Source of the DNA: Firmicutes bacterium HGW-Firmicutes-1
Lineage (GTDB): Bacteria; Bacillota; Clostridia; Lachnospirales; Vallitaleaceae
DNA: 64,000 nt
Direction: 5' to 3'
Assembly (NCBI GenBank): GCA_002841625.1
Contig: PHAG01000002.1
Location: forward strand, 186,001-250,000
The notes under the pieces: model-generated
Database searches by the model: none
Told to the model about the DNA's origin: nothing
Seen by the model: the letters and a program-made list of their open reading frames with translations, nothing else
Made by a program: the position numbers and the translations under genes
Shown here: positions 1 through 64,000 of the stretch, one piece after another
Layout: each line of letters begins with the position of its first letter
Position numbering within the stretch: the stretch's first letter is position 1

Positions 1-1076
1 CTGGAGGTGTGGGGGATAAGACGTCTCTCATCTTAGCACCTATGGTTGCAGCCTTAGGGATACCTGTTGCAAAAATGTCTGGACGAGGTCTTGGTCACAC
101 GGGCGGAACAATCGATAAATTAGATTCCTTTCCAGGACTTAGTACGAAGCTAAGTAAAGAAAAATTCATTGAAAATGTGAATACAATTAAGATGGCGATT
201 GCAGGACAGACTGCTAATCTTGCCCCTGCAGACAAAAAAATATATGCGTTAAGAGATGTAACCGCAACGGTGGATAATATTTCTTTAATTGCAAGTAGTA
301 TTATGAGTAAAAAAATCGCATCTGGATCAGATGGCATTGTTTTAGATGTTAAAACTGGATCGGGCGCTTTTATGAAGGAAGAAGAGGATGCATTTAAGCT
401 TGCAGTGGAAATGGTGAACATAGGTAATGGCTTAGACAGAGAGACAATTGCAGTTATTTCTGATATGAATCAACCGTTGGGGAAATCAATAGGCAATGCA
501 CTTGAAGTTATTGAGGCAATTCAAACTCTTAAAGGTGAAGGTCCTGCAGATTTATTAGAGATATGTTTACAATTAGGTAGTTATATGGTTGTAATTGCAG
601 GTAAAGCAAAAACTCCGGAAGAAGGAGTTCAATTGTTGCTTGAAACGATCAACAGTGGAACAGCTTACAATAAATTTAAGCAATTTGTTGAAGCTCAAGG
701 CGGCGATGCTAGTTATGTGGATGAAATAGATAAATTACCCAAAGCATCAATTGTTGAGGAGGTAACATTATCTGTTTCAGGATATATCAAAACGATTGAT
801 ACTGAAGAACTTGGATTTGCGACGATGATGCTTGGTGGAGGAAGAGAAACAAAAGATAGTGAAATAGATTTGGCGGTTGGTTATATGATAGAGAAAAAAA
901 TAGGTGATTATGTTTCAAAAGGAGAGCCAATTGCATTTATTCATGGTAATGATAAGGAAAAAATGGAAGCCTCTAAAAAACGCTTTGTCAGTGCTTTTAC
1001 ACTGAGTGATGTACCAACGCTTCCTACGAAGTTCATCAAGGGAATAGTTACCAAAAATGGAATAAATAGATTTTAA
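1..1076 (+). CDS. pdp: Pyrimidine-nucleoside phosphorylase, 5' end outside window
   Basis: Phosphorolysis of uridine, thymidine and deoxyuridine to free base and (deoxy)ribose 1-phosphate, a cytosolic salvage step. The frame is open from the window edge; the first visible residues are GGVGDKTSLILAP, followed by the family signature KMSGRGLGHTGGTIDKL. The carboxy-terminal part shows the PYNP_C-type region with GGGRETKDSEID. About 80 N-terminal residues of the roughly 435-residue family length lie upstream. It precedes a dacF-like gene, an order common in Firmicutes nucleoside salvage clusters. Identity is secure; the start is not visible. Confidence 0.95.
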   Translation, partial: GGVGDKTSLILAPMVAALGIPVAKMSGRGLGHTGGTIDKLDSFPGLSTKLSKEKFIENVNTIKMAIAGQTANLAPADKKIYALRDVTATVDNISLIASSIMSKKIASGSDGIVLDVKTGSGAFMKEEEDAFKLAVEMVNIGNGLDRETIAVISDMNQPLGKSIGNALEVIEAIQTLKGEGPADLLEICLQLGSYMVVIAGKAKTPEEGVQLLLETINSGTAYNKFKQFVEAQGGDASYVDEIDKLPKASIVEEVTLSVSGYIKTIDTEELGFATMMLGGGRETKDSEIDLAVGYMIEKKIGDYVSKGEPIAFIHGNDKEKMEASKKRFVSAFTLSDVPTLPTKFIKGIVTKNGINRF

Positions 1077-1193
1077 ACAATAGAATTATTTTTGATTAAA
1101 TAGCTTACCCTATACATAGGAAATGGTTAATATGACAATTGAAACCATTCTACTATGTTTAACTCAAGATTTTCTAATAAGGAGAGGTAAGCT

Positions 1194-2390
1194 ATGATTA
1201 AAAGAGGAATAATAGTAGTTTTTGGAGTTTTGATTTTGTTTTCTGGCATTTTTGCCCTCAATATATCTGCAATTAATACGCTATCTCAGACTAAGGAAGG
1301 AGATGTATTAAAGCTCACATCTCAGTCAGCTGTATTGATGGAACCTTTAACAAAAACAGTGATTTATGAAAAGAACAGTCATGAAAGATTGAAGCCAGCA
1401 AGTGTAACAAAAATAATGACTTTATTATTGATTTATGATGCGGTAGAAGCAGGTAAGATTGGTTGGGATGATGAGGTTGTAATAAGTGAAACTGCATCAG
1501 GTATGGGTGGTTCACAAGTATATTTAGAGACGAATGAAGTACAAACCGTTGCAACTTTGACCAAGTGTATCGCAGTAGCTTCTGCAAATGATGGTTCTGT
1601 AGCGATGGCAGAGTATATTGGTGGATCAGAGATAGGGTTTGTTCAAATGATGAACGATAAAGCCGAGGCCTTAGGAATGGTAGATACGAACTTTGAAAAT
1701 GCTTCTGGACTAGACTCGGATAACCATTATACAAGTGCATATGATATCGCTTTGATGGCTAGAGAGTTAACTGTTAAATATCCAGAAATCTTTGATATTT
1801 CTACAATTTGGATGGATACCATTATTCATAATACCAAAAGAGGTGCTGAGGAATTTGGACTAACCAATACGAATAAACTACTTCAATGGTATGATGGAGC
1901 GACAGGTTTAAAAACAGGCTCAACTAGTTTAGCAAAATATTGCTTAGCAGGAACTGCAACACGAAATGATTTAGATCTTATAGCAGTAGTAATGGCAGCA
2001 CCAGATTTTAAGGTTAGATTTAAAGAAGTTATGAGCATGTTTGATTATGGATTTGCTCTTTGTAGAAAATACAAGGATAACGTAGTAAACCAAGATATGG
2101 GCTCCTTGAAAGTTAGAAGAGGCATCTTAGAAGAGATTAAAGTGTTTGCTAAAGAAGATTTCAATTATGTAATGATGGATACAAAGTATGATGAAAGCAA
2201 AATAAAAAAACAAGTCATTTTACCAGAGTATATAGAGGCTCCAGTAGTAAAAAGTCAAAAGGTTGGAGATTTAATCTATACCTACGATGGAAAAGAAATT
2301 GGTAGAGTGGATATTGTAGTATTGGATGATGTGAATAAAGCAAAGTTTAGTGATTATTTGAAAAATGTATTTGAAAAATATGTAAACTAA
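1194..2390 (+). CDS. dacF: D-alanyl-D-alanine carboxypeptidase (PBP5/DacF type)
   Basis: Serine D,D-carboxypeptidase trimming the terminal D-Ala of peptidoglycan stem peptides. The 398-residue protein has an N-terminal hydrophobic signal (about residues 5-22), then the S11 triad: SVTK (70-73), SAN (130-132) and KTG (240-242), and a C-terminal beta domain. The start has a strong Shine-Dalgarno (AAGGAGAGG). DacF enzymes act in sporulation cortex modification in Bacillus; that role is inferred here from position after pdp and homology. A second paralogue lies at 55696-56838. Confidence 0.92.
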   Translation: MIKRGIIVVFGVLILFSGIFALNISAINTLSQTKEGDVLKLTSQSAVLMEPLTKTVIYEKNSHERLKPASVTKIMTLLLIYDAVEAGKIGWDDEVVISETASGMGGSQVYLETNEVQTVATLTKCIAVASANDGSVAMAEYIGGSEIGFVQMMNDKAEALGMVDTNFENASGLDSDNHYTSAYDIALMARELTVKYPEIFDISTIWMDTIIHNTKRGAEEFGLTNTNKLLQWYDGATGLKTGSTSLAKYCLAGTATRNDLDLIAVVMAAPDFKVRFKEVMSMFDYGFALCRKYKDNVVNQDMGSLKVRRGILEEIKVFAKEDFNYVMMDTKYDESKIKKQVILPEYIEAPVVKSQKVGDLIYTYDGKEIGRVDIVVLDDVNKAKFSDYLKNVFEKYVN

Positions 2391-2425
2391 AGTAGAGTGA
2401 TACACTTACTGAGCCAATGAAAAGC

Positions 2426-2458
2426 AGTCCCTACATTCATTCTGTAGGGACTACTTTA
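2426..2458 (+). terminator. Intrinsic terminator after dacF
   Basis: A perfect 10-bp stem (AGTCCCTACA / TGTAGGGACT) with a 7-base loop, followed by a short T-rich stretch, separates the dacF gene from the aminotransferase. Confidence 0.75.
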
Positions 2459-2488
2459 TCTTAAAATAAAATGAAAAGGGTGAATAAA

Positions 2489-3658
2489 ATGGTTTTTGCA
2501 CAAAAAATGCAACAATTAGAATCTGCAGTTTTTACGCAACAAGAAGCGTTGAAAAGAGATTTGTTATCAAAAGGTATAGAAATTTTCAATTTTAGTGTTG
2601 GGACACCAGACTTGCCTCCGCCAGATCATGTTATGAAGGTGTTAAGTGAGGAAAGTGCAAAAGCTTGTAACTACAAATATGCAATTAAAGACAGTGAAGA
2701 GTTAGTGGATGCTGTGATAGGTTGGTATAGAAAGAGATTTAATGTTAGCCTAGAAAGAGATGAGATATTGGGTTTAAATGGATCACAGGATGCCCTTGCC
2801 CATACTGCGCTTGGTTTGATTAACCCTGGTGAAGTCGTATTGATACAAGACCCACATTATCCTATCTTTTTTGTTGGCCCCCATTTATCTGGTGCTGATA
2901 TTGTTACGATGCCGATGCTAGAGGAAAACAATTATTTAATTGATTTTAATCAAATAAGCAATACCGTAGCCCATGATGCGAAGATGATGGTGATATCCTA
3001 TCCCAATAACCCAGTTACTGCTTTAGCACCCTATGAATTTTATGAAGAATTGGTTTGGTTTGCAAAAAAATACGAGATTAAGGTTATACATGACAATGCC
3101 TATTGTGAACTTGTGTACGATGGCAAAAAAGCTGGGAGTTTTTTAAATGTGCCAGGTGCAAAGGACATCGGAATTGAGCTTAATTCTTTGTCAAAATCAT
3201 ATAATATGCCTGGATGTAGAATCTCTTTTGCATTAGGAAATAGAGAAATTATCAAGAAGCTTGCAACGATAAAATCACATATAGATTATGGCATTTTTAT
3301 TCCTATTCAAAAAGCAGCAATAGCAGCCATTACAGGTCCCGATGATTGTATTATGAATACTGTTCGTACATATGAAAAAAGAAGAGATACTTTAGTAAAT
3401 GGCTTTACTGAAATTGGATGGCCAATGTTAAAACCAGAAGCAACGATGTTTGTCTGGAGTAAGATCCCTGATGGATTTTTAAATTCAGAGCAATTTGTTC
3501 ATGAGATGATAAAGCAGACAGGTGTTTTTACCGTACCTGGTTCAGCTTTTGGAAAGATGGGAGAAGGTTATGTCAGGTTTGCTTTGGTTGATACAGAAGA
3601 AAAAATCAAAAGGGCAATACAAAAAGTAGGCGCTTGGTTGGAATCAAGAAACGCATAA
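2489..3658 (+). CDS. Class I/II PLP-dependent aminotransferase
   Basis: Fold-type I aminotransferase, closest in feel to the LL-diaminopimelate/aspartate aminotransferase group (FSVGTPDLPPPDHV near the start, SYPNNPVTA and HDNAYCELVYDG in the middle). The PLP lysine sits in NSLSKSYNMPGCR. I chose the ATG at 2489 rather than the one at 2471: AAGGGTG lies 8 bases before 2489, while no ribosome-binding site precedes 2471. The substrate cannot be settled from sequence alone; aspartate, alanine or diaminopimelate are all possible. It is monocistronic, with terminators on both sides. Confidence 0.85.
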   Translation: MVFAQKMQQLESAVFTQQEALKRDLLSKGIEIFNFSVGTPDLPPPDHVMKVLSEESAKACNYKYAIKDSEELVDAVIGWYRKRFNVSLERDEILGLNGSQDALAHTALGLINPGEVVLIQDPHYPIFFVGPHLSGADIVTMPMLEENNYLIDFNQISNTVAHDAKMMVISYPNNPVTALAPYEFYEELVWFAKKYEIKVIHDNAYCELVYDGKKAGSFLNVPGAKDIGIELNSLSKSYNMPGCRISFALGNREIIKKLATIKSHIDYGIFIPIQKAAIAAITGPDDCIMNTVRTYEKRRDTLVNGFTEIGWPMLKPEATMFVWSKIPDGFLNSEQFVHEMIKQTGVFTVPGSAFGKMGEGYVRFALVDTEEKIKRAIQKVGAWLESRNA

Positions 3659-3684
3659 CCTTTTATGAATACATTACTAAATTC

Positions 3685-3725
3685 AGCCGCATTAATCACT
3701 AAGATTAATAGCGGCTTATTCTTTG
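3685..3725 (+). terminator. Terminator after aminotransferase
   Basis: Inverted repeat AGCCGC-TTAATC / GATTAA-GCGGCT with a short loop, then TATTCTTT. It isolates the aminotransferase from the coat operon. Confidence 0.7.
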
Positions 3726-3780
3726 AATAAAAACTAGTGAGTATTTGTTAGAGTAGTTGGTCCAATTAATTATCCTATAT

Positions 3781-3789
3781 CTATACAAG
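3781..3789 (+). promoter_or_regulatory. Possible sigma-E-like -10 of cotJ operon
   Basis: CTATACAAG about 60 bases before cotJA resembles the mother-cell sigma-E -10 (CATACAAT-like). The cotJ operon is sigma-E controlled in Bacillus subtilis. No convincing -35 could be fixed, so this is a weak call. Confidence 0.25.
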
Positions 3790-3849
3790 CACAAATCGGA
3801 CTTTTCAGAGTAATATAGTAGTGTGATTAATATCAAGGAGAGATGATAA

Positions 3850-4023
3850 ATGTATCAAAAACAATTTGCAAACCCTGATTGTTTATATGGAAAAATGGAC
3901 CCTCAATTTCAATTAGCACGTGCGTATGTTCCATTTCAAGTATTAGGTGATGTTTATGGCCCGGCCGAAGCACTTTGTAAAGGAACATTATTCCCAAAAT
4001 TATATATGCCCTATCATTTTTAA
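3850..4023 (+). CDS. cotJA: Spore coat protein CotJA
   Basis: Small spore-coat associated protein of 57 residues, first gene of cotJABC. Family hallmarks are LARAYVPFQ in the middle and FPKLYMPY at the end. AAGGAGAG precedes the start. In Bacillus the CotJ proteins are made in the mother cell and incorporated into the inner coat. Two bases after its stop a 64-bp palindromic repeat has inserted between it and cotJB, stretching the spacing to about 96 bases in what is normally a tight operon. Confidence 0.9.
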   Translation: MYQKQFANPDCLYGKMDPQFQLARAYVPFQVLGDVYGPAEALCKGTLFPKLYMPYHF

Positions 4024-4025
4024 CC

Positions 4026-4089
4026 GATGTGCAAGCGAAGCTTGCATTCGGTTACGAAACCGTAGCGAATGCGTTGGTTTTGTAACATT
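4026..4089. repeat. Palindromic dispersed repeat, copy A
   Basis: 64-bp sequence matching 53157-53220 at 60 of 64 positions. It contains nested inverted repeats: GCAAGC/GCTTGC, GCATTCG/CGAATGC and CGGTT/AACCG. It sits in the cotJA-cotJB gap, just before the cotJB ribosome-binding site. It accounts for a spurious open frame across 3947-4147. Confidence 0.85.
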
Positions 4090-4119
4090 AACAAGAAATA
4101 ATTCGTGGAGGTATTATAA

Positions 4120-4386
4120 ATGCATAACGATCAATTGGTCATGTTAAAAGAACTCATGGAAGTGGGTTTTTGTACTATTGAGATGTCTCTATTTTTAGAT
4201 ACACATCCTACTGATGAAAGAGCTGTTGGACTTCATAATTCATATGCGATTCGTTATAAAGAGTTAACTGATGCGTACAATATGAAGTATGGCCCTTTAA
4301 CTTCAAATGATTTAAGTAAATGCCCTTGGGAATTTATAGCGGGTCCGTGGCCTTGGGAAATTGATTATATTAATTGTTGTATATAG
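4120..4386 (+). CDS. cotJB: Spore coat protein CotJB
   Basis: 88 residues matching CotJB: a helical N-terminus, then LFLDTHPTDERA, YNMKYGPL and the tryptophan-rich tail PWEFIAGPWPWE. A GTGGAGG ribosome-binding site lies upstream; cotJC follows 11 bases after the stop. Spore coat component of the CotJ complex, function otherwise unknown. Confidence 0.93.
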   Translation: MHNDQLVMLKELMEVGFCTIEMSLFLDTHPTDERAVGLHNSYAIRYKELTDAYNMKYGPLTSNDLSKCPWEFIAGPWPWEIDYINCCI

Positions 4387-4397
4387 GAGGATAGTAT

Positions 4398-4655
4398 ATG
4401 TGGATTTATGAAAAGAAGCTCGAATACCCAGTTAGGGTAGATACCTGTGATCCAGCTTTAGCGTCATTGATATTAGAACAATTTGGAGGACCAGATGGTG
4501 AACTATCTGCAGGTATTCGTTACCTCAGTCAACGTTGGACGATGCCTACTGATCAAGCAAAGGGTATTTTAACAGATATAGGAACTGAAGAATTAGCCCC
4601 AAGAGGTTATCCGTTATATCACCAGATTAATTTTCAACCAGGCTTGATATTATAG
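4398..4655 (+). pseudogene. cotJC: cotJC 5' part, interrupted by prophage
   Basis: N-terminal portion of the manganese-catalase-like coat protein CotJC: MWIYEKKLEYPVRV, QFGGPDGELSAGIRYLSQR and ILTDIGTEELA (67 residues). After GTEELA the family continues AHLEM..., but here the frame runs 18 residues into phage sequence and stops at 4655. The expected second metal-site histidine (AHLEM) is absent. The matching C-terminal part is at 50800-51126, on the far side of the prophage. As it stands the product is truncated and should not be a catalase-fold protein. Confidence 0.92.
4578..4620 (+). other. attL, left prophage end
   Basis: Host cotJC sequence runs to about 4597 (GAATTAGC). From 4599 rightward the sequence (CCAAGAGGTTATCCG...) is the inverted counterpart of the sequence ending at 50798 at the other end (17 of 20 positions). 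This is the expected P' arm of a serine-integrase attP. The shared dinucleotide GC at 4596-4597 and 50798-50799 is a candidate core; exact crossover is uncertain. Confidence 0.65.
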
Positions 4656-6167
4656 GATATATAGTAAGTGCAAAATTATCTGATCGACATCTTTTAATAT
4701 AACATTTTTTTGATATGGATCATCTAAAGTTCGATACACTTCTAAGATTGTTTGAATTTTTGGAATAATACTCTTTTTATTATTTTCACGTTGTTCATCC
4801 ATTTCTATACTTTTATTAATTATTTCAAGATCTTGCTTTATCTGTTTTATACGTTCAGAAATAATTTTAGAACGATCTAAAAAAGTATCTATGCTATAAA
4901 CTTCACGTTCAAGCAGGTCATGAAGATTACTCAATTGTAACTCTAAATTTTTTAATTCAACATCAAACTTTAAAATAGCCTTTCTCTTAATATCTAATTC
5001 AATGTTATTTTCACTTTCTGAATTTTCCCATTTTAACTTATAGGCATTTAATATCTCTTCAAGTCCTTGCAATACTCGATCCTCAACGTAATTGAGGGGA
5101 GAGGATACTGTGCTGCATGATGGCTCAGAACACATCAAATAGTCAAATTTGTAAGATGTGTGATTCAAAGGTCTTCTAACCATTTTTCTGCCGCATTTAC
5201 CACAAATAATAAGTCCTGAAAGGGGATTCATAACCTTTTTTCGGTGAGGTATGGGCTGAGATGGATTATGAGACATATACTCTTGAGCTAATTGCCAGAT
5301 AGATTCGTCAATTATTGCATGATGAATTCCCTTTGTGAGAATATAGTCTGTTTTTCGTGGACGTTCTTTAACCATATGACCATCAACCATTTTTTTAACA
5401 GATGGTCGCCAGTTCCATCTAATCATACCGTTGTATACCGGATTAATCAAAATATCTCTAATAGTTGATTGTGTCCATATTTTTCCAGTCTTGGACATTA
5501 CCTTCATTTCATTCAGTTTACGTGCAATTAAAGATACACCTATTCTTTTTGGAGCACCATTTGATTCAATCTCTCCATAAGTATATAATTTATAAATAAG
5601 CTGAACTATTTCAGCTTCATTTTCTATTGGTTCTAAGGTGAAGCCCTTTCCATGTTCTATCTTTATACGCGTATAGCCATAAGGAGGACGATTACCTACA
5701 TATTTTCCTTCTTTAACTGATTCCAACCTTCCGCGTTGAAGACGTCTATTAATTGTCTTGAATTCACGCCTAGACATAAAAAGACCAAACTCAAAGTACT
5801 CCTCATCATATTCATTATTTGGATCATAAGTTTTCATTGGAGTAATGATTTGTGTATTTGAGTATTTAAATGTTTGTGCGACTAAGCCTTGATCAATAGT
5901 ATCACCACGAGCTAAACGCTCGACTTCCATTACGAGTACACCATCCCAGATGCTTTGTTCAACTTCACTTAAAAGTTTTTGCATCTCGGGTCTTGCTATA
6001 ATGGTTTCACCAGATACAACTTCTCTAAATATTTTTGTAACAGGCTTGTTAAGACGTCTAGAAAGCTCAATAAGAACCCTTTCGTGGCGAGCTAGAGTTT
6101 CACCTTCGCCATGTGCTTCTGCATCCATATCGGCACGAGATTTTCTTAAATACATACAGTATTGCAT
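4650..6167 (-). CDS. Large serine recombinase (prophage integrase)
   Basis: 505 residues. The N-terminal resolvase domain has the nucleophile in YLRKSR (Ser10) and the VERLARGDT arginines (84, 87). A recombinase domain follows (about 160-265), then a zinc ribbon with CGKC (322, 325) and C346/C351, and a C-terminal coiled coil (about 375-470). Family members integrate phages by attP x attB crossover and excise them with a directionality factor; SpoIVCA of the skin element is one. The gene reads toward attL and ends within about 55 bases of the junction. Its GAGGTG site lies 5 bases before the ATG. I saw no clear sigma-E promoter. Confidence 0.95.
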   Translation of the reverse strand: MQYCMYLRKSRADMDAEAHGEGETLARHERVLIELSRRLNKPVTKIFREVVSGETIIARPEMQKLLSEVEQSIWDGVLVMEVERLARGDTIDQGLVAQTFKYSNTQIITPMKTYDPNNEYDEEYFEFGLFMSRREFKTINRRLQRGRLESVKEGKYVGNRPPYGYTRIKIEHGKGFTLEPIENEAEIVQLIYKLYTYGEIESNGAPKRIGVSLIARKLNEMKVMSKTGKIWTQSTIRDILINPVYNGMIRWNWRPSVKKMVDGHMVKERPRKTDYILTKGIHHAIIDESIWQLAQEYMSHNPSQPIPHRKKVMNPLSGLIICGKCGRKMVRRPLNHTSYKFDYLMCSEPSCSTVSSPLNYVEDRVLQGLEEILNAYKLKWENSESENNIELDIKRKAILKFDVELKNLELQLSNLHDLLEREVYSIDTFLDRSKIISERIKQIKQDLEIINKSIEMDEQRENNKKSIIPKIQTILEVYRTLDDPYQKNVILKDVDQIILHLLYIL

Positions 6168-6246
6168 TGGATCACCTCAAAAAATTATTCTCCACATTAG
6201 AAGAGTAGAGAATATATTTATATATCATTTAATAAATTTTTTAAAG

Positions 6247-7731
6247 TTAAATAATGTTATTATAGAACAGAATAATCATTATAGCTAACAGTAATAAAAT
6301 TATTAGCCAACAAAGAGTATATAAATGTATTTTTGAATCAATATACTTTATATCTTCTTTTAATACTTGATCCGATTTAAATATCTTAATAATATCTTTT
6401 TCACACAACAAATCAGCATATTGAGATTTGATTCTATCATAATTACTTTTAAATCTAACTAAGTATTTTTTCTTATCAATATGAAGAAAAAGCAAATATA
6501 ATAAAGATATTACAATAAATAGTGATGATACAATACATATTTCATCTGTAAAAATTTCATTAAACCTATTTCCAGCTACCACATTAAGTACTATAACAGT
6601 AATAAAAAAAGTTATTATTGAAGTTATACTTGTTTTAAAACTATTTGAAAATGATTCACAATAATCATGGCTTTTTTCTGATAACTGAAAAAGATGTTCT
6701 GAAATGTTATTTTTTATTTCTATATATCTACTTACATTTTCCTTTAGATAAATTTTGAAGTTAGATTCAATTGAACTATATATCCCACTATTAATTTTTG
6801 ACAGGTTATTATCATCTAGAGATAGAGATATGATATTTCTTGATAGTCCAAGTTTATCTGAATAGCTTTCTTCACAATATATCCAATCATAAATTGAATT
6901 AATTTCATCTATGTCCAACACAGAAAAATTATTAAATGAAATTCTGTTTTTTATGAGTTTGTATCCTTCTAATTGAGCTATTAAATAATCATTCTCAATT
7001 TGAGAAAGATTGCAAATATCTATTAAGAAATAGATATAATTTAGTCGGTAAAACAAATCATTATACTCATTTATAGAGCATGGTACTAATAGCCGGAACG
7101 TATTAAGTGATAGATTTTCAAATTGTCCACGTTGTAGAAAATTGCAATCAGATCCATACTCAACTTTAGTTTCATTATGAATGATTCCATGAAAGCTATT
7201 TTGATCATTGATATTACCGATATGAATATAGGGTGTCTTTAAGCATATAGATTCCTCAATAGTATGAAAAGAAATTTCTTTATAATTTAATTGCTGAAAT
7301 AATTCGTTAAAGTTTTTAAGTATATGAAATAAACTCAGTGATTGTAAATAAGAAAAAAAAGAATCAAGAAAATAGACATTGATGATATTTTTATCTGCCT
7401 TTTTAAATATTCTTAATTTAATTTCATACTGATCTCCATCTTCCCAATATTTATTTTGATCATTAATATTAGAAATAAAATCATTTGTATTATTTGTGCT
7501 GTTATTAATAATTATTGGGTCATTATAACTACCTTGATTGGTTATATGTATTATTTCAATTGATAAGAAATCATAAGAATATGAATTTAAAAATGAAATC
7601 AATTTATACTCTATTGGTACACAAGTTTGATTTAAGCAAAAAGTAATATTTACCTCTTTGAAATCTTCAGTAATTATAGATTCTTGTTGTACAGCATTAA
7701 ACAATTCAATAAATTCATTGTATAAACCCAT
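6247..7731 (-). CDS. Membrane protein of unknown function
   Basis: 494 residues, family not recognised. The first 360 residues look cytoplasmic and acidic; three hydrophobic segments follow near residues 368-387, 398-418 and 471-491, with a charged coiled-coil-like stretch between the last two. It has an AAGAAGGTG ribosome-binding site and lies 17 bases after the NA37-like gene, so the two are probably co-transcribed. Very AT-rich. Sited between the integrase and the repressor, where temperate phages carry lysogenic-conversion or exclusion genes; such a role is inference only. Confidence 0.6.
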   Translation of the reverse strand: MGLYNEFIELFNAVQQESIITEDFKEVNITFCLNQTCVPIEYKLISFLNSYSYDFLSIEIIHITNQGSYNDPIIINNSTNNTNDFISNINDQNKYWEDGDQYEIKLRIFKKADKNIINVYFLDSFFSYLQSLSLFHILKNFNELFQQLNYKEISFHTIEESICLKTPYIHIGNINDQNSFHGIIHNETKVEYGSDCNFLQRGQFENLSLNTFRLLVPCSINEYNDLFYRLNYIYFLIDICNLSQIENDYLIAQLEGYKLIKNRISFNNFSVLDIDEINSIYDWIYCEESYSDKLGLSRNIISLSLDDNNLSKINSGIYSSIESNFKIYLKENVSRYIEIKNNISEHLFQLSEKSHDYCESFSNSFKTSITSIITFFITVIVLNVVAGNRFNEIFTDEICIVSSLFIVISLLYLLFLHIDKKKYLVRFKSNYDRIKSQYADLLCEKDIIKIFKSDQVLKEDIKYIDSKIHLYTLCWLIILLLLAIMIILFYNNII

Positions 7732-7748
7732 AAAAACACCTTCTTAGT

Positions 7749-8792
7749 TTAATAATAAAACAACTTGAATGTAGCTTCATTTTTAGTCAAGATTTTCAGA
7801 TACATTTTTCCTTCATCATCTTTATAAGAAACAATATCTTCTTTTATATTATCAATATCCTCAGTAAATTTCAACTTAATTTTAGGGCTTATATCATATT
7901 CTTTTTTGAATTTCGTTTTAATTTCATCTTTAATGATACTAAATTTAGGATCAAAACTATTTTTTTCAGGAAGTGCTCTAACTTGAGCGATTACTCTATT
8001 TATGTCAAAAGCAGAACCTTCTTCAACGTAGTAATTACCTAATACAGCATCAACATATGTATCTATTTCAAATACATCCTGTGTTCTAAAATAATGTGTA
8101 TGAGCATTACTTAGTAAGTTGTAGTCAGATGGAAATTGTGGACGGATCTTTCTGATCAAAAAATTTGATATAGTTGAATAAGCATTTTTAGTATTTTCAT
8201 TATCAGATTGAAGCTCATCAAATTCTAAAAACATATTATCCCAATAATCAGCAATAGTCTTTTTTCCACAATCAGCAATCAGAATATCATCAACGTGCAT
8301 TGATTCTTCATTTAAAGTAAAGCTTATATCACATACTTTATATATTTTGCTATTTAAAGGTGGTCCAGTTATAATTCTTAGATCCTCATCGCTTAAAATA
8401 GAAGAACCTTCGATTTTAGTTAAAAAATAATGTAATGTCCCAATATCGTCAAGATATAAGCCTTGTATAAAACTACCTTTTTGTAGATCAGAAGGTGAAG
8501 TTTGTTGTCTAACCATTTCAACCCTAAACAATTTTTGAGATATTCTATTTGAGTATTCTTTAAATAATTCATCTTGAGTTGTAAAGTCCTCTTTATTGAC
8601 TAGATCTAGTATTAGAGACACAACTTGTGTAGCATTATCACGAACTTTATAAAATCGTTTATTTTTATCATTATATAAATTAATAATAGTACCTAAAATG
8701 TAATTTTTAGCATCACCAGTAGATACGTTTCTTTCTTCAAGCTTGCCATCTACAGAACTAATGTTATGTAATGAAGCATAATATAGTATCAT
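7749..8792 (-). CDS. NA37/NdpA-like nucleoid-associated protein (tentative)
   Basis: 347 residues. The order of motifs recalls the 37-kDa nucleoid-associated family (YejK/NdpA): a region ending in a YNDKNKRFY-type motif, a QGLYLDDIGTLHYFLTKIEG strand pair, and a C-terminal KIKLKF...YKDDEGKMYLKILTKN segment. The similarity is by eye and remote. A strong GAGGAGG site precedes the start. It is paired with the downstream membrane protein. Alternatives include a defence-associated DUF family that I cannot name. No catalytic motif was seen. Confidence 0.45.
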   Translation of the reverse strand: MILYYASLHNISSVDGKLEERNVSTGDAKNYILGTIINLYNDKNKRFYKVRDNATQVVSLILDLVNKEDFTTQDELFKEYSNRISQKLFRVEMVRQQTSPSDLQKGSFIQGLYLDDIGTLHYFLTKIEGSSILSDEDLRIITGPPLNSKIYKVCDISFTLNEESMHVDDILIADCGKKTIADYWDNMFLEFDELQSDNENTKNAYSTISNFLIRKIRPQFPSDYNLLSNAHTHYFRTQDVFEIDTYVDAVLGNYYVEEGSAFDINRVIAQVRALPEKNSFDPKFSIIKDEIKTKFKKEYDISPKIKLKFTEDIDNIKEDIVSYKDDEGKMYLKILTKNEATFKLFYY

Positions 8793-8828
8793 TTATAGAT
8801 CCTCCTCTAATGATTTTACATGACTTGA

Positions 8829-9206
8829 TTAATTGAATATACAATTTGCTAGCATGGTTTGAACGTCTTTAATGTTAGTATTCTTTTTAAATTCTTTTTG
8901 TATAGGGGTTGAGTTACCAGAAATCCATATCTTAAGTTCTGAATCATTATCAAAAGTACCTGCAGTTTCTACAGCAAAGTGAGTGATACTTTTGTAGGGG
9001 ATAGAATGATATTCAACTTTTGATCCAGTAAGCCCTTGCTTATCTGCTAAAATAAGACGTTTATTTGTAAAAATAAACATATCTCTAAATACTGCGAAAG
9101 CCTTCAATATGGTTTCACCATTAGCTAGTAGCGGAGAAAGTTCCTTTTCAACTATCTTATTATCTACCTGAGATGCATTTCCCATTAATGAATCTAATAA
9201 TCCCAT
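8829..9206 (-). CDS. Bacterial PH-domain protein (YvbH-like)
   Basis: 125 residues forming one bacterial pleckstrin-homology domain: MGLLDSLMGNASQVD, FIFTNKRLILADKQGLTG, VEYHSIPYKSITHFAVETAGTFD and LKIWISG are family hallmarks. Function of these small cytoplasmic proteins is unknown. First gene of the minus-strand accessory cluster, with AAGGAGG upstream. Better conserved than its neighbours, suggesting acquisition from a host chromosome. Confidence 0.9.
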   Translation of the reverse strand: MGLLDSLMGNASQVDNKIVEKELSPLLANGETILKAFAVFRDMFIFTNKRLILADKQGLTGSKVEYHSIPYKSITHFAVETAGTFDNDSELKIWISGNSTPIQKEFKKNTNIKDVQTMLANCIFN

Positions 9207-9261
9207 TAAAAAATCCTCCTTAGTAATTATTTTTTTGTTTAATTTATAGCTATATATAAAA

Positions 9262-9304
9262 AAGACAACTAAACCATGGCAATGCCAAAGCCTAATTGTC
9301 TAAT
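9262..9304 (-). terminator. Leftward terminator-like hairpin
   Basis: On the minus strand AGACAA...GGC / GCC...TTGTCT forms a long stem with some G-T pairs and a 3-base loop, then TTTTTTATATA. No minus-strand gene ends just before it, so it may end the repressor transcript (reading antisense through the peptidase gene) or a small RNA. Confidence 0.55.
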
Positions 9305-9477
9305 TAACAAATTGTAATAGTTAATTGTATTAATCATAATAATCTCTCTCCCAAATTATTTTGATTACAATATTTTTAGTTATTTATAAATGATTTTATA
9401 TTAACTAAAATAATATCACAACATAAGATCACTTACAAGCACTTTTATTGATATATTATTACAATATAAACCTTTAA

Positions 9478-9506
9478 TTGACACGAACAAACGTTTGTGA
9501 TATAAT
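9478..9506 (+). promoter_or_regulatory. Sigma-A promoter with LexA-box-like operator
   Basis: TTGACA (9478-9483), a 17-base spacer and TATAAT (9501-9506): a consensus promoter. The spacer holds CGAACAAACGTTTG, matching 13 of 14 positions of the Bacillus LexA consensus CGAACRNRYGTTYC, with a perfect palindrome ACAAACGTTTGT. LexA binding there would block RNA polymerase, making the peptidase gene DNA-damage inducible. Confidence 0.75.
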
Positions 9507-9578
9507 TCCCGATATAGCAAAATACAGCAAAATATAAACCTAATATTTTCATTACTGCTAGAAGCAGGGGGAGGGCAT

Positions 9579-10562
9579 ATGGACATAACAAGATTAAAAG
9601 AGAGTGTATACAGAACTTGTGACAAAGTACTTAATAAATATTATGAAAAAGCAAAAAAGTTTAATCAAAAGCAATACTTATATTCGTTTTATTCAACATT
9701 AGTTTTGTTTGGATCTGGTTTTTTTTATGCTTTAATTGGAGTTCAAATCAATAATGAAATTTATCAGAATATGATAATTAACGCTGGGGTAGTAAATATA
9801 ACTTTATCAATTATCATATTCAGTTTTTCTCATTTTATAAGAATTACTATAAATGGTGTAATTAATACGTTAACTCATTTTACTAATAATTTAACTTCAG
9901 AGTGTGTAGCGATCCATGAAGCTGGTCATGTTATATTGACAGAGTTTCATTTTCCCTTTTCTATAAAATCAATAAAATTAACAAGAGGTATATTCCATTG
10001 TTGGGATGAATATATGAATCCAGGATATATAATTCAAAATATTAATTTTATGAAATGGAGATATAATTTTAACGCTTTATCAAAAAACGATATTGAAAAG
10101 CAAATTGCGATTTCCCTTGCTGGTTATATTAATAATCAAATTTACTTATTACAGGATCTTGATCAAATACAAAGAAGCATTATTGATATTATATATTTTA
10201 GCGATAAGTCACAACTTGATTCGGACTTTTTATTTGTTAGAAACCAACTTCCGGTTATATCTCGTTATGAAGATTTAGAAAAAATCATTGAAAGTACATA
10301 TAAAATACTAAATAGAAATATCAAATCCACAAATGCATTAGTTAGTGTAATAACAAAGAAAAAAAAGGTTAAACACAGTAAAACAATAAAAATATTGAAA
10401 ACAACCATTTCCTCAGAAGACTTAAATTTAAAAAAACAATATAAAAAAATTTATCCTAAACTACTATATCTATTCGTTATTTTTGCAGAATGGATGCACG
10501 TTGAAAATACTGTTGATATACTTAGGGAAACAGTTTTAACACTTAGGTTAAATAATTACTAA
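9579..10562 (+). CDS. Membrane-anchored M41 (FtsH-type) peptidase-like protein
   Basis: 327 residues. Two hydrophobic segments (about 37-56 and 66-88) precede a zinc-peptidase motif, AIHEAGHVIL (HEAGH at 113-117), as in FtsH. Further on, IAISLAGYINNQI (176-188) resembles the FtsH segment after the active site, and an Asp near 214-216 could be the third ligand. There is no AAA ATPase domain, so it is a peptidase without an unfoldase. The ribosome-binding site is strong (GGGGGAGGG). It is transcribed from a LexA-box promoter and converges on the prophage repressor gene. A role in cleaving the repressor or a membrane target on SOS induction is inference. Confidence 0.7.
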   Translation: MDITRLKESVYRTCDKVLNKYYEKAKKFNQKQYLYSFYSTLVLFGSGFFYALIGVQINNEIYQNMIINAGVVNITLSIIIFSFSHFIRITINGVINTLTHFTNNLTSECVAIHEAGHVILTEFHFPFSIKSIKLTRGIFHCWDEYMNPGYIIQNINFMKWRYNFNALSKNDIEKQIAISLAGYINNQIYLLQDLDQIQRSIIDIIYFSDKSQLDSDFLFVRNQLPVISRYEDLEKIIESTYKILNRNIKSTNALVSVITKKKKVKHSKTIKILKTTISSEDLNLKKQYKKIYPKLLYLFVIFAEWMHVENTVDILRETVLTLRLNNY

Positions 10563-10620
10563 TCAACTAATGTATGGATATTAAGAAAGAATTGGATTGG
10601 ATGTAATATTAGTAACATCA

Positions 10621-11031
10621 TTATTCTTCTGTTTTCTTTCTTAATTCTTCCATTTTTTCAGCATTTTCTAATGCGCTTTTTATGTCACTGAATAGTTCAA
10701 ATTGAGTTTGTCTTTGCATTTCCTTGCCATTAAATATATTGATATCATTGTTTTTAAGGATATCTAATAATTGATAAAATTTTTCTTTCAAATCTTCTTT
10801 ATTATCTTCGCTATTCATTTGTAATGATTGACCGTCGATACTTCTACCCAAAAGATAATCTACTGAAACTCCAAAAAAATTAGCTAGTTGTTGTAATGTA
10901 TCACTATTAGGTTCAGTTCTTCCTGTTTCCCAACTTCCAATGGTTTGCTGAGATACATTTATCATTTGACTTAGTTCTCTTTGGCTTAAATCTCTTTTTT
11001 CGCGTTCCTGTTTTAATCTGTTTTTTAGCAT
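10621..11031 (-). CDS. XRE-family prophage repressor
   Basis: 136 residues: an N-terminal helix-turn-helix of the XRE/CI type (LSQRELSQMINVSQQTIGSWETGRTEPNS, residues 15-43) followed by an acidic helical tail without the Ala-Gly/Ser-Lys self-cleavage signature of LexA/CI. The absence of that domain means RecA-stimulated autocleavage is unlikely, so induction needs another route. Divergent from the Cro-like gene, with operators between them. Confidence 0.88.
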   Translation of the reverse strand: MLKNRLKQEREKRDLSQRELSQMINVSQQTIGSWETGRTEPNSDTLQQLANFFGVSVDYLLGRSIDGQSLQMNSEDNKEDLKEKFYQLLDILKNNDINIFNGKEMQRQTQFELFSDIKSALENAEKMEELRKKTEE

Positions 11032-11054
11032 TAGAGCTCACCTCACATAACATT

Positions 11055-11083
11055 ATCATACAACAATATGTTGTTAATGTAAA
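11055..11083 (-). promoter_or_regulatory. Repressor promoter with operator in spacer
   Basis: Read leftward: TTTACA, a 17-base spacer and TATGAT. The spacer contains CAACA-TAT-TGTTG, a palindrome also seen in altered form in the rightward promoter. This would allow autoregulation by the repressor. Confidence 0.65.
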
Positions 11084-11111
11084 TAAATACAACAAAACAT
11101 AGTAATAAGTC

Positions 11112-11140
11112 TTGACAACTACATTATGTTGTTATATAAT
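11112..11140 (+). promoter_or_regulatory. Early rightward promoter with operator in spacer
   Basis: TTGACA (11112-11117), a 17-base spacer and TATAAT (11135-11140). The spacer includes CTACA-TTA-TGTTG, nearly the same palindrome as in the repressor promoter. Further half sites (CATAACATAG) follow. This looks like the lytic early promoter controlled by repressor and Cro. Confidence 0.7.
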
Positions 11141-11173
11141 TGCCACATAACATAGTAGAAAGGGGCTGACGAT

Positions 11174-11425
11174 CTGAAAAATTTAATCGCAGAACTTAGA
11201 AATAATAAAAATTTAAGTCAGTTAGAACTTGCCGAAATGCTAAATGTTACGCAGCAGACACTAAGTTCTTGGGAAATAGGAAGAACAATACCCAAACCTT
11301 ATCAAATGCAATATTTAGAGGATATATTGGGAGAGAAAAAAGAGAATATTTTTTTTGAAGACTTTAACTACAAAATGAAGTTAATTCCTAGTTTGAAATT
11401 AAAGATATTGATCAAAAGCAAGTAA
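11174..11425 (+). CDS. Cro-like helix-turn-helix protein, probable CTG start
   Basis: The frame encodes KNLIAELRNNKNLSQLELAEMLNVTQQTLSSWEIGR, a complete XRE helix-turn-helix, only if it begins well before the ATG at 11237. The only plausible start is CTG at 11174, eight bases after AGGGG. This gives about 83 residues. As the first gene of the rightward early promoter it is the expected Cro position. Starting at 11237 would delete the first two helices. Confidence 0.7.
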   Translation: MKNLIAELRNNKNLSQLELAEMLNVTQQTLSSWEIGRTIPKPYQMQYLEDILGEKKENIFFEDFNYKMKLIPSLKLKILIKSK

Positions 11426-11511
11426 GCAGATAAGGTGGAAAACAATAATTAATTAATGTAATCAGGACAAATCATTTAAACATATAAAAAAGTAAGGAGA
11501 TTGGGAGGTAT

Positions 11512-11697
11512 ATGCTTATGCCAAGTCCACCTGTAATAGGTAACGTAGTAAAAGAATTTATGATAGGCAATACTACTATAAAAATTTGCGACGATTCTTA
11601 TAGGGATAAAACTAAGGAAGATGTTGACAGAATTCTAATGAATATATCCCGAAATGCTTATGAGTTTTTGAATGCACAAGCGAATAAGCCTAGTTAA
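11512..11697 (+). CDS. Small conserved phage protein
   Basis: 61 residues: an N-terminal strand pair (FMIGNTTIKICDDSYRD) and a C-terminal helix (KEDVDRILMNISRNAYEFLNAQ). It has a GGGAGG site upstream. Proteins of this look are common after cro in Clostridia prophages, but no function is known to me. Confidence 0.6.
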   Translation: MLMPSPPVIGNVVKEFMIGNTTIKICDDSYRDKTKEDVDRILMNISRNAYEFLNAQANKPS

Positions 11698-11916
11698 TAG
11701 TTAAAACGTTAAAGATGAAGGAAGATAAGAGCAACTGTTGCGTTAATATTAGGCAGTTGCATAGAAAGACATGGACAAGATAGTTGAAGAAGATACTCAT
11801 TAATTCATGAGTAACAGAAATGCTATTCATTTATTAATATTATTTTATAACAAAAATATGTAGCACGTAAATAAGCAAAGTAATCATATTCGAAGAAAAA
11901 AAAGGAGGAATGAATT

Positions 11917-12465
11917 ATGTGTGTAGCAACGGTAATTAAAGAAGCAAGAGAAAGCAATAAATTAACTCAAGACCAAATGGCTTACAAATTTGGAGTATCA
12001 AGAAGTACATATAGTGCTTATGAACGAAAAACAAGACCAATACCAGATGATTTAGTATTAAAGATAGCAGATGAATTTAATGATCAACAAATTATTGCAG
12101 AGTTTTCATATGAGAAAGGTACTGAATTTTTCAATGTTCCAGTTCTTGATAATGTAGACAAGTACCCTCAGGTAGTTATGGATATTCTAATAGAAGAAGC
12201 TAGCGAAATGATTAAAGCTTTATTACAGATAAAAAATATTATTAAGAATAAAACTAGGGCTGATCAAATCGGGAAGGACGTATTTGAAAGACTTATGGAA
12301 CAAGAAGAGCAAGTTGGTGACGTTTACACAGCTCTTAAGATGCACTTTATAACAATGCAAAAATATGGAGTCAATGTCAAAGATGTAGAGCGAAGATGTG
12401 TAATAAAATTAAGAAACAAAGGATTAATAAAAAAAGAAAAAGCACGCCTTGGCAGGACGTACTAA
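11917..12465 (+). CDS. XRE-family regulator with C-terminal helical domain
   Basis: 182 residues: an N-terminal helix-turn-helix (LTQDQMAYKFGVSRSTYSAYERKTRPIPDD) and an alpha-helical remainder with an acidic region (EEASEMIKALLQI, MEQEEQVGDVYTAL). Strong AGGAGG site. A third DNA-binding regulator in the early region; target unknown. Confidence 0.75.
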   Translation: MCVATVIKEARESNKLTQDQMAYKFGVSRSTYSAYERKTRPIPDDLVLKIADEFNDQQIIAEFSYEKGTEFFNVPVLDNVDKYPQVVMDILIEEASEMIKALLQIKNIIKNKTRADQIGKDVFERLMEQEEQVGDVYTALKMHFITMQKYGVNVKDVERRCVIKLRNKGLIKKEKARLGRTY

Positions 12466-12541
12466 GTAATTAACTTAAATAAATTATACCATAAAAACAT
12501 TTAAAATTCAATAGATTCTTAAATATATAGGAGGCATATCA

Positions 12542-12643
12542 ATGGAAACATTTATTCTTTGTATGTTATATATTTTAACAATATTATCTATTCACCTAGT
12601 GGACAAGCTGATTTCTAAAGTGCTCAACAAGTTATTAATATAA
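12542..12643 (+). CDS. 33-residue hydrophobic peptide
   Basis: The frame METFILCMLYILTILSIH... has one transmembrane segment (about 3-20) and a Lys-rich end (DKLISKVLNKLLI). TAGGAGGCATATCA supplies a well placed ribosome-binding site. It immediately precedes the tRNA-like sequence. Could be a small membrane regulator or toxin; no function inferred. Confidence 0.5.
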   Translation: METFILCMLYILTILSIHLVDKLISKVLNKLLI

Positions 12644-12650
12644 ATTATGA

Positions 12651-12796
12651 TAGCCAGAGGACTGTGCACGGTTCGATTCCGTGCTTGGCTACTAACAAAA
12701 TGGGCTCTTTTGACTCTCCCTCAAAAACCTCTTTTAAGGATAAATAATTTTCACCACGTTATACCTTTATAAAGCCCATTTTGTTTTTTACTATCA
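12651..12796 (+). ncRNA. Candidate structured RNA with tRNA-like acceptor/T-arm
   Basis: TAGCCAG (12651-12657) can pair with TTGGCTA (12685-12691) as a 7-bp acceptor-like stem. Inside is a canonical T-arm, GCACGG-TTCGATT-CCGTGC (12666-12684), directly abutting the acceptor 3' strand, but only 8 bases join the two elements: there is no D-arm or anticodon arm. A 12-bp stem follows, ACAAAATGGGCT (12695-12706) with AGCCCATTTTGT (12773-12784), ending in a T run like a terminator. Either a tRNA remnant or a phage RNA with a tRNA-mimic domain. Confidence 0.5.
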
Positions 12797-12819
12797 ATCA
12801 AATACTAGGAGGATAAGCT

Positions 12820-13170
12820 ATGGGGTTAGATATCAAGGCATTAGCTCGTGGAGCACTCGAAGAAAAATTTGACATCGAAGTTGACAAAGTAATTAATAAC
12901 ATAATGGATCCTAATACATCGTTCAAGCAAAAGCGTAAAGTAACCATTACTTTAGAATTTACACCTAAGGATGAACAGAGAGACTTTGTTGATGTATTAG
13001 TAAATGCAACGTCGATAGTTGCGCCATATGGACCAATTAAAACAGCAATTATTATTGGGAAAGAAAATGGTGAATATGCAGCAGAAGAAATTAATCGTGG
13101 TCAGATACCAGGACAAACAAGTCTAGAAGACAATGACAAAGTTATTCAAATGAATAAGGAGGCTAATTAA
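12820..13170 (+). CDS. Phage protein, 'replication terminator' type
   Basis: 116 residues, acidic. It resembles the small phage proteins that databases label replication terminator protein (MGLDIKALARGALEEKFDIEVDKVINNIMDPNT, KVTITLEFTP), though that name has little experimental support. First gene of an operon with the 240-residue protein that follows at a 1-base gap. AGGAGG precedes the start. Confidence 0.6.
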   Translation: MGLDIKALARGALEEKFDIEVDKVINNIMDPNTSFKQKRKVTITLEFTPKDEQRDFVDVLVNATSIVAPYGPIKTAIIIGKENGEYAAEEINRGQIPGQTSLEDNDKVIQMNKEAN

Positions 13171-13171
13171 A

Positions 13172-13894
13172 ATGATAAAAGAAGCAATCGAGTATTTATT
13201 TAATAAAGGTACTGAGGAATTTGGTTCACTCGAAGTTGAGGGAAAGACCTACATAACAGGAAATGCATCAATGATTGAAGAACCAAGAGTTAATAAAGCC
13301 TTTCTCTTAACAACTCTTACTGGCATTGTAGATTACATCAATAATGCAGTTGATGTAAAAGAGGTAGGTAGAGAAATGACAATTCACATTGATGATCCAA
13401 ATACAGTAAGTATATATTCGCAACTCAATGATGAACGAAAAAGAGAGCAGTTAGTTATTGCAAAGGCAATTCTACCAAATGTTGTATATGACCGATTTCT
13501 AGAATCAGAAAATTTCATTATCGAACTAATGAGTAAGTTTGAACCTACAGAAGACCGTGAAAAAGTACTTAAGTTGTTTGGATGTATTAAGTCAGAACAA
13601 GTACATAAATCAATGGATGATGGTTTATCACAAACAGTTACTGCTAAAAAGGGAATATCTACAGTAGCGGAAATGGAAGTTCCGAACCCTGTAACATTAG
13701 CTCCATATAGAACATTTCCGGAGCTTCCACAACCAACTAGTAAATTTGTATTAAGACTTCAAGATGGTCCTGAAGCTGCTTTGTTTAATGCTGGAGGTAC
13801 TTCATGGAGAGTCGAAGCAATGCAAAGTATTAAGGAATACCTTGATGAGGGTATTAATCCAGAGCTTAAAGAGTTCGTGAAAATTATTATGTAA
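13172..13894 (+). CDS. Conserved early phage protein
   Basis: 240 residues, mixed alpha/beta, no catalytic motif recognised. The sequence (LFNKGTEEFGSLEVEGKTYIT, YRTFPELPQPTSKFVLRLQDG) recalls DUF2303/YfdQ-type phage proteins of about this length, a loose resemblance. Coupled to the preceding gene; the parC-like repeats begin about 35 bases after its stop. Confidence 0.55.
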   Translation: MIKEAIEYLFNKGTEEFGSLEVEGKTYITGNASMIEEPRVNKAFLLTTLTGIVDYINNAVDVKEVGREMTIHIDDPNTVSIYSQLNDERKREQLVIAKAILPNVVYDRFLESENFIIELMSKFEPTEDREKVLKLFGCIKSEQVHKSMDDGLSQTVTAKKGISTVAEMEVPNPVTLAPYRTFPELPQPTSKFVLRLQDGPEAALFNAGGTSWRVEAMQSIKEYLDEGINPELKEFVKIIM

Positions 13895-13929
13895 TAAAGA
13901 GGGCAATTGCCCTCTCTGCATTAAAATAA

Positions 13930-14032
13930 GGGTATACAAATGTATATCCAAAACGATAGTGTATACCCTAATGTATACCCATAAAATCATTAAATGTATA
14001 GACATTGTATACCCATGATTAGGTCGTATACC
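13930..14032. repeat. parC-like GTATACCC repeat cluster
   Basis: GTATACCC occurs at 13961, 13973 and 14007, with GTATACC at 14026 and the inverted copy GGGTATAC at 13930, plus degenerate GTATA words between. The cluster lies just upstream of the ParM-like gene, where type II partition systems keep their centromere and ParR-repressed promoter. Confidence 0.65.
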
Positions 14033-14077
14033 TTTATGTATATACAAAATAATAAAACTACTGTGGGAGGTAGAAAA

Positions 14078-15070
14078 ATGAGATATGCAATAACTGTTGA
14101 TCCTGGTAAGGATACAACGAAAGCAATATGTAGTTTTCGTGACTCAATAGGTCCACTAAATGAAAAGAAAACATCATTTCCAACACGGCTATATGATTTA
14201 AGCAATGGAGATATTGAAATTCAAGGCAATTCATTTCATGTCGTTTATGATGATAAAGAACTTGTCATAGGAGAGCAAGGTGAGCTTTATGACACTCAAA
14301 CTACAAAAACATCACTTTTACATAAGTTAGCAATATTTTCTGCAATATCTAAACTAATAGATCCCCTTGATAAAGAACCATGCATTGTACTTACAGTAGG
14401 ATGCCCAACAACCATTTTCAGGAACAAGTCATTAAAAGAAGAATATAGGGAATACATAAAGTCTAATCCAATCGTGATTATTAACAATCGTAAGCATTTA
14501 TTTAACTTTGAAAAAATCATTATCAAAAACGAAGGTTCAGGCATTGTTTACTTAGAACCTAATATTTTTCTGCAAAAAAGAGTCGCGGTTTTTGATATTG
14601 GAGGTAAACAATTTAATTTTGGGATTTTTGATAATAGAGTATTGATACCCAGTAGCTCTTTTAGCAATAACTTTGGTGGTACAAAATTACAATCCTTGGT
14701 AAGGCAAGAACTCAATATTGCGTTAGGTATTGATTGTAGTTTAATGGATGCCAAAAATGCTATAGAGAATGGTGGTATTTTTATTGATGGAGAGCTTAAC
14801 GCAGATAGTGTAATCGTAATTAAAACAACAATTTCGCGTTTTATTAAGGATTATATACTAAAGTCTCTTGAAGAAAGCAATATTTCAATTAGCTTAATGC
14901 CAGCAGTTGCTGTAGGAGGTACTAGCTTCAGTGTTTTAGATGAGTTTAAAGAGATTGTTCCACATTTAATAACACCTACTAAAGCAGATAGTATTGAAAC
15001 CTTTCAATGGGCAAATGCAGAGGGTTTTCATATTGTCTGTAAAGTAAAAGCAGGGATGATTAATGGCTGA
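14078..15070 (+). CDS. parM: ParM-like actin homologue
   Basis: 330 residues from the ATG at 14078 (GGGAGG 7 bases upstream; an in-frame ATG at 13994 lies in the repeats and has no such site). Actin-fold signatures: ITVDPGKDTTKA (phosphate 1), VFDIGGKQFNFGIFDN (phosphate 2) and AVAVGGTS (adenosine loop). ParM-type filaments push plasmid copies apart after ParR binds the centromere. It overlaps the following RHH-like gene by 8 bases and follows a repeat cluster, completing a parMRC-type locus. Confidence 0.85.
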   Translation: MRYAITVDPGKDTTKAICSFRDSIGPLNEKKTSFPTRLYDLSNGDIEIQGNSFHVVYDDKELVIGEQGELYDTQTTKTSLLHKLAIFSAISKLIDPLDKEPCIVLTVGCPTTIFRNKSLKEEYREYIKSNPIVIINNRKHLFNFEKIIIKNEGSGIVYLEPNIFLQKRVAVFDIGGKQFNFGIFDNRVLIPSSSFSNNFGGTKLQSLVRQELNIALGIDCSLMDAKNAIENGGIFIDGELNADSVIVIKTTISRFIKDYILKSLEESNISISLMPAVAVGGTSFSVLDEFKEIVPHLITPTKADSIETFQWANAEGFHIVCKVKAGMING

Positions 15071-15377
15071 AGACAGACCTCAAAAACCACTTAAATTTAA
15101 AAAAGATAATATAGATGTCTATAATATTCTTTGTGGCAAAGAAAACTTTACGCAGTATGTTTGTGATGCTGTTAGATTTTATGAAAAAAACTCACATTTA
15201 AAACAAGAGATCTCAAAAACAAAGTCAAATGAGAGTAGTAATGCAATTTTAGATGATATTCGGAATAAATTACAACGTATTGAGGATGCAATCAACAAAT
15301 TGCCTAACGGTTTAGAACAGAAAAACCCCTTGGTGGACAGTCAACTTATTAATCAAATCTTAAGTGAGGATGATTAG
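15063..15377 (+). CDS. parR: ParR-like partition adaptor
   Basis: 104 residues. The N-terminal KPLKFKKDNIDVYNILCGKENFTQYVCDAVRFYE fits a ribbon-helix-helix DNA-binding domain and is followed by a polar coiled coil and an acidic tail that could engage the filament. Position, size and 8-base overlap with the ParM-like gene support a ParR role; sequence similarity alone is weak. Confidence 0.6.
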   Translation: MAEDRPQKPLKFKKDNIDVYNILCGKENFTQYVCDAVRFYEKNSHLKQEISKTKSNESSNAILDDIRNKLQRIEDAINKLPNGLEQKNPLVDSQLINQILSEDD

Positions 15378-15395
15378 CAAAAGAAGGTGTAAAGC

Positions 15396-15539
15396 TTGTC
15401 AAATTTATTACCATTATGTAGTTGTGAAAACTGTGGTTATACTACCTGGTGCTTGCCAAGTTTCACATCTGGTATTTGCCATAAATGTGGCGGTGTTGTT
15501 ACAAAAAATGAATCTAAAGACGAGAAGGTGAAACATTGA
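15396..15539 (+). CDS. 47-residue zinc-ribbon protein (TTG start)
   Basis: Starting at TTG (AAGGTG 6-7 bases upstream) the frame encodes CSCENCGYTTWC...CHKCGGVV, a CxC/CxxC...CxxC zinc ribbon. Its stop overlaps the start of the replication initiator (TTGA), implying translational coupling. Function unknown; small zinc ribbons are frequent beside phage replication genes. Confidence 0.55.
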   Translation: MSNLLPLCSCENCGYTTWCLPSFTSGICHKCGGVVTKNESKDEKVKH

Positions 15540-16360
15540 CAAGAATAATTGAAACTCCAAGTTACTATTCAGTATTAACAGCTGAAGTTAGGTATGATAA
15601 ACGCTTAAAACCAAATGAAAAGATACTTTTTGGTGAAATTACAAGCTTATCATCTGTAAATGGTTTTTGTAATGCAGGTAATGCATACTTCTCTAAGCTA
15701 TATGACGTTGAAAACGAGACAATAAGCAGATGGATATCTAAGTTAGAGCAATATAGTTACTTAAAGCGTCAGATAATTTACGGTGAAAATAAACATATTA
15801 TTGAGCGAAGATTGTATATAAATTGCATTGAAAAAAACATACCCCCTATTGACGAAATAATCAATACCCCTATTGATAAAAAAGTCATTACCCCTATTGA
15901 CGAAAAAGTCAAAGAGAATAATACAAGTGTATTTAATAATACAAGTACTAAACATATATGTACAGAATTTGATTTAATTGTTCAAGATTACAATTCAATT
16001 TGTGGCAGTAAGCTTCCCAAAGTAACCATCTTAAGTGAAAAGAGAATTAAAAGTATTAATGGGTTACAAAAAGCTATTAAAGACATTGATTTTAAAATGC
16101 TTTTTCAGAAAACTATTGAAAGTAAGTTTTTAACTGGCAGTTCGGGAACATGGAAATGTAATTTTGATTGGCTAATGAATAGTACAAATGCCCTTAAGGT
16201 GCTAGAAGGCAATTACACAGATAATTTTAATAAGGCAGGTGAAAAAAAGAATGCCAAAGACGTTCGAAGAGATGCTGAAGGAAAAACAGCTAGCCAACTT
16301 GCAGAAGAACTCATCAAGTCACATAAAGGACCAATCGAAGATATTGTCACCAACTTTTAA
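15536..16360 (+). CDS. Phage replication initiator (HTH_36/DnaD-like)
   Basis: 274 residues from a TTG start (GAGAAGGTG upstream). N-terminal winged helix: YSVLTAEVRYDKRLKPNEKILFGEITSLSS...GYCNAG-like NGFCNAGNAYFSKLYDVENETISRWI. The C-terminal part (LPKVTILSEKRIKSINGLQKA, GTWKCNFDWLM) is typical of phage replisome organisers that bind the origin and recruit helicase loader. Codons in the linker are a threefold 24-bp repeat, a probable origin within the gene. A DnaC-like gene follows in overlap. Confidence 0.8.
   Translation: MTRIIETPSYYSVLTAEVRYDKRLKPNEKILFGEITSLSSVNGFCNAGNAYFSKLYDVENETISRWISKLEQYSYLKRQIIYGENKHIIERRLYINCIEKNIPPIDEIINTPIDKKVITPIDEKVKENNTSVFNNTSTKHICTEFDLIVQDYNSICGSKLPKVTILSEKRIKSINGLQKAIKDIDFKMLFQKTIESKFLTGSSGTWKCNFDWLMNSTNALKVLEGNYTDNFNKAGEKKNAKDVRRDAEGKTASQLAEELIKSHKGPIEDIVTNF
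15843..15914 (+). repeat. Three 24-bp tandem repeats, candidate phage origin
   Basis: CCCCTATTGA recurs at 15843, 15867 and 15891 with exact 24-base spacing, each followed by an A-rich tract ending in GTCA or ATCA. The repeats encode PIDxxxxx three times in the linker of the initiator. Iterons inside the initiator gene are the lambda O-type arrangement. Confidence 0.65.
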
Positions 16361-17096
16361 ATGTCCAATATGTAAGGATGTTGGGGCTGTATTATACAAA
16401 GTCAAAGATAAGTTTGGAAAGGAATATGATTATGCTAATCCATGCGAATGTAGGACTGGAAGAATAAAAGAATGTAGATTACTATTTGCAAATATTCCAG
16501 ACGAATTTAAAAATCTTACTATCAATAGTTTTGAAACGAATATTTATAAAAATCAAGCCTTTGAAGCTGTTCAGGTAAAAAAAATCTGTGCTAACTATGT
16601 TAATAACTTTCAAGAAATGAAAGAAAAAGGAAAAGGCTTGTATTTACACAGTGAGACTAAAGGTAGTGGAAAAACAAGGATGGCAATTAGTATAGCAAAT
16701 GCAATTATAAATTATAAAAATACAGCTGCTAAGTTCACGACAGCAATAAGGATTATCGAAGAAATTAAAAGAACATTTAATGATGATCTTGCTGATAAGA
16801 ATGTTATTCGAGATTTACAAAGAATAGATGTTTTGGTTATTGATGATATAGGAACAGAACGTAACAAACCCTTTGTAAACGAACAATTTTATTCAATACT
16901 TGATGAACGACTTATAAATAGAAAAGTAACTATATTTACATCAAATTGTGCGATCGAAGATTTAGAAATTGATGATAGAATTGTAAATCGTATTCAAAAA
17001 ATGGCGGTACCCATAAGGTTTCCCGAAGAAAGTATCAGATGGGATTTAGCAATTGAAGAGAATGAAAGTATTATTACAGATCTATTAAAACCTTGA
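16251..17096 (+). CDS. dnaC: DnaC-like helicase loader (AAA+)
   Basis: About 281 residues. A zinc-finger-like region (CPICKDVG...NPCECR, about 34-68) precedes an AAA+ core: Walker A GSGKT and Walker B VLVIDDIG. It loads the replicative DnaB helicase at the phage origin. I prefer the ATG at 16251 (AGGCAGGTG about 9 bases upstream) to the GTG at 16239. It overlaps the initiator by 110 bases in another frame, a compact phage arrangement. Confidence 0.85.
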   Translation: MPKTFEEMLKEKQLANLQKNSSSHIKDQSKILSPTFKCPICKDVGAVLYKVKDKFGKEYDYANPCECRTGRIKECRLLFANIPDEFKNLTINSFETNIYKNQAFEAVQVKKICANYVNNFQEMKEKGKGLYLHSETKGSGKTRMAISIANAIINYKNTAAKFTTAIRIIEEIKRTFNDDLADKNVIRDLQRIDVLVIDDIGTERNKPFVNEQFYSILDERLINRKVTIFTSNCAIEDLEIDDRIVNRIQKMAVPIRFPEESIRWDLAIEENESIITDLLKP

Positions 17097-17109
17097 AAGG
17101 AATAATACT

Positions 17110-17388
17110 ATGGAAGAATGGGTAGGAGCTCATGAATGGGTAGAAAATCACACAATGCTTACTGATAAAGATTTGATGAATCCAGACAAAAGTGAGATTG
17201 AAAAAATTACGAAAGAAATAGAGCAGGAGTTAAATGCTTCAAACATGAAACAAAGGGAATTAGATAATATTTTAATTCATTCCAAAGACAAACTTATTAG
17301 TTTCTGTATTGAAAACCTTAATAAAAGCTTTCAGATGTTTGAAGTAACGAGAGACTTCCCAGTGGTTAAATCTTATCACTACAAATGA
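17110..17388 (+). CDS. Small acidic phage protein
   Basis: 92 residues, mostly helical and charged (KSEIEKITKEIEQELNASNMKQRELDNILI), no family recognised. It lies 13 bases after the helicase loader and its stop overlaps the next small gene (ATGA), so it is part of the replication operon. Confidence 0.55.
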   Translation: MEEWVGAHEWVENHTMLTDKDLMNPDKSEIEKITKEIEQELNASNMKQRELDNILIHSKDKLISFCIENLNKSFQMFEVTRDFPVVKSYHYK

Positions 17389-17483
17389 TTTATGAACTAG
17401 CACAAAAAGCTTTAGATTTAAAAGGTTACAAATTAACAAAGTGTGGAAAATCATGGTACAAGAGTACGAAAGTGGTGAGCTAA
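17385..17483 (+). CDS. 32-residue coupled small protein
   Basis: ATG overlaps the preceding stop (ATGA). The product MIYELAQKALDLKGYKLTKCGKSWYKSTKVVS is basic. No function inferred; supported only by coupling and tight packing before the next start at 17485. Confidence 0.4.
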   Translation: MIYELAQKALDLKGYKLTKCGKSWYKSTKVVS

Positions 17484-17484
17484 G

Positions 17485-17718
17485 ATGCCAAGAAAACAAG
17501 ATAAACCATGTGGATTTGTAGCTGGTTTAACATTAGATTATGGATGGAGCGAGGAAGAGAAATACATAGCAGAAAAGATGTTAAAAAATGGAGCTACAAT
17601 ATCCCAATTAGCTAAAGAATTTCAAAGACAAATACTTGAAGTTATGATTTTGGTTGATGATCTGATTAAGAAAGGGAGCATCGAATCAAATAAGTCAATA
17701 TTGAGAGAGGTGAGCTAG
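17485..17718 (+). CDS. Small phage HTH-like protein
   Basis: 77 residues with a likely helix-turn-helix stretch (ATISQLAKEFQRQILEVMILVDDLIKKG) reminiscent of small phage regulators. It starts one base after the previous stop and its last base overlaps the methyltransferase start. Confidence 0.5.
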   Translation: MPRKQDKPCGFVAGLTLDYGWSEEEKYIAEKMLKNGATISQLAKEFQRQILEVMILVDDLIKKGSIESNKSILREVS

Positions 17719-19454
17719 TGAATAAAATTGCCTTAACTGAATCACTAAAGTTATTAGTTGATATATTTTCGGGAGGTGGTGGCGCCTCAGTTGGAATAGA
17801 AATGGCCACTGGTAGAGAAGTAAACATAGCTATTAATCATGATATGGATGCAATATTAATGCATAAAACCAATCATCCTCATTCACAGCACTTACTGGAA
17901 GATATTTGGGATGTTAGTCCATTGAAAGTAACAGAAGGTCGCCATGTAGGATTATTATGGGCTTCACCTGATTGTAAACATTTCAGCAAAGCAAAAGGTG
18001 GAAAACCAAAGGATAAAAATATTAGATCATTACCATTCGCTATTGTAAAATGGGCAAGGCATGTTCGTCCTGATGTAATAATTGCTGAAAATGTAGAAGA
18101 GATTCAAACGTGGGGGCCTCTTAACAAAAAAGGAATACCTATAGCAAAAAGAAAAGGCGAAACATTTAATCAATTCATAAGAAAGCTAAGAAAACTTGGT
18201 TATTCTGTTCAATGGAGAGAATTAGTGGCTGCTGATTACGGCACTCCTACAACTAGAAAACGTTGGTATATGATAGCTCGATGTGATGGAAATCCTATCA
18301 CATGGCCTCAACCAACACATTCAAAAACAGGAGAGAACGGATTAAAAAAATGGGTACCTGTTTCAACAGTATTAGAATTTTCGGATTTAGGGAAATCCAT
18401 ATTCGGACGTAAAAAGCCTTTAGCAGAAAATACCATGAATCGTATTGGAAGAGGAATGGATAAATTTGTATTTAATAATCCTGAACCATTCATTCTACAA
18501 ATAGGACAATCTGGATTTACTAAAGATAGGAATAAAACGATTCATGAACCTCTTATTACGATAGTTACTAAGAATGAACACTGCCTGGTATCACCAGTAC
18601 TTGCTCCATTTATGGCAGTTAATACATCTAACCATCCAGGTGGGAGCGCAGGTGCACCAATACACACTATTACAACCGGGGGACATCACGCATTAGTATC
18701 ACCTATCTTGATTCAATATCATTCTGAGACTTCTGAAAACTCTGTAAGAGCATATGAAGTTAAAGAACCAATAATGACAATTGATGCAAGTCCAAGGTAT
18801 GCATTAGCTAGTGTGTTTATATCAAAAGCATATGCCGGATGCAGTAGATCAACAGCATCAAGCGTTGATGATCCGTGTCACACAATTACAGCTAGACAGG
18901 TCCATTCATTAGCAGGAGTATTTCTAACAAAATTCTATAAAACAGGTACTGGTCAAGAAGTTACAGAGCCCCTACATACAATAACTACCTCAGCAGGACA
19001 TTTTGGGGATGTAAAAATTTTAATGGTTGAGAAAGAAGAAGTTATAAGTGAATTCCGTGAAAAGTGCAATATGGTAGCATCATTCATCATGGAATATTAC
19101 GGTCAAGGCACAGGACAATCACTTAATGATCCACTACATACTATTGTTACAAAAGACCGCTTTGCATTGGTTACTGTTTACGGTATAGATTATGTCATTG
19201 TTGATATCACGTTGAGAATGCTGACTCCTAATGAACTTTTTAAGGCACAAGGCTTTCCAGAAGACTACATTATCGATCAGGACTACAAGGGACGTGCTTA
19301 TCCAATATCAAAGCAAGTAGCAAGGTGTGGCAATAGTGTATGTCCTCAGATGGCAAAAGTATTAGTTGAATCAAATTGTAGTGATTTAAAAACTGGAGAA
19401 CGCGCACCAAACATGAGAATAGATTCTAGCCATGAGCAACTAAGATTTGCATAG
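17718..19454 (+). CDS. DNA (cytosine-5) methyltransferase, phage orphan
   Basis: 578 residues. Motif I is DIFSGGGGASVGIE, motif IV SPDCKHFSKAKG (catalytic Cys86), motif VI AENVEEI (Glu124), motif VIII near VQWRELVAADYGTPTTRKR, and motifs IX-X RMLTPNELFKAQGFPEDY and ARCGNSVCPQMA. Between VIII and IX the target-recognition region holds several imperfect repeats of about 45 residues built around PLHTITT-H-LV. No restriction endonuclease is adjacent, so it probably protects phage DNA from host restriction. The start is GTG at the previous gene's stop. Confidence 0.92.
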   Translation: MNKIALTESLKLLVDIFSGGGGASVGIEMATGREVNIAINHDMDAILMHKTNHPHSQHLLEDIWDVSPLKVTEGRHVGLLWASPDCKHFSKAKGGKPKDKNIRSLPFAIVKWARHVRPDVIIAENVEEIQTWGPLNKKGIPIAKRKGETFNQFIRKLRKLGYSVQWRELVAADYGTPTTRKRWYMIARCDGNPITWPQPTHSKTGENGLKKWVPVSTVLEFSDLGKSIFGRKKPLAENTMNRIGRGMDKFVFNNPEPFILQIGQSGFTKDRNKTIHEPLITIVTKNEHCLVSPVLAPFMAVNTSNHPGGSAGAPIHTITTGGHHALVSPILIQYHSETSENSVRAYEVKEPIMTIDASPRYALASVFISKAYAGCSRSTASSVDDPCHTITARQVHSLAGVFLTKFYKTGTGQEVTEPLHTITTSAGHFGDVKILMVEKEEVISEFREKCNMVASFIMEYYGQGTGQSLNDPLHTIVTKDRFALVTVYGIDYVIVDITLRMLTPNELFKAQGFPEDYIIDQDYKGRAYPISKQVARCGNSVCPQMAKVLVESNCSDLKTGERAPNMRIDSSHEQLRFA

Positions 19455-19471
19455 AGAAGGAGACTAAAACG

Positions 19472-19657
19472 GTGTTAAGACAAGAAACTGAATTGTGGCA
19501 AGTAGCGGGCACAGAAATTGAAGTAACTAGCGAAATTGAAAAAGGAAAAAGAATGGATACAAAAGTAATGCTTAATATAACAGTTAATGTATCAGGTGAA
19601 AGCCTAACTGATTTTTTAAATCTAATTGGAGCAATTATTGAAGAATATAGTATTTAA
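19472..19657 (+). CDS. Small phage protein (GTG start)
   Basis: 61 residues from GTG with AGAAGGAG upstream. The C-terminal half (VMLNITVNVSGESLTDFLNLIGAIIEEY) is a strand plus helix. Unknown function; lies 17 bases after the methyltransferase. Confidence 0.45.
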   Translation: MLRQETELWQVAGTEIEVTSEIEKGKRMDTKVMLNITVNVSGESLTDFLNLIGAIIEEYSI

Positions 19658-19675
19658 ACTTACAGGAGGTAACCT

Positions 19676-19837
19676 ATGATATTTAAAGAACTTAAAGAAA
19701 ATCCTAAAGATGGATTTTATAAAGTATTAAATAAAGACATATTTATTGTAGTCGAAGGTAACAAAGTAGTACATAGTCCTTACAGAAAAAGTATAAGAGA
19801 TGATGAAAAAATAATTAAGCTTAAAAAAGGGAGTTGA
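19676..19837 (+). CDS. 53-residue phage protein
   Basis: ATG with AGGAGG 6 bases upstream encodes MIFKELKENPKDGFYKVLNKDIFIVVEGNK...KLKKGS, a small basic beta-rich protein. Unknown. Last gene of the early operon before a noncoding stretch of about 215 bases that I cannot annotate further. Confidence 0.5.
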   Translation: MIFKELKENPKDGFYKVLNKDIFIVVEGNKVVHSPYRKSIRDDEKIIKLKKGS

Positions 19838-20053
19838 TTAGCAACTATAGGGAAAGACGGAAATGTAACTTATTAGAAGAAAACTATTGTTGACTAATTA
19901 AGAAAAATTGAACCTTGAAAACTGAATAAAGAAAAAATAAGATTTCTATAAAAGATTGTATATGATATACTTATTAAAGGTGTTTATAACACTAATTTCA
20001 AGAATAACATAGTTAGCTGATATTTAATCAGATTATCAAAAAGGGGATAATGT

Positions 20054-20923
20054 ATGGAATTTAATAAATTACCCATGTATGATATGTCACTTAGGCAATT
20101 TGAAGATCTATGCTATGATTTATTAAAAGCAAACGAAGAAGTAGAAATAGTCACCAGGATCAAAGATGACGAAGGTTTCGATTTTGAGGGAGAAGAAAAA
20201 TTTAGTAGTGGCAAATCAAAGTCATTTCTAGTAGTGGTTAAACACTGGTCTAAATTTAATATAAACGGTGTGGCAGAAGCTCTATTAAGATTTATAACAA
20301 TAGAAAATTTTGACAAACTTATTTTTATTACTTCTGCCAAACTAACGAATACACAGCATGATGAGGTGAAAAATCTTGTAGAAGATATAGATAGAAATAT
20401 TGATTTTAGTATTATAGACTATAATCGAATTCTAAAACTTGTTAATGATAATATAGAAATTCATAAAAAGTATTTTCAAAATATTAATTTAGTTATTAAA
20501 AAAAGATATATTTATTTATCGTCTTCAGTCTTAACAATTATAACATCACTCCTTTTTATTAGTATACAAGTATTAATTGTTAATAATAACAAAGATTCTG
20601 ACAAACTTGATAACCGAATAGTAAACGTTACCGAATCTATAAACAGTCTCCATGATCTTGAAGAAGACTTAGAGGGTATAAGAGACGATATGATTCAAAT
20701 GGAAATTGAATCACAACTTATCAAGGAAGAATATGATAGCGCAAAAGAATTAGAGAAAATAACTGATGATGAAATTAAAGCTATTACATATGCATTAAAT
20801 AAAAAAAGTTTTTGGCAGGTTATAATTCAAACTATACCTGGATTTTTAATTGGTATTGCATCATCAGTAATTGGAAGCATTTTTTATGAGGCTTATAAAA
20901 AGAGACGTCAATTATCTCCATAG
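20054..20923 (+). CDS. Membrane-anchored Mrr-like protein
   Basis: 289 residues. Residues 10-140 resemble the Mrr-type PD-(D/E)xK fold: SLRQFEDLCYDLL, then DDEGFDFEG (Asp43) and FLVVVKHW (Lys63), but the Gln/Glu usually two before the lysine is valine, so catalysis is uncertain. A transmembrane segment (about 152-174), a polar coiled coil and a second hydrophobic segment (about 255-275) follow. Preceded by AAGGGG. As a monocistronic gene between early and late modules it could act in exclusion or DNA uptake interference; that is inference. Confidence 0.55.
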   Translation: MEFNKLPMYDMSLRQFEDLCYDLLKANEEVEIVTRIKDDEGFDFEGEEKFSSGKSKSFLVVVKHWSKFNINGVAEALLRFITIENFDKLIFITSAKLTNTQHDEVKNLVEDIDRNIDFSIIDYNRILKLVNDNIEIHKKYFQNINLVIKKRYIYLSSSVLTIITSLLFISIQVLIVNNNKDSDKLDNRIVNVTESINSLHDLEEDLEGIRDDMIQMEIESQLIKEEYDSAKELEKITDDEIKAITYALNKKSFWQVIIQTIPGFLIGIASSVIGSIFYEAYKKRRQLSP

Positions 20924-21021
20924 GGATGATTAAACATCAGCTAACATTAGTTTTCTTGACACTAATCAGTTGGGAAAAATATTGTTAAAAATTAATACTG
21001 TACCGTAAAGTGCAACATTTT

Positions 21022-21048
21022 AAAGGAAATCTCAAAGGTTTCCTTTTT
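21022..21048 (+). terminator. Terminator after Mrr-like gene
   Basis: AAAGGAAA / TTTCCTTT stem with a 9-base loop and trailing Ts; it would end the transcript of the Mrr-like gene. Confidence 0.7.
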
Positions 21049-21197
21049 CAGTGCAAAAAACAGTTCATAATAGTCTAATTATTGAGGTATGAAGCGAAAG
21101 CTTAATATAATAACGGTATCTACAGCCTAATGTGGGAAAGGAGTACCCTTGTAAGGCATTTAAACAAATCTTAGTATATAATACACGTATTATTTTA

Positions 21198-21278
21198 GCC
21201 CGAAGTTACAATCGGATTTGTTGTAACAGCTAGTCCGGCTCAAGGACCAGGGGCGAACCTCAGAGCCTTGCCCCCAAT
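21198..21278 (+). ncRNA. Candidate structured leader RNA
   Basis: GTTACAA / TTGTAAC form a perfect 7-bp hairpin, enclosed by a partial AGCC/GGCT stem. Then GGCTC/GAGCC and GGGGC/GCCCC overlap in an interleaved order that could form alternative stems or a pseudoknot. Higher GC than its surroundings. Could be the 5' leader of the late-regulator transcript. Confidence 0.35.
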
Positions 21279-21321
21279 AATTAAAACAATTAATATGATT
21301 TACATATATGGGGGTAATAAA

Positions 21322-21801
21322 ATGGCAAGACATATGACAAATGAAAAAATTGAAAAGCTTGGAGAATACCTAAAGAAATATACGACAATAAAAAGAATGA
21401 TTAAGCATGATGAAAAACTTCTTGAAGATTATTATGGACTTACAGGAGTTAACTATGATAAGGTTATAGTTAATCCAACAAATAAGTTTCATAGCGATAC
21501 GGAGAATCAAACGATATCAAAAATTGATATTGAAAATAGATTGTTTAATAATAAAAAACAACTTAAAAGGATAGACTTGGCACTAGATATCCTTGACGAT
21601 GAAGCCAGAAGGATTATAGTTGATTATTATATTCATGATTTAGGATGGATTGTAATAGCTAGAAAAGTTGGAACATCAGATAGAAATTGCCGAAGAATTA
21701 GAGATGAAGCAATGATTCAAATACACGAAGCATTTTATGCAGAAAGACTTGATATGAAAACTGGACACGCTCAAATTGCTCTAGATGCTGTCATGGTCTA
21801 A
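21322..21801 (+). CDS. ArpU/sigma-70-like late transcription regulator
   Basis: 159 residues from the ATG at 21322 (GGGGG 7 bases before; the in-frame ATG at 21268 has no such site). The C-terminal part is a sigma-70 region 4-like helix-turn-helix: LDDEARRIIVDYYIHDLGWIVIARKVGTSDRNCRRIRDEAM. ArpU-type proteins switch on phage late genes. Position before the packaging and head genes fits. Confidence 0.8.
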   Translation: MARHMTNEKIEKLGEYLKKYTTIKRMIKHDEKLLEDYYGLTGVNYDKVIVNPTNKFHSDTENQTISKIDIENRLFNNKKQLKRIDLALDILDDEARRIIVDYYIHDLGWIVIARKVGTSDRNCRRIRDEAMIQIHEAFYAERLDMKTGHAQIALDAVMV

Positions 21802-21907
21802 AAGTATGTCCTAATTCTGTCCCTATCGTGTCCTAATAATACCATATATTAATGATATAATAATATTGTGAAAGTTTACAGAAGTAAGCCGAAGCTACCC
21901 CCACAGC

Positions 21908-21940
21908 AATCACCCATTCATATCCTTCGAATGGGTGATT
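21908..21940. terminator. Strong hairpin before tyrosine recombinase
   Basis: A perfect 12-bp stem AATCACCCATTC / GAATGGGTGATT with a 9-base loop, followed by an AT-rich tail. A terminator or a processing site between the late regulator and the recombinase. Confidence 0.6.
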
Positions 21941-21959
21941 ATTATATTGTAAAGAAGGG

Positions 21960-22544
21960 ATGATATTGAATACTGTACAGCCAATAAGAGACTTTGAACT
22001 TATAGAAGACATTGGAGAGTTTTTAAGGTTATCATCATATAGAAATTTTGTGCTTTGGTCAACAGGAATATATGCTCCCATAAGGATATCTGATATATTA
22101 GATTGGAAAGTACGCGATGTTCGTAACAAGGATTTCGTATCTATACGTGAGAAGAAAACTGGCAATGAACAACTATTCCCAATCAATAGTGAATTGAGAA
22201 AAATACTGGATCACTATATAGATGGGAAAAAAGATTATGAATATTTGTTTGCTTCAAGACAAAAAAATGGTAAAGGTATATACGGACCAATTTCAAGACA
22301 GCAAGCATATTATATCCTCAACGTAGCTGCAAAGTATTTTAAACTACAAAATATTGGGTGTCATACGATGAGAAAGACTTTTGGATATCATTATTATCAA
22401 CAAACTGGAGATATTATTACATTACAAGAGATTTATGGCCATTCTCATTTTAGTATTACAAAGAGATATATTGGTTTAACTCAAGAGATGAAAAATAAGG
22501 CTGTAAAAGATTTTAAATATAAGAAGTTAAGGAAATCAAGTTGA
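21960..22544 (+). CDS. Catalytic-domain-only tyrosine recombinase
   Basis: 194 residues comprising only the catalytic domain: R42 (APIRISDIL), K in REKKTGN, HTMR (His135, Arg138), GHSH (His161) and Tyr170. The usual N-terminal core-binding domain is absent. The prophage already has a serine integrase, so this enzyme more likely resolves multimers, acts in replication or processes packaging substrates. Similar short recombinases sit before terminase in other Clostridia phages. Confidence 0.8.
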   Translation: MILNTVQPIRDFELIEDIGEFLRLSSYRNFVLWSTGIYAPIRISDILDWKVRDVRNKDFVSIREKKTGNEQLFPINSELRKILDHYIDGKKDYEYLFASRQKNGKGIYGPISRQQAYYILNVAAKYFKLQNIGCHTMRKTFGYHYYQQTGDIITLQEIYGHSHFSITKRYIGLTQEMKNKAVKDFKYKKLRKSS

Positions 22545-22843
22545 TGATTGAATTCTGTTTGTCATATTAATGTTTTGTCAAACTCACATATATGTTTTTA
22601 ATTATATATATAGAAGGAAAAATTTTCGTTGAGTTTAACACAATAGTAAGATATGACAAACTCAACACAATAGAGTAAAAAGGATTTTTAATAACTTTAA
22701 TTGTATATTCTATGTATTTATTATTTGTAAATTACCATGAATTATCGTAATCAAAATAATACTTGGGAATATAAAATAAGTTGATCTATATTCTAAATGT
22801 AGGATTAATCATCAGATATACTAATAAATGAAAAATGAAAAAT

Positions 22844-22903
22844 GAAGTGGGTTTCATAGCAGCATCACTTGAATAAGAGTGATATTAACTATTTATCCAC
22901 TTC
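22844..22903 (-). terminator. Minus-strand terminator
   Basis: GAAGTGG / CCACTTC close a structure containing an inner ATCACT/AGTGAT hairpin. Read leftward it is followed by ATTTTTCATTTTTC, a good U-tract. It would end the transcript of the 42-residue peptide gene. Confidence 0.6.
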
Positions 22904-22928
22904 ATATTTGTATATTATTTGTATTATG

Positions 22929-23014
22929 AGGGGGGTGGAAGACCAAGATATACTTGGAGCTTCCTGAATGGAAGACCAAGACATGCTTGGAACTTCCTAA
23001 ATAACTAACCCCCT
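22929..23014. repeat. Two tandem 33-bp palindromic repeats in a closing stem
   Basis: Units 22936-22968 and 22969-23001 match at 28 of 33 positions; each folds (GGAAG-CCAAG / CTTGG-CTTCC). AGGGGG (22929-22934) pairs with CCCCCT (23009-23014), enclosing both hairpins as a three-way junction. Confidence 0.7.
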
Positions 23015-23141
23015 ACCTAGTACATATAAAGTCTATTAGTACAATAGGTAGAATGAAACCAATAAACATGATAGTTACGCGCATTGTTATATTGGAACTT
23101 TGACGTTCGAATGCATTGCTATCCATTAAGTTCATTCTCAT
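23013..23141 (-). CDS. 42-residue membrane peptide (type I toxin-like)
   Basis: On the minus strand, AAGGAGG lies 7 bases before an ATG encoding a polar N-terminus (MRMNLMDSNAFERQSSN) and a single hydrophobic segment (about 22-38, VTIMFIGFILPIVLIDFI), ending CTR. It is the only minus-strand gene in the late region. Its stop falls within the hairpin array, so its mRNA would have a structured 3' region of about 170 bases ending in a terminator. Prophage type I toxins have this size and build, but no family match was recognised. Confidence 0.5.
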   Translation of the reverse strand: MRMNLMDSNAFERQSSNITMRVTIMFIGFILPIVLIDFICTR

Positions 23142-23373
23142 AATACAAACCTCCTTTATTTTCTAGATTATAATATATGCTACAATCAATATATTAATTC
23201 TCAACTACCATGGACACCATAATAGATACTTTTAAATATATTTAAAGGCTAAAAGGTACTTCCAGCGACTTACATCACTTGCGGGTGCTCAGACGCCCAA
23301 AGCGTGTTTAGTTACAAATAATATTTTTAGAGGGTTTCCAGTTCCGCACGAATAAAAAGAAAAGGAATGAGCC

Positions 23374-23982
23374 ATGATGGACCACAAAAATGATTCAAAT
23401 GAAAATATAAATACCCTTACAGTTTCAGGAACAGTAATGGCTAAAATATTAAACGTTACTGATCGTAGAGTTAGACAGTTTGCAGAAGAAGGATTAATAG
23501 ATAAAGCAGCTAGAGGAAAGTATGCATTGATATCAAGTGTACAAAAGTACATAGCATTTATAAAAACGAATAAAGATATTGAAGGTTCTAAAGTCAAAGA
23601 ACTAAATTATGATGATGAACATGCAATACATGAAAAAGTTAAAAGAGAAATAGCTGAAATTACACTTGCTAAGATAAAAGGTGAAGTACACGAGGCACAG
23701 GACGTTAAGCATGTAATGGAACATATGCTATCAAACTTTAGAGCTAGATTGATGAATGTTCCTTCCAAGTTAGCACCTATATTATTAGCAAGAGATAACA
23801 TACCTGTCATTCAATCTATGATAGAGAAAGAAGTTATTGAAGTTTTAGAAGAGTTATCGGAGTATAATTCAGAAGTATTCTTATCACAGGACTACATTGC
23901 ATTAGAAGATGAAGATGAAGAGGAAGATGAAGAAATTGACAGCGAAAACGAAGAAGAATACGAAAACCAAGAAAACAATTAA
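23374..23982 (+). CDS. Terminase small subunit (Nu1-like)
   Basis: 202 residues: an N-terminal winged-helix-like DNA-binding domain (VSGTVMAKILNVTDRRVRQFAEEGLIDKAARGKY) and a helical middle matching Nu1-type packaging proteins, then a very acidic tail (EDEDEEEDEEIDSENEEE). It recognises phage DNA for packaging and hands it to the large subunit that follows in overlap. Confidence 0.85.
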   Translation: MMDHKNDSNENINTLTVSGTVMAKILNVTDRRVRQFAEEGLIDKAARGKYALISSVQKYIAFIKTNKDIEGSKVKELNYDDEHAIHEKVKREIAEITLAKIKGEVHEAQDVKHVMEHMLSNFRARLMNVPSKLAPILLARDNIPVIQSMIEKEVIEVLEELSEYNSEVFLSQDYIALEDEDEEEDEEIDSENEEEYENQENN

Positions 23983-25792
23983 AGCTAAAACCCTTAGATT
24001 GTTCAAAGAAATTGCTAGAATATTATCGCCACCACCTAAGTTAACCGTTAGTGAGTGGGCAGATCAATATAGAAAACTTTCATCTGAAAGTTCTGCAGAG
24101 CCGGGGCAATGGAGAACTGATAGAGCGCCATATCAAAAAGAGATTATGGACGCAGTTAGTGATCCAGAAGTAGAGAAAATAGTGGTAATGTGCTCTTCAC
24201 AAGTTGGAAAAACAGAAATCCAACTAAATATCATTGGTTATCATATTGATTATGACCCAGCTCCGATAATGGTAGTAATGCCAACAGAGTTACTTGCAAA
24301 AGCGTTTTCCAAAAAACGTCTTGCAACTATGATTAGAGATACACCAGCAATAAAAGATAAGATTAGTGAAAGTAAATCTAGGGATGGTGACAATACCATC
24401 CTTGAAAAAGGATTCCCAGGGGGATACGTTGTTATGGTTGGGGCAAACTCACCTACAAACTTATCGAGTAGACCAATTAGGATATTACTGGCCGATGAAG
24501 TAGATAGATTTCCTCTTTCAGCCGGCAATGAAGGTGATCCATTAAGTTTAGCAGAAAAAAGAACAACAACATTTCATAATAAGAAAAAGATATTTGTATC
24601 TACCCCGACAGATAAAGAGACTTCTAGAATTGAAGTTGAATTTGAAGCAAGCTCTAAAGAAGAATGGAATTTAGCATGTCCAATGTGTGGAAGATATCAA
24701 CCATTATCATGGTCTCAAATTAGATTTGATGATGAAACAATGGAATGTAAATATTGTAAAGAACGTTTTTCTGAATTTGAATGGAAAGAACAGCCAGGCA
24801 TATGGATACCTAGCAAACCAGAGATTACTAATGTGCGTGGTTTTCATTTAAACGCACTAGCTAGTCCATGGGAACGCTGGGGTACTATCATAGATAACTT
24901 TAGAGAGGCTAAAGCTAAGGGTAAAGAAGTATTAAAAACATGGGTTAATACAACGCTTGGGGAATCTTGGGAAGATCAAGAGGGTGAAATGGCCGATGAA
25001 GAGGCTCTTCTTAAGAGAAGGGAACGCTATGGATGTGAACTACCTGACAAGGTACTCATAATTACAGCTGGGGTTGACGTCCAAGATGATAGATTAGAAA
25101 TAGAAGTAGTTGGTTGGAGTCATAATTTTGAATCATGGGGTATTGAATACAGACAATTTATGGGTGACACTACCAATGATATGGTTTGGAAAGACCTAGA
25201 CCAGTACTTAATGAAAGAATTTAGTTTTGAAGATGGAAACAAGTTAATGATATCATGCTGTTGCGTTGATAGTGGTTATAATGCTTCAGATGTATATAAA
25301 TTCTGCAAAAAAAGAGAACATCGAAGGATATTTGCTATAAAAGGTAAGGGTGGGTATGGAATCCCTTTTATTGGAAAGCCAACAAGGAGTAATAAAGAAA
25401 AATGCGCCTTATTTACTCTTGGTGTTGATGCAGGAAAGTCAAAATTAATATCAAGATTAAAAGTGCAGTTTGAAGAAGAGACTGGATATTGTCACTTTCC
25501 TATTGAAAGTGGTCGTGGTTATGACCAATATTACTTTAAAGCACTCACTAGTGAGCGTAGAGTAGTTAAATATTCTAAAGGAGAAAGGCAATTTGAGTGG
25601 AAAAAGAAAAAAAGTGGAGCAAGAAATGAAGCGCTAGACTTAAGAAATTATGCTACAGCAGCAGTTGAAATACTTAATCCACCCTTTGATGTGCTTGAAA
25701 AGACTATTAAAAACAAGCCTAATCAAAATATTAGAGTTGATAATAGTCAAAAACCTCGAAGAGGTGTGGTTAATAGGGGTATTGAAATTTAG
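23909..25792 (+). CDS. Terminase large subunit (GpA family)
   Basis: Up to 627 residues. An N-terminal basic region overlaps the small-subunit gene in another frame; the true start may be slightly downstream. The ATPase domain has SSQVGKTE (Walker A) and ILLADEVDRF (Walker B); a zinc-binding CPMCGR...CKYC insert follows; the nuclease domain begins around GVDVQDDRLEIEVVGW. GpA terminases usually cut at cos sites, suggesting cohesive-end packaging. Confidence 0.92.
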   Translation: MKMKRKMKKLTAKTKKNTKTKKTIKAKTLRLFKEIARILSPPPKLTVSEWADQYRKLSSESSAEPGQWRTDRAPYQKEIMDAVSDPEVEKIVVMCSSQVGKTEIQLNIIGYHIDYDPAPIMVVMPTELLAKAFSKKRLATMIRDTPAIKDKISESKSRDGDNTILEKGFPGGYVVMVGANSPTNLSSRPIRILLADEVDRFPLSAGNEGDPLSLAEKRTTTFHNKKKIFVSTPTDKETSRIEVEFEASSKEEWNLACPMCGRYQPLSWSQIRFDDETMECKYCKERFSEFEWKEQPGIWIPSKPEITNVRGFHLNALASPWERWGTIIDNFREAKAKGKEVLKTWVNTTLGESWEDQEGEMADEEALLKRRERYGCELPDKVLIITAGVDVQDDRLEIEVVGWSHNFESWGIEYRQFMGDTTNDMVWKDLDQYLMKEFSFEDGNKLMISCCCVDSGYNASDVYKFCKKREHRRIFAIKGKGGYGIPFIGKPTRSNKEKCALFTLGVDAGKSKLISRLKVQFEEETGYCHFPIESGRGYDQYYFKALTSERRVVKYSKGERQFEWKKKKSGARNEALDLRNYATAAVEILNPPFDVLEKTIKNKPNQNIRVDNSQKPRRGVVNRGIEI

Positions 25793-25811
25793 AAAGCAGG
25801 TGATAAATAAC

Positions 25812-26048
25812 ATGGCTGAAACTAGACTTACGATGACAAAAGAACGTCTAAATCAATATTATGATGCAGAAAAGGCAATACTTGCTGGTCAAGAGTATAA
25901 AATCGGAACTCGCAGCCTAAAAAGAGCTGATTTAAAGACTGTTCAAGATGCAATTAAGGAATTAGAAAAAACGGTTGATGAATTAACAAAGAAAGAAATA
26001 ACAGGTGCATCTAGAAAATCCTTTAGAATTACACCTAGAGATTTATAG
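25812..26048 (+). CDS. Head-tail joining protein (gpW-like)
   Basis: 78 residues from the ATG at 25812. The signature GQEYKIGTRSLKRADLKTVQDAIKELEKTVDEL matches gpW-type proteins, which sit at the portal vertex. Placed between terminase and portal, as in lambda. Confidence 0.8.
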   Translation: MAETRLTMTKERLNQYYDAEKAILAGQEYKIGTRSLKRADLKTVQDAIKELEKTVDELTKKEITGASRKSFRITPRDL

Positions 26049-26059
26049 GAGGTATTAAG

Positions 26060-27649
26060 GTGAATATTATAGACAAAACAATAAACTACTTTAGTCCTCA
26101 AAAGGGTCTTGAAAGAGAAATTGCCAGAGTAAAAACAGACATACTTAATAGTGGTTATTCTGGGAGTGGTGCAAGTCATGACAAGAAGTCAATGAAGGGT
26201 TGGACAGATAAAAGCGAGAGCCCATTTAAGGATATTGATAAAAATTTACCCACCTTGAGAAGTAGATCAAGACAATTGTTTATGAATGCTCCAATTGCTA
26301 CGTCTGCAATTAAGACCAACAGAACAAATGTTGTTGGACAAGGACTTAAACTTAAAAGCAGAATAGATTTTACAAGACTTGGTATAACTCAAGAGGCTGC
26401 TGATCAGTGGGAAAAAAATACAGAGAGGGAATTTAATCTTTGGGCAAAATCTAGATGGTGTGATGCAACACGTCTTAATAATTTTTTCGAATTACAACAA
26501 ATTGCACTAATGTCTTGGCTAATGAATGGTGATGGATGGGCACTTATTAAGCAGCAAGATATAACTAGATTTATGCCATATTCATTAAATATTTATCTTA
26601 TTGAAGCGGATAGAATATCAACTCCCCAAAAAGATGTTAATGGTAATTGGCTTACTTTAGATAATGAAATAAAGAAAGCTGCTAATGGCAACTTAATCTA
26701 TAATGGAGTAGAAATAAACTCAAATGGTGCCGTTGTAGCATATTGGATTTGTAATTCATATCCCTCAGACAACAACATGATTAAAAAAGATTGGACAAGA
26801 GTTGAAGCATTTGGTAAAAACACAGGAAACCCGAACGTACTTCAATTGATGGAATCAGAACGATGTGAACAATATAGAGGGGTTCCTTACCTTGCTCCAG
26901 TAATTGAATCACTAAAGCAAATTAGCAGATACACAGAAGCAGAACTTACTGCAGCTGTTGTAACTGCTTTTTTTACAGCATTTATAAAGCAAGAGGGTTC
27001 AAGAAATGATAATACTTGGGAGCAATCAATACCTCAAGAGCAAAGAGTTGATGATTTTGACCCTAATTCATATGAACTTGGTGCTGGAACAATTAACATT
27101 CTTGGCCCGGGTGAAGATGTTGTTATTGCAGATGCTAAAAGACCAGCTAGTGGATTTGATCCATTCGTTAGATCAATTCTAAAAATGATTGGTGCAGCAC
27201 TTGAGATACCCTTTGAATTACTAATCAAGTCATTTGAAGCTTCCTATTCGGCAAGTAGAGCTGCACTACTTGAAGCGTGGAAATCATTTCGAATGAGAAG
27301 AACATGGTTTGCAGACGATTTTTGCCAACCGATTTATGAAATATGGCTTTCAGAGGCAGTAGCTAGAGGACGTATCAAAGCACCAGGATATTTTAATGAC
27401 CCATCAATTAAAAATGCATGGTGTGGGTCTGAATGGATTGGACCATCTCCAGGACAGATTAATCCAGTACAAGAGGTTACTGCATCTGCTTTAAAGGTTG
27501 CTAATGGATTTAGTACAAGGGAAAGAGAAACAATGGAGCTCACTGGTGGTAACTTTGATGATAATGTTACACAAATATCTAGAGAAAACAAGGCTTTAGG
27601 TGAAGCCAGTATGTTGCCTACAAAGGAAGGAGAAAATAACAATGCCTAA
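26060..27649 (+). CDS. Portal protein (lambda type)
   Basis: 529 residues from a GTG start with GGAGG upstream. Lambda-type portal features: RSRQLFMNAPIATSAIKTNRTNVVGQGLKLKSRID near residues 72-106 and ESERCEQYRGVPYLAPVIESLKQI in the middle. It forms the dodecameric DNA channel of the procapsid. The stop overlaps the next gene's start. Confidence 0.92.
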   Translation: MNIIDKTINYFSPQKGLEREIARVKTDILNSGYSGSGASHDKKSMKGWTDKSESPFKDIDKNLPTLRSRSRQLFMNAPIATSAIKTNRTNVVGQGLKLKSRIDFTRLGITQEAADQWEKNTEREFNLWAKSRWCDATRLNNFFELQQIALMSWLMNGDGWALIKQQDITRFMPYSLNIYLIEADRISTPQKDVNGNWLTLDNEIKKAANGNLIYNGVEINSNGAVVAYWICNSYPSDNNMIKKDWTRVEAFGKNTGNPNVLQLMESERCEQYRGVPYLAPVIESLKQISRYTEAELTAAVVTAFFTAFIKQEGSRNDNTWEQSIPQEQRVDDFDPNSYELGAGTINILGPGEDVVIADAKRPASGFDPFVRSILKMIGAALEIPFELLIKSFEASYSASRAALLEAWKSFRMRRTWFADDFCQPIYEIWLSEAVARGRIKAPGYFNDPSIKNAWCGSEWIGPSPGQINPVQEVTASALKVANGFSTRERETMELTGGNFDDNVTQISRENKALGEASMLPTKEGENNNA

Positions 27650-28775
27650 TGCATTTTGGGAATTTAAAAACAAATCAGAATCAACAGCCGAACTTATGTT
27701 GTACGGTGAAATTGCTAGTCAAGAAAGTTGGTGGGATGAACTAATCACACCCAAAAAGTTTGCAAAAGATTTGAAAAATCTTGGGAGTAAAGACAATATT
27801 ATTGTAAGAATCAACAGTGGTGGTGGAAGTGTATCAGCTGCAACAGCAATTTATACACAGCTTAGGGATAACAATGCAAAGATTACAGTGATTATTGATG
27901 GAATAGCAGCTAGTGCAGCCACTATTATTGCAATGGCTGGAGATGAAATCAAGATACCTCGAAATGGAATGATGATGATTCATGATCCTTCCTACACTTT
28001 GTGGGGGAATTATAACGCTGAAAGTTTTAGGAAGTTAGCGGACACATTAGATACTGTTAAAGAGGCAATCTTATCTACTTATGAAAGTAGAACGGGAATG
28101 ACTAGGGATGAGCTTTCTGAATTAATGTCAGATGAAACATGGCTTACAGGTGAAGAGGCTGTAGAAATGGGATTTGCTGATTCATTATTATTTGAAGAAG
28201 CTACAAATGTCATGAATGGTAACATGTTATGTGTAAATAATGTTTCTCATGATATCTCACATTTTAAAACACTTGTAGCAAGGCTAGAAAAGAACAAGTT
28301 TATCTCTGAATCAAGTAACACTAGTACTCAGAACTTAACTGAGACTATTAAAAATAATCAAAATGAAGGAGGTCTTCAAGACGTGGAAATTAAAACGGTA
28401 GAAGATTTAAAAAATGCTTATCCTGATTTAGTGAATCAAGTGATTGATACAACTAGAGAAGAAAGTTCAAAAAATGAGAGAGACAGATTAAAAGCTATTG
28501 ATGAAATAGCAAATACTCTTGATCCCACATTGGTCGTAAATGCTAAATATGGTGATACAGTTATGAGCGCTCAAGAACTTGCTTTTGAAGCAATTAAAAA
28601 TGATGCACAAAAAGGTATTAACCATCTTAAAGAAGTTGCAGACGATGCAACTAATTCAAATGTTACTGGTGTTGGAGTAAAACCAAATACCCAAGAGGAA
28701 GAAGCCAAAGCAACAGCTTCTCAAGAAACAGTTAACGCAATGGTTGCAGGAGCAAATAATAGGAGGGAAAACTAA
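27642..28775 (+). CDS. ClpP-type head maturation protease/scaffold
   Basis: 377 residues from the ATG at 27642 (AAGGAAGGAG upstream). S14 fold: INSGGGSVSAA, then GIAASAATIIAMAG with Ser91, and MMMIHDPS with His114. The N-terminal half is the protease; the C-terminal half, helical and Gln/Glu-rich, is probably the scaffold. It cleaves head proteins during capsid assembly. Confidence 0.9.
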   Translation: MPNAFWEFKNKSESTAELMLYGEIASQESWWDELITPKKFAKDLKNLGSKDNIIVRINSGGGSVSAATAIYTQLRDNNAKITVIIDGIAASAATIIAMAGDEIKIPRNGMMMIHDPSYTLWGNYNAESFRKLADTLDTVKEAILSTYESRTGMTRDELSELMSDETWLTGEEAVEMGFADSLLFEEATNVMNGNMLCVNNVSHDISHFKTLVARLEKNKFISESSNTSTQNLTETIKNNQNEGGLQDVEIKTVEDLKNAYPDLVNQVIDTTREESSKNERDRLKAIDEIANTLDPTLVVNAKYGDTVMSAQELAFEAIKNDAQKGINHLKEVADDATNSNVTGVGVKPNTQEEEAKATASQETVNAMVAGANNRREN

Positions 28776-29146
28776 TGACAGAAAGTTTATATGGTGAAGT
28801 AGGTTCAATCGAATATGATAACCTTGTTGCTGGTAATAATGTACCCTTATTGGTTAAAGGTGTTGTTGTAGCAGCTGGGCAAGGAGTATTAAAAAAAGGT
28901 AGTGTATTAGGTATTGTAACGGCAACAAGTAAAGGATTATTTTGTGCGGCTGCATCTGTAGATGGCAGTCAAGAAGCAAAGTTTGTTTTAGCAGATGATG
29001 TAGATGCAACGGAAGAAGTTGTAGCACTATGTTATCAATCTGGTGAATTAAACCGTGGTGCTTTAATTTTTGACTCAACGGACACAGCAGAAATGCATGA
29101 AGACGAACTAAGAAAAAATGGTATCTTTTTAAAAGATATTAATTAA
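28775..29146 (+). CDS. Head decoration protein (gpD-like)
   Basis: 123 residues, beta-rich (LLVKGVVVAAGQGVLKKGSVLGIVT, FVLADDVDATEEVVALCYQSGELNRGALIF), matching the lambda gpD decoration family. It stabilises the expanded capsid. Confidence 0.88.
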   Translation: MTESLYGEVGSIEYDNLVAGNNVPLLVKGVVVAAGQGVLKKGSVLGIVTATSKGLFCAAASVDGSQEAKFVLADDVDATEEVVALCYQSGELNRGALIFDSTDTAEMHEDELRKNGIFLKDIN

Positions 29147-29162
29147 TAGGAGGCTATAAACA

Positions 29163-30218
29163 ATGGGTGATAATAATATTCAAATTTATTCAACAAGAGA
29201 AATGATGACAGCGGTTGTTTTGATGAAACCAGCGTACTCATTCTTTAGAGATACTTTTTTCTCTAAAATACAAACGAGTGTTGCTAGTAAGATTGATGTA
29301 GATTTCAAAAAGGGTAGAAGAAAAATGGCTCCTTTTGTAGCACCTCGTGTAGGTGGTGTTCCAGTAAGTAGAGAAGGATATAGAACTGATACATATTCAG
29401 TGCCTAAAATTGCGCCTGAAAAGATTACTACTGTAGATGATATCTCAAGCAGACAAATGGGAGAATCAGTTTACAGTATCAAGACTCCTGCTCAAAGAGC
29501 TGCTGAATTAACTGGAGAAGATTTAGCTGATCTTGATGAACAAATTACCAGAAGAGAAGAGTGGATGTGTAGAGAAATTCTTCTTAATGGGAAAGTTACA
29601 ATGAAAGGCATCATTGACGATAAAACCGAATCTACAGTTGATCAGGAAGTAGATTATGGATTTACTCAGAAAGTAACTTTAACTGGAGAAGAAAAATGGG
29701 ATGCGCCAACTACATCTGATCCACATAATGATTTAAAAATATGGAGACAAGGTGTAATTAAATCAACAGGTAAAGCACCTAATGTAGTTGTAATGGCATC
29801 TGATGTAGCAACTATATTTATTAATCATCCAGTTATTCAGAAACTTAATGACGTTTCAAGATACACTTTTGGAAAAGTTGAACCTAAAATCATCAGTCCA
29901 GCTGTAACACTTGTTGCATTTCTCCCTGATCTTGGCTTAGAAATCTATCAATATGATGAATGGTTCATTGATGATGATGGTGTTGAAAAAGCCATGATGC
30001 CTGAAAAACATTTAATCATGGGTAGTATTAACATGGGTAAAAGGTTATATGGCGCTGTTACTCAGATTGAGTCAGGTTCATTTGTTACATATGAAGGACA
30101 AAGGATACCTAAAAATATCGTTGATGAGAAAAACGATATTACAAAATTAAGATTAAGTGCTAGACCATTGCCAGTGCCAAATGACATTGATGATTGGTAT
30201 GTTGCTGTAGTCTATTAG
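29163..30218 (+). CDS. Major capsid protein (gpE family)
   Basis: 351 residues with the lambda E pattern: TREMMTAVVLMKPAYSFFRDTFF near the start, MAPFVAPRVGGVPVSREGYRTDTYSVPKIAPEK, and a late KRLYGAVTQIESGSFVTYEG. It forms the icosahedral shell. Follows decoration protein with a 17-base gap and AGGAGG. Confidence 0.92.
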   Translation: MGDNNIQIYSTREMMTAVVLMKPAYSFFRDTFFSKIQTSVASKIDVDFKKGRRKMAPFVAPRVGGVPVSREGYRTDTYSVPKIAPEKITTVDDISSRQMGESVYSIKTPAQRAAELTGEDLADLDEQITRREEWMCREILLNGKVTMKGIIDDKTESTVDQEVDYGFTQKVTLTGEEKWDAPTTSDPHNDLKIWRQGVIKSTGKAPNVVVMASDVATIFINHPVIQKLNDVSRYTFGKVEPKIISPAVTLVAFLPDLGLEIYQYDEWFIDDDGVEKAMMPEKHLIMGSINMGKRLYGAVTQIESGSFVTYEGQRIPKNIVDEKNDITKLRLSARPLPVPNDIDDWYVAVVY

Positions 30219-30231
30219 GAGGTACATACAT

Positions 30232-30570
30232 ATGGCAGTAATAGTTAAAAAATACAAAGTCAGAAGCAATAAAATTGAGTATAACGTTGGAGAGATTGTA
30301 GAAGATCTCTCCATAGAAGATGAAGAGATGCTAATTGAAAAAGGCTATTGTTCAAGAGTTGACGATGAGGAAGCAGATGATGAAGAAGTTGCTGATAGCA
30401 ATGACTTTGATCTATCAAAATTAAACATTGAAGATGCAAAGAAACGCATTCAAAGTATTGATGATATTGACCAACTTGATAATCTTCTAGAGCAAGAATC
30501 TTCTGGAAAGAGCAGAAAAGGATTAGTTGAATTCATTGAAACAACTATTTTAGAGCATCAGGCTAAATAA
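30232..30570 (+). CDS. Head-region accessory protein
   Basis: 112 residues: a small N-terminal beta domain (VIVKKYKVRSNKIEYNVGEIVEDLS), an acidic linker and a helical C-terminal motif (LSKLNIEDAKKRIQSIDDIDQLDNLL) like those found after phage capsid genes. Probably structural or assembly; family not named. Confidence 0.6.
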   Translation: MAVIVKKYKVRSNKIEYNVGEIVEDLSIEDEEMLIEKGYCSRVDDEEADDEEVADSNDFDLSKLNIEDAKKRIQSIDDIDQLDNLLEQESSGKSRKGLVEFIETTILEHQAK

Positions 30571-30585
30571 AGTAAAGGTGATAAG

Positions 30586-30906
30586 ATGCTGAAATTAAAA
30601 GATTTACTTGAAAGTGATTTAAATACTTTTATCAATACAGACGATTTTTCAGAAATTCACAAGGTCAATGGTGTTGATATGGAAATCATCATTGACAAAG
30701 AACAATTAAAAGAACATGCATCAAAGATTATCGGAGACGATGGCTTGTACGAGGTGAACGTTCTTTTTTATGTGAAAAAAAGTGAATATGGAATTAAACC
30801 AGTATGTGGAGAACGAATAAGTATTGATGGAGATAAGTTCAAATGTTATGACGTTAATGAAGAAGGAATGCTTTATATTATTGAATTGGTGGCGATTGAT
30901 TCTTGA
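30586..30906 (+). CDS. Probable head-tail completion protein
   Basis: 106 residues, acidic, beta-rich (VNVLFYVKKSEYGIKPVCGERISIDGDKFKCYDV). Its position between the capsid and minor-tail-Z genes is that of head-tail connectors. Its stop overlaps the next start. Confidence 0.55.
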   Translation: MLKLKDLLESDLNTFINTDDFSEIHKVNGVDMEIIIDKEQLKEHASKIIGDDGLYEVNVLFYVKKSEYGIKPVCGERISIDGDKFKCYDVNEEGMLYIIELVAIDS

Positions 30907-31454
30907 TAAATTTAAGTTATGAAAAGGGAAAGACAGAAGGTAAGTTAGGAAAACAAAAAAAAGAAACCCCAGCGGTTATGTCAAGAGCGATTAATAGAGC
31001 TACAGCTAACATGAAAACTACCGCTAATAAAGAAGCAAGGATTCTTTATCATTTAAAATCAAAAGACATTAGTACAACATTTACTCTTAAAAAAGCATCA
31101 AAAAGCAATTTGAAGGCGCTTGTTATTTCAAAAGGTTCAAAACTAGGGCTAGAAAAATACAAGGTTAGTCCAACGCAACCTAAGCCTGGTAAAGCACCTA
31201 AAGTATTAAAGGTTGCAGTTAAAAAAGATGGATTAAAACCTATTGAAGGAGCATTTGTTGCGGATATTCATGGTATAAAGATATTTAAAAGAACTACAAA
31301 AAACAGACTTCCAATTACTAGAAAAATGGGGCCCTCTGTTCCACAGATATTAAAAAACAAAGACATTGTAAAAAGTACTGAGAAAGCAGCAATGAAAATT
31401 TATAAAACTCGACTAGACCATGAAATTAAAAGGGTTTTAGGAGCTGAAAAGTAA
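30903..31454 (+). CDS. Minor tail protein Z-like / tail completion
   Basis: 183 residues, strongly basic, from a TTG start in a 4-base overlap. It resembles prophage minor tail protein Z (SRAINRATANMKTTANKEAR, FVADIHGIKIFKRTTKNRLPITRKMGPSVPQIL). It probably completes the tail or head-tail interface. Confidence 0.7.
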   Translation: MINLSYEKGKTEGKLGKQKKETPAVMSRAINRATANMKTTANKEARILYHLKSKDISTTFTLKKASKSNLKALVISKGSKLGLEKYKVSPTQPKPGKAPKVLKVAVKKDGLKPIEGAFVADIHGIKIFKRTTKNRLPITRKMGPSVPQILKNKDIVKSTEKAAMKIYKTRLDHEIKRVLGAEK

Positions 31455-31922
31455 ATGATTCCTATTGAATTACAAGATTATTTAAAAGACAGTATCAAAG
31501 AATTATTAAATGGATTCAAAGTCAAAAATTCAAACAATGAATTAAGTGATTTTAATATTTATTCACAAAACATTCCTGTAAAACAAGGAAAAAAAGATAA
31601 AGAGCATTATCCATTAATTGTAATTGCAATAGACGAAGGTAGAAGTTCAGATGATGATGACCCTGCATCGGCTGATATTGCAATTTTAGTTGGTATTTAT
31701 GATGATAGTGAAGACAATCAAGGTTATCGTGATGCAATTAATGTGGGTAATAAGATAATAAATTACTTATTATCTCAAACGCACTTTGATAATAAGCATA
31801 CACTTAAGCTACCTTTGTCCTATCAACTACCACAGGAAGATATTTCGCCTTATTTTTTACTAGCTATCAATACAACATGGAATGTACCACAAATAACAAT
31901 CAAAGATGACCAATACACGTAG
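31455..31922 (+). CDS. Probable tail terminator protein
   Basis: 155 residues. The pattern of an N-terminal helix, then YPLIVIAIDEGRSSDDDDPASADIAILVGIYDD suits tail-terminator/minor tail U-type proteins that cap the tail tube. It directly abuts the Z-like gene and precedes the sheath gene. Confidence 0.6.
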   Translation: MIPIELQDYLKDSIKELLNGFKVKNSNNELSDFNIYSQNIPVKQGKKDKEHYPLIVIAIDEGRSSDDDDPASADIAILVGIYDDSEDNQGYRDAINVGNKIINYLLSQTHFDNKHTLKLPLSYQLPQEDISPYFLLAINTTWNVPQITIKDDQYT

Positions 31923-31938
31923 AAAGGAATGAGAAAAC

Positions 31939-33411
31939 ATGGCATATAAACATGGCGTTTATATTCAGGAAACACCAACTAAATTGATTGCACCAGTTTT
32001 AGCAAACAGTGCGATACAGTTTATAGTTGGAACGGCTCCAGTTAATTTACTAGATGATCCATCAAGTGCTGTAAATAAAATTATTGTTCTTAATAATTTT
32101 GATGAAGCAGTTGAGAAGGTTGGTTATTCAGATTCATTTGATAAATTTTCTTTGTGTCAAGCTATTGATGCATCTTTTAGAATCTTTAATGTTGCACCTA
32201 TAGTAGTTGTAAATGTACTTGATCCTAGTATTCACAAAATTGCTGTAGTAGATGAACTTAACCCTTTAGTAGCAAGAGAAGTGATCATAGAAGAAGAAGG
32301 TATCTTGTTAGATGCCAACTTTGTAGTAAAGGACTCAACAAAAACCACTACATACACCAAGGGTACGGACTATACTTTAGAATTTAATGATATGGGGCAT
32401 GTATTGTTAAAGGCTTTATTAACAGGAACAATACCAGTAGATGAAACACAGTTATCATTTGGATATAATCAGTTAGATCCAGGTGCAGTTACTGCAGCGG
32501 ATATTATTGGAGAATATGACATCTTAACAGGAATTTATACAGGACTTCAATTGATTGATCAAGTGTTTCCAGTCAAATCATTGATTCCAGGAGTAATTAA
32601 TTTACCTGGATGGAGTCATCTACCAATTGTAGCGGCAGAAATGATTGCTAAAACAACAAACATAAATGGTTTGTTCAAATGTGAATGCTTACTAGATATT
32701 GATTCAAGTTCTGAAGGTGCATTAATCTTCACTGATGTTGCAGCTTGGAAACAAGAAAATAACTACATTAATGAGCATGCAATTGCGCTATGGCCAAAAG
32801 TAAAGGTTTCCTCTAAGGAATACTTTATGTCTGCATTATTTGGCGCACTTATTGCTAATACAGATCATGTAAATGAAGATATTCCTTATGTTTCACCATC
32901 AAATAAGCCTTTTAAAATTGAAGCCACAATCATTGATGATGGAACGGAGGTATTTCTTCAATTACCACAAGCCAATGAACTTAACGGTGTTGGTGTTGTG
33001 ACTGCAATAAACTTTAATGGATGGAAAAGCTGGGGTAATAATACAAGTAAATACCCTTTAACTGTTGATCCTAAAGATAGGTTTATATCTGTAAGAAGAA
33101 TGTTCGATTGGTGGGGTAATCAGTTTATTAATACGTACACTCAAAAAGTAGATGACCCATTAAATTTAAGACTAATCGAATCCGTTGTAGACGCAGAAAA
33201 TATTAAAGCGAATGGATTTAAGGCAAGATTTCAAATTGCAGATGCAAGGATTGAATTTTATCAAATTGAAAATCCTACATCAAATCTCATGAATGGAAGT
33301 ATTAAGTTTAAGCAATATTTAACCCCATATACACCAGCTGAAACCATTGAAAATGAACTTGAATTTGACCCAAGCGCTTTAACAAGTGCTATATTTGGAG
33401 GTGCTAATTAA
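31939..33411 (+). CDS. Contractile tail sheath protein
   Basis: 490 residues. MAYKHGVYIQETPTKLIAPVLANSAIQFIVGTAP is the sheath N-terminus, and KDRFISVRRMFDWWGNQFINTYTQKVDDPLN the conserved C-terminal part. The sheath contracts to drive the tube into the cell; this gene makes the phage a myovirus. Confidence 0.93.
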   Translation: MAYKHGVYIQETPTKLIAPVLANSAIQFIVGTAPVNLLDDPSSAVNKIIVLNNFDEAVEKVGYSDSFDKFSLCQAIDASFRIFNVAPIVVVNVLDPSIHKIAVVDELNPLVAREVIIEEEGILLDANFVVKDSTKTTTYTKGTDYTLEFNDMGHVLLKALLTGTIPVDETQLSFGYNQLDPGAVTAADIIGEYDILTGIYTGLQLIDQVFPVKSLIPGVINLPGWSHLPIVAAEMIAKTTNINGLFKCECLLDIDSSSEGALIFTDVAAWKQENNYINEHAIALWPKVKVSSKEYFMSALFGALIANTDHVNEDIPYVSPSNKPFKIEATIIDDGTEVFLQLPQANELNGVGVVTAINFNGWKSWGNNTSKYPLTVDPKDRFISVRRMFDWWGNQFINTYTQKVDDPLNLRLIESVVDAENIKANGFKARFQIADARIEFYQIENPTSNLMNGSIKFKQYLTPYTPAETIENELEFDPSALTSAIFGGAN

Positions 33412-33932
33412 TGGGTGTTAACGCTATTCCAGATAAGATTGTAAATTACAATTTATATAACGATGAAGAAAAACTCTTTGGTGTTGGTGGAGAAATAACT
33501 CTTCCAAACTTTGAGGCAATGACAGAAACAATTAGTGGAGCTGGTATCTTAGGAGAAATTGAAAGTCCTAACCTTGGACATTTTGGAAGTCTACCACTAG
33601 AAATTCCACTTAGAATGCTTGATGAACAAAGCATGAAGATTGTAAGTAAGAGCATGGCAACTATTACACTTAGGGCATCCGAACAAAGCTATGATGTTTC
33701 ATCAGGAGTCACAGAGCATCGAGGTCTTAAAATTGTTACAAAAGGCATTCCAAAAGGAATAGACCTTGGAACAGCAGGTGTTGGAAAACCTACTGAAACA
33801 AAAGTAACCTTAGAGTTAGTGTACATTAAGATCATGCTAGACAATAAGGTTTTGCTCGAACTTGATAAAATTAATTTTGTATTCATTGTAGATGGCAAAG
33901 ATTTATTAGCTGATGTAAAAAACCAAATATAA
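33411..33932 (+). CDS. Major tail tube protein (FII-like)
   Basis: 173 residues. IPDKIVNYNLYNDEEKLFGVGGEITLPNFEAMTETISGAGILGE is the P2 FII signature. Forms the inner tube. Starts at the last base of the sheath gene's stop. Confidence 0.92.
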   Translation: MGVNAIPDKIVNYNLYNDEEKLFGVGGEITLPNFEAMTETISGAGILGEIESPNLGHFGSLPLEIPLRMLDEQSMKIVSKSMATITLRASEQSYDVSSGVTEHRGLKIVTKGIPKGIDLGTAGVGKPTETKVTLELVYIKIMLDNKVLLELDKINFVFIVDGKDLLADVKNQI

Positions 33933-33950
33933 ATTAGGAGGTAGGTAGTT

Positions 33951-34331
33951 TTGGACGATAAAAAACAATCGAAAGTAAAAGAGGAGTCAACTGACTCAGT
34001 TATTGAAGAAGTGGTTGATCTTGAAGGTGAAGATTCAACCGAGGAAGATGAATATATTGTTAAATTTGATAAACCGTTTACTTTTGAAGGTAATACATAT
34101 CAAGAGGTTGATTTATCGGGTATGGAAGATCTTTCTACTGCTCAGTTAAAAACAGCTGAGAAAATATATTCAAAGAAGGGAAATGCATCTGCTATAGCTG
34201 AAATGAGCATAGCCTATGCATGTATTGTTGCTCACATGGTTACTAAGAAACCTATAGAATTTTTTGATAGATTACCAGCTAAAGAGGGTATGAAAATAAA
34301 AAACTTATTAATCGGCTATTTATACAGCTAG
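33951..34331 (+). CDS. Tail assembly chaperone, short form (gpE-like)
   Basis: 126 residues from a TTG start with AGGAGG upstream. An acidic N-terminus precedes a gpE/Mu gp41-type domain (YIVKFDKPFTFEGNTYQEVDLSGMEDLSTAQLKTAEKIY). It binds the tape-measure protein during tail assembly. A -1 slippery site lies near its 3' end. Confidence 0.85.
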   Translation: MDDKKQSKVKEESTDSVIEEVVDLEGEDSTEEDEYIVKFDKPFTFEGNTYQEVDLSGMEDLSTAQLKTAEKIYSKKGNASAIAEMSIAYACIVAHMVTKKPIEFFDRLPAKEGMKIKNLLIGYLYS

Positions 34332-34486
34332 GAGTAAGGCAAGGTGATGGAGAAATACTACAAAGAGTAGCCATCAACCTTGCCTTTAATACTTTTACAA
34401 GCCTAGAATTCTATCTAAACCTTTCGATAGAAGAGTTTGTAAGGGTAGCCGAAGAAGTTAGTGAGGTGAGTAAAAAGCATGGCTAA
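33951..34486 (+). CDS. Tail assembly chaperone, -1 frameshift form (gpE+E'-like)
   Basis: The heptamer A AAA AAC at 34298-34304 is in the correct phase for -1 slippage. After it, the -1 frame is open for 60 residues (LINRLFIQLGVRQGDGEILQ...EEVSKKHG) and ends at 34484-34486, inside the start of the tape-measure gene. The fusion would be about 178 residues. This conserves the tail-chaperone frameshift known in P2, lambda and Mu. The downstream part has no independent start of note. Confidence 0.8.
34298..34304 (+). other. -1 ribosomal slippery heptamer
   Basis: A AAA AAC read in frame with the tail chaperone; canonical X XXY YYZ form. Confidence 0.8.
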
Positions 34487-36701
34487 AAAAACGACATACG
34501 AAACTATTCTTGCTATTGGTGGTAAAGTACAATCATCAATGGGAAAGGCTTTTTCTCAAGCTCAAAAGAATATTTCTGGTCTTGAAAAACAAACAAAAGC
34601 AGCCAATGCAACTAATAAGGGATTTTCAGTAGGGTTAAAGACTGTTATTGGAGGCGCATTGGCATATAAAGCGTTTAGTTCTGCAAAAAGTTATTTAAAT
34701 GAATCTGTTGAAGCAGCAAAAGTGCAAATTGAAGTTGAAACAAAACTTGCAACGGTATTAAAACAAAGAACAAATGCTTCTGAATCACAAATACAATCAA
34801 TATTAAGCTTATCAGAAGCACAAGAACAACTGGGAATAATTGAAGGAGATGTTCAAATTGCTGGAGCACAACAATTATCTACATTCGTGAATCAAACAGC
34901 ATCGGTAGAAACGTTATTACCTGCAATGAATAACTTACTTGCTCAGCAAAAAGGGCTTGCAGCTACTACAGGAGATGCAGTAAATATTGGAAATTTAATG
35001 GGAAAAGTTTTAAATGGTCAAACAGGAGCACTCACACGTGTAGGTATCTCTTTTAGTACTGCACAAGAAAAGGTACTTAAGTATGGTAATGAACAGGAAA
35101 AAGCCGCAATGCTAGCCCAGGTTATTAATGAAAATGTAGGGCAAATGAATAAGGCACTTGCTGAAACTGATGAAGGAAAAATAAAACAATCAACAAATAT
35201 GTTCGGTCAGATGCAAGAAATGATTGGCAAGAAAATACTTCCAATACAAGCTAAATTCTATGGTTGGTTTGCTGATAAGATTCCTATGATTCAAGGCTTT
35301 GTATTAGGTTTAATTGAAAACATTTCAAATGGTGTTACTTTTGTAGGTAATTCTCTTTCTAAATTAAAGCCATATGTGACTTCTGCAGTTGCTAAGTTTG
35401 GTCTTTTTAAACCTACGATAAATAATATAACTCAAAAGATATCATGGCTTAAGGGCGTTGCAGTGGATTCTTTTAACAAGATTAAAGCTGTGATAACAGA
35501 AAATATACCAACCTTAGTAAGTATTAAAACTAGAATCATCGAGGTAGCAACTAATATTCAGGAAAAACTTAATGGAGCTTTTGAAACTGCAAAGCCTGTC
35601 ATACAGTGGATGTTTACTGATGCATTGCCTCAAGTTGTAGCAATTTTAATATCAGTAGCGGATAAGGCAACACTTGTCTATGACTTTATAGCTAATAACT
35701 GGCCATTAATTGAGCCAATTGTTTATGGTATAATTGGCGCATTTGTAGCTTATAAAGTTATTAATGGAATTATGACAGCTTATACTATTGTCACAGGAAT
35801 AGCATCTGCTGTAACAGGAGCATTTGGAGTAGCTATAGCTTTTGTAACTTCACCTATTGGCCTTGTTGTTATTGCTATTGGTGCATTGATTGCTATTGGT
35901 GTTCTTCTTTATAAGAACTGGGACAAAGTTAAAGCATTTATGATAAGAATTGTAACAGGTATAAAAGATGGAATTGTAAATGCCTTTAATAACGTGGTTG
36001 CATTCTTTAAAGAATGGGGTCCAAAAGTTCTTATTGCCCTTACAGGACCATTTGGAATTGCAGTTTCATTAATAGTTCAAAACTGGGATACAATTAAGGT
36101 CTTTTTTAGTAATGTATGGATTGCTATTCAAGAGATATTTGCAAATGTTGGTACATGGTTTTCTGAAAAGTTTTTAGCTGCTGTTGAAGGAATAAAAACT
36201 GTATTTTCTGGAATAGGAGAATTCTTTGGGGGTATTTTTGATAATGTTGTAGGTACATTTAAAGGCAATATTAATATGATTATTGGACTTATCAATTTTA
36301 TGATTGATAAGATAAATGGTATTAGTATTGAGGTTCCAGATTGGGTACCAGAAATAGGTGGTAAGACAATAGGGTTAAGCATTCCAAACATACCTCAACT
36401 TGCAAATGGTGCATATATTAAACATACACCGGGAGGAGTGCTTGCTAATATCGGGGAAGGAAATCACGATGAAGCAGTTATACCACTTGGAAGTAGACTT
36501 GATAAAATTTTTGGTAAGTTAGTGGGTAATAAAACATCAAATGAAAATGAAAATATGTCTTTTACTTATTCACCTAATATCATAATTCAAGGTAATGCTG
36601 ATGAAAATGTAGTCAGAAAAGCCCTTGATGATGCTCAAAGAGAATTCGAAAAACAAATGAAGACGTGGTTATCAAATAACAAACGATTAAAATTTTCATA
36701 A
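34479..36701 (+). CDS. Tape measure protein
   Basis: 740 residues. A helical N-terminal scaffold region (about 1-330), a hydrophobic central block with several membrane-like segments (about 405-490), and a Gly/Asn-rich C-terminus (ANGAYIKHTPGGVLANIGEGNHDEAVIPLG) typical of tail tape measures. Sets tail length and may enter the target membrane. Located after the chaperone as expected. Confidence 0.9.
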   Translation: MAKKTTYETILAIGGKVQSSMGKAFSQAQKNISGLEKQTKAANATNKGFSVGLKTVIGGALAYKAFSSAKSYLNESVEAAKVQIEVETKLATVLKQRTNASESQIQSILSLSEAQEQLGIIEGDVQIAGAQQLSTFVNQTASVETLLPAMNNLLAQQKGLAATTGDAVNIGNLMGKVLNGQTGALTRVGISFSTAQEKVLKYGNEQEKAAMLAQVINENVGQMNKALAETDEGKIKQSTNMFGQMQEMIGKKILPIQAKFYGWFADKIPMIQGFVLGLIENISNGVTFVGNSLSKLKPYVTSAVAKFGLFKPTINNITQKISWLKGVAVDSFNKIKAVITENIPTLVSIKTRIIEVATNIQEKLNGAFETAKPVIQWMFTDALPQVVAILISVADKATLVYDFIANNWPLIEPIVYGIIGAFVAYKVINGIMTAYTIVTGIASAVTGAFGVAIAFVTSPIGLVVIAIGALIAIGVLLYKNWDKVKAFMIRIVTGIKDGIVNAFNNVVAFFKEWGPKVLIALTGPFGIAVSLIVQNWDTIKVFFSNVWIAIQEIFANVGTWFSEKFLAAVEGIKTVFSGIGEFFGGIFDNVVGTFKGNINMIIGLINFMIDKINGISIEVPDWVPEIGGKTIGLSIPNIPQLANGAYIKHTPGGVLANIGEGNHDEAVIPLGSRLDKIFGKLVGNKTSNENENMSFTYSPNIIIQGNADENVVRKALDDAQREFEKQMKTWLSNNKRLKFS

Positions 36702-36714
36702 GTAGGTGAATGCC

Positions 36715-36918
36715 TTGACTACATATAAAACAGTTTTAGGAGATACATGGGATAATATATCTTATAATCAGTATGGATCAAGTAAATTTATAAAAGAATT
36801 AATGGAAGCCAATAAAAAACATATTGGAACGGTTATATTTGCCTCTGGTGTGCAAATAATGACACCAGAATTAATAGAAGTCGAAGTAAATAATGATTTA
36901 CCACCTTGGAGGCGTTGA
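36715..36918 (+). CDS. Tail protein X (LysM-like)
   Basis: About 67 residues from TTG at 36715 (AGGTG 6 bases before). YKTVLGDTWDNISYNQYGSSKFIKELMEANK is the gpX/LysM-like fold; ends PPWRR. Baseplate hub-associated. Confidence 0.85.
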   Translation: MTTYKTVLGDTWDNISYNQYGSSKFIKELMEANKKHIGTVIFASGVQIMTPELIEVEVNNDLPPWRR

Positions 36919-36919
36919 A

Positions 36920-37930
36920 ATGGAAGCACGAAGATCATATATAAAAATTGAATATCAAGGAATTGATATCACAAAGAATATAGAAAATGATCTAGAAAGC
37001 TTTACTTATTCTGATAACGCCTCTGGTGTTGCTGATGATATTTCAATTACTTTAAATAATGATTCGAAAAAATGGTTATTTGATTGGAAACCTACAAAAG
37101 GTGATAGTATTAAAGCATCTATGTTAACTAAAAACTGGAGATATAATAAAGATATTCAGGAATTAGTATGTGGTAAATTCATCGTAGATAATGTTGAGTT
37201 TGCTGGAAGACCTCTTATAGTAAATATTGGGGCTATTTCAACTCCTTCAAGTTCTGGGTTCATGGAAATTGAAACGTATAGAACATGGAAACAAATTAGT
37301 ATTAAGCAAATAGCCGAAACAATGGCTAAGAATCATTCTATAGGAATAATCTATGATACAAAATTTAATCCAATTATCAAACACGTTGAACAAGATGGCA
37401 CTTCAGATAGTGCTTTTTTATTTGAGTTATGTCAAAAAAACGGTTTAGCAATTAAAGCATATAGCAATAAGTTGATTATTTTTAAAGAAGAAGAATACGA
37501 AGCTAAAAAAGCAGTTGCTACATTCAAAGAGACTGACCTAAAGAGCTGGTCGGGAAAAAATACTTGGACGGATACAGGATACAGTGGTTGCCAGGTATCA
37601 TATTCTAATCCTTCAAATGGTAAAACACTATCATATACATTTATTGACAAAACAAAAAAAAATGGAAAGATTTATAAAGTTAAAGAAGCGGTCTCAAATC
37701 TAGCAGAAGCACAACTGCTATCAAAAAGTACCTTAAGGAACTTGAATAAGCAAGAAAATACTCTATCAGCTGAAGTTCTTGGTGATCTTAGATTGATTGC
37801 AAGTTCATGCGTTAATATTGTAGGGTTAGGAATGTTTGATGGAAAATATTATATTGATAAAGCAACTCATAGTAAGAGCAACGAATATAGCACTTCACTT
37901 GAAATGCATAAAGTACTGGAGGGATATTGA
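36920..37930 (+). CDS. Late control protein D / baseplate hub
   Basis: 336 residues from the ATG at 36920 (TTGGAGG upstream), not the in-frame ATG at 36893 inside the previous gene. Features of gpD/gp27-type hubs: DNASGVADDISITLNNDSKKWL, IKQIAETMAKNHSIGIIYD. Anchors the spike to the tube. Confidence 0.88.
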   Translation: MEARRSYIKIEYQGIDITKNIENDLESFTYSDNASGVADDISITLNNDSKKWLFDWKPTKGDSIKASMLTKNWRYNKDIQELVCGKFIVDNVEFAGRPLIVNIGAISTPSSSGFMEIETYRTWKQISIKQIAETMAKNHSIGIIYDTKFNPIIKHVEQDGTSDSAFLFELCQKNGLAIKAYSNKLIIFKEEEYEAKKAVATFKETDLKSWSGKNTWTDTGYSGCQVSYSNPSNGKTLSYTFIDKTKKNGKIYKVKEAVSNLAEAQLLSKSTLRNLNKQENTLSAEVLGDLRLIASSCVNIVGLGMFDGKYYIDKATHSKSNEYSTSLEMHKVLEGY

Positions 37931-38349
37931 TGCGTGACGCTATTAGAATTGGCATTGTATCAAGCGTAGATTATACCAATGGTACTGTGCAGGTATTGTT
38001 TGGAGATAGGGATAATTCAGTTAGTAAAGATTTGTATGTTTTATCATTTGAATATGATATGCCAAGCGCAGGAGATTATGTTTTATGCGCTTTTTTACCT
38101 CATGGTGGCGGAGAAGGTTTTTGCTTAGGAAAGTATTTTAATAATGAAAACAAACCTATTGAAACTGGCAATATTTTTCGTAAAGATATTATGGATGAAG
38201 CCTATGTTAAGTATGAAAAGTCAACAAAAACACTAATAATTAGTGCTGATAACATAAGACTAGATGGTAACATTGATATTAATGGAGATTTGGTAGTAAG
38301 TGGTAATATAAATGCTTTAGGAAGTGTTACTGCTTCTAATATTCCATAG
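37930..38349 (+). CDS. Baseplate spike protein (gpV-like)
   Basis: 139 residues. An OB-fold-like N-terminus (RIGIVSSVDYTNGTVQVLFGDRDN, PSAGDYVLCAFLPHGGGEGFCLG) and a repetitive beta end (LDGNIDINGDLVVSGNINALGSVTASNI) typical of the tail spike. Coupled to the hub gene. Confidence 0.85.
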   Translation: MRDAIRIGIVSSVDYTNGTVQVLFGDRDNSVSKDLYVLSFEYDMPSAGDYVLCAFLPHGGGEGFCLGKYFNNENKPIETGNIFRKDIMDEAYVKYEKSTKTLIISADNIRLDGNIDINGDLVVSGNINALGSVTASNIP

Positions 38350-38362
38350 GGAGTGATTAAAA

Positions 38363-38761
38363 ATGATAGGCACTTTTGGAAAAAGAGTTTTTGAGACATC
38401 CGATAAAAAAATATTAACATTCTTAGGCCTTACTAGAAACACAGCTGCTAGATTTGGCTATCATGAAATAATTGGGAAAAAGCCACTAACAGAGTATTTG
38501 GGTCCAGCTCTTGATACGATATCTTTTACTATTAATTTAAATGCTAGATTCGGTGTAAATGTTAGAAATGAAATGAATGAATGGGTATTAATGGCCACAA
38601 AGGGAGAAGCATATCCACTGATAATAGGAAATAGAGCACTGGGCACCGATTTATGGATTGTACAAAGTGTTGGACAGGCATGGAACATAGTTCTTAATCA
38701 AGGGGAGTTAATATCCGGCTCGCTCGATATTACTTTAGAAGAATATATTTCAAGGGTGTGA
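38363..38761 (+). CDS. Tail protein U (P2 gpU)
   Basis: 132 residues matching P2 gpU: ARFGYHEIIGKKPLTEYLGPALDTISFTINLNARFGVNVRNEMNEW. Tail assembly or baseplate-associated. Strong position support between spike and gp25 genes. Confidence 0.85.
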   Translation: MIGTFGKRVFETSDKKILTFLGLTRNTAARFGYHEIIGKKPLTEYLGPALDTISFTINLNARFGVNVRNEMNEWVLMATKGEAYPLIIGNRALGTDLWIVQSVGQAWNIVLNQGELISGSLDITLEEYISRV

Positions 38762-38765
38762 TCAG

Positions 38766-39068
38766 ATGATTATAGATACAAATGCAAATATTAAAATAGA
38801 CTTTGGAGCAATTGGAGCACAAGAGATAATGCAAAATTTATCAGTTCTATATTCAACTCCCCAGGGGAGCGTAGCCTTTGACAGGGAATTTGGCATTGAT
38901 TGGAGCATCCTAGACAATCCGCTACCCATTGCAAGAAGCCTGCTTATTTCTGAATACATAATAAAAACTAAAAAATATGAGCCTAGAGCAGAAATAGTTA
39001 GTATAGATTTTTTAAATGAGGATGACGAAGCATTATTAAAACCAAAGGTGGTGATTAAGCTTGTCTGA
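38766..39068 (+). CDS. Baseplate wedge protein (gp25-like)
   Basis: 100 residues: IMQNLSVLYSTPQGSVAFDREFGIDWSILDNPL is a hallmark of the gp25/gpW wedge family. Overlaps baseplate J by 8 bases. Confidence 0.9.
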   Translation: MIIDTNANIKIDFGAIGAQEIMQNLSVLYSTPQGSVAFDREFGIDWSILDNPLPIARSLLISEYIIKTKKYEPRAEIVSIDFLNEDDEALLKPKVVIKLV

Positions 39069-40203
39069 TATTTTTGACAATGTACCCGATATTAGTTTTG
39101 TTAACAAAGATGTTGAAACCTTACTATCAGAAATGATAAGTGAATACGAACAAGCCTACTTGCAACAAACTGGTGAAACCAAAACTCTAGCACAAGGCGA
39201 TCCAGTAAGGATATTTATATATTCACAGGCATTAAGGATATATGCAGCCTATCAATTAATTGATTATTCTGCTAAACAAAATTTACTGAAATATGCTGAA
39301 GGAGATTATCTCGATAATATTGGAGTAAGAATTGGAGCTCTTAGGCTTCAGGCTTCATCAGCAATATCAAAAGTCAGATTCACTTTATCTGCAACTCAAA
39401 TAAATACTGTGCCAATTCCAAAAGGAACAAGGGTTAGTACTAGTACTAGCATCTTTTTTGCTACAGAGGAATATGCAGAAATATTACCGGGTGATTTATA
39501 CGCTGATGTAAATATTCAATGTTCTATTAGTGGAAGTATAGGTAATGGATTTACATCAGGGCAAATAAATGTACTTGTAGATCCAATTGGATTTATTCAA
39601 TCCGTATCTAATATTACGACATCTCAAGGTGGAACAGATATAGAAAGTGACGAAGCTTTTAGAAACAGAATCGTAATAAAGCCAGAAAGTTTTAGTGTTG
39701 CTGGACCATCAGGAGCATACGAGTATTTTGCTAAACAATACAATCAATCAATTATTGATGTAATGGTTTCATCACCCTTACCAGGACAAGTAGATGTTAG
39801 ATTTATTTTAGAAAACGGAGAAATACCTAACGAAACATTACTTACTGAGGTTGAATCTTACTTAAGTAATAAAACAAGAAGACCTCTAACTGACCAGGTT
39901 ATTGTTGGTGCGCCAAATCAAGTATCATACGACATTGATGTTACCTACTACATACGTAAATCTGATGTAGTATTAATATCAGATATTCAAGTAGCAATAG
40001 AGAATGCAAAGTCAGAATTTATAATATGGCAAAAGTCAAAAATCTCTAGATCAATAAATCCGGATGAATTGCTATATAGGTTAATAAATGCTGGAGCAAA
40101 AAGAGTTGTAATAAATGAGCCACAATATTATGCACTACTTGAAACGCAAGTTGCTATAGAAAACAATATAAACTTTGTGTATGGAGGGGTTGAAGATGAT
40201 TAA
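39061..40203 (+). CDS. Baseplate J protein
   Basis: 380 residues from TTG. ARGDP-like LAQGDPVRIFIYSQALRIYAAYQLIDYSAKQNLLKYAEGDYLDNIGVRIG near the start and GGTDIESDEAFRNRI in the middle define baseplate J/gp47. It joins wedges to the fibre network. Confidence 0.92.
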   Translation: MSDIFDNVPDISFVNKDVETLLSEMISEYEQAYLQQTGETKTLAQGDPVRIFIYSQALRIYAAYQLIDYSAKQNLLKYAEGDYLDNIGVRIGALRLQASSAISKVRFTLSATQINTVPIPKGTRVSTSTSIFFATEEYAEILPGDLYADVNIQCSISGSIGNGFTSGQINVLVDPIGFIQSVSNITTSQGGTDIESDEAFRNRIVIKPESFSVAGPSGAYEYFAKQYNQSIIDVMVSSPLPGQVDVRFILENGEIPNETLLTEVESYLSNKTRRPLTDQVIVGAPNQVSYDIDVTYYIRKSDVVLISDIQVAIENAKSEFIIWQKSKISRSINPDELLYRLINAGAKRVVINEPQYYALLETQVAIENNINFVYGGVEDD

Positions 40204-40765
40204 TATTAAAGAATCTAGCCTTATTAGTCTTTTACCTCCTAACATTAGAGAAAATAGTGATGTAATAGCTGCATGTAAAGCTATAGATGGTGAATTTCAA
40301 CTAATGGCTGATTCAATAAAAAACACGCTAATTTTTGCAGATATTAATAATGTTTCAGAAAAATTATTAGATCACTTAGCAATTGAAATTAATACTGATT
40401 TTTATGATAACACATTGTCATTGGGAACCAAAAGAAATCTTGTAAAGAATGCTTTGATTTATCATTTTACAAAGGGAACTCCACATGCAGTAGAATTACT
40501 TGTAACAGATGCATTTGATAGTGCGAAAGTAGAAGAGTGGTTTGAGTATGGGGGTGACCCTTTTTATTTTAAAGTGACAACATCAGATGCTATCATTGAC
40601 CCAAATAAAATCAATCAACTAATAGAAGCAATTAGTTCGATTAAGAATATGAGAAGTCACTTAGAAAGTATTAATATTGAAAGAATTACAGTATTACAGC
40701 CATCAATAGGAATCTTAATTAGTGGTGGTGATATTACAACTCTTTCAACAAATATTCCAACGTAA
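40196..40765 (+). CDS. Tail protein I
   Basis: 189 residues from the ATG at 40196 (GGAGGGG upstream). LISLLPPNIREN...LLDHLAIEINTDFYDNTLSLGTKRNLVKNALIYHFTKGTPHAVELLV is the gpI signature. Overlaps the J stop. Confidence 0.88.
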   Translation: MINIKESSLISLLPPNIRENSDVIAACKAIDGEFQLMADSIKNTLIFADINNVSEKLLDHLAIEINTDFYDNTLSLGTKRNLVKNALIYHFTKGTPHAVELLVTDAFDSAKVEEWFEYGGDPFYFKVTTSDAIIDPNKINQLIEAISSIKNMRSHLESINIERITVLQPSIGILISGGDITTLSTNIPT

Positions 40766-40778
40766 GGAGAATAATGAT

Positions 40779-42095
40779 ATGGCTAACTTTGGAGTAATGA
40801 AAATTACGAATCTTGGTTTAAATCTATTTGCAAAAGCACAGACAGGTACTCAAATCCTATTTACTAAAATGCAGTCAGGAAACAGCATACTTCCTCCAGG
40901 AACTGTAATTGAAACACTAACTCAGTTAATATCACCTGATTTTGATGTTGATATTGAATCTATAACTATTGATCAAGTAAATCACATTGCAAAAATTAAA
41001 GGGACAAAAGATAATATAGGCATGTTAGAAGGTGTCTTTTCTAGAGAAATCGGTTTGTTTGCTAATGATCCAGACGTTGGTGAGGTGCTTTATGCATATG
41101 CAAATGCTGGGGAGTATCCTGATTACATACCACCTGAATCATCGGGACCATATACAAAGACGTTTGCTATTAATGCAGCCATTGGTAATGCAGCTAATGT
41201 TACCGCAGTAATACCTTTAGACATTTATGTTTCTCAAGATACTTTTAATGACTTCAAGGATGAAACTAGTGCGTCTTTGGCTGATTATACGAAGATAATC
41301 CCTTATGGTGGAACTACAACTGGAGTAGCAAATACATATGCAATAGCGACACCTACTATATCCGCACTAACTACTGGAATGGCAGTAAGTGTTAAAATCA
41401 ACATTAATAGTACAGGAGCATCAACACTCAATTGGGATGGTAAAGGTGCTAAAACTATAAAAAAAGCAGATGGAACAAATGTAACAAATTTAAAGTCAAC
41501 AGGAATTTATACATTGAGGTATGATGGAACAAATTTTATCTTACAGGGTGAAGGAGGTGAGTATGGAACTGCAACCCAAGCGGATGTAAAAAACACTAAA
41601 ACAATAGGAACGTCACTAGGAGTAATTCAAGGAACATTAGATTTAACAAATCTAACAGCAGGGAATATTAAAAAAGATATTGTTATTGATGGAATTACTG
41701 GCACTTTAGTACCATTTCCGAATTTAACTTCTGGTTCATACCCTTTTGCAATAAGTGATACAGATGATGCTTCTGGGTCAACTTCATATGGATTAATAAA
41801 ATCTATTAGAGTTAAAACTGGTGGCACAGTCACAGTTTCTTTTTCAGCATGGCGTTCATATAATGGGATGTCCTCTTTTGCAAGGGTTTATATAAATGGT
41901 ATTGCAAGGGGTATAGAAAGAAGTGTTCCATATAGCACTGCAACAACATGGACTGAGGATTTTAATGTAAATGCAGGAGATTATATTCAAATATATGGAT
42001 ATGTAACTCTTAGCCCATATTTAATTAGAGTTGGAGGTTTCAGAATAAAATCTGCTAATGATCAAATGTATAATTTAGTGCAAGGCTCATTATAA
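40779..42095 (+). CDS. Tail fibre protein
   Basis: 438 residues from the ATG at 40779 (TAAGGAGA upstream). The N-terminal part (GVMKITNLGLNLFAKAQTGTQILFTKMQSGNS) is a tail-fibre attachment domain. A middle segment (GMAVSVKININSTGASTLNWDGKGAKTIKKADG) and a C-terminal beta domain follow. Receptor-binding by position; specificity unknown. Confidence 0.85.
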   Translation: MANFGVMKITNLGLNLFAKAQTGTQILFTKMQSGNSILPPGTVIETLTQLISPDFDVDIESITIDQVNHIAKIKGTKDNIGMLEGVFSREIGLFANDPDVGEVLYAYANAGEYPDYIPPESSGPYTKTFAINAAIGNAANVTAVIPLDIYVSQDTFNDFKDETSASLADYTKIIPYGGTTTGVANTYAIATPTISALTTGMAVSVKININSTGASTLNWDGKGAKTIKKADGTNVTNLKSTGIYTLRYDGTNFILQGEGGEYGTATQADVKNTKTIGTSLGVIQGTLDLTNLTAGNIKKDIVIDGITGTLVPFPNLTSGSYPFAISDTDDASGSTSYGLIKSIRVKTGGTVTVSFSAWRSYNGMSSFARVYINGIARGIERSVPYSTATTWTEDFNVNAGDYIQIYGYVTLSPYLIRVGGFRIKSANDQMYNLVQGSL

Positions 42096-42111
42096 ATTAG
42101 GAGGTTAAATA

Positions 42112-42315
42112 ATGAATTACAAGATTCAATATAATACGCAAGAAGAAAGAAATGTAATTGTAAACAAGAACTTAAGCTTATTCTTAATCGAAGAACAGAA
42201 TATAACAGAAGGAAATTTTTTGGTATTTTCAGACTTGAAACCTTTAGAGCTTCTATTAAATGACATTAGAAATAATACTGATTTAATTATTTTGAAACAG
42301 GAGGGATTACTATAA
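42112..42315 (+). CDS. Small fibre-module protein
   Basis: 67 residues, no family recognised; mixed strands and helices. It follows the fibre gene with AGGAGG and couples to the next small gene by TAATG. Possibly fibre chaperone. Confidence 0.5.
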   Translation: MNYKIQYNTQEERNVIVNKNLSLFLIEEQNITEGNFLVFSDLKPLELLLNDIRNNTDLIILKQEGLL

Positions 42316-42437
42316 TGAATGAATCTTATTTAGAAAAGTTAATTTCTCTAATTAAGCAAGGAATAATTAATGTTGAACAAATCAAAGATGTTGCATATAA
42401 AGCGGAAGTTATAAATCGATTAATTGCTTCAACATAG
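42315..42437 (+). CDS. XkdX-like small protein
   Basis: 40 residues (MNESYLEKLISLIKQGIINVEQIKDVAYKAEVINRLIAST), starting in the overlap TAATG with the previous stop. Size, position and KxGIIxxEQIKD core resemble XkdX-type proteins near phage fibre genes. Function unknown. Confidence 0.5.
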   Translation: MNESYLEKLISLIKQGIINVEQIKDVAYKAEVINRLIAST

Positions 42438-42469
42438 GAACATATTACGCAGTACATAATTAACTACAA

Positions 42470-42493
42470 GGGAGCTGTTAAGGCTCTCTTTTT
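42470..42493 (+). terminator. Terminator after fibre module
   Basis: GGGAGC / GCTCTC stem, 7-base loop, followed by five Ts. Separates structural from lysis genes. Confidence 0.5.
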
Positions 42494-42513
42494 AATGGGG
42501 AAAGGAGATGTAT

Positions 42514-42798
42514 ATGGATGTAACGATAAATCTTAATCTTATTTTAGCGGTTATATCAATTTTGAGTACTCTTATCGTATCTATTATTGCCATTATTAAG
42601 ATCTACTCGAAAATAGCTCTGTCTCTAAATAATATTAATAATCATCAAATTCAGACAAATGAGAAGCTCGTAAAAATCGAAACGATGCTACTTGATCTAG
42701 ATTCGAGAATTGATGAAAATTCAAGTGATATCGAAGAAAATTCGCAACAAATTGAACTTATTAACCAAAAGTGTAAACTTACACATATGAAAAGTTAG
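42514..42798 (+). CDS. XhlA/BhlA-like lysis-associated membrane protein
   Basis: 94 residues from the ATG at 42514 (AAAGGAG 6 bases upstream). An N-terminal membrane segment (INLNLILAVISILSTLIVSIIAIIKIY) and a coiled coil with heptads (LVKIETMLLDLDSRIDENSSDIEENSQQIELI). Typical partner of holin and endolysin. Confidence 0.65.
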   Translation: MDVTINLNLILAVISILSTLIVSIIAIIKIYSKIALSLNNINNHQIQTNEKLVKIETMLLDLDSRIDENSSDIEENSQQIELINQKCKLTHMKS

Positions 42799-42809
42799 GA
42801 GATGATTCA

Positions 42810-43526
42810 ATGGTAACAAATATTCAATTAGTGGAATTTGTAAAAAAAGCTTTGAGTGAGAATTGGGGATATTGTTTAGGTTCATTTGGAAATATCTTAA
42901 CCCCTGCCTTCATGAGCCAAAAAATGAAACAAGGGTATGGTGTCGGTGAGTATAATACTAAGCACAAAACATACCTTCAAAAGTTTCTTAACAAAAGAGT
43001 AAGTGATTGTTACGGTCTTGTAAAGGCCTTTGTTTGGTGGAATGATGGTAATGTTAAATACATTGCTAGTCAGGACAGAAATCAAGAAGGGGCTTTTAAT
43101 GCGGCAAAAGAAAAGGGGCCTATTTCAAATATCCCAGAAATACCAGGACTTGTTTTATGGATGAAAGGTCATGCAGGTATTTATATCGGTGGTGGGGAAT
43201 TTATTGAATGCGCAGGAGCTCCTACGGGGATGTTTAAAGGTAAGATTCAAAACGGTAAAGTTGTAAGTGGTAGCAAGTTTACGCATTGGTTTAAAGATAC
43301 TTATATTACATATGTAAGTGCTCCAAAAACAGCAACTGTTCCAGTAAATGAAAAGATTAAGATAGATCTTAATGGAAAGAAAAAAGAGATTATTGGTTAT
43401 TCAAAAGAAAATGTTATTTATGTTAAATTGAATAATCAGGATGTGGCTTTAAGAACTTTTGCTGAAATGTTGGGTTTGAAAGTAGAATGGGATAACACTA
43501 ATAAAGTGGTGATGCTTAAGTGCTAA
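42810..43526 (+). CDS. Endolysin, NlpC/P60 peptidase with C-terminal stalk-like domain
   Basis: 238 residues. The catalytic domain has VSDCYGL (Cys67) and GHAGIYIGG (His121), as in NlpC/P60 cysteine peptidases that cleave D-Glu-diamino acid bonds in peptidoglycan. The C-terminal 65 residues (VALRTFAEMLGLKVEWDNTNKVVMLKC) resemble the copper amine oxidase N-type stalk domain. No signal peptide, so export depends on holin. Confidence 0.85.
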   Translation: MVTNIQLVEFVKKALSENWGYCLGSFGNILTPAFMSQKMKQGYGVGEYNTKHKTYLQKFLNKRVSDCYGLVKAFVWWNDGNVKYIASQDRNQEGAFNAAKEKGPISNIPEIPGLVLWMKGHAGIYIGGGEFIECAGAPTGMFKGKIQNGKVVSGSKFTHWFKDTYITYVSAPKTATVPVNEKIKIDLNGKKKEIIGYSKENVIYVKLNNQDVALRTFAEMLGLKVEWDNTNKVVMLKC

Positions 43527-43747
43527 AAAAGAAAAAAGAAGGATTGTTTTCAAAGCTATTACTGTTATTGGTAATAGCTTTAAATATTTGGTTCACTAAT
43601 AGAGTTTTAAATATTGTTTCAATGGGTATGAGTGAACCAGTAGTATTGATTGGATCATGGTTTTTATTTACTGGAACTGAAGTTTGGATTATGGCAAACA
43701 TCAAAAAACAAAAAATAAAGAAGGAAAATGGTGATAATAATGGATAA
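43520..43747 (+). CDS. Small holin-like membrane protein
   Basis: 75 residues from GTG: a basic start, two hydrophobic segments (about 11-30 and 37-57) and a Lys-rich tail. Lies between endolysin and LL-H-type holin genes, overlapping both; probable second holin or pinholin. Confidence 0.6.
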   Translation: MLKKKKEGLFSKLLLLLVIALNIWFTNRVLNIVSMGMSEPVVLIGSWFLFTGTEVWIMANIKKQKIKKENGDNNG

Positions 43748-44075
43748 GTTGACATTGAATTTATTTGTTGCAGTTGTATTTGTTTGCATTCTCGGCTTAC
43801 TATGGTATTACGGAAAGAAAAAAGTTGTTCAAAACATTATTTTAGGTTTAGTAATTCGAGCTGAACTAAATTGGGGTTCAGGAGCTGGGAAAATAAAATT
43901 TATAGAGGTTATGTCTAGTATATATGAAAAGCTCCCACTAATTATTCAAGTGTTTGTTCCGCAGGCCATTATAACAAAATGGATAGAAGATGCAGTTAAA
44001 TACATAAAAACAGAATTGGTGCAAGGTAAAGATGGAGCTACTGTTACAATAGAAGAAAAACTAAGCACTGAATAA
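43740..44075 (+). CDS. Phage holin, LL-H type
   Basis: 111 residues from the ATG at 43740. One N-terminal membrane segment (LNLFVAVVFVCILGLLWYYG), then an amphipathic region (AELNWGSGAGKIKFIEVMSSIYEKLP) and KWIEDAVKYIK...GKDGATVTIEEKL, matching the LL-H holin family. Permeabilises the membrane for endolysin. Confidence 0.8.
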   Translation: MDKLTLNLFVAVVFVCILGLLWYYGKKKVVQNIILGLVIRAELNWGSGAGKIKFIEVMSSIYEKLPLIIQVFVPQAIITKWIEDAVKYIKTELVQGKDGATVTIEEKLSTE

Positions 44076-44244
44076 AATAAATAGACAAAGAACTATTGGA
44101 AAGATTCTCGTTAGTTTGGTCTTTTCATTTGTATCAAGTTTGAAGATGATCTTCTCCACGAGATTAAAAGGGGTTTTTAGTTTTATGTAGAATTATATAA
44201 TATAGGTATAATAGAACGTATAAATATCATTAGGAGGTGAAAGC

Positions 44245-44781
44245 ATGCTTAATAAAGAAAGAATATTATCATTAATAATTACACTATTAATAGTAGTCAT
44301 TGGGGCTGAGAGTTATTTTTTAATTAATAAAGATCAAAAAATAAAAAGAATGAATGATGAAGCTATTAATGTAGTTAATGAGTTTGAAATTCAAAAACAA
44401 AAGTATGATAGTTTATTAAATAACGAGAGCAAAGAATTAGCTGAAAAAGTAATTATTCACTCTTATCAAGTATATTCTGATGCAGGTATCTTAACGAAAA
44501 ATGATAATACATATATATTTAGAGTCTTGGAATTGCAATCTAACATGAAGATTATTAGTAACTCTTATAGCGGAGATGACAAGGACATTAAAGATATGTT
44601 AGTTAAAATACAGAAGATGCTAGACTTTACCTTTGATAATAGATTTAACATTGAAAAAATGTCAGATGATGAAAAATCTACATATTTTAATAAGAGCCTA
44701 GACCTATATGTGCAGGCAGGCGAGGCTTTAGATATATGCATATCAAAATACGCGTTGTTTGATAGGGTCGGATTAGAATAA
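44245..44781 (+). CDS. Membrane-anchored protein of unknown function
   Basis: 178 residues: one N-terminal membrane anchor (about 9-28, LSLIITLLIVVIGAESYFLIN), then a helical, polar domain facing outside. No family recognised. It follows the lysis genes with its own AGGAGGTG site, a usual place for exclusion or conversion genes. Confidence 0.55.
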   Translation: MLNKERILSLIITLLIVVIGAESYFLINKDQKIKRMNDEAINVVNEFEIQKQKYDSLLNNESKELAEKVIIHSYQVYSDAGILTKNDNTYIFRVLELQSNMKIISNSYSGDDKDIKDMLVKIQKMLDFTFDNRFNIEKMSDDEKSTYFNKSLDLYVQAGEALDICISKYALFDRVGLE

Positions 44782-45197
44782 TTATGATTTGCAGAAAATA
44801 GTTTGCCATAGAAGAAAAATTAAGTACAGTATAATAATAATATTCTTAGAAAAAGAACCTACTAAACTTGGAGCCATCCTAGTTAGTAGGTTTTTTGTTA
44901 TTCATCGAATAATTATTTTAATAAAATTCAATTATAAATTGTCTAATATTGTATAATTATATGAATTTACATGATATAATGACGTAAATACGATTTTTTG
45001 TGTCTAACAAAACTATTTTAGAACACCTTATTATTATGAGATAAACTTGGAAATTAGCGGATATCTAGAATTGACATGCTTTATTGTAATACAGCATCAC
45101 GGATGATAAAATGAGGACAGAGATATGTATATAAAATAATTTTTAGAATTGGAGCAATCTAGCTATAAAAAATCGTTATACAGAGGGGGGAATTTAC
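44782..45197. other. 415-base gap before helicase operon
   Basis: Contains the rightward terminator at 44863-44900 and AT-rich DNA with a possible -10 (TATAAT at 44975-44980) but no good -35. No gene seen. Confidence 0.6.
44860..44900 (+). terminator. Terminator, repeat copy 1
   Basis: AACCTACTAA / TTAGTAGGTT stem followed by TTTT. Closely related in stem and loop (CTTGGAGC-ATCCT) to the terminator at 47612-47656. Confidence 0.8.
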
Positions 45198-47045
45198 ATG
45201 TCAACATTTCAAACAGTTGTACCAAATATTGAAGGAAATAGGAAATTAAGAACACCTCAAATTGAGGCATATCTTAATATTAAAGAATATTTCATCAATA
45301 ATCCTCAGGGGGAAGCTTTAGTTGTTCTACCAACAGGGACTGGCAAGAGTGGTCTAATATCTATAGCACCATATGGTATAGCAAAAAAAAGAGTTCTTAT
45401 TATTACGCCTGGATTAGTAACTAAAAAGAGTGTCGTAAAGTCATTGCATCCACTTGAAGAAAATTTTTGGATAAAGTATGATGTAATTTTTGATCCAGAA
45501 GATCAACCGGTTGTTGAAGAGTATCAACCAGATATGTTAGAATCAAGCTTGAAAAAATGTGATTTTATAATAACAAATGTCCAAAAATTACAAAGCAAGA
45601 GTAAGAAATCATTAATTAATAGAGTTGACCCTGACTTTTTTGATATGGTTATAATTGATGAAGCACATCACTCTGTTGCTAATACATGGGTGAAAGCTCT
45701 AAAATATTTTAAGAAGGCAAAAAAATTGCATGTTACAGGTACACCGTACAGAGGAGATCAACAGGAACTGCCAGGTAAAGAAATTCATAATACCGCACTT
45801 TCAGAAGTAATGGCTCTTAAGTATGTCAAGTGGTTACGAAATCAACCAGTTAATAATCATGAACTGTATTTTACGATACCTGGTAACGATCAAAGACTTA
45901 GTAAAGACGAAGTCTTAGAATTTAAGGACAAAGAATGGATTGAGAAATCTGTTGCCATGTCAAAAGAATGTTCGATGGATGTTATAAAAGAAAGTATTAG
46001 GTTACTTAAGGACTATAAAGCGTCATCACCAAAGGTGCAACATAAAATATTAGCTACTGCATGTAGTATCGCCCATGCAGAAGATATAAAAAAATGGTAT
46101 GAATTAGCTGGCATGAGAGTTGAAATTGTTCACAGTGATATTAATAGTGATGAACTAGAAAAAAGATTCTTACGCATTGAAGACCATGAATGTGATGTTG
46201 TAGTATCAGTAAATATGCTAATGGAAGGATATGATCATAAGTATCTAACGGTATTGGCACTTTTTAGACCATATAGAAGCTTGAATGCATTTGCACAAGT
46301 AGTCGGTAGGGTACTTAGGGCAATACCTGATGATGAAATTACAGCATTTGAAATAGATAATAATGCCGTCATCGTTTATCATGAAGAGACGGGGCTAACT
46401 GATATGTGGAACTTTTTCTCAGAAGAGGTAGAAAAAAGCAAGAAATATAAAATTAGGGAGTATAGTGGATATGAATCAGACTATAAACATAGAGAAATAA
46501 TATTTGCTGAAGTTGACATTGATGGGCATTATTCACTTGATCAAGGCTCTTATTTAAAAGAATTAGATTTCAGTAGATTATTTGAAGAGGCTAGAGAAAG
46601 AGTCAAGGAAAAGTCGAATGCTAGGTATGAGGAATTGAAGAAAAGTAATCTTAGTAAAGATGAACTTGAGGCGCTAAGAAACTTCAATGAGCGCAAAGTA
46701 TTTGATGAAGAGAAAGATGAAATTGATGCGATAATGCTTGATAAGAGACCAGAAGCTGCTAGAAAAAGGTACAGAGATATGCATGTAAAAAGTGCTCAAG
46801 AGGGTGTAGATCAATTACTTGAAAAGAAAGGTATAGACCCTAAGGCCTCGACATTATATAATAAGTTTAAGGGTGTATTATATGGACTTTCAAAAGTAAC
46901 TCCGAATGATGGTATACTTGTTAGGTATGTAAATGCGAGGGTAAGTAAAAGATATGGTAAAATGGATAAGAGAGAACTGGGTAAGATGGGACTTTCTTTA
47001 AAATATATGCATACAATTTTAGTTGAATTGGAGGAGATGATTTAA
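45198..47045 (+). CDS. SF2 DEAH-box helicase (cargo, possible defence)
   Basis: 615 residues. Motif I is PTGTGKSG (45-52), motif II IIDEAHHS (DEAH 154-157), motif III VTGTPYR (179-185), motif V-VI VVVSVNMLMEGYD and FAQVVGRVLRAIP. A charged C-terminal region of about 200 residues lacks recognised domains. The gene couples to the next by TAATG and the pair sits between near-identical terminators. Such helicases occur in restriction and anti-phage systems and in repair; which applies here is not visible. Confidence 0.8.
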   Translation: MSTFQTVVPNIEGNRKLRTPQIEAYLNIKEYFINNPQGEALVVLPTGTGKSGLISIAPYGIAKKRVLIITPGLVTKKSVVKSLHPLEENFWIKYDVIFDPEDQPVVEEYQPDMLESSLKKCDFIITNVQKLQSKSKKSLINRVDPDFFDMVIIDEAHHSVANTWVKALKYFKKAKKLHVTGTPYRGDQQELPGKEIHNTALSEVMALKYVKWLRNQPVNNHELYFTIPGNDQRLSKDEVLEFKDKEWIEKSVAMSKECSMDVIKESIRLLKDYKASSPKVQHKILATACSIAHAEDIKKWYELAGMRVEIVHSDINSDELEKRFLRIEDHECDVVVSVNMLMEGYDHKYLTVLALFRPYRSLNAFAQVVGRVLRAIPDDEITAFEIDNNAVIVYHEETGLTDMWNFFSEEVEKSKKYKIREYSGYESDYKHREIIFAEVDIDGHYSLDQGSYLKELDFSRLFEEARERVKEKSNARYEELKKSNLSKDELEALRNFNERKVFDEEKDEIDAIMLDKRPEAARKRYRDMHVKSAQEGVDQLLEKKGIDPKASTLYNKFKGVLYGLSKVTPNDGILVRYVNARVSKRYGKMDKRELGKMGLSLKYMHTILVELEEMI

Positions 47046-47470
47046 TGGATATAAGTAAAATGATTTTGTCAAAAGTAAAAAGGCTTGCATGGATTGCTGA
47101 TAATGATGGTGTATTACCATCGGGGTTAGTGGACAATGTTTTTCTTGATGCATATGAATCGATGAGTATAAAAAAAGAGAACAATCAATTATTCGTGGAA
47201 TTAGTGTTTGAAGAGCAAGTAGATGACGAGCGTATAACAACAAAAATGATATATACATACTCGCTAAATAAAAAACTTTTAAGAATTGAAGAAGTTGGAA
47301 ATATGGGAAATATAATTGAGTGGGACAGAGATATAATAATCAATGAGTTAATTGAAGATATTATGGATTATATTGAGGTTCACTATTCAAGAAATGAGCA
47401 AATTGATTTTTTCAATAGTTTACCGAAAGATATTTCTCAGCTGATAATAAAAAGATTTGAAGTAGCATAA
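47045..47470 (+). CDS. Partner protein of helicase, unknown
   Basis: 141 residues, acidic, alpha/beta (LPSGLVDNVFLDAYESMSIKK, RITTKMIYTYSLNKKLLRIEEVGNMGNIIEW). No family recognised. Start overlaps the helicase stop (TAATG), so the two products are probably made in fixed ratio and may act together. Confidence 0.6.
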   Translation: MDISKMILSKVKRLAWIADNDGVLPSGLVDNVFLDAYESMSIKKENNQLFVELVFEEQVDDERITTKMIYTYSLNKKLLRIEEVGNMGNIIEWDRDIIINELIEDIMDYIEVHYSRNEQIDFFNSLPKDISQLIIKRFEVA

Positions 47471-47611
47471 AAATATGTACGTTATTATTATAAACTAAAG
47501 TATCTAAAAAGCGACATATTACCAATTGGTTATTAATAATAGCCAAAGTATCGGTAACGATAAGTGTATATGTGTTGTACAACATGCTTATAATACGCAA
47601 TAATTTTGTAA

Positions 47612-47656
47612 AGAACCTACTAACTTGGAGCAATCCTTGTTGATAGGTTCTTTTTT
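47612..47656 (+). terminator. Terminator, repeat copy 2
   Basis: AGAACCTAC...GATAGGTTCT stem followed by six Ts, sharing the loop core CTTGGAGC-ATCCT with the copy at 44860-44900. Confidence 0.75.
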
Positions 47657-47716
47657 ATTGCATTTTAATATTACTATGATATACTTTTGTTATATTATAA
47701 TAATTTAGGAGGGTAA

Positions 47717-49477
47717 ATGATGAAATATATCAAAAAGGTAACTGCAATAGTACTACTAATTTCCGTTTTATTATCACAGACAATAATAATCAACGCAGCA
47801 TCTACACAGTATACAAACTATGCCGAGAAACTCGCTGAAATCAATGTGTTCCAGGGTACAGCTAATGGCTTTGAATTAGATCGAGAACCTACAAGGTTAG
47901 AGGGCATGGTTATGCTTATTAGACTTTTAGGAAAAGAGACTGATGCAAAGGCTTTAAGCAATCAAACATGTGTGTTTACAGATGTTCCTAGTTGGGGTGT
48001 TGGATATGCAAATTACGCCTATAATAATAAGTTAACTACAGGTATAGGTAATAATCTATTTGGTACAACAGACAACCTTAATGCTAAGGCATATATGACA
48101 TTTCTTTTAAGGGCATTAGGATATGAAGATTCAAAAGGTGATTTTACATATAACGACTCTATAGAGTTTTCTAAATCTATTGGATTGATTGACAATGAGT
48201 TATATAACAAATTAAATACTACTACATTTTTAAGGGATCATATTGCTAAAAGTTCTTATGATACATTACTGCATACAATTAAAGGTTCTAAACAGACATT
48301 GGCTGAAAAATTAATTACTGAAAATGCTATATCAGAAACAATAGCAAAGCAAATCGGTGTTTTCGGTGCATCAGATATTGGTGAGCTACAAGTACATTTT
48401 ATCGATGTTGGACAGGCCCTTGCTATTCTAATAGAAGATGATTTTGGAAACCATATTTTATATGATGCAGGAAATAATGGCGATGACGATACAGTTATTA
48501 ATTATCTCAAGAGTCAGCAAGTAGATGATTTAGAATACATAATCGTCTCTCATACTGACGAAGACCATTTAGGGGCTATGGATTCTGTTCTAGAAGCATT
48601 TGAAGTAGAAAATGCAATAATGACAAGTGGTACAGCTGAAACCGAATCGTATAAAGATGTTATGACAGCTATAACAAGAGAAAGATTACAACCTATTTAT
48701 GTTGATGTAAATGACAAATTCGAGCTAGGAGATATAGATTTTCAAGTATTAGGACCTATAAATGATAAATATAGTGATCCTAACGAATATTCAATTGTAG
48801 TAATGTTTAAATTTGGGGATACATCATTTTTACTTACTGGAGATGCTGAAATTAAAAATGAAACAGAAATGATAAATAATAATACTAACTTAAAAGCCGA
48901 TGTATTGCAGATAGGACATCATGGTTCAGATTCTAGCACTTCATTAAGCTTCTTAAACGCAGTTAATCCAACACAAGCAATAATTAGTTGTGGCAAGGAC
49001 AATAAATACGGACATCCAACTAATGCTACACTTCAAACTTTGGCTAGCAAAGAAGTTGAAATATTTAGAACGGACCTTCATGGCACTATTATTGTAACAA
49101 CTGATGGATATTTTATTAATTTTAATGTAGGTCCAATAGATACAAAAATAATAGAGGCAATTCCAGATAACACAACATTTACTAATACAGGTGTTATTAT
49201 TAGCACATTAGATAAAGTAAATGAGTTAATTACCATCAAAAATATATCTACAACAGACGTAGATGTTACAGGATGGAAGATAATTTCTATAACTGGAAAT
49301 CAGACGTATACTTTTCCATCATACTTATTAAAGGGTGGAGCATCAGTCACCGTAGCTAGTGGTGATGCTGCTGGAATTCTAAAATGGGGGAAGAGTAACA
49401 TTTGGAACAATTCACAATCGGATCCGGCAGAGTTGTATGATTCTACCGGAAAGCTGATTTATAAATTTAACGATTAA
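47717..49477 (+). CDS. Secreted SLH / ComEC-like metallo-beta-lactamase / lamin-tail protein
   Basis: 586 residues. Signal peptide (about 1-28); an S-layer-homology-type region (about 30-200: INVFQGTANGFELDREPTR, FTDVPSWGVGYANYAYNNKLTTGIGNNLFG); a metallo-beta-lactamase domain (about 222-470) with SHTDEDHLG (279-286), LLTGDAE and GHHGSDSS, the ComEC/Rec2-like hydrolase pattern; and a C-terminal lamin-tail-like domain (about 475-586). Presumably a cell-wall-attached nuclease or phosphodiesterase. Carried as prophage cargo with AGGAGG upstream. Confidence 0.82.
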   Translation: MMKYIKKVTAIVLLISVLLSQTIIINAASTQYTNYAEKLAEINVFQGTANGFELDREPTRLEGMVMLIRLLGKETDAKALSNQTCVFTDVPSWGVGYANYAYNNKLTTGIGNNLFGTTDNLNAKAYMTFLLRALGYEDSKGDFTYNDSIEFSKSIGLIDNELYNKLNTTTFLRDHIAKSSYDTLLHTIKGSKQTLAEKLITENAISETIAKQIGVFGASDIGELQVHFIDVGQALAILIEDDFGNHILYDAGNNGDDDTVINYLKSQQVDDLEYIIVSHTDEDHLGAMDSVLEAFEVENAIMTSGTAETESYKDVMTAITRERLQPIYVDVNDKFELGDIDFQVLGPINDKYSDPNEYSIVVMFKFGDTSFLLTGDAEIKNETEMINNNTNLKADVLQIGHHGSDSSTSLSFLNAVNPTQAIISCGKDNKYGHPTNATLQTLASKEVEIFRTDLHGTIIVTTDGYFINFNVGPIDTKIIEAIPDNTTFTNTGVIISTLDKVNELITIKNISTTDVDVTGWKIISITGNQTYTFPSYLLKGGASVTVASGDAAGILKWGKSNIWNNSQSDPAELYDSTGKLIYKFND

Positions 49478-49491
49478 ACAGGAGGAAAATT

Positions 49492-50235
49492 ATGAAAAAA
49501 TTTGGGATATATATATGCATCTTATTAATAATGTTTTCTTTTGGTTCTTTTGCACATTCGGGAAGGACTGATGGTAATGGTGGACATAGAGATAATCAAA
49601 ACAAATCAGGATTAGGATCATACCATTATCATCATGGTAATGGTCCACACTTACATCCAAATGGAGTTTGCCCATATTCGTTTGAAGTACCATCTGATAA
49701 TACGCCTACAGAAAGTAATAATAATAATAGTACTAGTAGTAGCACGACAATTATAAAAACAAGTAAATCATCAAGTAGTGAAATTAGCGTAAGTATAGTT
49801 AATTTTGATGTTAAGATTAATGGCATTATAATCGATAATGAGCATAACAAGTATCCACTGATAATCTACAAGGATATTACTTATTTTCCAATGACGTTTT
49901 CTGGAAGTAGATTTATGGGACTTGAAACATATTGGAATGATAATACAGGATTGAAAGTAATTAGCACAGGTACTACTGGAGCATATAATCCATATGACAA
50001 TAATATTCATAATGACTTTACACAGAAATATAGTGCGAAAATCCCGTCATTTTCTATTACTGTAAATGAAAAAAAGATTGATAATTTGTCTGAAAGTTAT
50101 CCGGTGTTATCATTTAGAGATGTCACATATTTTCCGCTTACATGGAATTATGTTATAAATGAATTTAAATGGAACTATTCATGGTCAAAAAATGAAGGTC
50201 TTATCATAGGAAGTAATCCAAAATTTTTAGAATAA
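49492..50235 (+). CDS. Secreted YHYH-domain protein
   Basis: 247 residues. Signal peptide (about 1-21), then HSGRTDGNGGHRDNQNKSGLGSYHYHHGNGPHLHPNGVCPY, the His-rich YHYH motif found in secreted proteins; a Ser/Thr/Asn linker; and two stalk-type repeats (ITYFPMTF, VTYFPLTW). Metal binding is suggested by the histidines. It starts 14 bases after the SLH/MBL gene with AGGAGG, so the two may work together at the cell surface. Confidence 0.75.
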   Translation: MKKFGIYICILLIMFSFGSFAHSGRTDGNGGHRDNQNKSGLGSYHYHHGNGPHLHPNGVCPYSFEVPSDNTPTESNNNNSTSSSTTIIKTSKSSSSEISVSIVNFDVKINGIIIDNEHNKYPLIIYKDITYFPMTFSGSRFMGLETYWNDNTGLKVISTGTTGAYNPYDNNIHNDFTQKYSAKIPSFSITVNEKKIDNLSESYPVLSFRDVTYFPLTWNYVINEFKWNYSWSKNEGLIIGSNPKFLE

Positions 50236-50324
50236 TATGGATATATATAATAACCGATATAATGTAGGAGCAGAAGATTAAGAGGTTATGGAAAACTTAA
50301 CAATATGCTTATATTGCCCAGTAA

Positions 50325-50362
50325 TAAAAGACCCTACAATGTATTATTCATAGTAGGGTTTT
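50325..50362. terminator. Bidirectional terminator
   Basis: ACCCTAC / GTAGGGT stem with flanking A and T runs, lying between the convergent YHYH gene and the 87-residue gene. Confidence 0.6.
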
Positions 50363-50367
50363 TAAAA

Positions 50368-50631
50368 TTACATTTTAAATAGAATCCATTTACATGTATC
50401 AAGCTCATATTTGATTTCACAGAGCTTTGGCTTTTCATTTAGTCTTATTTCACATTCAAATTTCATCATCTTATTTCCTGCTAATTTTTCGAGATCCGCT
50501 TTTATTACTCTTAATATTTCATAGATTTGAGTGTCACCATTTTTGCCGAGTATCTTAAATTTCAAAGGCTGCATTATTCCAAGTTCATCAGTTTTGCAAA
50601 TCATTTCAATTTTCTTACTTATTGTCTTCAA
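50368..50631 (-). CDS. 87-residue protein at attR, candidate excision factor
   Basis: Small, slightly basic, beta-rich (MQPLKFKILGKNGDTQIYEILRVI, MMKFECEIRLNEKPKLCEIKYELDTCKWILFKM). I do not recognise a named family, though proteins of this look are frequent in Clostridia. It lies within 170 bases of attR, is read leftward into the prophage, has AGGAGGTG before its start and a promoter with a LexA-box. Serine-integrase directionality factors are small, diverse and often near the att site; that role is inference. Confidence 0.55.
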   Translation of the reverse strand: MKTISKKIEMICKTDELGIMQPLKFKILGKNGDTQIYEILRVIKADLEKLAGNKMMKFECEIRLNEKPKLCEIKYELDTCKWILFKM

Positions 50632-50652
50632 TTACATGCACCTCCTAAGTCA

Positions 50653-50681
50653 ATAGTAATACGAACGAACGTTTGTGTCAA
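50653..50681 (-). promoter_or_regulatory. Leftward sigma-A promoter with LexA-box-like operator
   Basis: Read leftward: TTGACA, 17-base spacer, TACTAT. On the plus strand the spacer contains CGAACGAACGTTTG, 13 of 14 positions of the Bacillus LexA consensus and nearly identical to the box at 9484-9497. Both sites occupy the same place between -35 and -10. Confidence 0.75.
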
Positions 50682-50764
50682 TCTAATTGTTGTTGGTTTA
50701 AAATAAAAATTAATACTATTATATTAGGAAGGAACGCAAATTTATTGGAATATTATGCATGAAT

Positions 50765-50815
50765 TATATGCTAATCACTATTACGTATAACATCTTGGCA
50801 CAGAAGAAGATATGA
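50765..50815 (+). other. attR, right prophage end
   Basis: The phage side ends ...ATTACGTATAACATCTTGG (to 50798), inverted relative to 4599-4618. cotJC coding similarity resumes at about 50800 (ACAGAAGAAGAT). Candidate core GC at 50798-50799. Confidence 0.65.
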
Positions 50816-51126
50816 TAAAAGGCACACCATTTGCTGCACATTTTGCGAATCATGGAAGAAGTCCATTCCCACATGATGCAGCGGGAGTTCCGTGGACAGC
50901 AGCCTTTATCAATTCTAAAGATGATCCAGTAACGGATTTAACTGAAAATATGGCAGCAGAACAAAAGGCTAGAACAACATATGAACATTTAATTAAATTA
51001 AGTGATGACCCTGGAGTTATTGACACACTTAGATTTTTACGTGAAAGAGAAGTAGTTCACTTTCAAAGATTTGGCGAAACGCTACGTATTGTTGAAGATT
51101 ATCAAAATACGAAGAAGTTTTATTAA
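50800..51126 (+). pseudogene. cotJC: cotJC 3' part, separated by prophage
   Basis: Reads TEEDMIKGTPFAAHFANHGRSPFPHDAAGVPWTAAFI, then DLTENMAAEQKARTTYEHL and FLREREVVHFQRFGE, the C-terminal half of CotJC with the last metal-binding Glu/His region intact. No ribosome-binding site precedes the first ATG (50812), so it is not expressed alone. The open, conserved frame suggests selection until recently. Together the two parts give about 175 residues versus about 189 for the family. Confidence 0.9.
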
Positions 51127-51138
51127 TTGTACTTTAGG

Positions 51139-51170
51139 AAAGCATATACAGTTGTTTTGTATATGCTTTT
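51139..51170 (+). terminator. Terminator of cotJ operon
   Basis: Perfect 12-bp stem AAAGCATATACA / TGTATATGCTTT, 7-base loop, T-run. Confidence 0.8.
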
Positions 51171-51360
51171 TATTCGATAAAAAACTTTTGGAAATTTGTG
51201 GCGAAGACATGGTGATTTCTTAAATTCTAATAGGAAATTAGTACTATAGTGTATAGAAAGTATTGTTTGTGTGTATCTTATTAGTGAAAAACTATTTGAA
51301 GATTGCTGTTATCTGCATTTTTTAAATATTTTTTAATAATAAGCAAAAGGAGTTAATCAT

Positions 51361-51537
51361 ATGCATGATAAAAATTCAACAAATAATAGTATAGGATGTA
51401 CAGTAACAGATTGTAGATATCATGATACAACAGATTATTGTACACTTGATCACATTGATGTTGTGAAAAGTGAAACGATGGAAGATGTAGCAGCTCAAGA
51501 GGCTACTGATTGTGGTTCTTATGAACTAAAAGATTAA
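51361..51537 (+). CDS. DUF1540 small cysteine protein
   Basis: 58 residues with the DUF1540 cysteine pattern: IGCTVTDCRYHDTTDYCTLDHIDV ... EATDCGSYEL. AAAAGGAG precedes the ATG. Members are small Clostridia proteins, some spore-associated; function unknown. Confidence 0.8.
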   Translation: MHDKNSTNNSIGCTVTDCRYHDTTDYCTLDHIDVVKSETMEDVAAQEATDCGSYELKD

Positions 51538-51553
51538 TTTATAGAAGTAAAGT

Positions 51554-51588
51554 AATAGCTATAAGTACATTGAGTACCTATAGCTATT
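51554..51588. terminator. Hairpin after DUF1540 gene
   Basis: AATAGCTATA / TATAGCTATT 10-bp stem with an inner GTAC pair. The T-tract is weak. Confidence 0.5.
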
Positions 51589-51735
51589 ATAATGTGTACT
51601 AAGTAATGATAAGGCAATTTGTGCTTCTCTTATATAATTAACATTCAGCTTGATATGCTTAGGATTACATAAAAAAAGATAACATAATCCAATTCAGTTG
51701 AATAGTGTATTATAAAGAGCATTTTGAGGTTTCTC

Positions 51736-53019
51736 ATGCAAATTCATGTAGTTCAAACAGGTGATACATTAATGGAAATTGGTTTAATGTATAATGTTCC
51801 CATGAACCTATTAATTACTTCCAATAAAATTGAAAATCCGGGGTCTTTGGTTCCAGGTCAAACTATAGTGATCCCCATTTGGGGTTCTTATTATTTTGTC
51901 CAACCCGGGGATTCGCTTTATACGATAGGTTACAGATATAAAATTCCAATCGCACAGCTTGAAAAGCTTAATAACCTAACAAATAACAGTCAAATTGTTC
52001 CGGGGATGAGATTATACCTTCCTCAAAAACCAAGAACACCTATGTATTCAGGGGGATATGTTGATACAGATATTACTGGTGATCGATCTGGAGAAGTGGT
52101 TTTAGAGGTAGGAAAACATTTATCGTCCATTCAAGCATTTAGCTATCAAGTGAATAGTAAAGGTGAGCTAAAGCCGTTACAATTTGAAAATGAGGTACTT
52201 AATGCTGCCAAAGAAACCAATTCTAGGCCAATCATGGTTATTACTAATATTGATGAGGGAAAATTCAGTACAGAAGCAGCAACAGCGGTATTGAGTAACC
52301 CAGAGTTAAGAAGAGCGGTTCTTGACAAGGTAATTGTAATCATGAAAGAAAAAGGTTATGAGGGACTAGATGTGGATTTTGAGTATTTAGGTGCTCAAAA
52401 CAGAGAAGCATATAATAGTTTTTTAGTTGAGGCAAGAGCCATTCTAAAAAGAAATGGTTATTCACTATCAACTGCAATTGCACCTAAAACATCTTCGGAT
52501 GAGGTAGGCGTCTTATATGAAGGACATGATTATGCATTTCATGGAAAAACAGTAGACTATGTTTTTATAATGACCTATGAATGGGGTTACGTTGCTGGAC
52601 CACCTAGAGCCGTAGCTCCAATAAATGAAGTTAAGAAAGTAATGGATTATACATTAACTCAAATCCCTAAAGAAAAAGTAATGATGGGTATACCGCTATA
52701 TGGTTATGATTGGAAACTGCCCTTTGTTGCAGGAGAATCAAGAGCGAGAGCCATAAGCTCTCAAGAAGCAATCCTTCTTGCAGAAAAATATGGTGTAAAC
52801 ATTGAATATGATGCGGAGTCAGCATCTCCATTTTTTAAATATAGAGATGAAGAAGGTATTGAGCATGAAGTTTGGTTTGAAGATGCAAGAAGTATTCAAG
52901 CTAAGTTTGATCTTGTAAAATCGTTAGGAATTAGAGGTTTCTTCTATTGGGTATTAGGACGTGAATTTCCACAAAATTGGCTGCTTGTTGAAGACAATTT
53001 TATTATAAAAACATATTAA
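51736..53019 (+). CDS. LysM-GH18 cortex-lytic hydrolase (YaaH/SleL-like)
   Basis: 427 residues from the ATG at 51736 (GAGG 6 bases before). Two N-terminal LysM domains (about 2-47 and 51-96: HVVQTGDTLMEIG, YFVQPGDSLYTIG) and a GH18 domain with GLDVDFEYL (catalytic Glu216). SleL/YaaH enzymes are N-acetylglucosaminidases that degrade spore cortex fragments in germination. No signal peptide, usual for spore-located enzymes. Confidence 0.9.
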   Translation: MQIHVVQTGDTLMEIGLMYNVPMNLLITSNKIENPGSLVPGQTIVIPIWGSYYFVQPGDSLYTIGYRYKIPIAQLEKLNNLTNNSQIVPGMRLYLPQKPRTPMYSGGYVDTDITGDRSGEVVLEVGKHLSSIQAFSYQVNSKGELKPLQFENEVLNAAKETNSRPIMVITNIDEGKFSTEAATAVLSNPELRRAVLDKVIVIMKEKGYEGLDVDFEYLGAQNREAYNSFLVEARAILKRNGYSLSTAIAPKTSSDEVGVLYEGHDYAFHGKTVDYVFIMTYEWGYVAGPPRAVAPINEVKKVMDYTLTQIPKEKVMMGIPLYGYDWKLPFVAGESRARAISSQEAILLAEKYGVNIEYDAESASPFFKYRDEEGIEHEVWFEDARSIQAKFDLVKSLGIRGFFYWVLGREFPQNWLLVEDNFIIKTY

Positions 53020-53086
53020 AACATTAAATCGTAATATTCGAATATATGATTGACAAAACTGTTCTGATGATGTATAGTTTAATCGA

Positions 53087-53220
53087 ATGGAAGAAGTACC
53101 CCGCTTCTTAAGTGGGGGAACCAATTCCAACATCTGTGGGGGTTCAAGCCCCCACAGATGTGCAAGCGGAGCTTGCATTCTGTTACGAAACCGTAGCGAA
53201 TGCGGAGGTTTTGTAACATT
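53087..53220. repeat. Palindromic dispersed repeat, copy B, with hairpin array
   Basis: 53157-53220 matches 4026-4089 at 60 of 64. Upstream of the shared part are CATCTGTGGGGG / CCCCCACAGATG (53131-53160, perfect 12-bp stem) and a CCCC-CTT / AAG-GGGG hairpin (about 53099-53117). The row of hairpins recalls ends of IS200/IS605-type elements; no transposase is present. Confidence 0.75.
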
Positions 53221-53253
53221 GACTCTATCATTAATCGAAAGAAGGTGCTTTAT

Positions 53254-53571
53254 ATGTTTGAATTATTCAAGAAAAACTTTTCTAATGTAAATGCAGAGCA
53301 GGTTCAGGGTTGGATCAAAGATGAAGATGTTGTTATTGTTGATGTTAGAGAAGAATATGAATATAAGAAAGGTCATATTCCACAAGCAAAACTAATTCCA
53401 TTAAATACAATACCTCAAAGACTCTCGGAAATTGATAAAAGTAAGAAGATAATAGTTGTTTGTGCAAGTGGAGGTAGGAGTAAGGGTGCAGCAAGCTTTT
53501 TAAGTAGTGAAGGCTATCAAGTATATAATATGATGGGTGGTATGATGGCTTGGGCAGGTCCCATAAAATAG
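53254..53571 (+). CDS. Rhodanese-domain protein
   Basis: 105 residues from the ATG at 53254 (GAAGGTG upstream). Single rhodanese domain: VVIVDVREEYEYKKGHIPQAKLIPLN and the active-site loop VVCASGGRS with the catalytic Cys, then GGMMAWAGPI. Sulfur transfer or sensing in the cytoplasm; partner unknown. Confidence 0.9.
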   Translation: MFELFKKNFSNVNAEQVQGWIKDEDVVIVDVREEYEYKKGHIPQAKLIPLNTIPQRLSEIDKSKKIIVVCASGGRSKGAASFLSSEGYQVYNMMGGMMAWAGPIK

Positions 53572-53582
53572 AGGAATCGTTT

Positions 53583-53612
53583 AGTGGCAAACTATAGCCA
53601 CTTTTCTTTTGC
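53583..53612 (+). terminator. Terminator after rhodanese gene
   Basis: AGTGGC / GCCACT stem, 8-base loop, followed by TTTCTTTT. Confidence 0.75.
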
Positions 53613-53703
53613 TGTTTTTTCTTGCTTTTATATTCATTTATTAGTACAATAGCATAGAATAGAAGGTTCAAATTTTGTATTAAAATAATTTCGAGGTGTA
53701 TTT

Positions 53704-54285
53704 ATGAATTTAATAATTGAAATAGCAATAACAATCGTATGTGGTATTATTACAATGCTTGTTCATGAAGTACCTAAGTCAATAGTAGCTTTTTCAGTAA
53801 CACATCCTATCTATAGGAGCACTCAAAAAATAAACAAAAACGTACTTAAATATATAGATCCACTTGGATTAATTATGTTTGTACTATTAAATGTTGGTTG
53901 GCAAAAACCCTACGAATACAATTCGTCAAAGTTTAGAGATAAAAACAAGGGTATTTTAGCGATTGCACTAACAGGTATTTTTGCGAATCTATTGATAATG
54001 TCAGCACTTTTACCAATGTTTAATTACATTACGTTACCAATAGGTCAAATATTTGTTGGAAGACTAATCTATTTTAATTTTTCAATTGTAATCATGAACC
54101 TATTGCCAATACCACCACTTGAAATGTCTAAAATCATTCATTCATTTTCGAATAATGCTTATTTTAAGTTAGTACAAAATGAAAGAATAATCCATACAAT
54201 TTTTATATTGCTTTTAGTAATCGGAATTTTATCAAGATTTGTCGATGGCATCTTTCGCCTAATTATTTTGCCATTTATCAATTAA
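53704..54285 (+). CDS. M50 site-2-protease-like membrane protein, probably inactive
   Basis: 193 residues, five or so membrane segments. It has the family layout but a broken motif: MLVHEVPKS instead of HExxH (second His missing), and MNLLPIPPLEMSK where active members have an NLLPIPPLDG-type motif. So a pseudo-protease with a possible chaperone or scaffold role. It lies 12 bases before scpA, as site-2-protease-like genes do in many Clostridia. Confidence 0.75.
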   Translation: MNLIIEIAITIVCGIITMLVHEVPKSIVAFSVTHPIYRSTQKINKNVLKYIDPLGLIMFVLLNVGWQKPYEYNSSKFRDKNKGILAIALTGIFANLLIMSALLPMFNYITLPIGQIFVGRLIYFNFSIVIMNLLPIPPLEMSKIIHSFSNNAYFKLVQNERIIHTIFILLLVIGILSRFVDGIFRLIILPFIN

Positions 54286-54297
54286 GGAGCAAAATCC

Positions 54298-55047
54298 ATG
54301 AGCATACCAGTAAAAATAAAAGTATTTGAAGGCCCGCTTGATTTATTGCTTCATTTAATTGATAAGCACAAGTTAAATATTTATGATATTCCCATTGCTG
54401 AGGTTACAGATCAATACTTAGAATATATTCGACAAATGAAAACAGACAGAATGGAAATCATGAGTGAGTTCATTGAAATGGCTGCCATATTAATAAATAT
54501 CAAATCTAAAATGCTATTGCCAGTTGATGAAATAGAGGAAGAAGAAACAGGTGACCCTAGACAGGAATTAATGGATAAGCTTATTGAATATCGTAAATTT
54601 AAGCTTATGGCATCCCAGCTCAAGGAGCTCCAAGGGGATGCACTAAAGGTAATATATAAAGATCCTACAATTCCAGAAGAAATTGCTTCTTTATTACCTG
54701 TGGCTGATCCTGAAAAATTATTAAGTGAAGTAGATTTTTCAAAACTTTATTCGGTTTTCAAATCTGTAATGAAGAAAAAAACTGATAAAATTGACCCTAT
54801 AAGAAGCAAATTTGGAGAAATCAAAAAAGAAGAATTCACCGTTGAAGATAAAATCAATGAAATCAAAGCACTGTGTGAACGTTATGAAAGCTTTAGCTTT
54901 AAGGACTTACTAGAAGTACAGCAAGGAAAAGTAGCTGTCATTGTAACCTTCTTAGCAATATTAGAATTAATGAAGATGGGTTTGATTGAGATTCTTCAAG
55001 AAACCTTATTTGATGATATTTTGATTAAATTTATCGGAAGGAATTAA
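54298..55047 (+). CDS. scpA: Segregation and condensation protein A
   Basis: 249 residues: FEGPLDLLLHLIDKHKLNIYDIPIAEVTDQYLEYI at the N-terminus and a C-terminal winged helix (VAVIVTFLAILELMKMGLIEILQ). Kleisin bridging Smc heads in chromosome condensation. AAGGAG before the start; scpB follows 2 bases later. Confidence 0.96.
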   Translation: MSIPVKIKVFEGPLDLLLHLIDKHKLNIYDIPIAEVTDQYLEYIRQMKTDRMEIMSEFIEMAAILINIKSKMLLPVDEIEEEETGDPRQELMDKLIEYRKFKLMASQLKELQGDALKVIYKDPTIPEEIASLLPVADPEKLLSEVDFSKLYSVFKSVMKKKTDKIDPIRSKFGEIKKEEFTVEDKINEIKALCERYESFSFKDLLEVQQGKVAVIVTFLAILELMKMGLIEILQETLFDDILIKFIGRN

Positions 55048-55049
55048 CT

Positions 55050-55619
55050 ATGGAAATAAGTAAAATTGAAGCAGCTATAGAGGCAGTATTATTTTCAATT
55101 GGAGATGCAATTCATATTAATAAGCTATGTGAGGTTTTAGGACAAGATAAAAAAACAACAAAGCGTATTATTAACAACTTGTGTGATCGTTATGAGGAAG
55201 AAAATCGTGGAATTCGAATCATTGTTTTAGAAGAATGCTATCAGTTATGCTCAAAGCCCGAATACTATGAATTCATTAAACAAATAAGCCATAAATCAAG
55301 AGAATTCTCCTTAACAGATGTATTGGTGGAGACGTTATCAATTATTGCATATAAGCAACCGATTACTAAGTTGCATATTGAAGAAATTAGAGGTGTTAAT
55401 TCCAATCATGCAGTAAATAAGTTGGTGGAATATCAATTGATCACTGAGGTTGGTAGGTTAAATGCTCCGGGAAGGCCAGTTTTATTTGGTACAAGTCAAG
55501 AGTTTTTAAGATGTTTTGGCTTAGAATCGGTTGAACAAATGCCGTTTTTAGAGGAATCTCAATTATCAATGCTCAAGAACGAAGTATTAGAAGAAGTACA
55601 ATTGAAGCTTGTGGACTAG
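55050..55619 (+). CDS. scpB: Segregation and condensation protein B
   Basis: 189 residues with two winged-helix domains: KIEAAIEAVLFSIGDAIHINKLCEVL and LSIIAYKQPITKLHIEEIRGVNSNHAVNKLVEYQLI; GRPVLFGTSQEFL near the end. Binds ScpA in the Smc complex. Confidence 0.96.
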   Translation: MEISKIEAAIEAVLFSIGDAIHINKLCEVLGQDKKTTKRIINNLCDRYEEENRGIRIIVLEECYQLCSKPEYYEFIKQISHKSREFSLTDVLVETLSIIAYKQPITKLHIEEIRGVNSNHAVNKLVEYQLITEVGRLNAPGRPVLFGTSQEFLRCFGLESVEQMPFLEESQLSMLKNEVLEEVQLKLVD

Positions 55620-55695
55620 TAAAAAGTCGTTTTTTTAGGAATAATTTTTAATAACAGCAATAGATATTTATTAAAGAAAAGGAATGGGAATCGTG

Positions 55696-56838
55696 ATGAA
55701 GAGAATTCTTACTTTAATTATTGCTGTTATTTTTATGAACAATATTATCTTTTTTCGTGTTTATGCAATAGATCAAAATGAAATAATTGCCCAAAGTGCA
55801 ATTCTTATTGACAAGGTGACTGGAAGAGTATTATGGGAAAAAAATGCTGATAAAAAAATGGCAATGGCGAGTACAACAAAAATAATGACATGTATAGTAG
55901 CACTTGAAAACGGCAAGCTTGATCAAAAAATTGCTGTTAGTCATAAAGCAGAAATTGCCCCCAAGGTAAAATTATATATTAAAGAAGGAGAATCCTATTT
56001 ATTAGAGGATTTATTATACGCGTTGATGCTAGAATCAAGCAATGACGTTGCAATTGCAATTGCTGAGGGAGTTGGTGGTAGTGTAGAAGAGTTTTGTGAT
56101 ATTATGACTGAAAAGGCTAAAGAAATTGGTGCACGAAATACATCGTTTAAAACACCAAATGGATTAGATGCAGAAGGACATTATACAACTGCTTATGATC
56201 TAGCGCTCATTACAAAATATGCCTTGGAAAATACGGAATTTAACAATATTATCAATACACCTGCGCATAGTTTCTCAGAAGTTACTAACAAAAGTAGGTT
56301 TAGTGTAGATAATAAAAATGCTTTCTTAAATATGTATGAAGGTGCTAATGGAGTGAAAACTGGGTATACTGGAGATGCAGGGTACTGTTTTGTTGGTTCT
56401 GTAAAACAAGGAGATATGGAGCTAATAGTAGTTTTACTAGCATGTGGTTGGCCAAATAATAGAACATATAGATGGCGTGATACAATAGCTTTAATGGATT
56501 ATGGATTTGATCATTATTCGTACAAAACAATCTTGAAAGATAAAACAATAGTAATTAAACTTGATAATATTAAGTTTTCAAGCAAGGGCTCAACCCTCGG
56601 CATGTTATCACAAGATGTCCGGACAATAGTTAGAGAAGATGAAAAGGTAGATGTGATATATGATATGATTCCAATTGATGAAGCACCAATCATAAAAGAT
56701 TCAGTTATTGGAACAGCAATCATATATATCGATAATCAACTGTATACAACCATTGATATTAAAGCAACGAATACAGTAGAAAGAATTGATTATGCTTACT
56801 GTTGTAACTATGTATGGAAACTGTTTATAGGTAAATAG
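55696..56838 (+). CDS. D-alanyl-D-alanine carboxypeptidase, second paralogue
   Basis: 380 residues from the ATG at 55696 (an in-frame ATG at 55684 sits directly on the AAAGGA). Signal peptide, then S11 motifs MASTTKIMT (SxxK), ESSNDVA (SxN) and GVKTGYTG (KTG). In this scpAB neighbourhood it is usually called DacB; Bacillus dacB modifies spore peptidoglycan. Distinct from the gene at 1194-2390. Confidence 0.9.
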   Translation: MKRILTLIIAVIFMNNIIFFRVYAIDQNEIIAQSAILIDKVTGRVLWEKNADKKMAMASTTKIMTCIVALENGKLDQKIAVSHKAEIAPKVKLYIKEGESYLLEDLLYALMLESSNDVAIAIAEGVGGSVEEFCDIMTEKAKEIGARNTSFKTPNGLDAEGHYTTAYDLALITKYALENTEFNNIINTPAHSFSEVTNKSRFSVDNKNAFLNMYEGANGVKTGYTGDAGYCFVGSVKQGDMELIVVLLACGWPNNRTYRWRDTIALMDYGFDHYSYKTILKDKTIVIKLDNIKFSSKGSTLGMLSQDVRTIVREDEKVDVIYDMIPIDEAPIIKDSVIGTAIIYIDNQLYTTIDIKATNTVERIDYAYCCNYVWKLFIGK

Positions 56839-56846
56839 GAGATATT

Positions 56847-57557
56847 ATGGAAATCAGATTACAAAAGTATTTGGCGGAAGCAGGCATTGCGTCAAGAAGA
56901 GCATCAGAAAAGTTAATTGAAGATGGAAGAGTTAAGGTGAATGGACAAACGGTTACTACGCAAGGGCTCAAAATAGATCCAAGTATAGATTCGGTTGAAT
57001 ATGATGGAATTATAGTTGATCACGTTACTGAACTGAAATATTATATGCTTCATAAACCAACTAGGTATGTTACAACAGCTTCAGATGAGAAAGGGAGAAA
57101 AACAGTTCTAGATCTCTTGCCAACGAACGAAAGATTATATCCAATGGGAAGACTAGACTATATGTCAAGTGGATTACTCCTAATAACCAATGATGGAGAT
57201 TTAACCTATAAGCTTACTCACCCCAAACATGTTGTTGGGAAAAAATATATTGCCATTGTTGAACCAAAAGCAGATGAAAATGAGATTGATAAACTTAGAA
57301 ATGGTGCAGATTTAGGAATATATCAAACATCTCCCTGCAGCATTACTATCATCACAGAGGATTCAAATACACAGACATTAGAAATAATACTACATGAAGG
57401 TAAGAACAGACAAATTAGAAGAATGTTTGAATGGATTGATACAAAAGTTATATTTTTAAAAAGAATAGCAGTTGGTGATTTAGAATTAGGAGACTTAGAA
57501 CAAGGCGAGTATAGAGCTTTAACAAATGATGAAATTGATTATTTGAAAAGATTATAA
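56847..57557 (+). CDS. rluB: Ribosomal RNA pseudouridine synthase (RsuA/RluB family)
   Basis: 236 residues: an S4 RNA-binding domain (1-60, LQKYLAEAGIASRRASEKLIEDGRVKVNG) and a catalytic domain with MGRLDYMSSGLLLITNDGD (Asp104). Makes pseudouridine in 23S rRNA if RluB-like. Lies 8 bases after the carboxypeptidase gene, in the scpB-dacB-rluB order common in Firmicutes. Confidence 0.92.
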   Translation: MEIRLQKYLAEAGIASRRASEKLIEDGRVKVNGQTVTTQGLKIDPSIDSVEYDGIIVDHVTELKYYMLHKPTRYVTTASDEKGRKTVLDLLPTNERLYPMGRLDYMSSGLLLITNDGDLTYKLTHPKHVVGKKYIAIVEPKADENEIDKLRNGADLGIYQTSPCSITIITEDSNTQTLEIILHEGKNRQIRRMFEWIDTKVIFLKRIAVGDLELGDLEQGEYRALTNDEIDYLKRL

Positions 57558-57569
57558 GGTGGTGATGAA

Positions 57570-58148
57570 TTGATAACAGATCAAATAACTACAATCGTAA
57601 AAAAAGAGATTAGCCCTTATATTCATGAGGGCTATATTGCCGTAGATTTGACTGCTGGAAATGGAAATGATACTTGTTTCCTTGCAGAAGCTGTAGGCAA
57701 ATCGGGAAAAGTTTATGCATTTGATGTACAAGCAATAGCTATTGAAAATACAAAAAGAAAATTAGAGGATAAACAATTACAAGATAGGGTATCATTAATT
57801 CATGATGGTCATGAAAATATTGGTCAATATATTAATAGAAAAATCAATGTTGCTATGTTAAATTTAGGGTATTTACCAAGTGGTGACAAAGCAATTATCA
57901 CTCGTCCTGAAACAACCATTATTGCAATCAATAAGGTTATTGAAATGCTAGAAATAGGTGGGGTTATGTCAATTGTTGTATATTACGGTCATGATGGTGG
58001 AGTCCGAGAAAAGGATGTTGTAGAAAACCTGTTGAGAAATTTAGATGAAAAAAATATTGATATAATGACTATTTCATACCTGAATCGTAAAAACGCAGCA
58101 CCAGTAATACACTTATTACACAAGAGAACAAATTTGGATAAATTTTGA
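57570..58148 (+). CDS. Class I methyltransferase, YtqB/MnmM family
   Basis: 192 residues from TTG (AGGTGGTG upstream). Rossmann SAM site AVDLTAGNGNDTCFLAEAVGKSGKVYAFDVQ, then LNLGYLPSGDKAIITRPETTI and VVYYGHDGGVREKDVV, the signature of the YtqB family, shown in other bacteria to be MnmM, a methyltransferase acting on tRNA wobble uridine. Older annotations say rRNA methylase. Confidence 0.85.
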   Translation: MITDQITTIVKKEISPYIHEGYIAVDLTAGNGNDTCFLAEAVGKSGKVYAFDVQAIAIENTKRKLEDKQLQDRVSLIHDGHENIGQYINRKINVAMLNLGYLPSGDKAIITRPETTIIAINKVIEMLEIGGVMSIVVYYGHDGGVREKDVVENLLRNLDEKNIDIMTISYLNRKNAAPVIHLLHKRTNLDKF

Positions 58149-58241
58149 AAATTACTTGATTATTACCAGCGACTCATGTAGAATGGTAATTGGTGAAAGT
58201 TGTTTTGTTTTAAGTAAATTAAATAAATGGAGGGTTAATGA

Positions 58242-59774
58242 ATGAGTATCCAAGAAAAAATTAGTGAACTCACTAACCGCCGAGGCCAAATAGAGCAAGG
58301 AGGCGGCAGTGCCGCAATCGAGAAAATCCATGCCGATGGTAAGCTTACGGCTAGGGAAAGAGTTGAATTACTTCTTGACACGAATACTTTTGTTGAATTA
58401 GGTGCCTTTGTGAAACAAAGAGCTACAGATTTCAACCTAAGTGTGAAAGAAGCTCCTGCTGATGGGGTTGTTACTGGTTACGGTGCAATCAACGGTAGAT
58501 TAGTATATGTTTACAGTCAAGATGCTACAGTAATGGGTGGCGCATTAGGTGAAATGCACGCTAAGAAAATTACTACAATTTATGACATGGCTTTGAAAAT
58601 GGGAGCACCAGTATTAGCACTCATTGATTCAGCAGGATTAAGATTACAAGAAGCTACAGATGCATTAGAAGGATTTGGTATTTTATTCCTTAAACAATCC
58701 TTAGCATCAGGTGTTGTACCTCAAATCACTGCAATTCTAGGAAGCTGTGGCGGTGGAGCTGCAGTCATTCCATCCCTGTCTGACTTTACCTTTATGACAG
58801 AAAAAAACACAAAGTTATTCGTGAATAGTCCAAATGCCTTAGATGATAAATCAGCAAGCTTTGAAAAATATGCTAGTGCTGCTTTTCATGCAGAAAACAC
58901 TGGCATAGTCGATTTTGTATGTGAGTCAGATGCAGCTTGTCTTGCTTCAATGAGAAATCTAGTTGACTTACTACCATCTAATAATTATGAGGAAAGTCCG
59001 TTGTTTGAGACAACTGATGATCCGAATAGAATTACTGAAGAGCTTGCGCTACTTGCTAATATTGTTGAACATGGAGTGAATGCTAGAACAATCATTACTT
59101 CAATAGCAGACAATAATGCAGCAATTGAAGTGAAAGCAAATTATGCAACTGAAGTAGTGACTTCTTTTGTTAAATTGAATGGGTCTACTGTCGGAATTGT
59201 GGCGAACCATACAATTGGGAATGAAGGAAAGATCACTAGTATTGGTTGCAAGAAAATTGTTAGTTTCGTTAAATTCTGTGATGCTTTTAATATTCCACTG
59301 GTAACGTTTACAGACGTTGCTGGATTTGCTGCAACTGTAGCAGAAGAAAGAGCGGGACTTTCAAAAGCAGTAGCAAAAATGACTTATTCATTCGCTAGCG
59401 CGACAGTACCAAAAATAAATGTAATCGTAAATAGAGCATATGGTTCAGCTTATGTGTCTCAAAACAGCAAGCACATTGGAGCTGACTTTGTTTTTGCATG
59501 GCCAACAGCGGTTATTTCTGTAATGGATGCTACAGCTGCAGTAAAGATTATGTATGCTGAAGAAATTGCAACCTCATCGGTATCTGATGAAGTTATTGCT
59601 GCAAAATCAAGCGAATATGCAAATTTACAAGCAAGCCCATATGTAGCAGCTAGTAGAGGTTATATTGATGATGTGATCGATCCTGCATCTACAAGAAAAC
59701 GTCTTATTGCAGCTTTAGAAATGCTATTTACAAAAAGAGATTTTGGTCCAGAAAAAAAACATGGTACAGTTTAA
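58242..59774 (+). CDS. mmdA: Biotin-dependent acyl-CoA carboxyltransferase (MmdA-like)
   Basis: 510 residues with the two crotonase-like halves of carboxyltransferases: FVKQRATDFNLSVKEAPADGVVTGYGAINGRLVYVYSQDATVMGGALGEMHAKK and NIPLVTFTDVAGFAATVAEERAGLSKAVAKMTYSFASATVPKINVIVNRAYGSAYVSQ. Transfers CO2 between an acyl-CoA (methylmalonyl-, malonyl- or glutaconyl-type) and biotin. First gene of the sodium-pump cluster. Confidence 0.92.
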   Translation: MSIQEKISELTNRRGQIEQGGGSAAIEKIHADGKLTARERVELLLDTNTFVELGAFVKQRATDFNLSVKEAPADGVVTGYGAINGRLVYVYSQDATVMGGALGEMHAKKITTIYDMALKMGAPVLALIDSAGLRLQEATDALEGFGILFLKQSLASGVVPQITAILGSCGGGAAVIPSLSDFTFMTEKNTKLFVNSPNALDDKSASFEKYASAAFHAENTGIVDFVCESDAACLASMRNLVDLLPSNNYEESPLFETTDDPNRITEELALLANIVEHGVNARTIITSIADNNAAIEVKANYATEVVTSFVKLNGSTVGIVANHTIGNEGKITSIGCKKIVSFVKFCDAFNIPLVTFTDVAGFAATVAEERAGLSKAVAKMTYSFASATVPKINVIVNRAYGSAYVSQNSKHIGADFVFAWPTAVISVMDATAAVKIMYAEEIATSSVSDEVIAAKSSEYANLQASPYVAASRGYIDDVIDPASTRKRLIAALEMLFTKRDFGPEKKHGTV

Positions 59775-59787
59775 GGCGGTGAAATAG

Positions 59788-60096
59788 ATGGATTATATGG
59801 AAGGCGTCAAAGCGCTGTTTTGTGGTATGACCACGGTTTTTGCGGTATTGATTTTGATTTCCATCGTAATTAGTTTGTTTAAATATATTAAACCTACTGA
59901 AAAATCGATCCCAAAAAGTGATAACGTTATAGCACCAGTTGCTCAAACAACTGTGGTAGTAAAAAAAGAAGATGATTTAGAATTAGTCGCAGTCATAACT
60001 GCTACAATTGCAGCATCGCTAAATACTACTGCAGACCGTTTAAGGGTAACATCTTTTAGAAGAGTAAATGCAAAAAACAAGTTGAATTGTAGATAA
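59788..60096 (+). CDS. Sodium-pump decarboxylase gamma subunit (OadG family)
   Basis: 102 residues: one N-terminal membrane segment (about 11-31, GMTTVFAVLILISIVISLFKYI) and a polar C-terminal part with VAVITATIAASLNTTADRLRVTSFRRV, typical of OadG/MmdD. Anchors carboxyltransferase to the beta subunit. Confidence 0.85.
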   Translation: MDYMEGVKALFCGMTTVFAVLILISIVISLFKYIKPTEKSIPKSDNVIAPVAQTTVVVKKEDDLELVAVITATIAASLNTTADRLRVTSFRRVNAKNKLNCR

Positions 60097-60131
60097 AATA
60101 AAAAGAATAATGATTTGATTGGAGGATTATG

Positions 60132-60533
60132 ATGAAAAAATTTCAAGTAACAGTGAATGGAAATACGTATCAAGTTGATGTTGAAGAGCTTCAAGGTGGT
60201 CAAACAGTAGCAGCACCGGTTATGACTGCACCAGTAGCAGCAGTAGCAGCACCAGTAGCAGCACCAGCAGCAGCACCAGTAGCAGCACCAGTTTCAGCTC
60301 CAGCAGCAGTTGCGGCAGGGGCAAACAAATTAGATGCACCAATGCAAGGGAAGATTGTTGGTGTAAAAGTATCCGTAGGTGCCACTGTAAAAGCTGGTGA
60401 CGTAATCGTAGTATTAGAAGCTATGAAAATGGAAAATGAAATTGTATCTCCTTTTACGGGAACAGTTGCTTCAATTAATGTAACTGAAGGACAATCTGTA
60501 AATGCTGGGGATTTATTGGCATCAATTAATTAA
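60132..60533 (+). CDS. Biotin carboxyl carrier protein
   Basis: 133 residues: a short N-terminal domain, an Ala/Pro/Val-rich flexible linker (about 28-63, built of PVAAPAA-like repeats) and a biotinyl domain with VLEAMKMENEI (biotin on the Lys between the Mets). Shuttles CO2 between the carboxyltransferase(s) and the membrane decarboxylase. Confidence 0.92.
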   Translation: MKKFQVTVNGNTYQVDVEELQGGQTVAAPVMTAPVAAVAAPVAAPAAAPVAAPVSAPAAVAAGANKLDAPMQGKIVGVKVSVGATVKAGDVIVVLEAMKMENEIVSPFTGTVASINVTEGQSVNAGDLLASIN

Positions 60534-60592
60534 TTGTTGATGTTTTACTTATTTCAGTTTCAATAACCTATGGATAGGAGGTAGAACAGTTC

Positions 60593-61894
60593 ATGTGGAA
60601 TTCGATATTAGAAGCTTTCCAAGATTTTATGTACGATTCTGGAATTGCTTGGATTATTCAAAATTTTTATAACGAAGCAGATGGCATATATGCAGTCAAG
60701 AATTTAATAATGATTGCTGTTGCATTAGTACTTATATACCTTGCTATTAAAAAGGAATATGAACCATTGTTATTATTACCAATTGCTTTTGGTATGTTAT
60801 TGGTTAATTTACCATTAACCGGTATCATGGATGGTCCTTCTGTTATTTTATCTGATAATTTAGCTAAAATAATTGGAGAGAAAACACTTCATGGTAGCTT
60901 ACTCCAAAATGCAGCACTCTATAGTCAACATGCCGTAGAAATGATTACTAGTACTGAGGTAAAAGAAATGCCGGCAGGTTTATTATATAGTTTATATATG
61001 GGTAATAAGCTTGGTATTTTTCCACCTTTGATTTTTATGGGTGTTGGTGCATTAACTGACTTCGGACCACTGCTAGCAAATCCAAAAAGCTTTTTACTTG
61101 GAGCGGCAGCACAATTTGGTATTTTCTTAGCTTTTTTTGGGGCGTTAGCTTTAAAGTTTACACCTCAGGAAGCAGCTTCTATAGCCATTATTGGTGGAGC
61201 AGATGGCCCAACTGCAATATATACAACAATTAAATTGGCGCCTCATTTACTTGGCCCAATTGCAGTAGCTGCATACTCTTATATGGCGCTTGTACCAATC
61301 ATACAACCACCTATTATGAGGTTGTTGACTACGAAAGAAGAACGATTGATTAAAATGGATCAATTGAGACCAATATCTCAATTGGAAAAAATACTTTTTC
61401 CAATCATTGTTACTATTTTAGTTATTCTTATATTACCTTCTACAGCACCACTTATTGGTATGCTAATGTTTGGTAACTTAATTAAAGTTTGTGGTGTGAC
61501 AGAAAAATTAGCTGATACAGCTTCAAATGCATTGATGTATATTGTTACTATATTTCTTGGGATTACTGTTGGTGCGACAACAAGTGCTGATAGTTTCTTA
61601 AACTTTGCTACTTTAGGTATTTTACTTCTAGGACTACTCGCTTTCTGCTTTGGTACTGCAGCCGGGGTAGTATTAGGTAAAATTATGTGTAAATTATCAG
61701 GTGGTAAAATCAATCCATTAATTGGTGCAGCAGGCGTTTCGGCGGTACCAATGGCTGCAAGAGTAGTTCAGAAGGTTGGACGTGAAGAAGATCCAACGAA
61801 CTATCTGTTAATGCATGCAATGGGACCTAATGTTGCTGGCGTAATTGGTTCAGCAGTAGCAGCAGGGGTATTTTTATCCTTATATTTAAAGTAA
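60593..61894 (+). CDS. oadB: Sodium-translocating decarboxylase beta subunit
   Basis: 433 residues, about nine or more membrane segments, with IGGADGPTAIY (conserved ion-binding region), FPPLIFMGVGALTDFGPLLANPK and the C-terminal AAGVSAVPMAARV motif. It decarboxylates carboxybiotin and pumps Na+ outward. AGGAGG before the start. Confidence 0.94.
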   Translation: MWNSILEAFQDFMYDSGIAWIIQNFYNEADGIYAVKNLIMIAVALVLIYLAIKKEYEPLLLLPIAFGMLLVNLPLTGIMDGPSVILSDNLAKIIGEKTLHGSLLQNAALYSQHAVEMITSTEVKEMPAGLLYSLYMGNKLGIFPPLIFMGVGALTDFGPLLANPKSFLLGAAAQFGIFLAFFGALALKFTPQEAASIAIIGGADGPTAIYTTIKLAPHLLGPIAVAAYSYMALVPIIQPPIMRLLTTKEERLIKMDQLRPISQLEKILFPIIVTILVILILPSTAPLIGMLMFGNLIKVCGVTEKLADTASNALMYIVTIFLGITVGATTSADSFLNFATLGILLLGLLAFCFGTAAGVVLGKIMCKLSGGKINPLIGAAGVSAVPMAARVVQKVGREEDPTNYLLMHAMGPNVAGVIGSAVAAGVFLSLYLK

Positions 61895-61962
61895 ACCAAA
61901 TTTAATATAGCATGAAATTTTCAAATAGTCGTTATTATTAGAAAATAAAGGAGGTTAAGTTT

Positions 61963-63375
61963 ATGGCTGAAATCGTAAAAAGACCGGTACTGATTACCGA
62001 TACAATTCTTAGAGATGCACATCAATCTTTGATTGCTACTCGAATGAAAACTGAAAGTATGATTCCAATTATGGAAACAATGGATAAAGTTGGATACCAT
62101 TCCGTAGAATGCTGGGGTGGAGCAACCTTTGATTCATGTATTCGTTTCTTAAAAGAAGATCCATGGGATAGACTTCGTATCCTAAGAAAAGGGTTTAAGA
62201 ATACAAAATTACAAATGTTATTAAGAGGTCAAAATTTATTAGGGTATAGACATTATGCAGATGATATGGTTGAATATTTTGTGCAAAAATCAATCGCAAA
62301 TGGAATTGATATTATTCGTATCTTCGATGCTTTAAATGATCTTAGAAACGTTCAAACTTCAATTGATGCTGCAAGAAAAGAAGGTGGTCATGCTCAAATT
62401 GCTATTTCTTATACTTTGAGTGATGTTCATACGTTAGAATTTTATGCAAAAACTGCAAAGACAATAGAAGAAATGGGTGCTGATTCCATTTGTATCAAAG
62501 ATATGGCGGGATTATTGGTTCCTTATGCTGCAACAGAATTGATCACTGCACTTAAAGAAACAGTTAAAATTCCAATTGCTATGCATGCTCATTATACGAG
62601 TGGAGTTGCAGGAATGACTTACTTAAAAGCAGTTGAAGCAGGTGTAGACATTATTGATACAGCAATGTCTCCATTTTCTATGGGTTCTTCACAACCAGCT
62701 ACTGAAGTTATGGTTGAGACCTTCAAAGGAACACCATATGATTCTGGTCTTGATCAAGAAATCCTTGCAAAAGTTGCAGAACATTTTAGACCGCTTAGAG
62801 ATGAATCCATTGCATCTGGTTTAATGGATGATAAAGTAATGGGTGTTGACATTAAGGCATTATTATACCAAGTACCAGGTGGTATGTTATCTAACTTAGT
62901 ATCACAACTTCAAAAACAAAACCAAATGGATAAATATTATGATGTGTTGAGAGAAATTCCAAAAGTGCGTGCAGACTTCGGTTTCCCACCACTTGTTACA
63001 CCTTCAAGCCAAATTGTTGGTTCTCAAGCAGTATTTAATATCTTAGGCGGAGAACGATATAAAATGGTTACTAAAGAATCAAAAGCTTTGGTGAAAGGCG
63101 AATATGGAACAACTCCAGTACAAATTTCACAAGAAATTATCAAAAAAATCATCGGTGACGAAGAACAAATTACATGTCGTCCTGCTGATTTGTTAAAACC
63201 AGAACTTGCAGCAAATGAAGCAGAAATGAAGAGATTCCAAATTCAAGATGAAGATGTTTTGACATACGCAATGTTCCCTCAAGTTGCACGTGAGTTTTTT
63301 GAATATAGAGAAGCTCAAATGACAAAAGTTGATCCTTCATTAGCAGATAAGGAAAACAAAGTATATCCAGTATAA
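61963..63375 (+). CDS. oadA: Oxaloacetate decarboxylase alpha / pyruvate carboxylase subunit B type
   Basis: 470 residues: HMG-CoA-lyase-like barrel (ITDTILRDAHQSLIATRMKT, KDMAGLLVPYAA, AMHAHYTSGVAGMTYLKAVEAGVDIIDTAMSPFS) plus the conserved carboxylase domain; no attached biotin domain, so it uses the separate carrier encoded upstream. Transfers carboxyl between oxaloacetate/pyruvate and biotin. AGGAGG upstream. Confidence 0.93.
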   Translation: MAEIVKRPVLITDTILRDAHQSLIATRMKTESMIPIMETMDKVGYHSVECWGGATFDSCIRFLKEDPWDRLRILRKGFKNTKLQMLLRGQNLLGYRHYADDMVEYFVQKSIANGIDIIRIFDALNDLRNVQTSIDAARKEGGHAQIAISYTLSDVHTLEFYAKTAKTIEEMGADSICIKDMAGLLVPYAATELITALKETVKIPIAMHAHYTSGVAGMTYLKAVEAGVDIIDTAMSPFSMGSSQPATEVMVETFKGTPYDSGLDQEILAKVAEHFRPLRDESIASGLMDDKVMGVDIKALLYQVPGGMLSNLVSQLQKQNQMDKYYDVLREIPKVRADFGFPPLVTPSSQIVGSQAVFNILGGERYKMVTKESKALVKGEYGTTPVQISQEIIKKIIGDEEQITCRPADLLKPELAANEAEMKRFQIQDEDVLTYAMFPQVAREFFEYREAQMTKVDPSLADKENKVYPV

Positions 63376-63385
63376 ATGTTTCCAG

Positions 63386-63416
63386 AGGACATATCCAAAA
63401 GGGTATGTCCTTTTTT
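63386..63416 (+). terminator. Terminator after oadA
   Basis: AGGACATA / TATGTCCT stem, 10-base loop, six Ts. Confidence 0.85.
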
Positions 63417-63560
63417 CGTGCTACGAAAGTTTTGTATTAGGAATTGGAAAAGGAGCATACAGGGAATGGGAATTTTTGCTCAGCACAGCTGATTTTATTG
63501 TTTACTAGGAAAGTTCTACATATGCAATTGGAAAAGTGGCAGGAAGGTAACGAGAATTTT

Positions 63561-63660
63561 AACGCTGCGTATAAACAACAAGGTTCTTTAACGCTGCGTA
63601 TAAACAACAAAGTTCTTTAACGCGGCGTATAAACAACAAAGTTCTTTAACGCGGCGTAGC
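63561..63660. repeat. 29-bp tandem repeats, about 3.4 copies
   Basis: AACGCTGCGTATAAACAACA followed by AGGTTCTTT, three near-perfect 29-base units from 63561, 63590 and 63619, then a partial unit. Units are directly adjacent with no variable spacers, so this is not a CRISPR. Confidence 0.85.
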
Positions 63661-63933
63661 CGATTTTATTGTTTTGCAATTTTGTAATGCTTATCATGCA
63701 AAATAGATTGTATTTATAATTGTTATCATATATAATGATGGTATACAAAATCGAAAATAAGTAGGCGAATTTGCAGGAAAAATATTCAAATGCCAATAAA
63801 ATCGTCTAACTACAGTTCTATATTGAAGGTATATGATGAAAATATGAATGAATCGTGTATGTAGCATTCATTTTCTGGTAAAACTATAGTATCTCAAAAT
63901 GAATGATTAATTGCAAGAATGTGAGGATGAACA

Positions 63934-64000
63934 ATGCACAGACAAAATGATTTAATTAAGAGAATCAATGAAAACTATTCAAAACTCAGCAAAGGCCAGA
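63934..64000 (+). CDS. Start of RpiR/MurR-type regulator, 3' end outside window
   Basis: 22 residues visible, MHRQNDLIKRINENYSKLSKGQ, matching the first helix of RpiR-family helix-turn-helix regulators (LxxRIxxNYxxLSKGQ). GTGAGGATG precedes the ATG. Too little to be sure. Confidence 0.6.
   Translation, partial: MHRQNDLIKRINENYSKLSKGQ

Follow-up and report, generated by a model that had tools for sequence, protein, structure and literature searches.

The window, i.e., the whole 64,000-nucleotide stretch of DNA analyzed here, contains a prophage that splits the host cotJC gene, which encodes an Mn catalase of the spore coat (PF05067). Both parts of the interrupted gene match this family, the 5' part at 4398..4592 (+) and the 3' part at 50809..51126 (+). 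Comparison of the junctions places a GAAGAA core at each end of the element: at 4587..4592 (+), within the N-terminal part of cotJC (attL), and at 50803..50808 (+), followed by the C-terminal part (attR). A large serine recombinase, the phage integrase, is encoded at 4650..6167 (-) (phrog_95, E 1e-96). PGXM01000015.1, a contig from a different MAG, matches the window without a difference over the 5,000 bases compared, and it begins and ends exactly on the GAAGAA core, a possible assembler outcome when integrated and excised forms coexist. This contig (loci L051 and L056) has been assigned to a "Tenericutes" MAG, which probably reflects erroneous binning. A search of viral contigs for an attP-like pattern returned no match.

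A same-genus genome has an intact cotJC, and by comparison the window is without 60 bp (20 codons) beside attR. Likewise, the 3' end of the integrase gene (about 4686) is without 49 bp that are present in the PGXM01000015.1 copy, and the last residues of the integrase are changed; both absences may be real deletions or assembly faults. A short repeat-like sequence at 4021-4093, absent from the same-genus genome, lies between cotJB and a gene that we take to be cotJA, and a stretch near 53160 (about 53160-53200) is similar to it.

The first-pass annotation had located a small gene at attR, and the split cotJC with GAAGAA at both junctions confirms that position. The gene is an 87-codon open reading frame at 50368..50631 (-) with AGGAGG upstream and a TTG start that it has in common with a paralogue in the host genome and with the closest phage copy. 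Compared with that phage copy, pN is 0.23 and pS 0.74, so the amino-acid sites of the protein are constrained. A scan for promoters and terminators found no terminator, although inspection of the sequence shows an inverted repeat at about 50328-50362.

Two promoters with LexA-type sites in the spacer

The promoter of the 87-aa gene, read from the sequence and recovered by the promoter scan, occupies 50653..50681 (-). It consists of a -35 element TTGACA (50681-50676) and a -10 element TACTAT (50658-50653) separated by a 17-bp spacer, with a match to consensus at 10 of 12 positions, and the LexA-type site CGAACGAACGTTTG lies within the spacer at 50662..50675 by motif match, all as first described. 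Promoter-like matches are common on their own (6 in the scanned stretch compared with 4.9 in shuffles); this one is the top scorer among the 6. The same design recurs 41 kb away, as had also been claimed, at a gene for a 327-aa membrane protein (9579..10562, +), where the twin site CGAACAAACGTTTG (9484..9497) sits between TTGACA (9478-9483) and TATAAT (9501-9506). This second protein carries a HEAGH motif and is a putative zinc peptidase by motif only; it had no match in Pfam or PHROG. Next to it, at 10621..11031 (-), lies the gene for a CI-type HTH repressor (HTH_3, E 6e-20), and no peptidase domain is among the repressor's Pfam matches.

These two promoters hold the only exact CGAACNNNNGTTYG sites in the window. 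Among 400 windows simulated with a first-order Markov model, 3 contained two exact boxes and 1 contained two boxes within such promoters, so that a pair of such boxed promoters would not be expected to arise by chance. When one mismatch is allowed, the window has 6 matches compared with a shuffle mean of 1.87, and 1 of 100 shuffles reaches 6.

Across the whole genome the motif by itself is not enriched, with 6 exact CGAACNNNNGTTYG matches compared with 13 for the reversed pattern, and the looser pattern GAACNNNNGTTY was unable to define a regulon (181 sites, compared with 265 for the reversed control). The argument for SOS control therefore rests on where the site lies, i.e., in the spacer between the -35 and -10 elements. 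Two of the six exact places are those in the prophage; the others are at recA, at dinB, inside a coding sequence, and between genes with no evident SOS role. The host recA promoter reads TTGACA-CAGAACAAGGGTTCGTA-TATAAT and that of host dinB TTTACG-CAAACAAATGTTCGTGT-TATAAT, each with a LexA-type site inside the spacer; at recA, the site in the spacer is a looser match, and the exact one follows immediately downstream. Host recA was recognized by its sequence and host dinB by Pfam (IMS domains). Because the recA and dinB promoters bear LexA-type sites at the same place, SOS control of the 87-aa gene through its predicted LexA site is well supported, as it is for the peptidase gene, and the suggestion of two matched LexA-type promoters in the prophage is upheld by an architecture that equals that of host recA and dinB.

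The 87-aa family is linked to dinB

The host paralogue of the 87-aa protein is 53% identical (E 7e-28) and starts 18 bp downstream of a polymerase gene whose identity as dinB the Pfam IMS domains confirm. Homologues occur in 22 of 59 genomes comprising the window's own and its relatives, and in 35 of 299 drawn across the phylum. dinB adjoins 19 of the 29 homologue loci in the first set and 27 of the 30 loci fetched across the phylum, the host paralogue being counted in both. Judged by eye from printed positions, LexA-type sites lie upstream in 16 of the 19 and 22 of the 27 dinB-linked loci. The other 10 of the 29 have no dinB within about 1.5 kb, and in 5 of these a LexA-type site is found no more than about 65 bp upstream. 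The window copy is likewise solo, as a search of the window for dinB gave no match better than E 2.

In the family alignment (A1), P22, C60, and W82 are invariant and G18, F25, G52, E72, and L84 are conserved at 90% or more; the window protein aligns over its full length and has these conserved residues. A1 comprises 25 of the 29 relative-genome loci (without L006, L007, L011, and L029), the window, and L052-L054, and it was too diverse to serve as query for the collection scan. The family file excludes L075, which is the same place as L002, along with L086 and L093. The neighboring polymerases also have a common anatomy: 23 of 25 printed DinB ends have what we read as a RecA-NT-like stretch and a tail whose last residues are P, any, M/V, S/T, S. 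The exceptions are L103, which is without the tail, and L007, whose row is a fused frame.

In L007 (1498-2934, -), dinB and the 87-aa gene form a single frame of 478 codons with the DinB core followed by the 87-aa domain. This is the order of ImuB with ImuB-C and the sole such case in the 65 loci scanned. Since the near relatives L005 and L006 have separate genes, the fusion would reflect either a deletion that removed the DinB tail or an assembly fault.

Relationship to ImuB-C

In an hmmscan search with an E cut-off of 0.1, PF20114 (DUF6504) matched no member of the family (0/29); of the 35 phylum genomes that have the 87-aa family, 1 has a PF20114 match and 34 have none. The tie to this domain, which we take to be ImuB-C, therefore rests on profile-profile comparison, and we call the 87-aa family a relative rather than a member of ImuB-C. 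A control match of PF20114 in Caulobacter agrees with the equation of DUF6504 and ImuB-C. Aligned with hhalign to 18 DUF6504 sequences (from 20 fetched loci, with L120 and L123 left out as contig starts), the family gave a probability of 92.9 and an E-value of 5e-8, which holds for a single pair, over 76 columns and the full length. Four random halves of the family gave probabilities of 91-94, and a smaller alignment (A4: the window, 11 phage rows, and 3 bacterial rows) gave 92. For controls, the reversed and ten column-shuffled alignments reached at most 0.19 and three unrelated families at most 0.17.

Section 7 of PMC3765255 describes ImuB-C as having a C-terminal Trp, beta-strands, and standalone copies beside DinB. 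The 87-aa family likewise has an invariant C-terminal Trp and is mainly beta, with an AlphaFold (AF2) model of the window protein at pLDDT 93.5 and six strands. Among solved structures, no clear resemblance to this model was found (best Z 6.9, cystatin-like), and ImuB-C itself is reported to be without a clear structural match (PMC12926913, section 22). In the viral fold library, one protein matched the model clearly, the uncharacterized siphovirus protein A0A8S5PG70 (E 4e-7), and a sequence search of the PDB with the family profile gave none at E up to 1. Taken together with the profile alignment, the C-terminal Trp and the beta-strands suggest that the 87-aa family is a relative that probably works like ImuB-C.

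Other identities were considered and set aside. Terminase_3C and LARA fell below the cut-off (E 0.1-0.2); the PHROG matches, phrog_7157 for the window protein (E 4e-4) and phrog_13501 for another member, are to families without function and are uninformative; and a reading as a defense gene was dropped after PADLOC gave a single marginal match (E 0.03).

Phage-borne copies

Scans of viral contigs recovered 11 further phage-borne relatives of the 87-aa protein, and a collection labeled "phages" contained none. No dinB was found near these relatives in the stretches examined. A LexA-type site lies within 450 bp upstream of 8 of the 10 testable copies and within 60 bp of 5 (L136, with its gene at a contig edge, and L004, a partial match, were left out); counted by length, there are 8 sites in 4.5 kb of upstream sequence compared with 5 in 90 kb elsewhere.

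In the tree of the family, which has few columns, many unresolved forks, and bootstrap values that had not settled, the window copy groups with a phage copy (99/99) rather than with the host's paralogue, and the phage-borne relatives fall into clades of their own. The 14 phage rows require 5 label changes, of which at least 2 are forced by well-supported branches; phages therefore probably acquired the 87-aa gene on more than one occasion and have retained it since. No PF07508 recombinase was detected in the 11 further records of phage-borne relatives (0/11), most of which are fragments, and 7 of them had tyrosine integrase matches. This count calls for caution, as L003, a fragment of the phage in the window, was also without a serine recombinase match and had a tyrosine match at about window 22080-22480. 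In the window itself, a 194-aa open reading frame lies at 21960-22544, where the PF00589 tyrosine-recombinase match of the L003 record falls.

A 61-aa early gene as candidate directionality factor

Opposite the repressor, a consensus promoter read from the sequence (TTGACA-17-TATAAT; 11112..11140, +) points toward the early genes on the cro side. Behind it and a cro-like gene lies a 61-aa gene (11512..11697, +), which, as part of the cro-side operon, would be made on induction. We regard its product, rather than the 87-aa protein, as the stronger candidate for the integrase's directionality factor, and we give roughly even odds to the proposal that it is made upon removal of the repressor and binds the integrase for attL x attR recombination.

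The proposal derives from co-occurrence with the integrase. With antisense frames set aside, the window reading frames outside the structural genes that are common to the five phages with the closest integrases are the integrase (5/5), the 61-aa frame (5/5), and the repressor (4/5). One of these phages, G357, shares with the prophage only the integrase, the repressor, the 61-aa gene, and one other frame; another, G358, shares four other frames, weakly. The 61-aa family is present in 14 of 16 records with related integrases, the misses being L064, a 1.6-kb fragment, and L067. Conversely, 21 of the 32 loci recovered by the 61-aa profile encode a large serine recombinase; among loci that extend 3 kb or more on that side the count is 21 of 25, and among those that extend 4.5 kb or more it is 15 of 16. 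The two sets overlap, since four of the 32 loci belong to records among the 16, and the 32 include several near-duplicates (the alignment A7 comprises 19 of the 32, near-duplicates left out). Furthermore, the linkage could reflect inheritance of the immunity region as a block, given the repressor relatives in four of the five phages, and use of the repressor as a linkage control yielded one locus only.

A tyrosine-integrase profile, which recovered 7 of 7 left-out seeds, gave a match in 10 of the 32 loci, and 5 of these 10 contain a serine recombinase too. Each match is located some 6-9 kb downstream, within a frame of 183-211 codons (one frame is cut by the locus end). These frames resemble the 21960-22544 gene of the window and were therefore, by judgement, not counted as integrase.

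The structural comparison is suggestive only. The model of the 61-aa protein (pLDDT 81.7, pTM 0.42) gave 43 listed Foldseek matches at E up to 10, and among the 54 chains that were re-aligned, the first was a chain of 9dxd, a complex of a serine integrase with its RDF (Z 2.8, rmsd 4.8, 53 residues aligned). Its place at the head of the ranking would fit an RDF role, but with a Foldseek E of 3.9 and a Z below 8 the similarity falls short of significance. A PDB sequence search with the 61-aa profile returned 27 weak partial matches, the best at E 0.003 to a 204-residue chain and many to NADH dehydrogenase subunits, which are taken as chance. The "phages" collection held one relative of the 61-aa protein.

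Proposed function of the 87-aa protein

We propose that the 87-aa gene encodes an SOS-inducible orphan accessory subunit of the host Y-family (Pol IV/DinB) polymerase, related to ImuB-C and carried as phage cargo at the attR end, and we assign this reading a probability of roughly 0.62. After DNA damage, LexA would leave its predicted site in the promoter spacer, and the 87-aa protein would be produced alongside RecA, DinB, and the DinB subunit encoded by the host. The next step would be docking on host DinB, which has the RecA-binding-like motif and the conserved C-terminal tail, and the phage protein may thereby alter the amount or fidelity of damaged-DNA copying during prophage induction, perhaps protecting or mutating phage DNA. 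Against this stand the position of the window gene, which is not beside a polymerase, and the 10 of 29 loci with no dinB nearby. Distant copies also appear to lie near att in the two closest integrase relatives, an arrangement that linkage to the integrase would explain as well.

By extension, we tentatively suggest, at somewhat less than even odds, that clostridial temperate phages carry orphan LexA-timed subunits without a polymerase as a stable lineage, retuning host DinB-RecA at induction in the phage's favor.

In a wider and plausible circuit, the SOS-boxed putative peptidase would disable the repressor, the early operon, including the 61-aa protein, would then be expressed, and the phage would excise; meanwhile, the 87-aa subunit would act on the host polymerase. 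The 327-aa protein, with its HEAGH motif and SOS box, is a possible antirepressor peptidase.

Three other accounts of the 87-aa protein were weighed. It could be a modulator by which the phage, in competition with the host subunit, reduces translesion synthesis instead of raising it. Its orphan state, its similarity to the host subunit, and their expected co-induction would all suit such a role, but no sequence feature was found that tells a helper from a competitor, and we consider a competitor unlikely. A passenger without present function is a little less likely still. Deletions at the integrase 3' end and on the cotJC side of attR in the assembly would accord with decay, but the gene itself retains an intact frame, a promoter, a ribosome site, and constrained amino-acid sites, and the prophage end that holds it is identical in two other contigs over 5,000 bases, the comparison having covered the first 5,000 bases of each.

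The first-pass annotation had cast the 87-aa product as an SOS-controlled directionality factor of the serine recombinase, and this is very improbable in light of relatives that are mostly dinB neighbors (the nearest host relative directly downstream of dinB), a profile that aligns with ImuB-C, a homologue in only 2 of the 16 related-integrase records where such a factor should follow its integrase, the 0/11 among other phage records noted above (many of the records being fragments), and the far better co-variation of the unrelated 61-aa gene with the integrase. In its favor are the location at attR with its own SOS promoter and the small size of known factors, which can be damage-inducible (e.g., SprB, 58 aa). 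As for the conservation of gene-att linkage in related prophages, the two records with a homologue are those with the closest integrases (60%), and both distant copies are positioned consistent with a site beside att (about 0.5 kb from the integrase gene; opposite contig end). Such placement fits a cargo slot at the attR end as well as it fits linkage to the integrase.

Should the accessory-subunit reading be correct, solo, SOS-driven phage copies with sites placed as in recA would offer a small system in which to study what the subunit does and why a phage brings the subunit only. Directionality factors are hard to find by sequence. They are useful for reversible integration tools, and the 61-aa gene is a concrete, cheaply testable candidate for a group of large serine integrases.

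Comparison with known systems

The closest parallel is the standalone ImuB-C encoded beside Pol IV/DinB. Like it, the 87-aa protein is small, all-beta, and SOS-linked, has an invariant C-terminal Trp, and belongs to a family found beside a Y-family polymerase. Unlike it, the window copy is phage-borne, has no adjacent polymerase gene, and has its own SOS promoter, and the family does not score with PF20114 (0/29). Coupling of ImuB-C to the YqjH polymerases of Clostridia is already published (PMC6511836, section 17), and PolY-ImuB-C associations are known more widely (PMC12926913, section 21). Comparative studies have identified standalone partners of Y-family polymerases of the ImuB-C type, which, as far as we have seen, are little characterized. 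Our literature search, which included the phage passages of PMC12926913 and drew further background from PMC4191935, PMC5025042, PMC11222575, and PMC12122855, found no report of solo phage-borne copies.

The arrangement also recalls YqjX/YolD and UmuD', described as small SOS-controlled subunits of a polymerase with a RecA-NT motif and a conserved tail. According to PMC6511836, this anatomy is associated with polymerases whose partners are RecA and a small subunit, and most YqjH homologues without a tie to YolD have no such tails. The 87-aa family differs in having no YolD Pfam match, and the ImuB-C barrel is described as differing from the SH3 barrel of YolD/UmuD' (PMC12926913, section 22).

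Finally, the element as a whole resembles others that interrupt sporulation genes, as cotJC is interrupted here much as spsM is by SPbeta and sigK by skin. SprB of SPbeta, which is described as induced by mitomycin C, and CD1234 of skin-Cd are likewise small proteins of elements that interrupt a sporulation gene and encode a large serine recombinase. What sets the 87-aa protein apart from them is the dinB linkage of its relatives and its lack of co-variation with the integrase; the 61-aa protein is the better fit to this comparison. phi027 of Clostridioides difficile also integrates at a gene for a CotJC-like Mn catalase; that phage lies beside the CotJC-like gene, whereas the prophage here lies inside cotJC and splits it.
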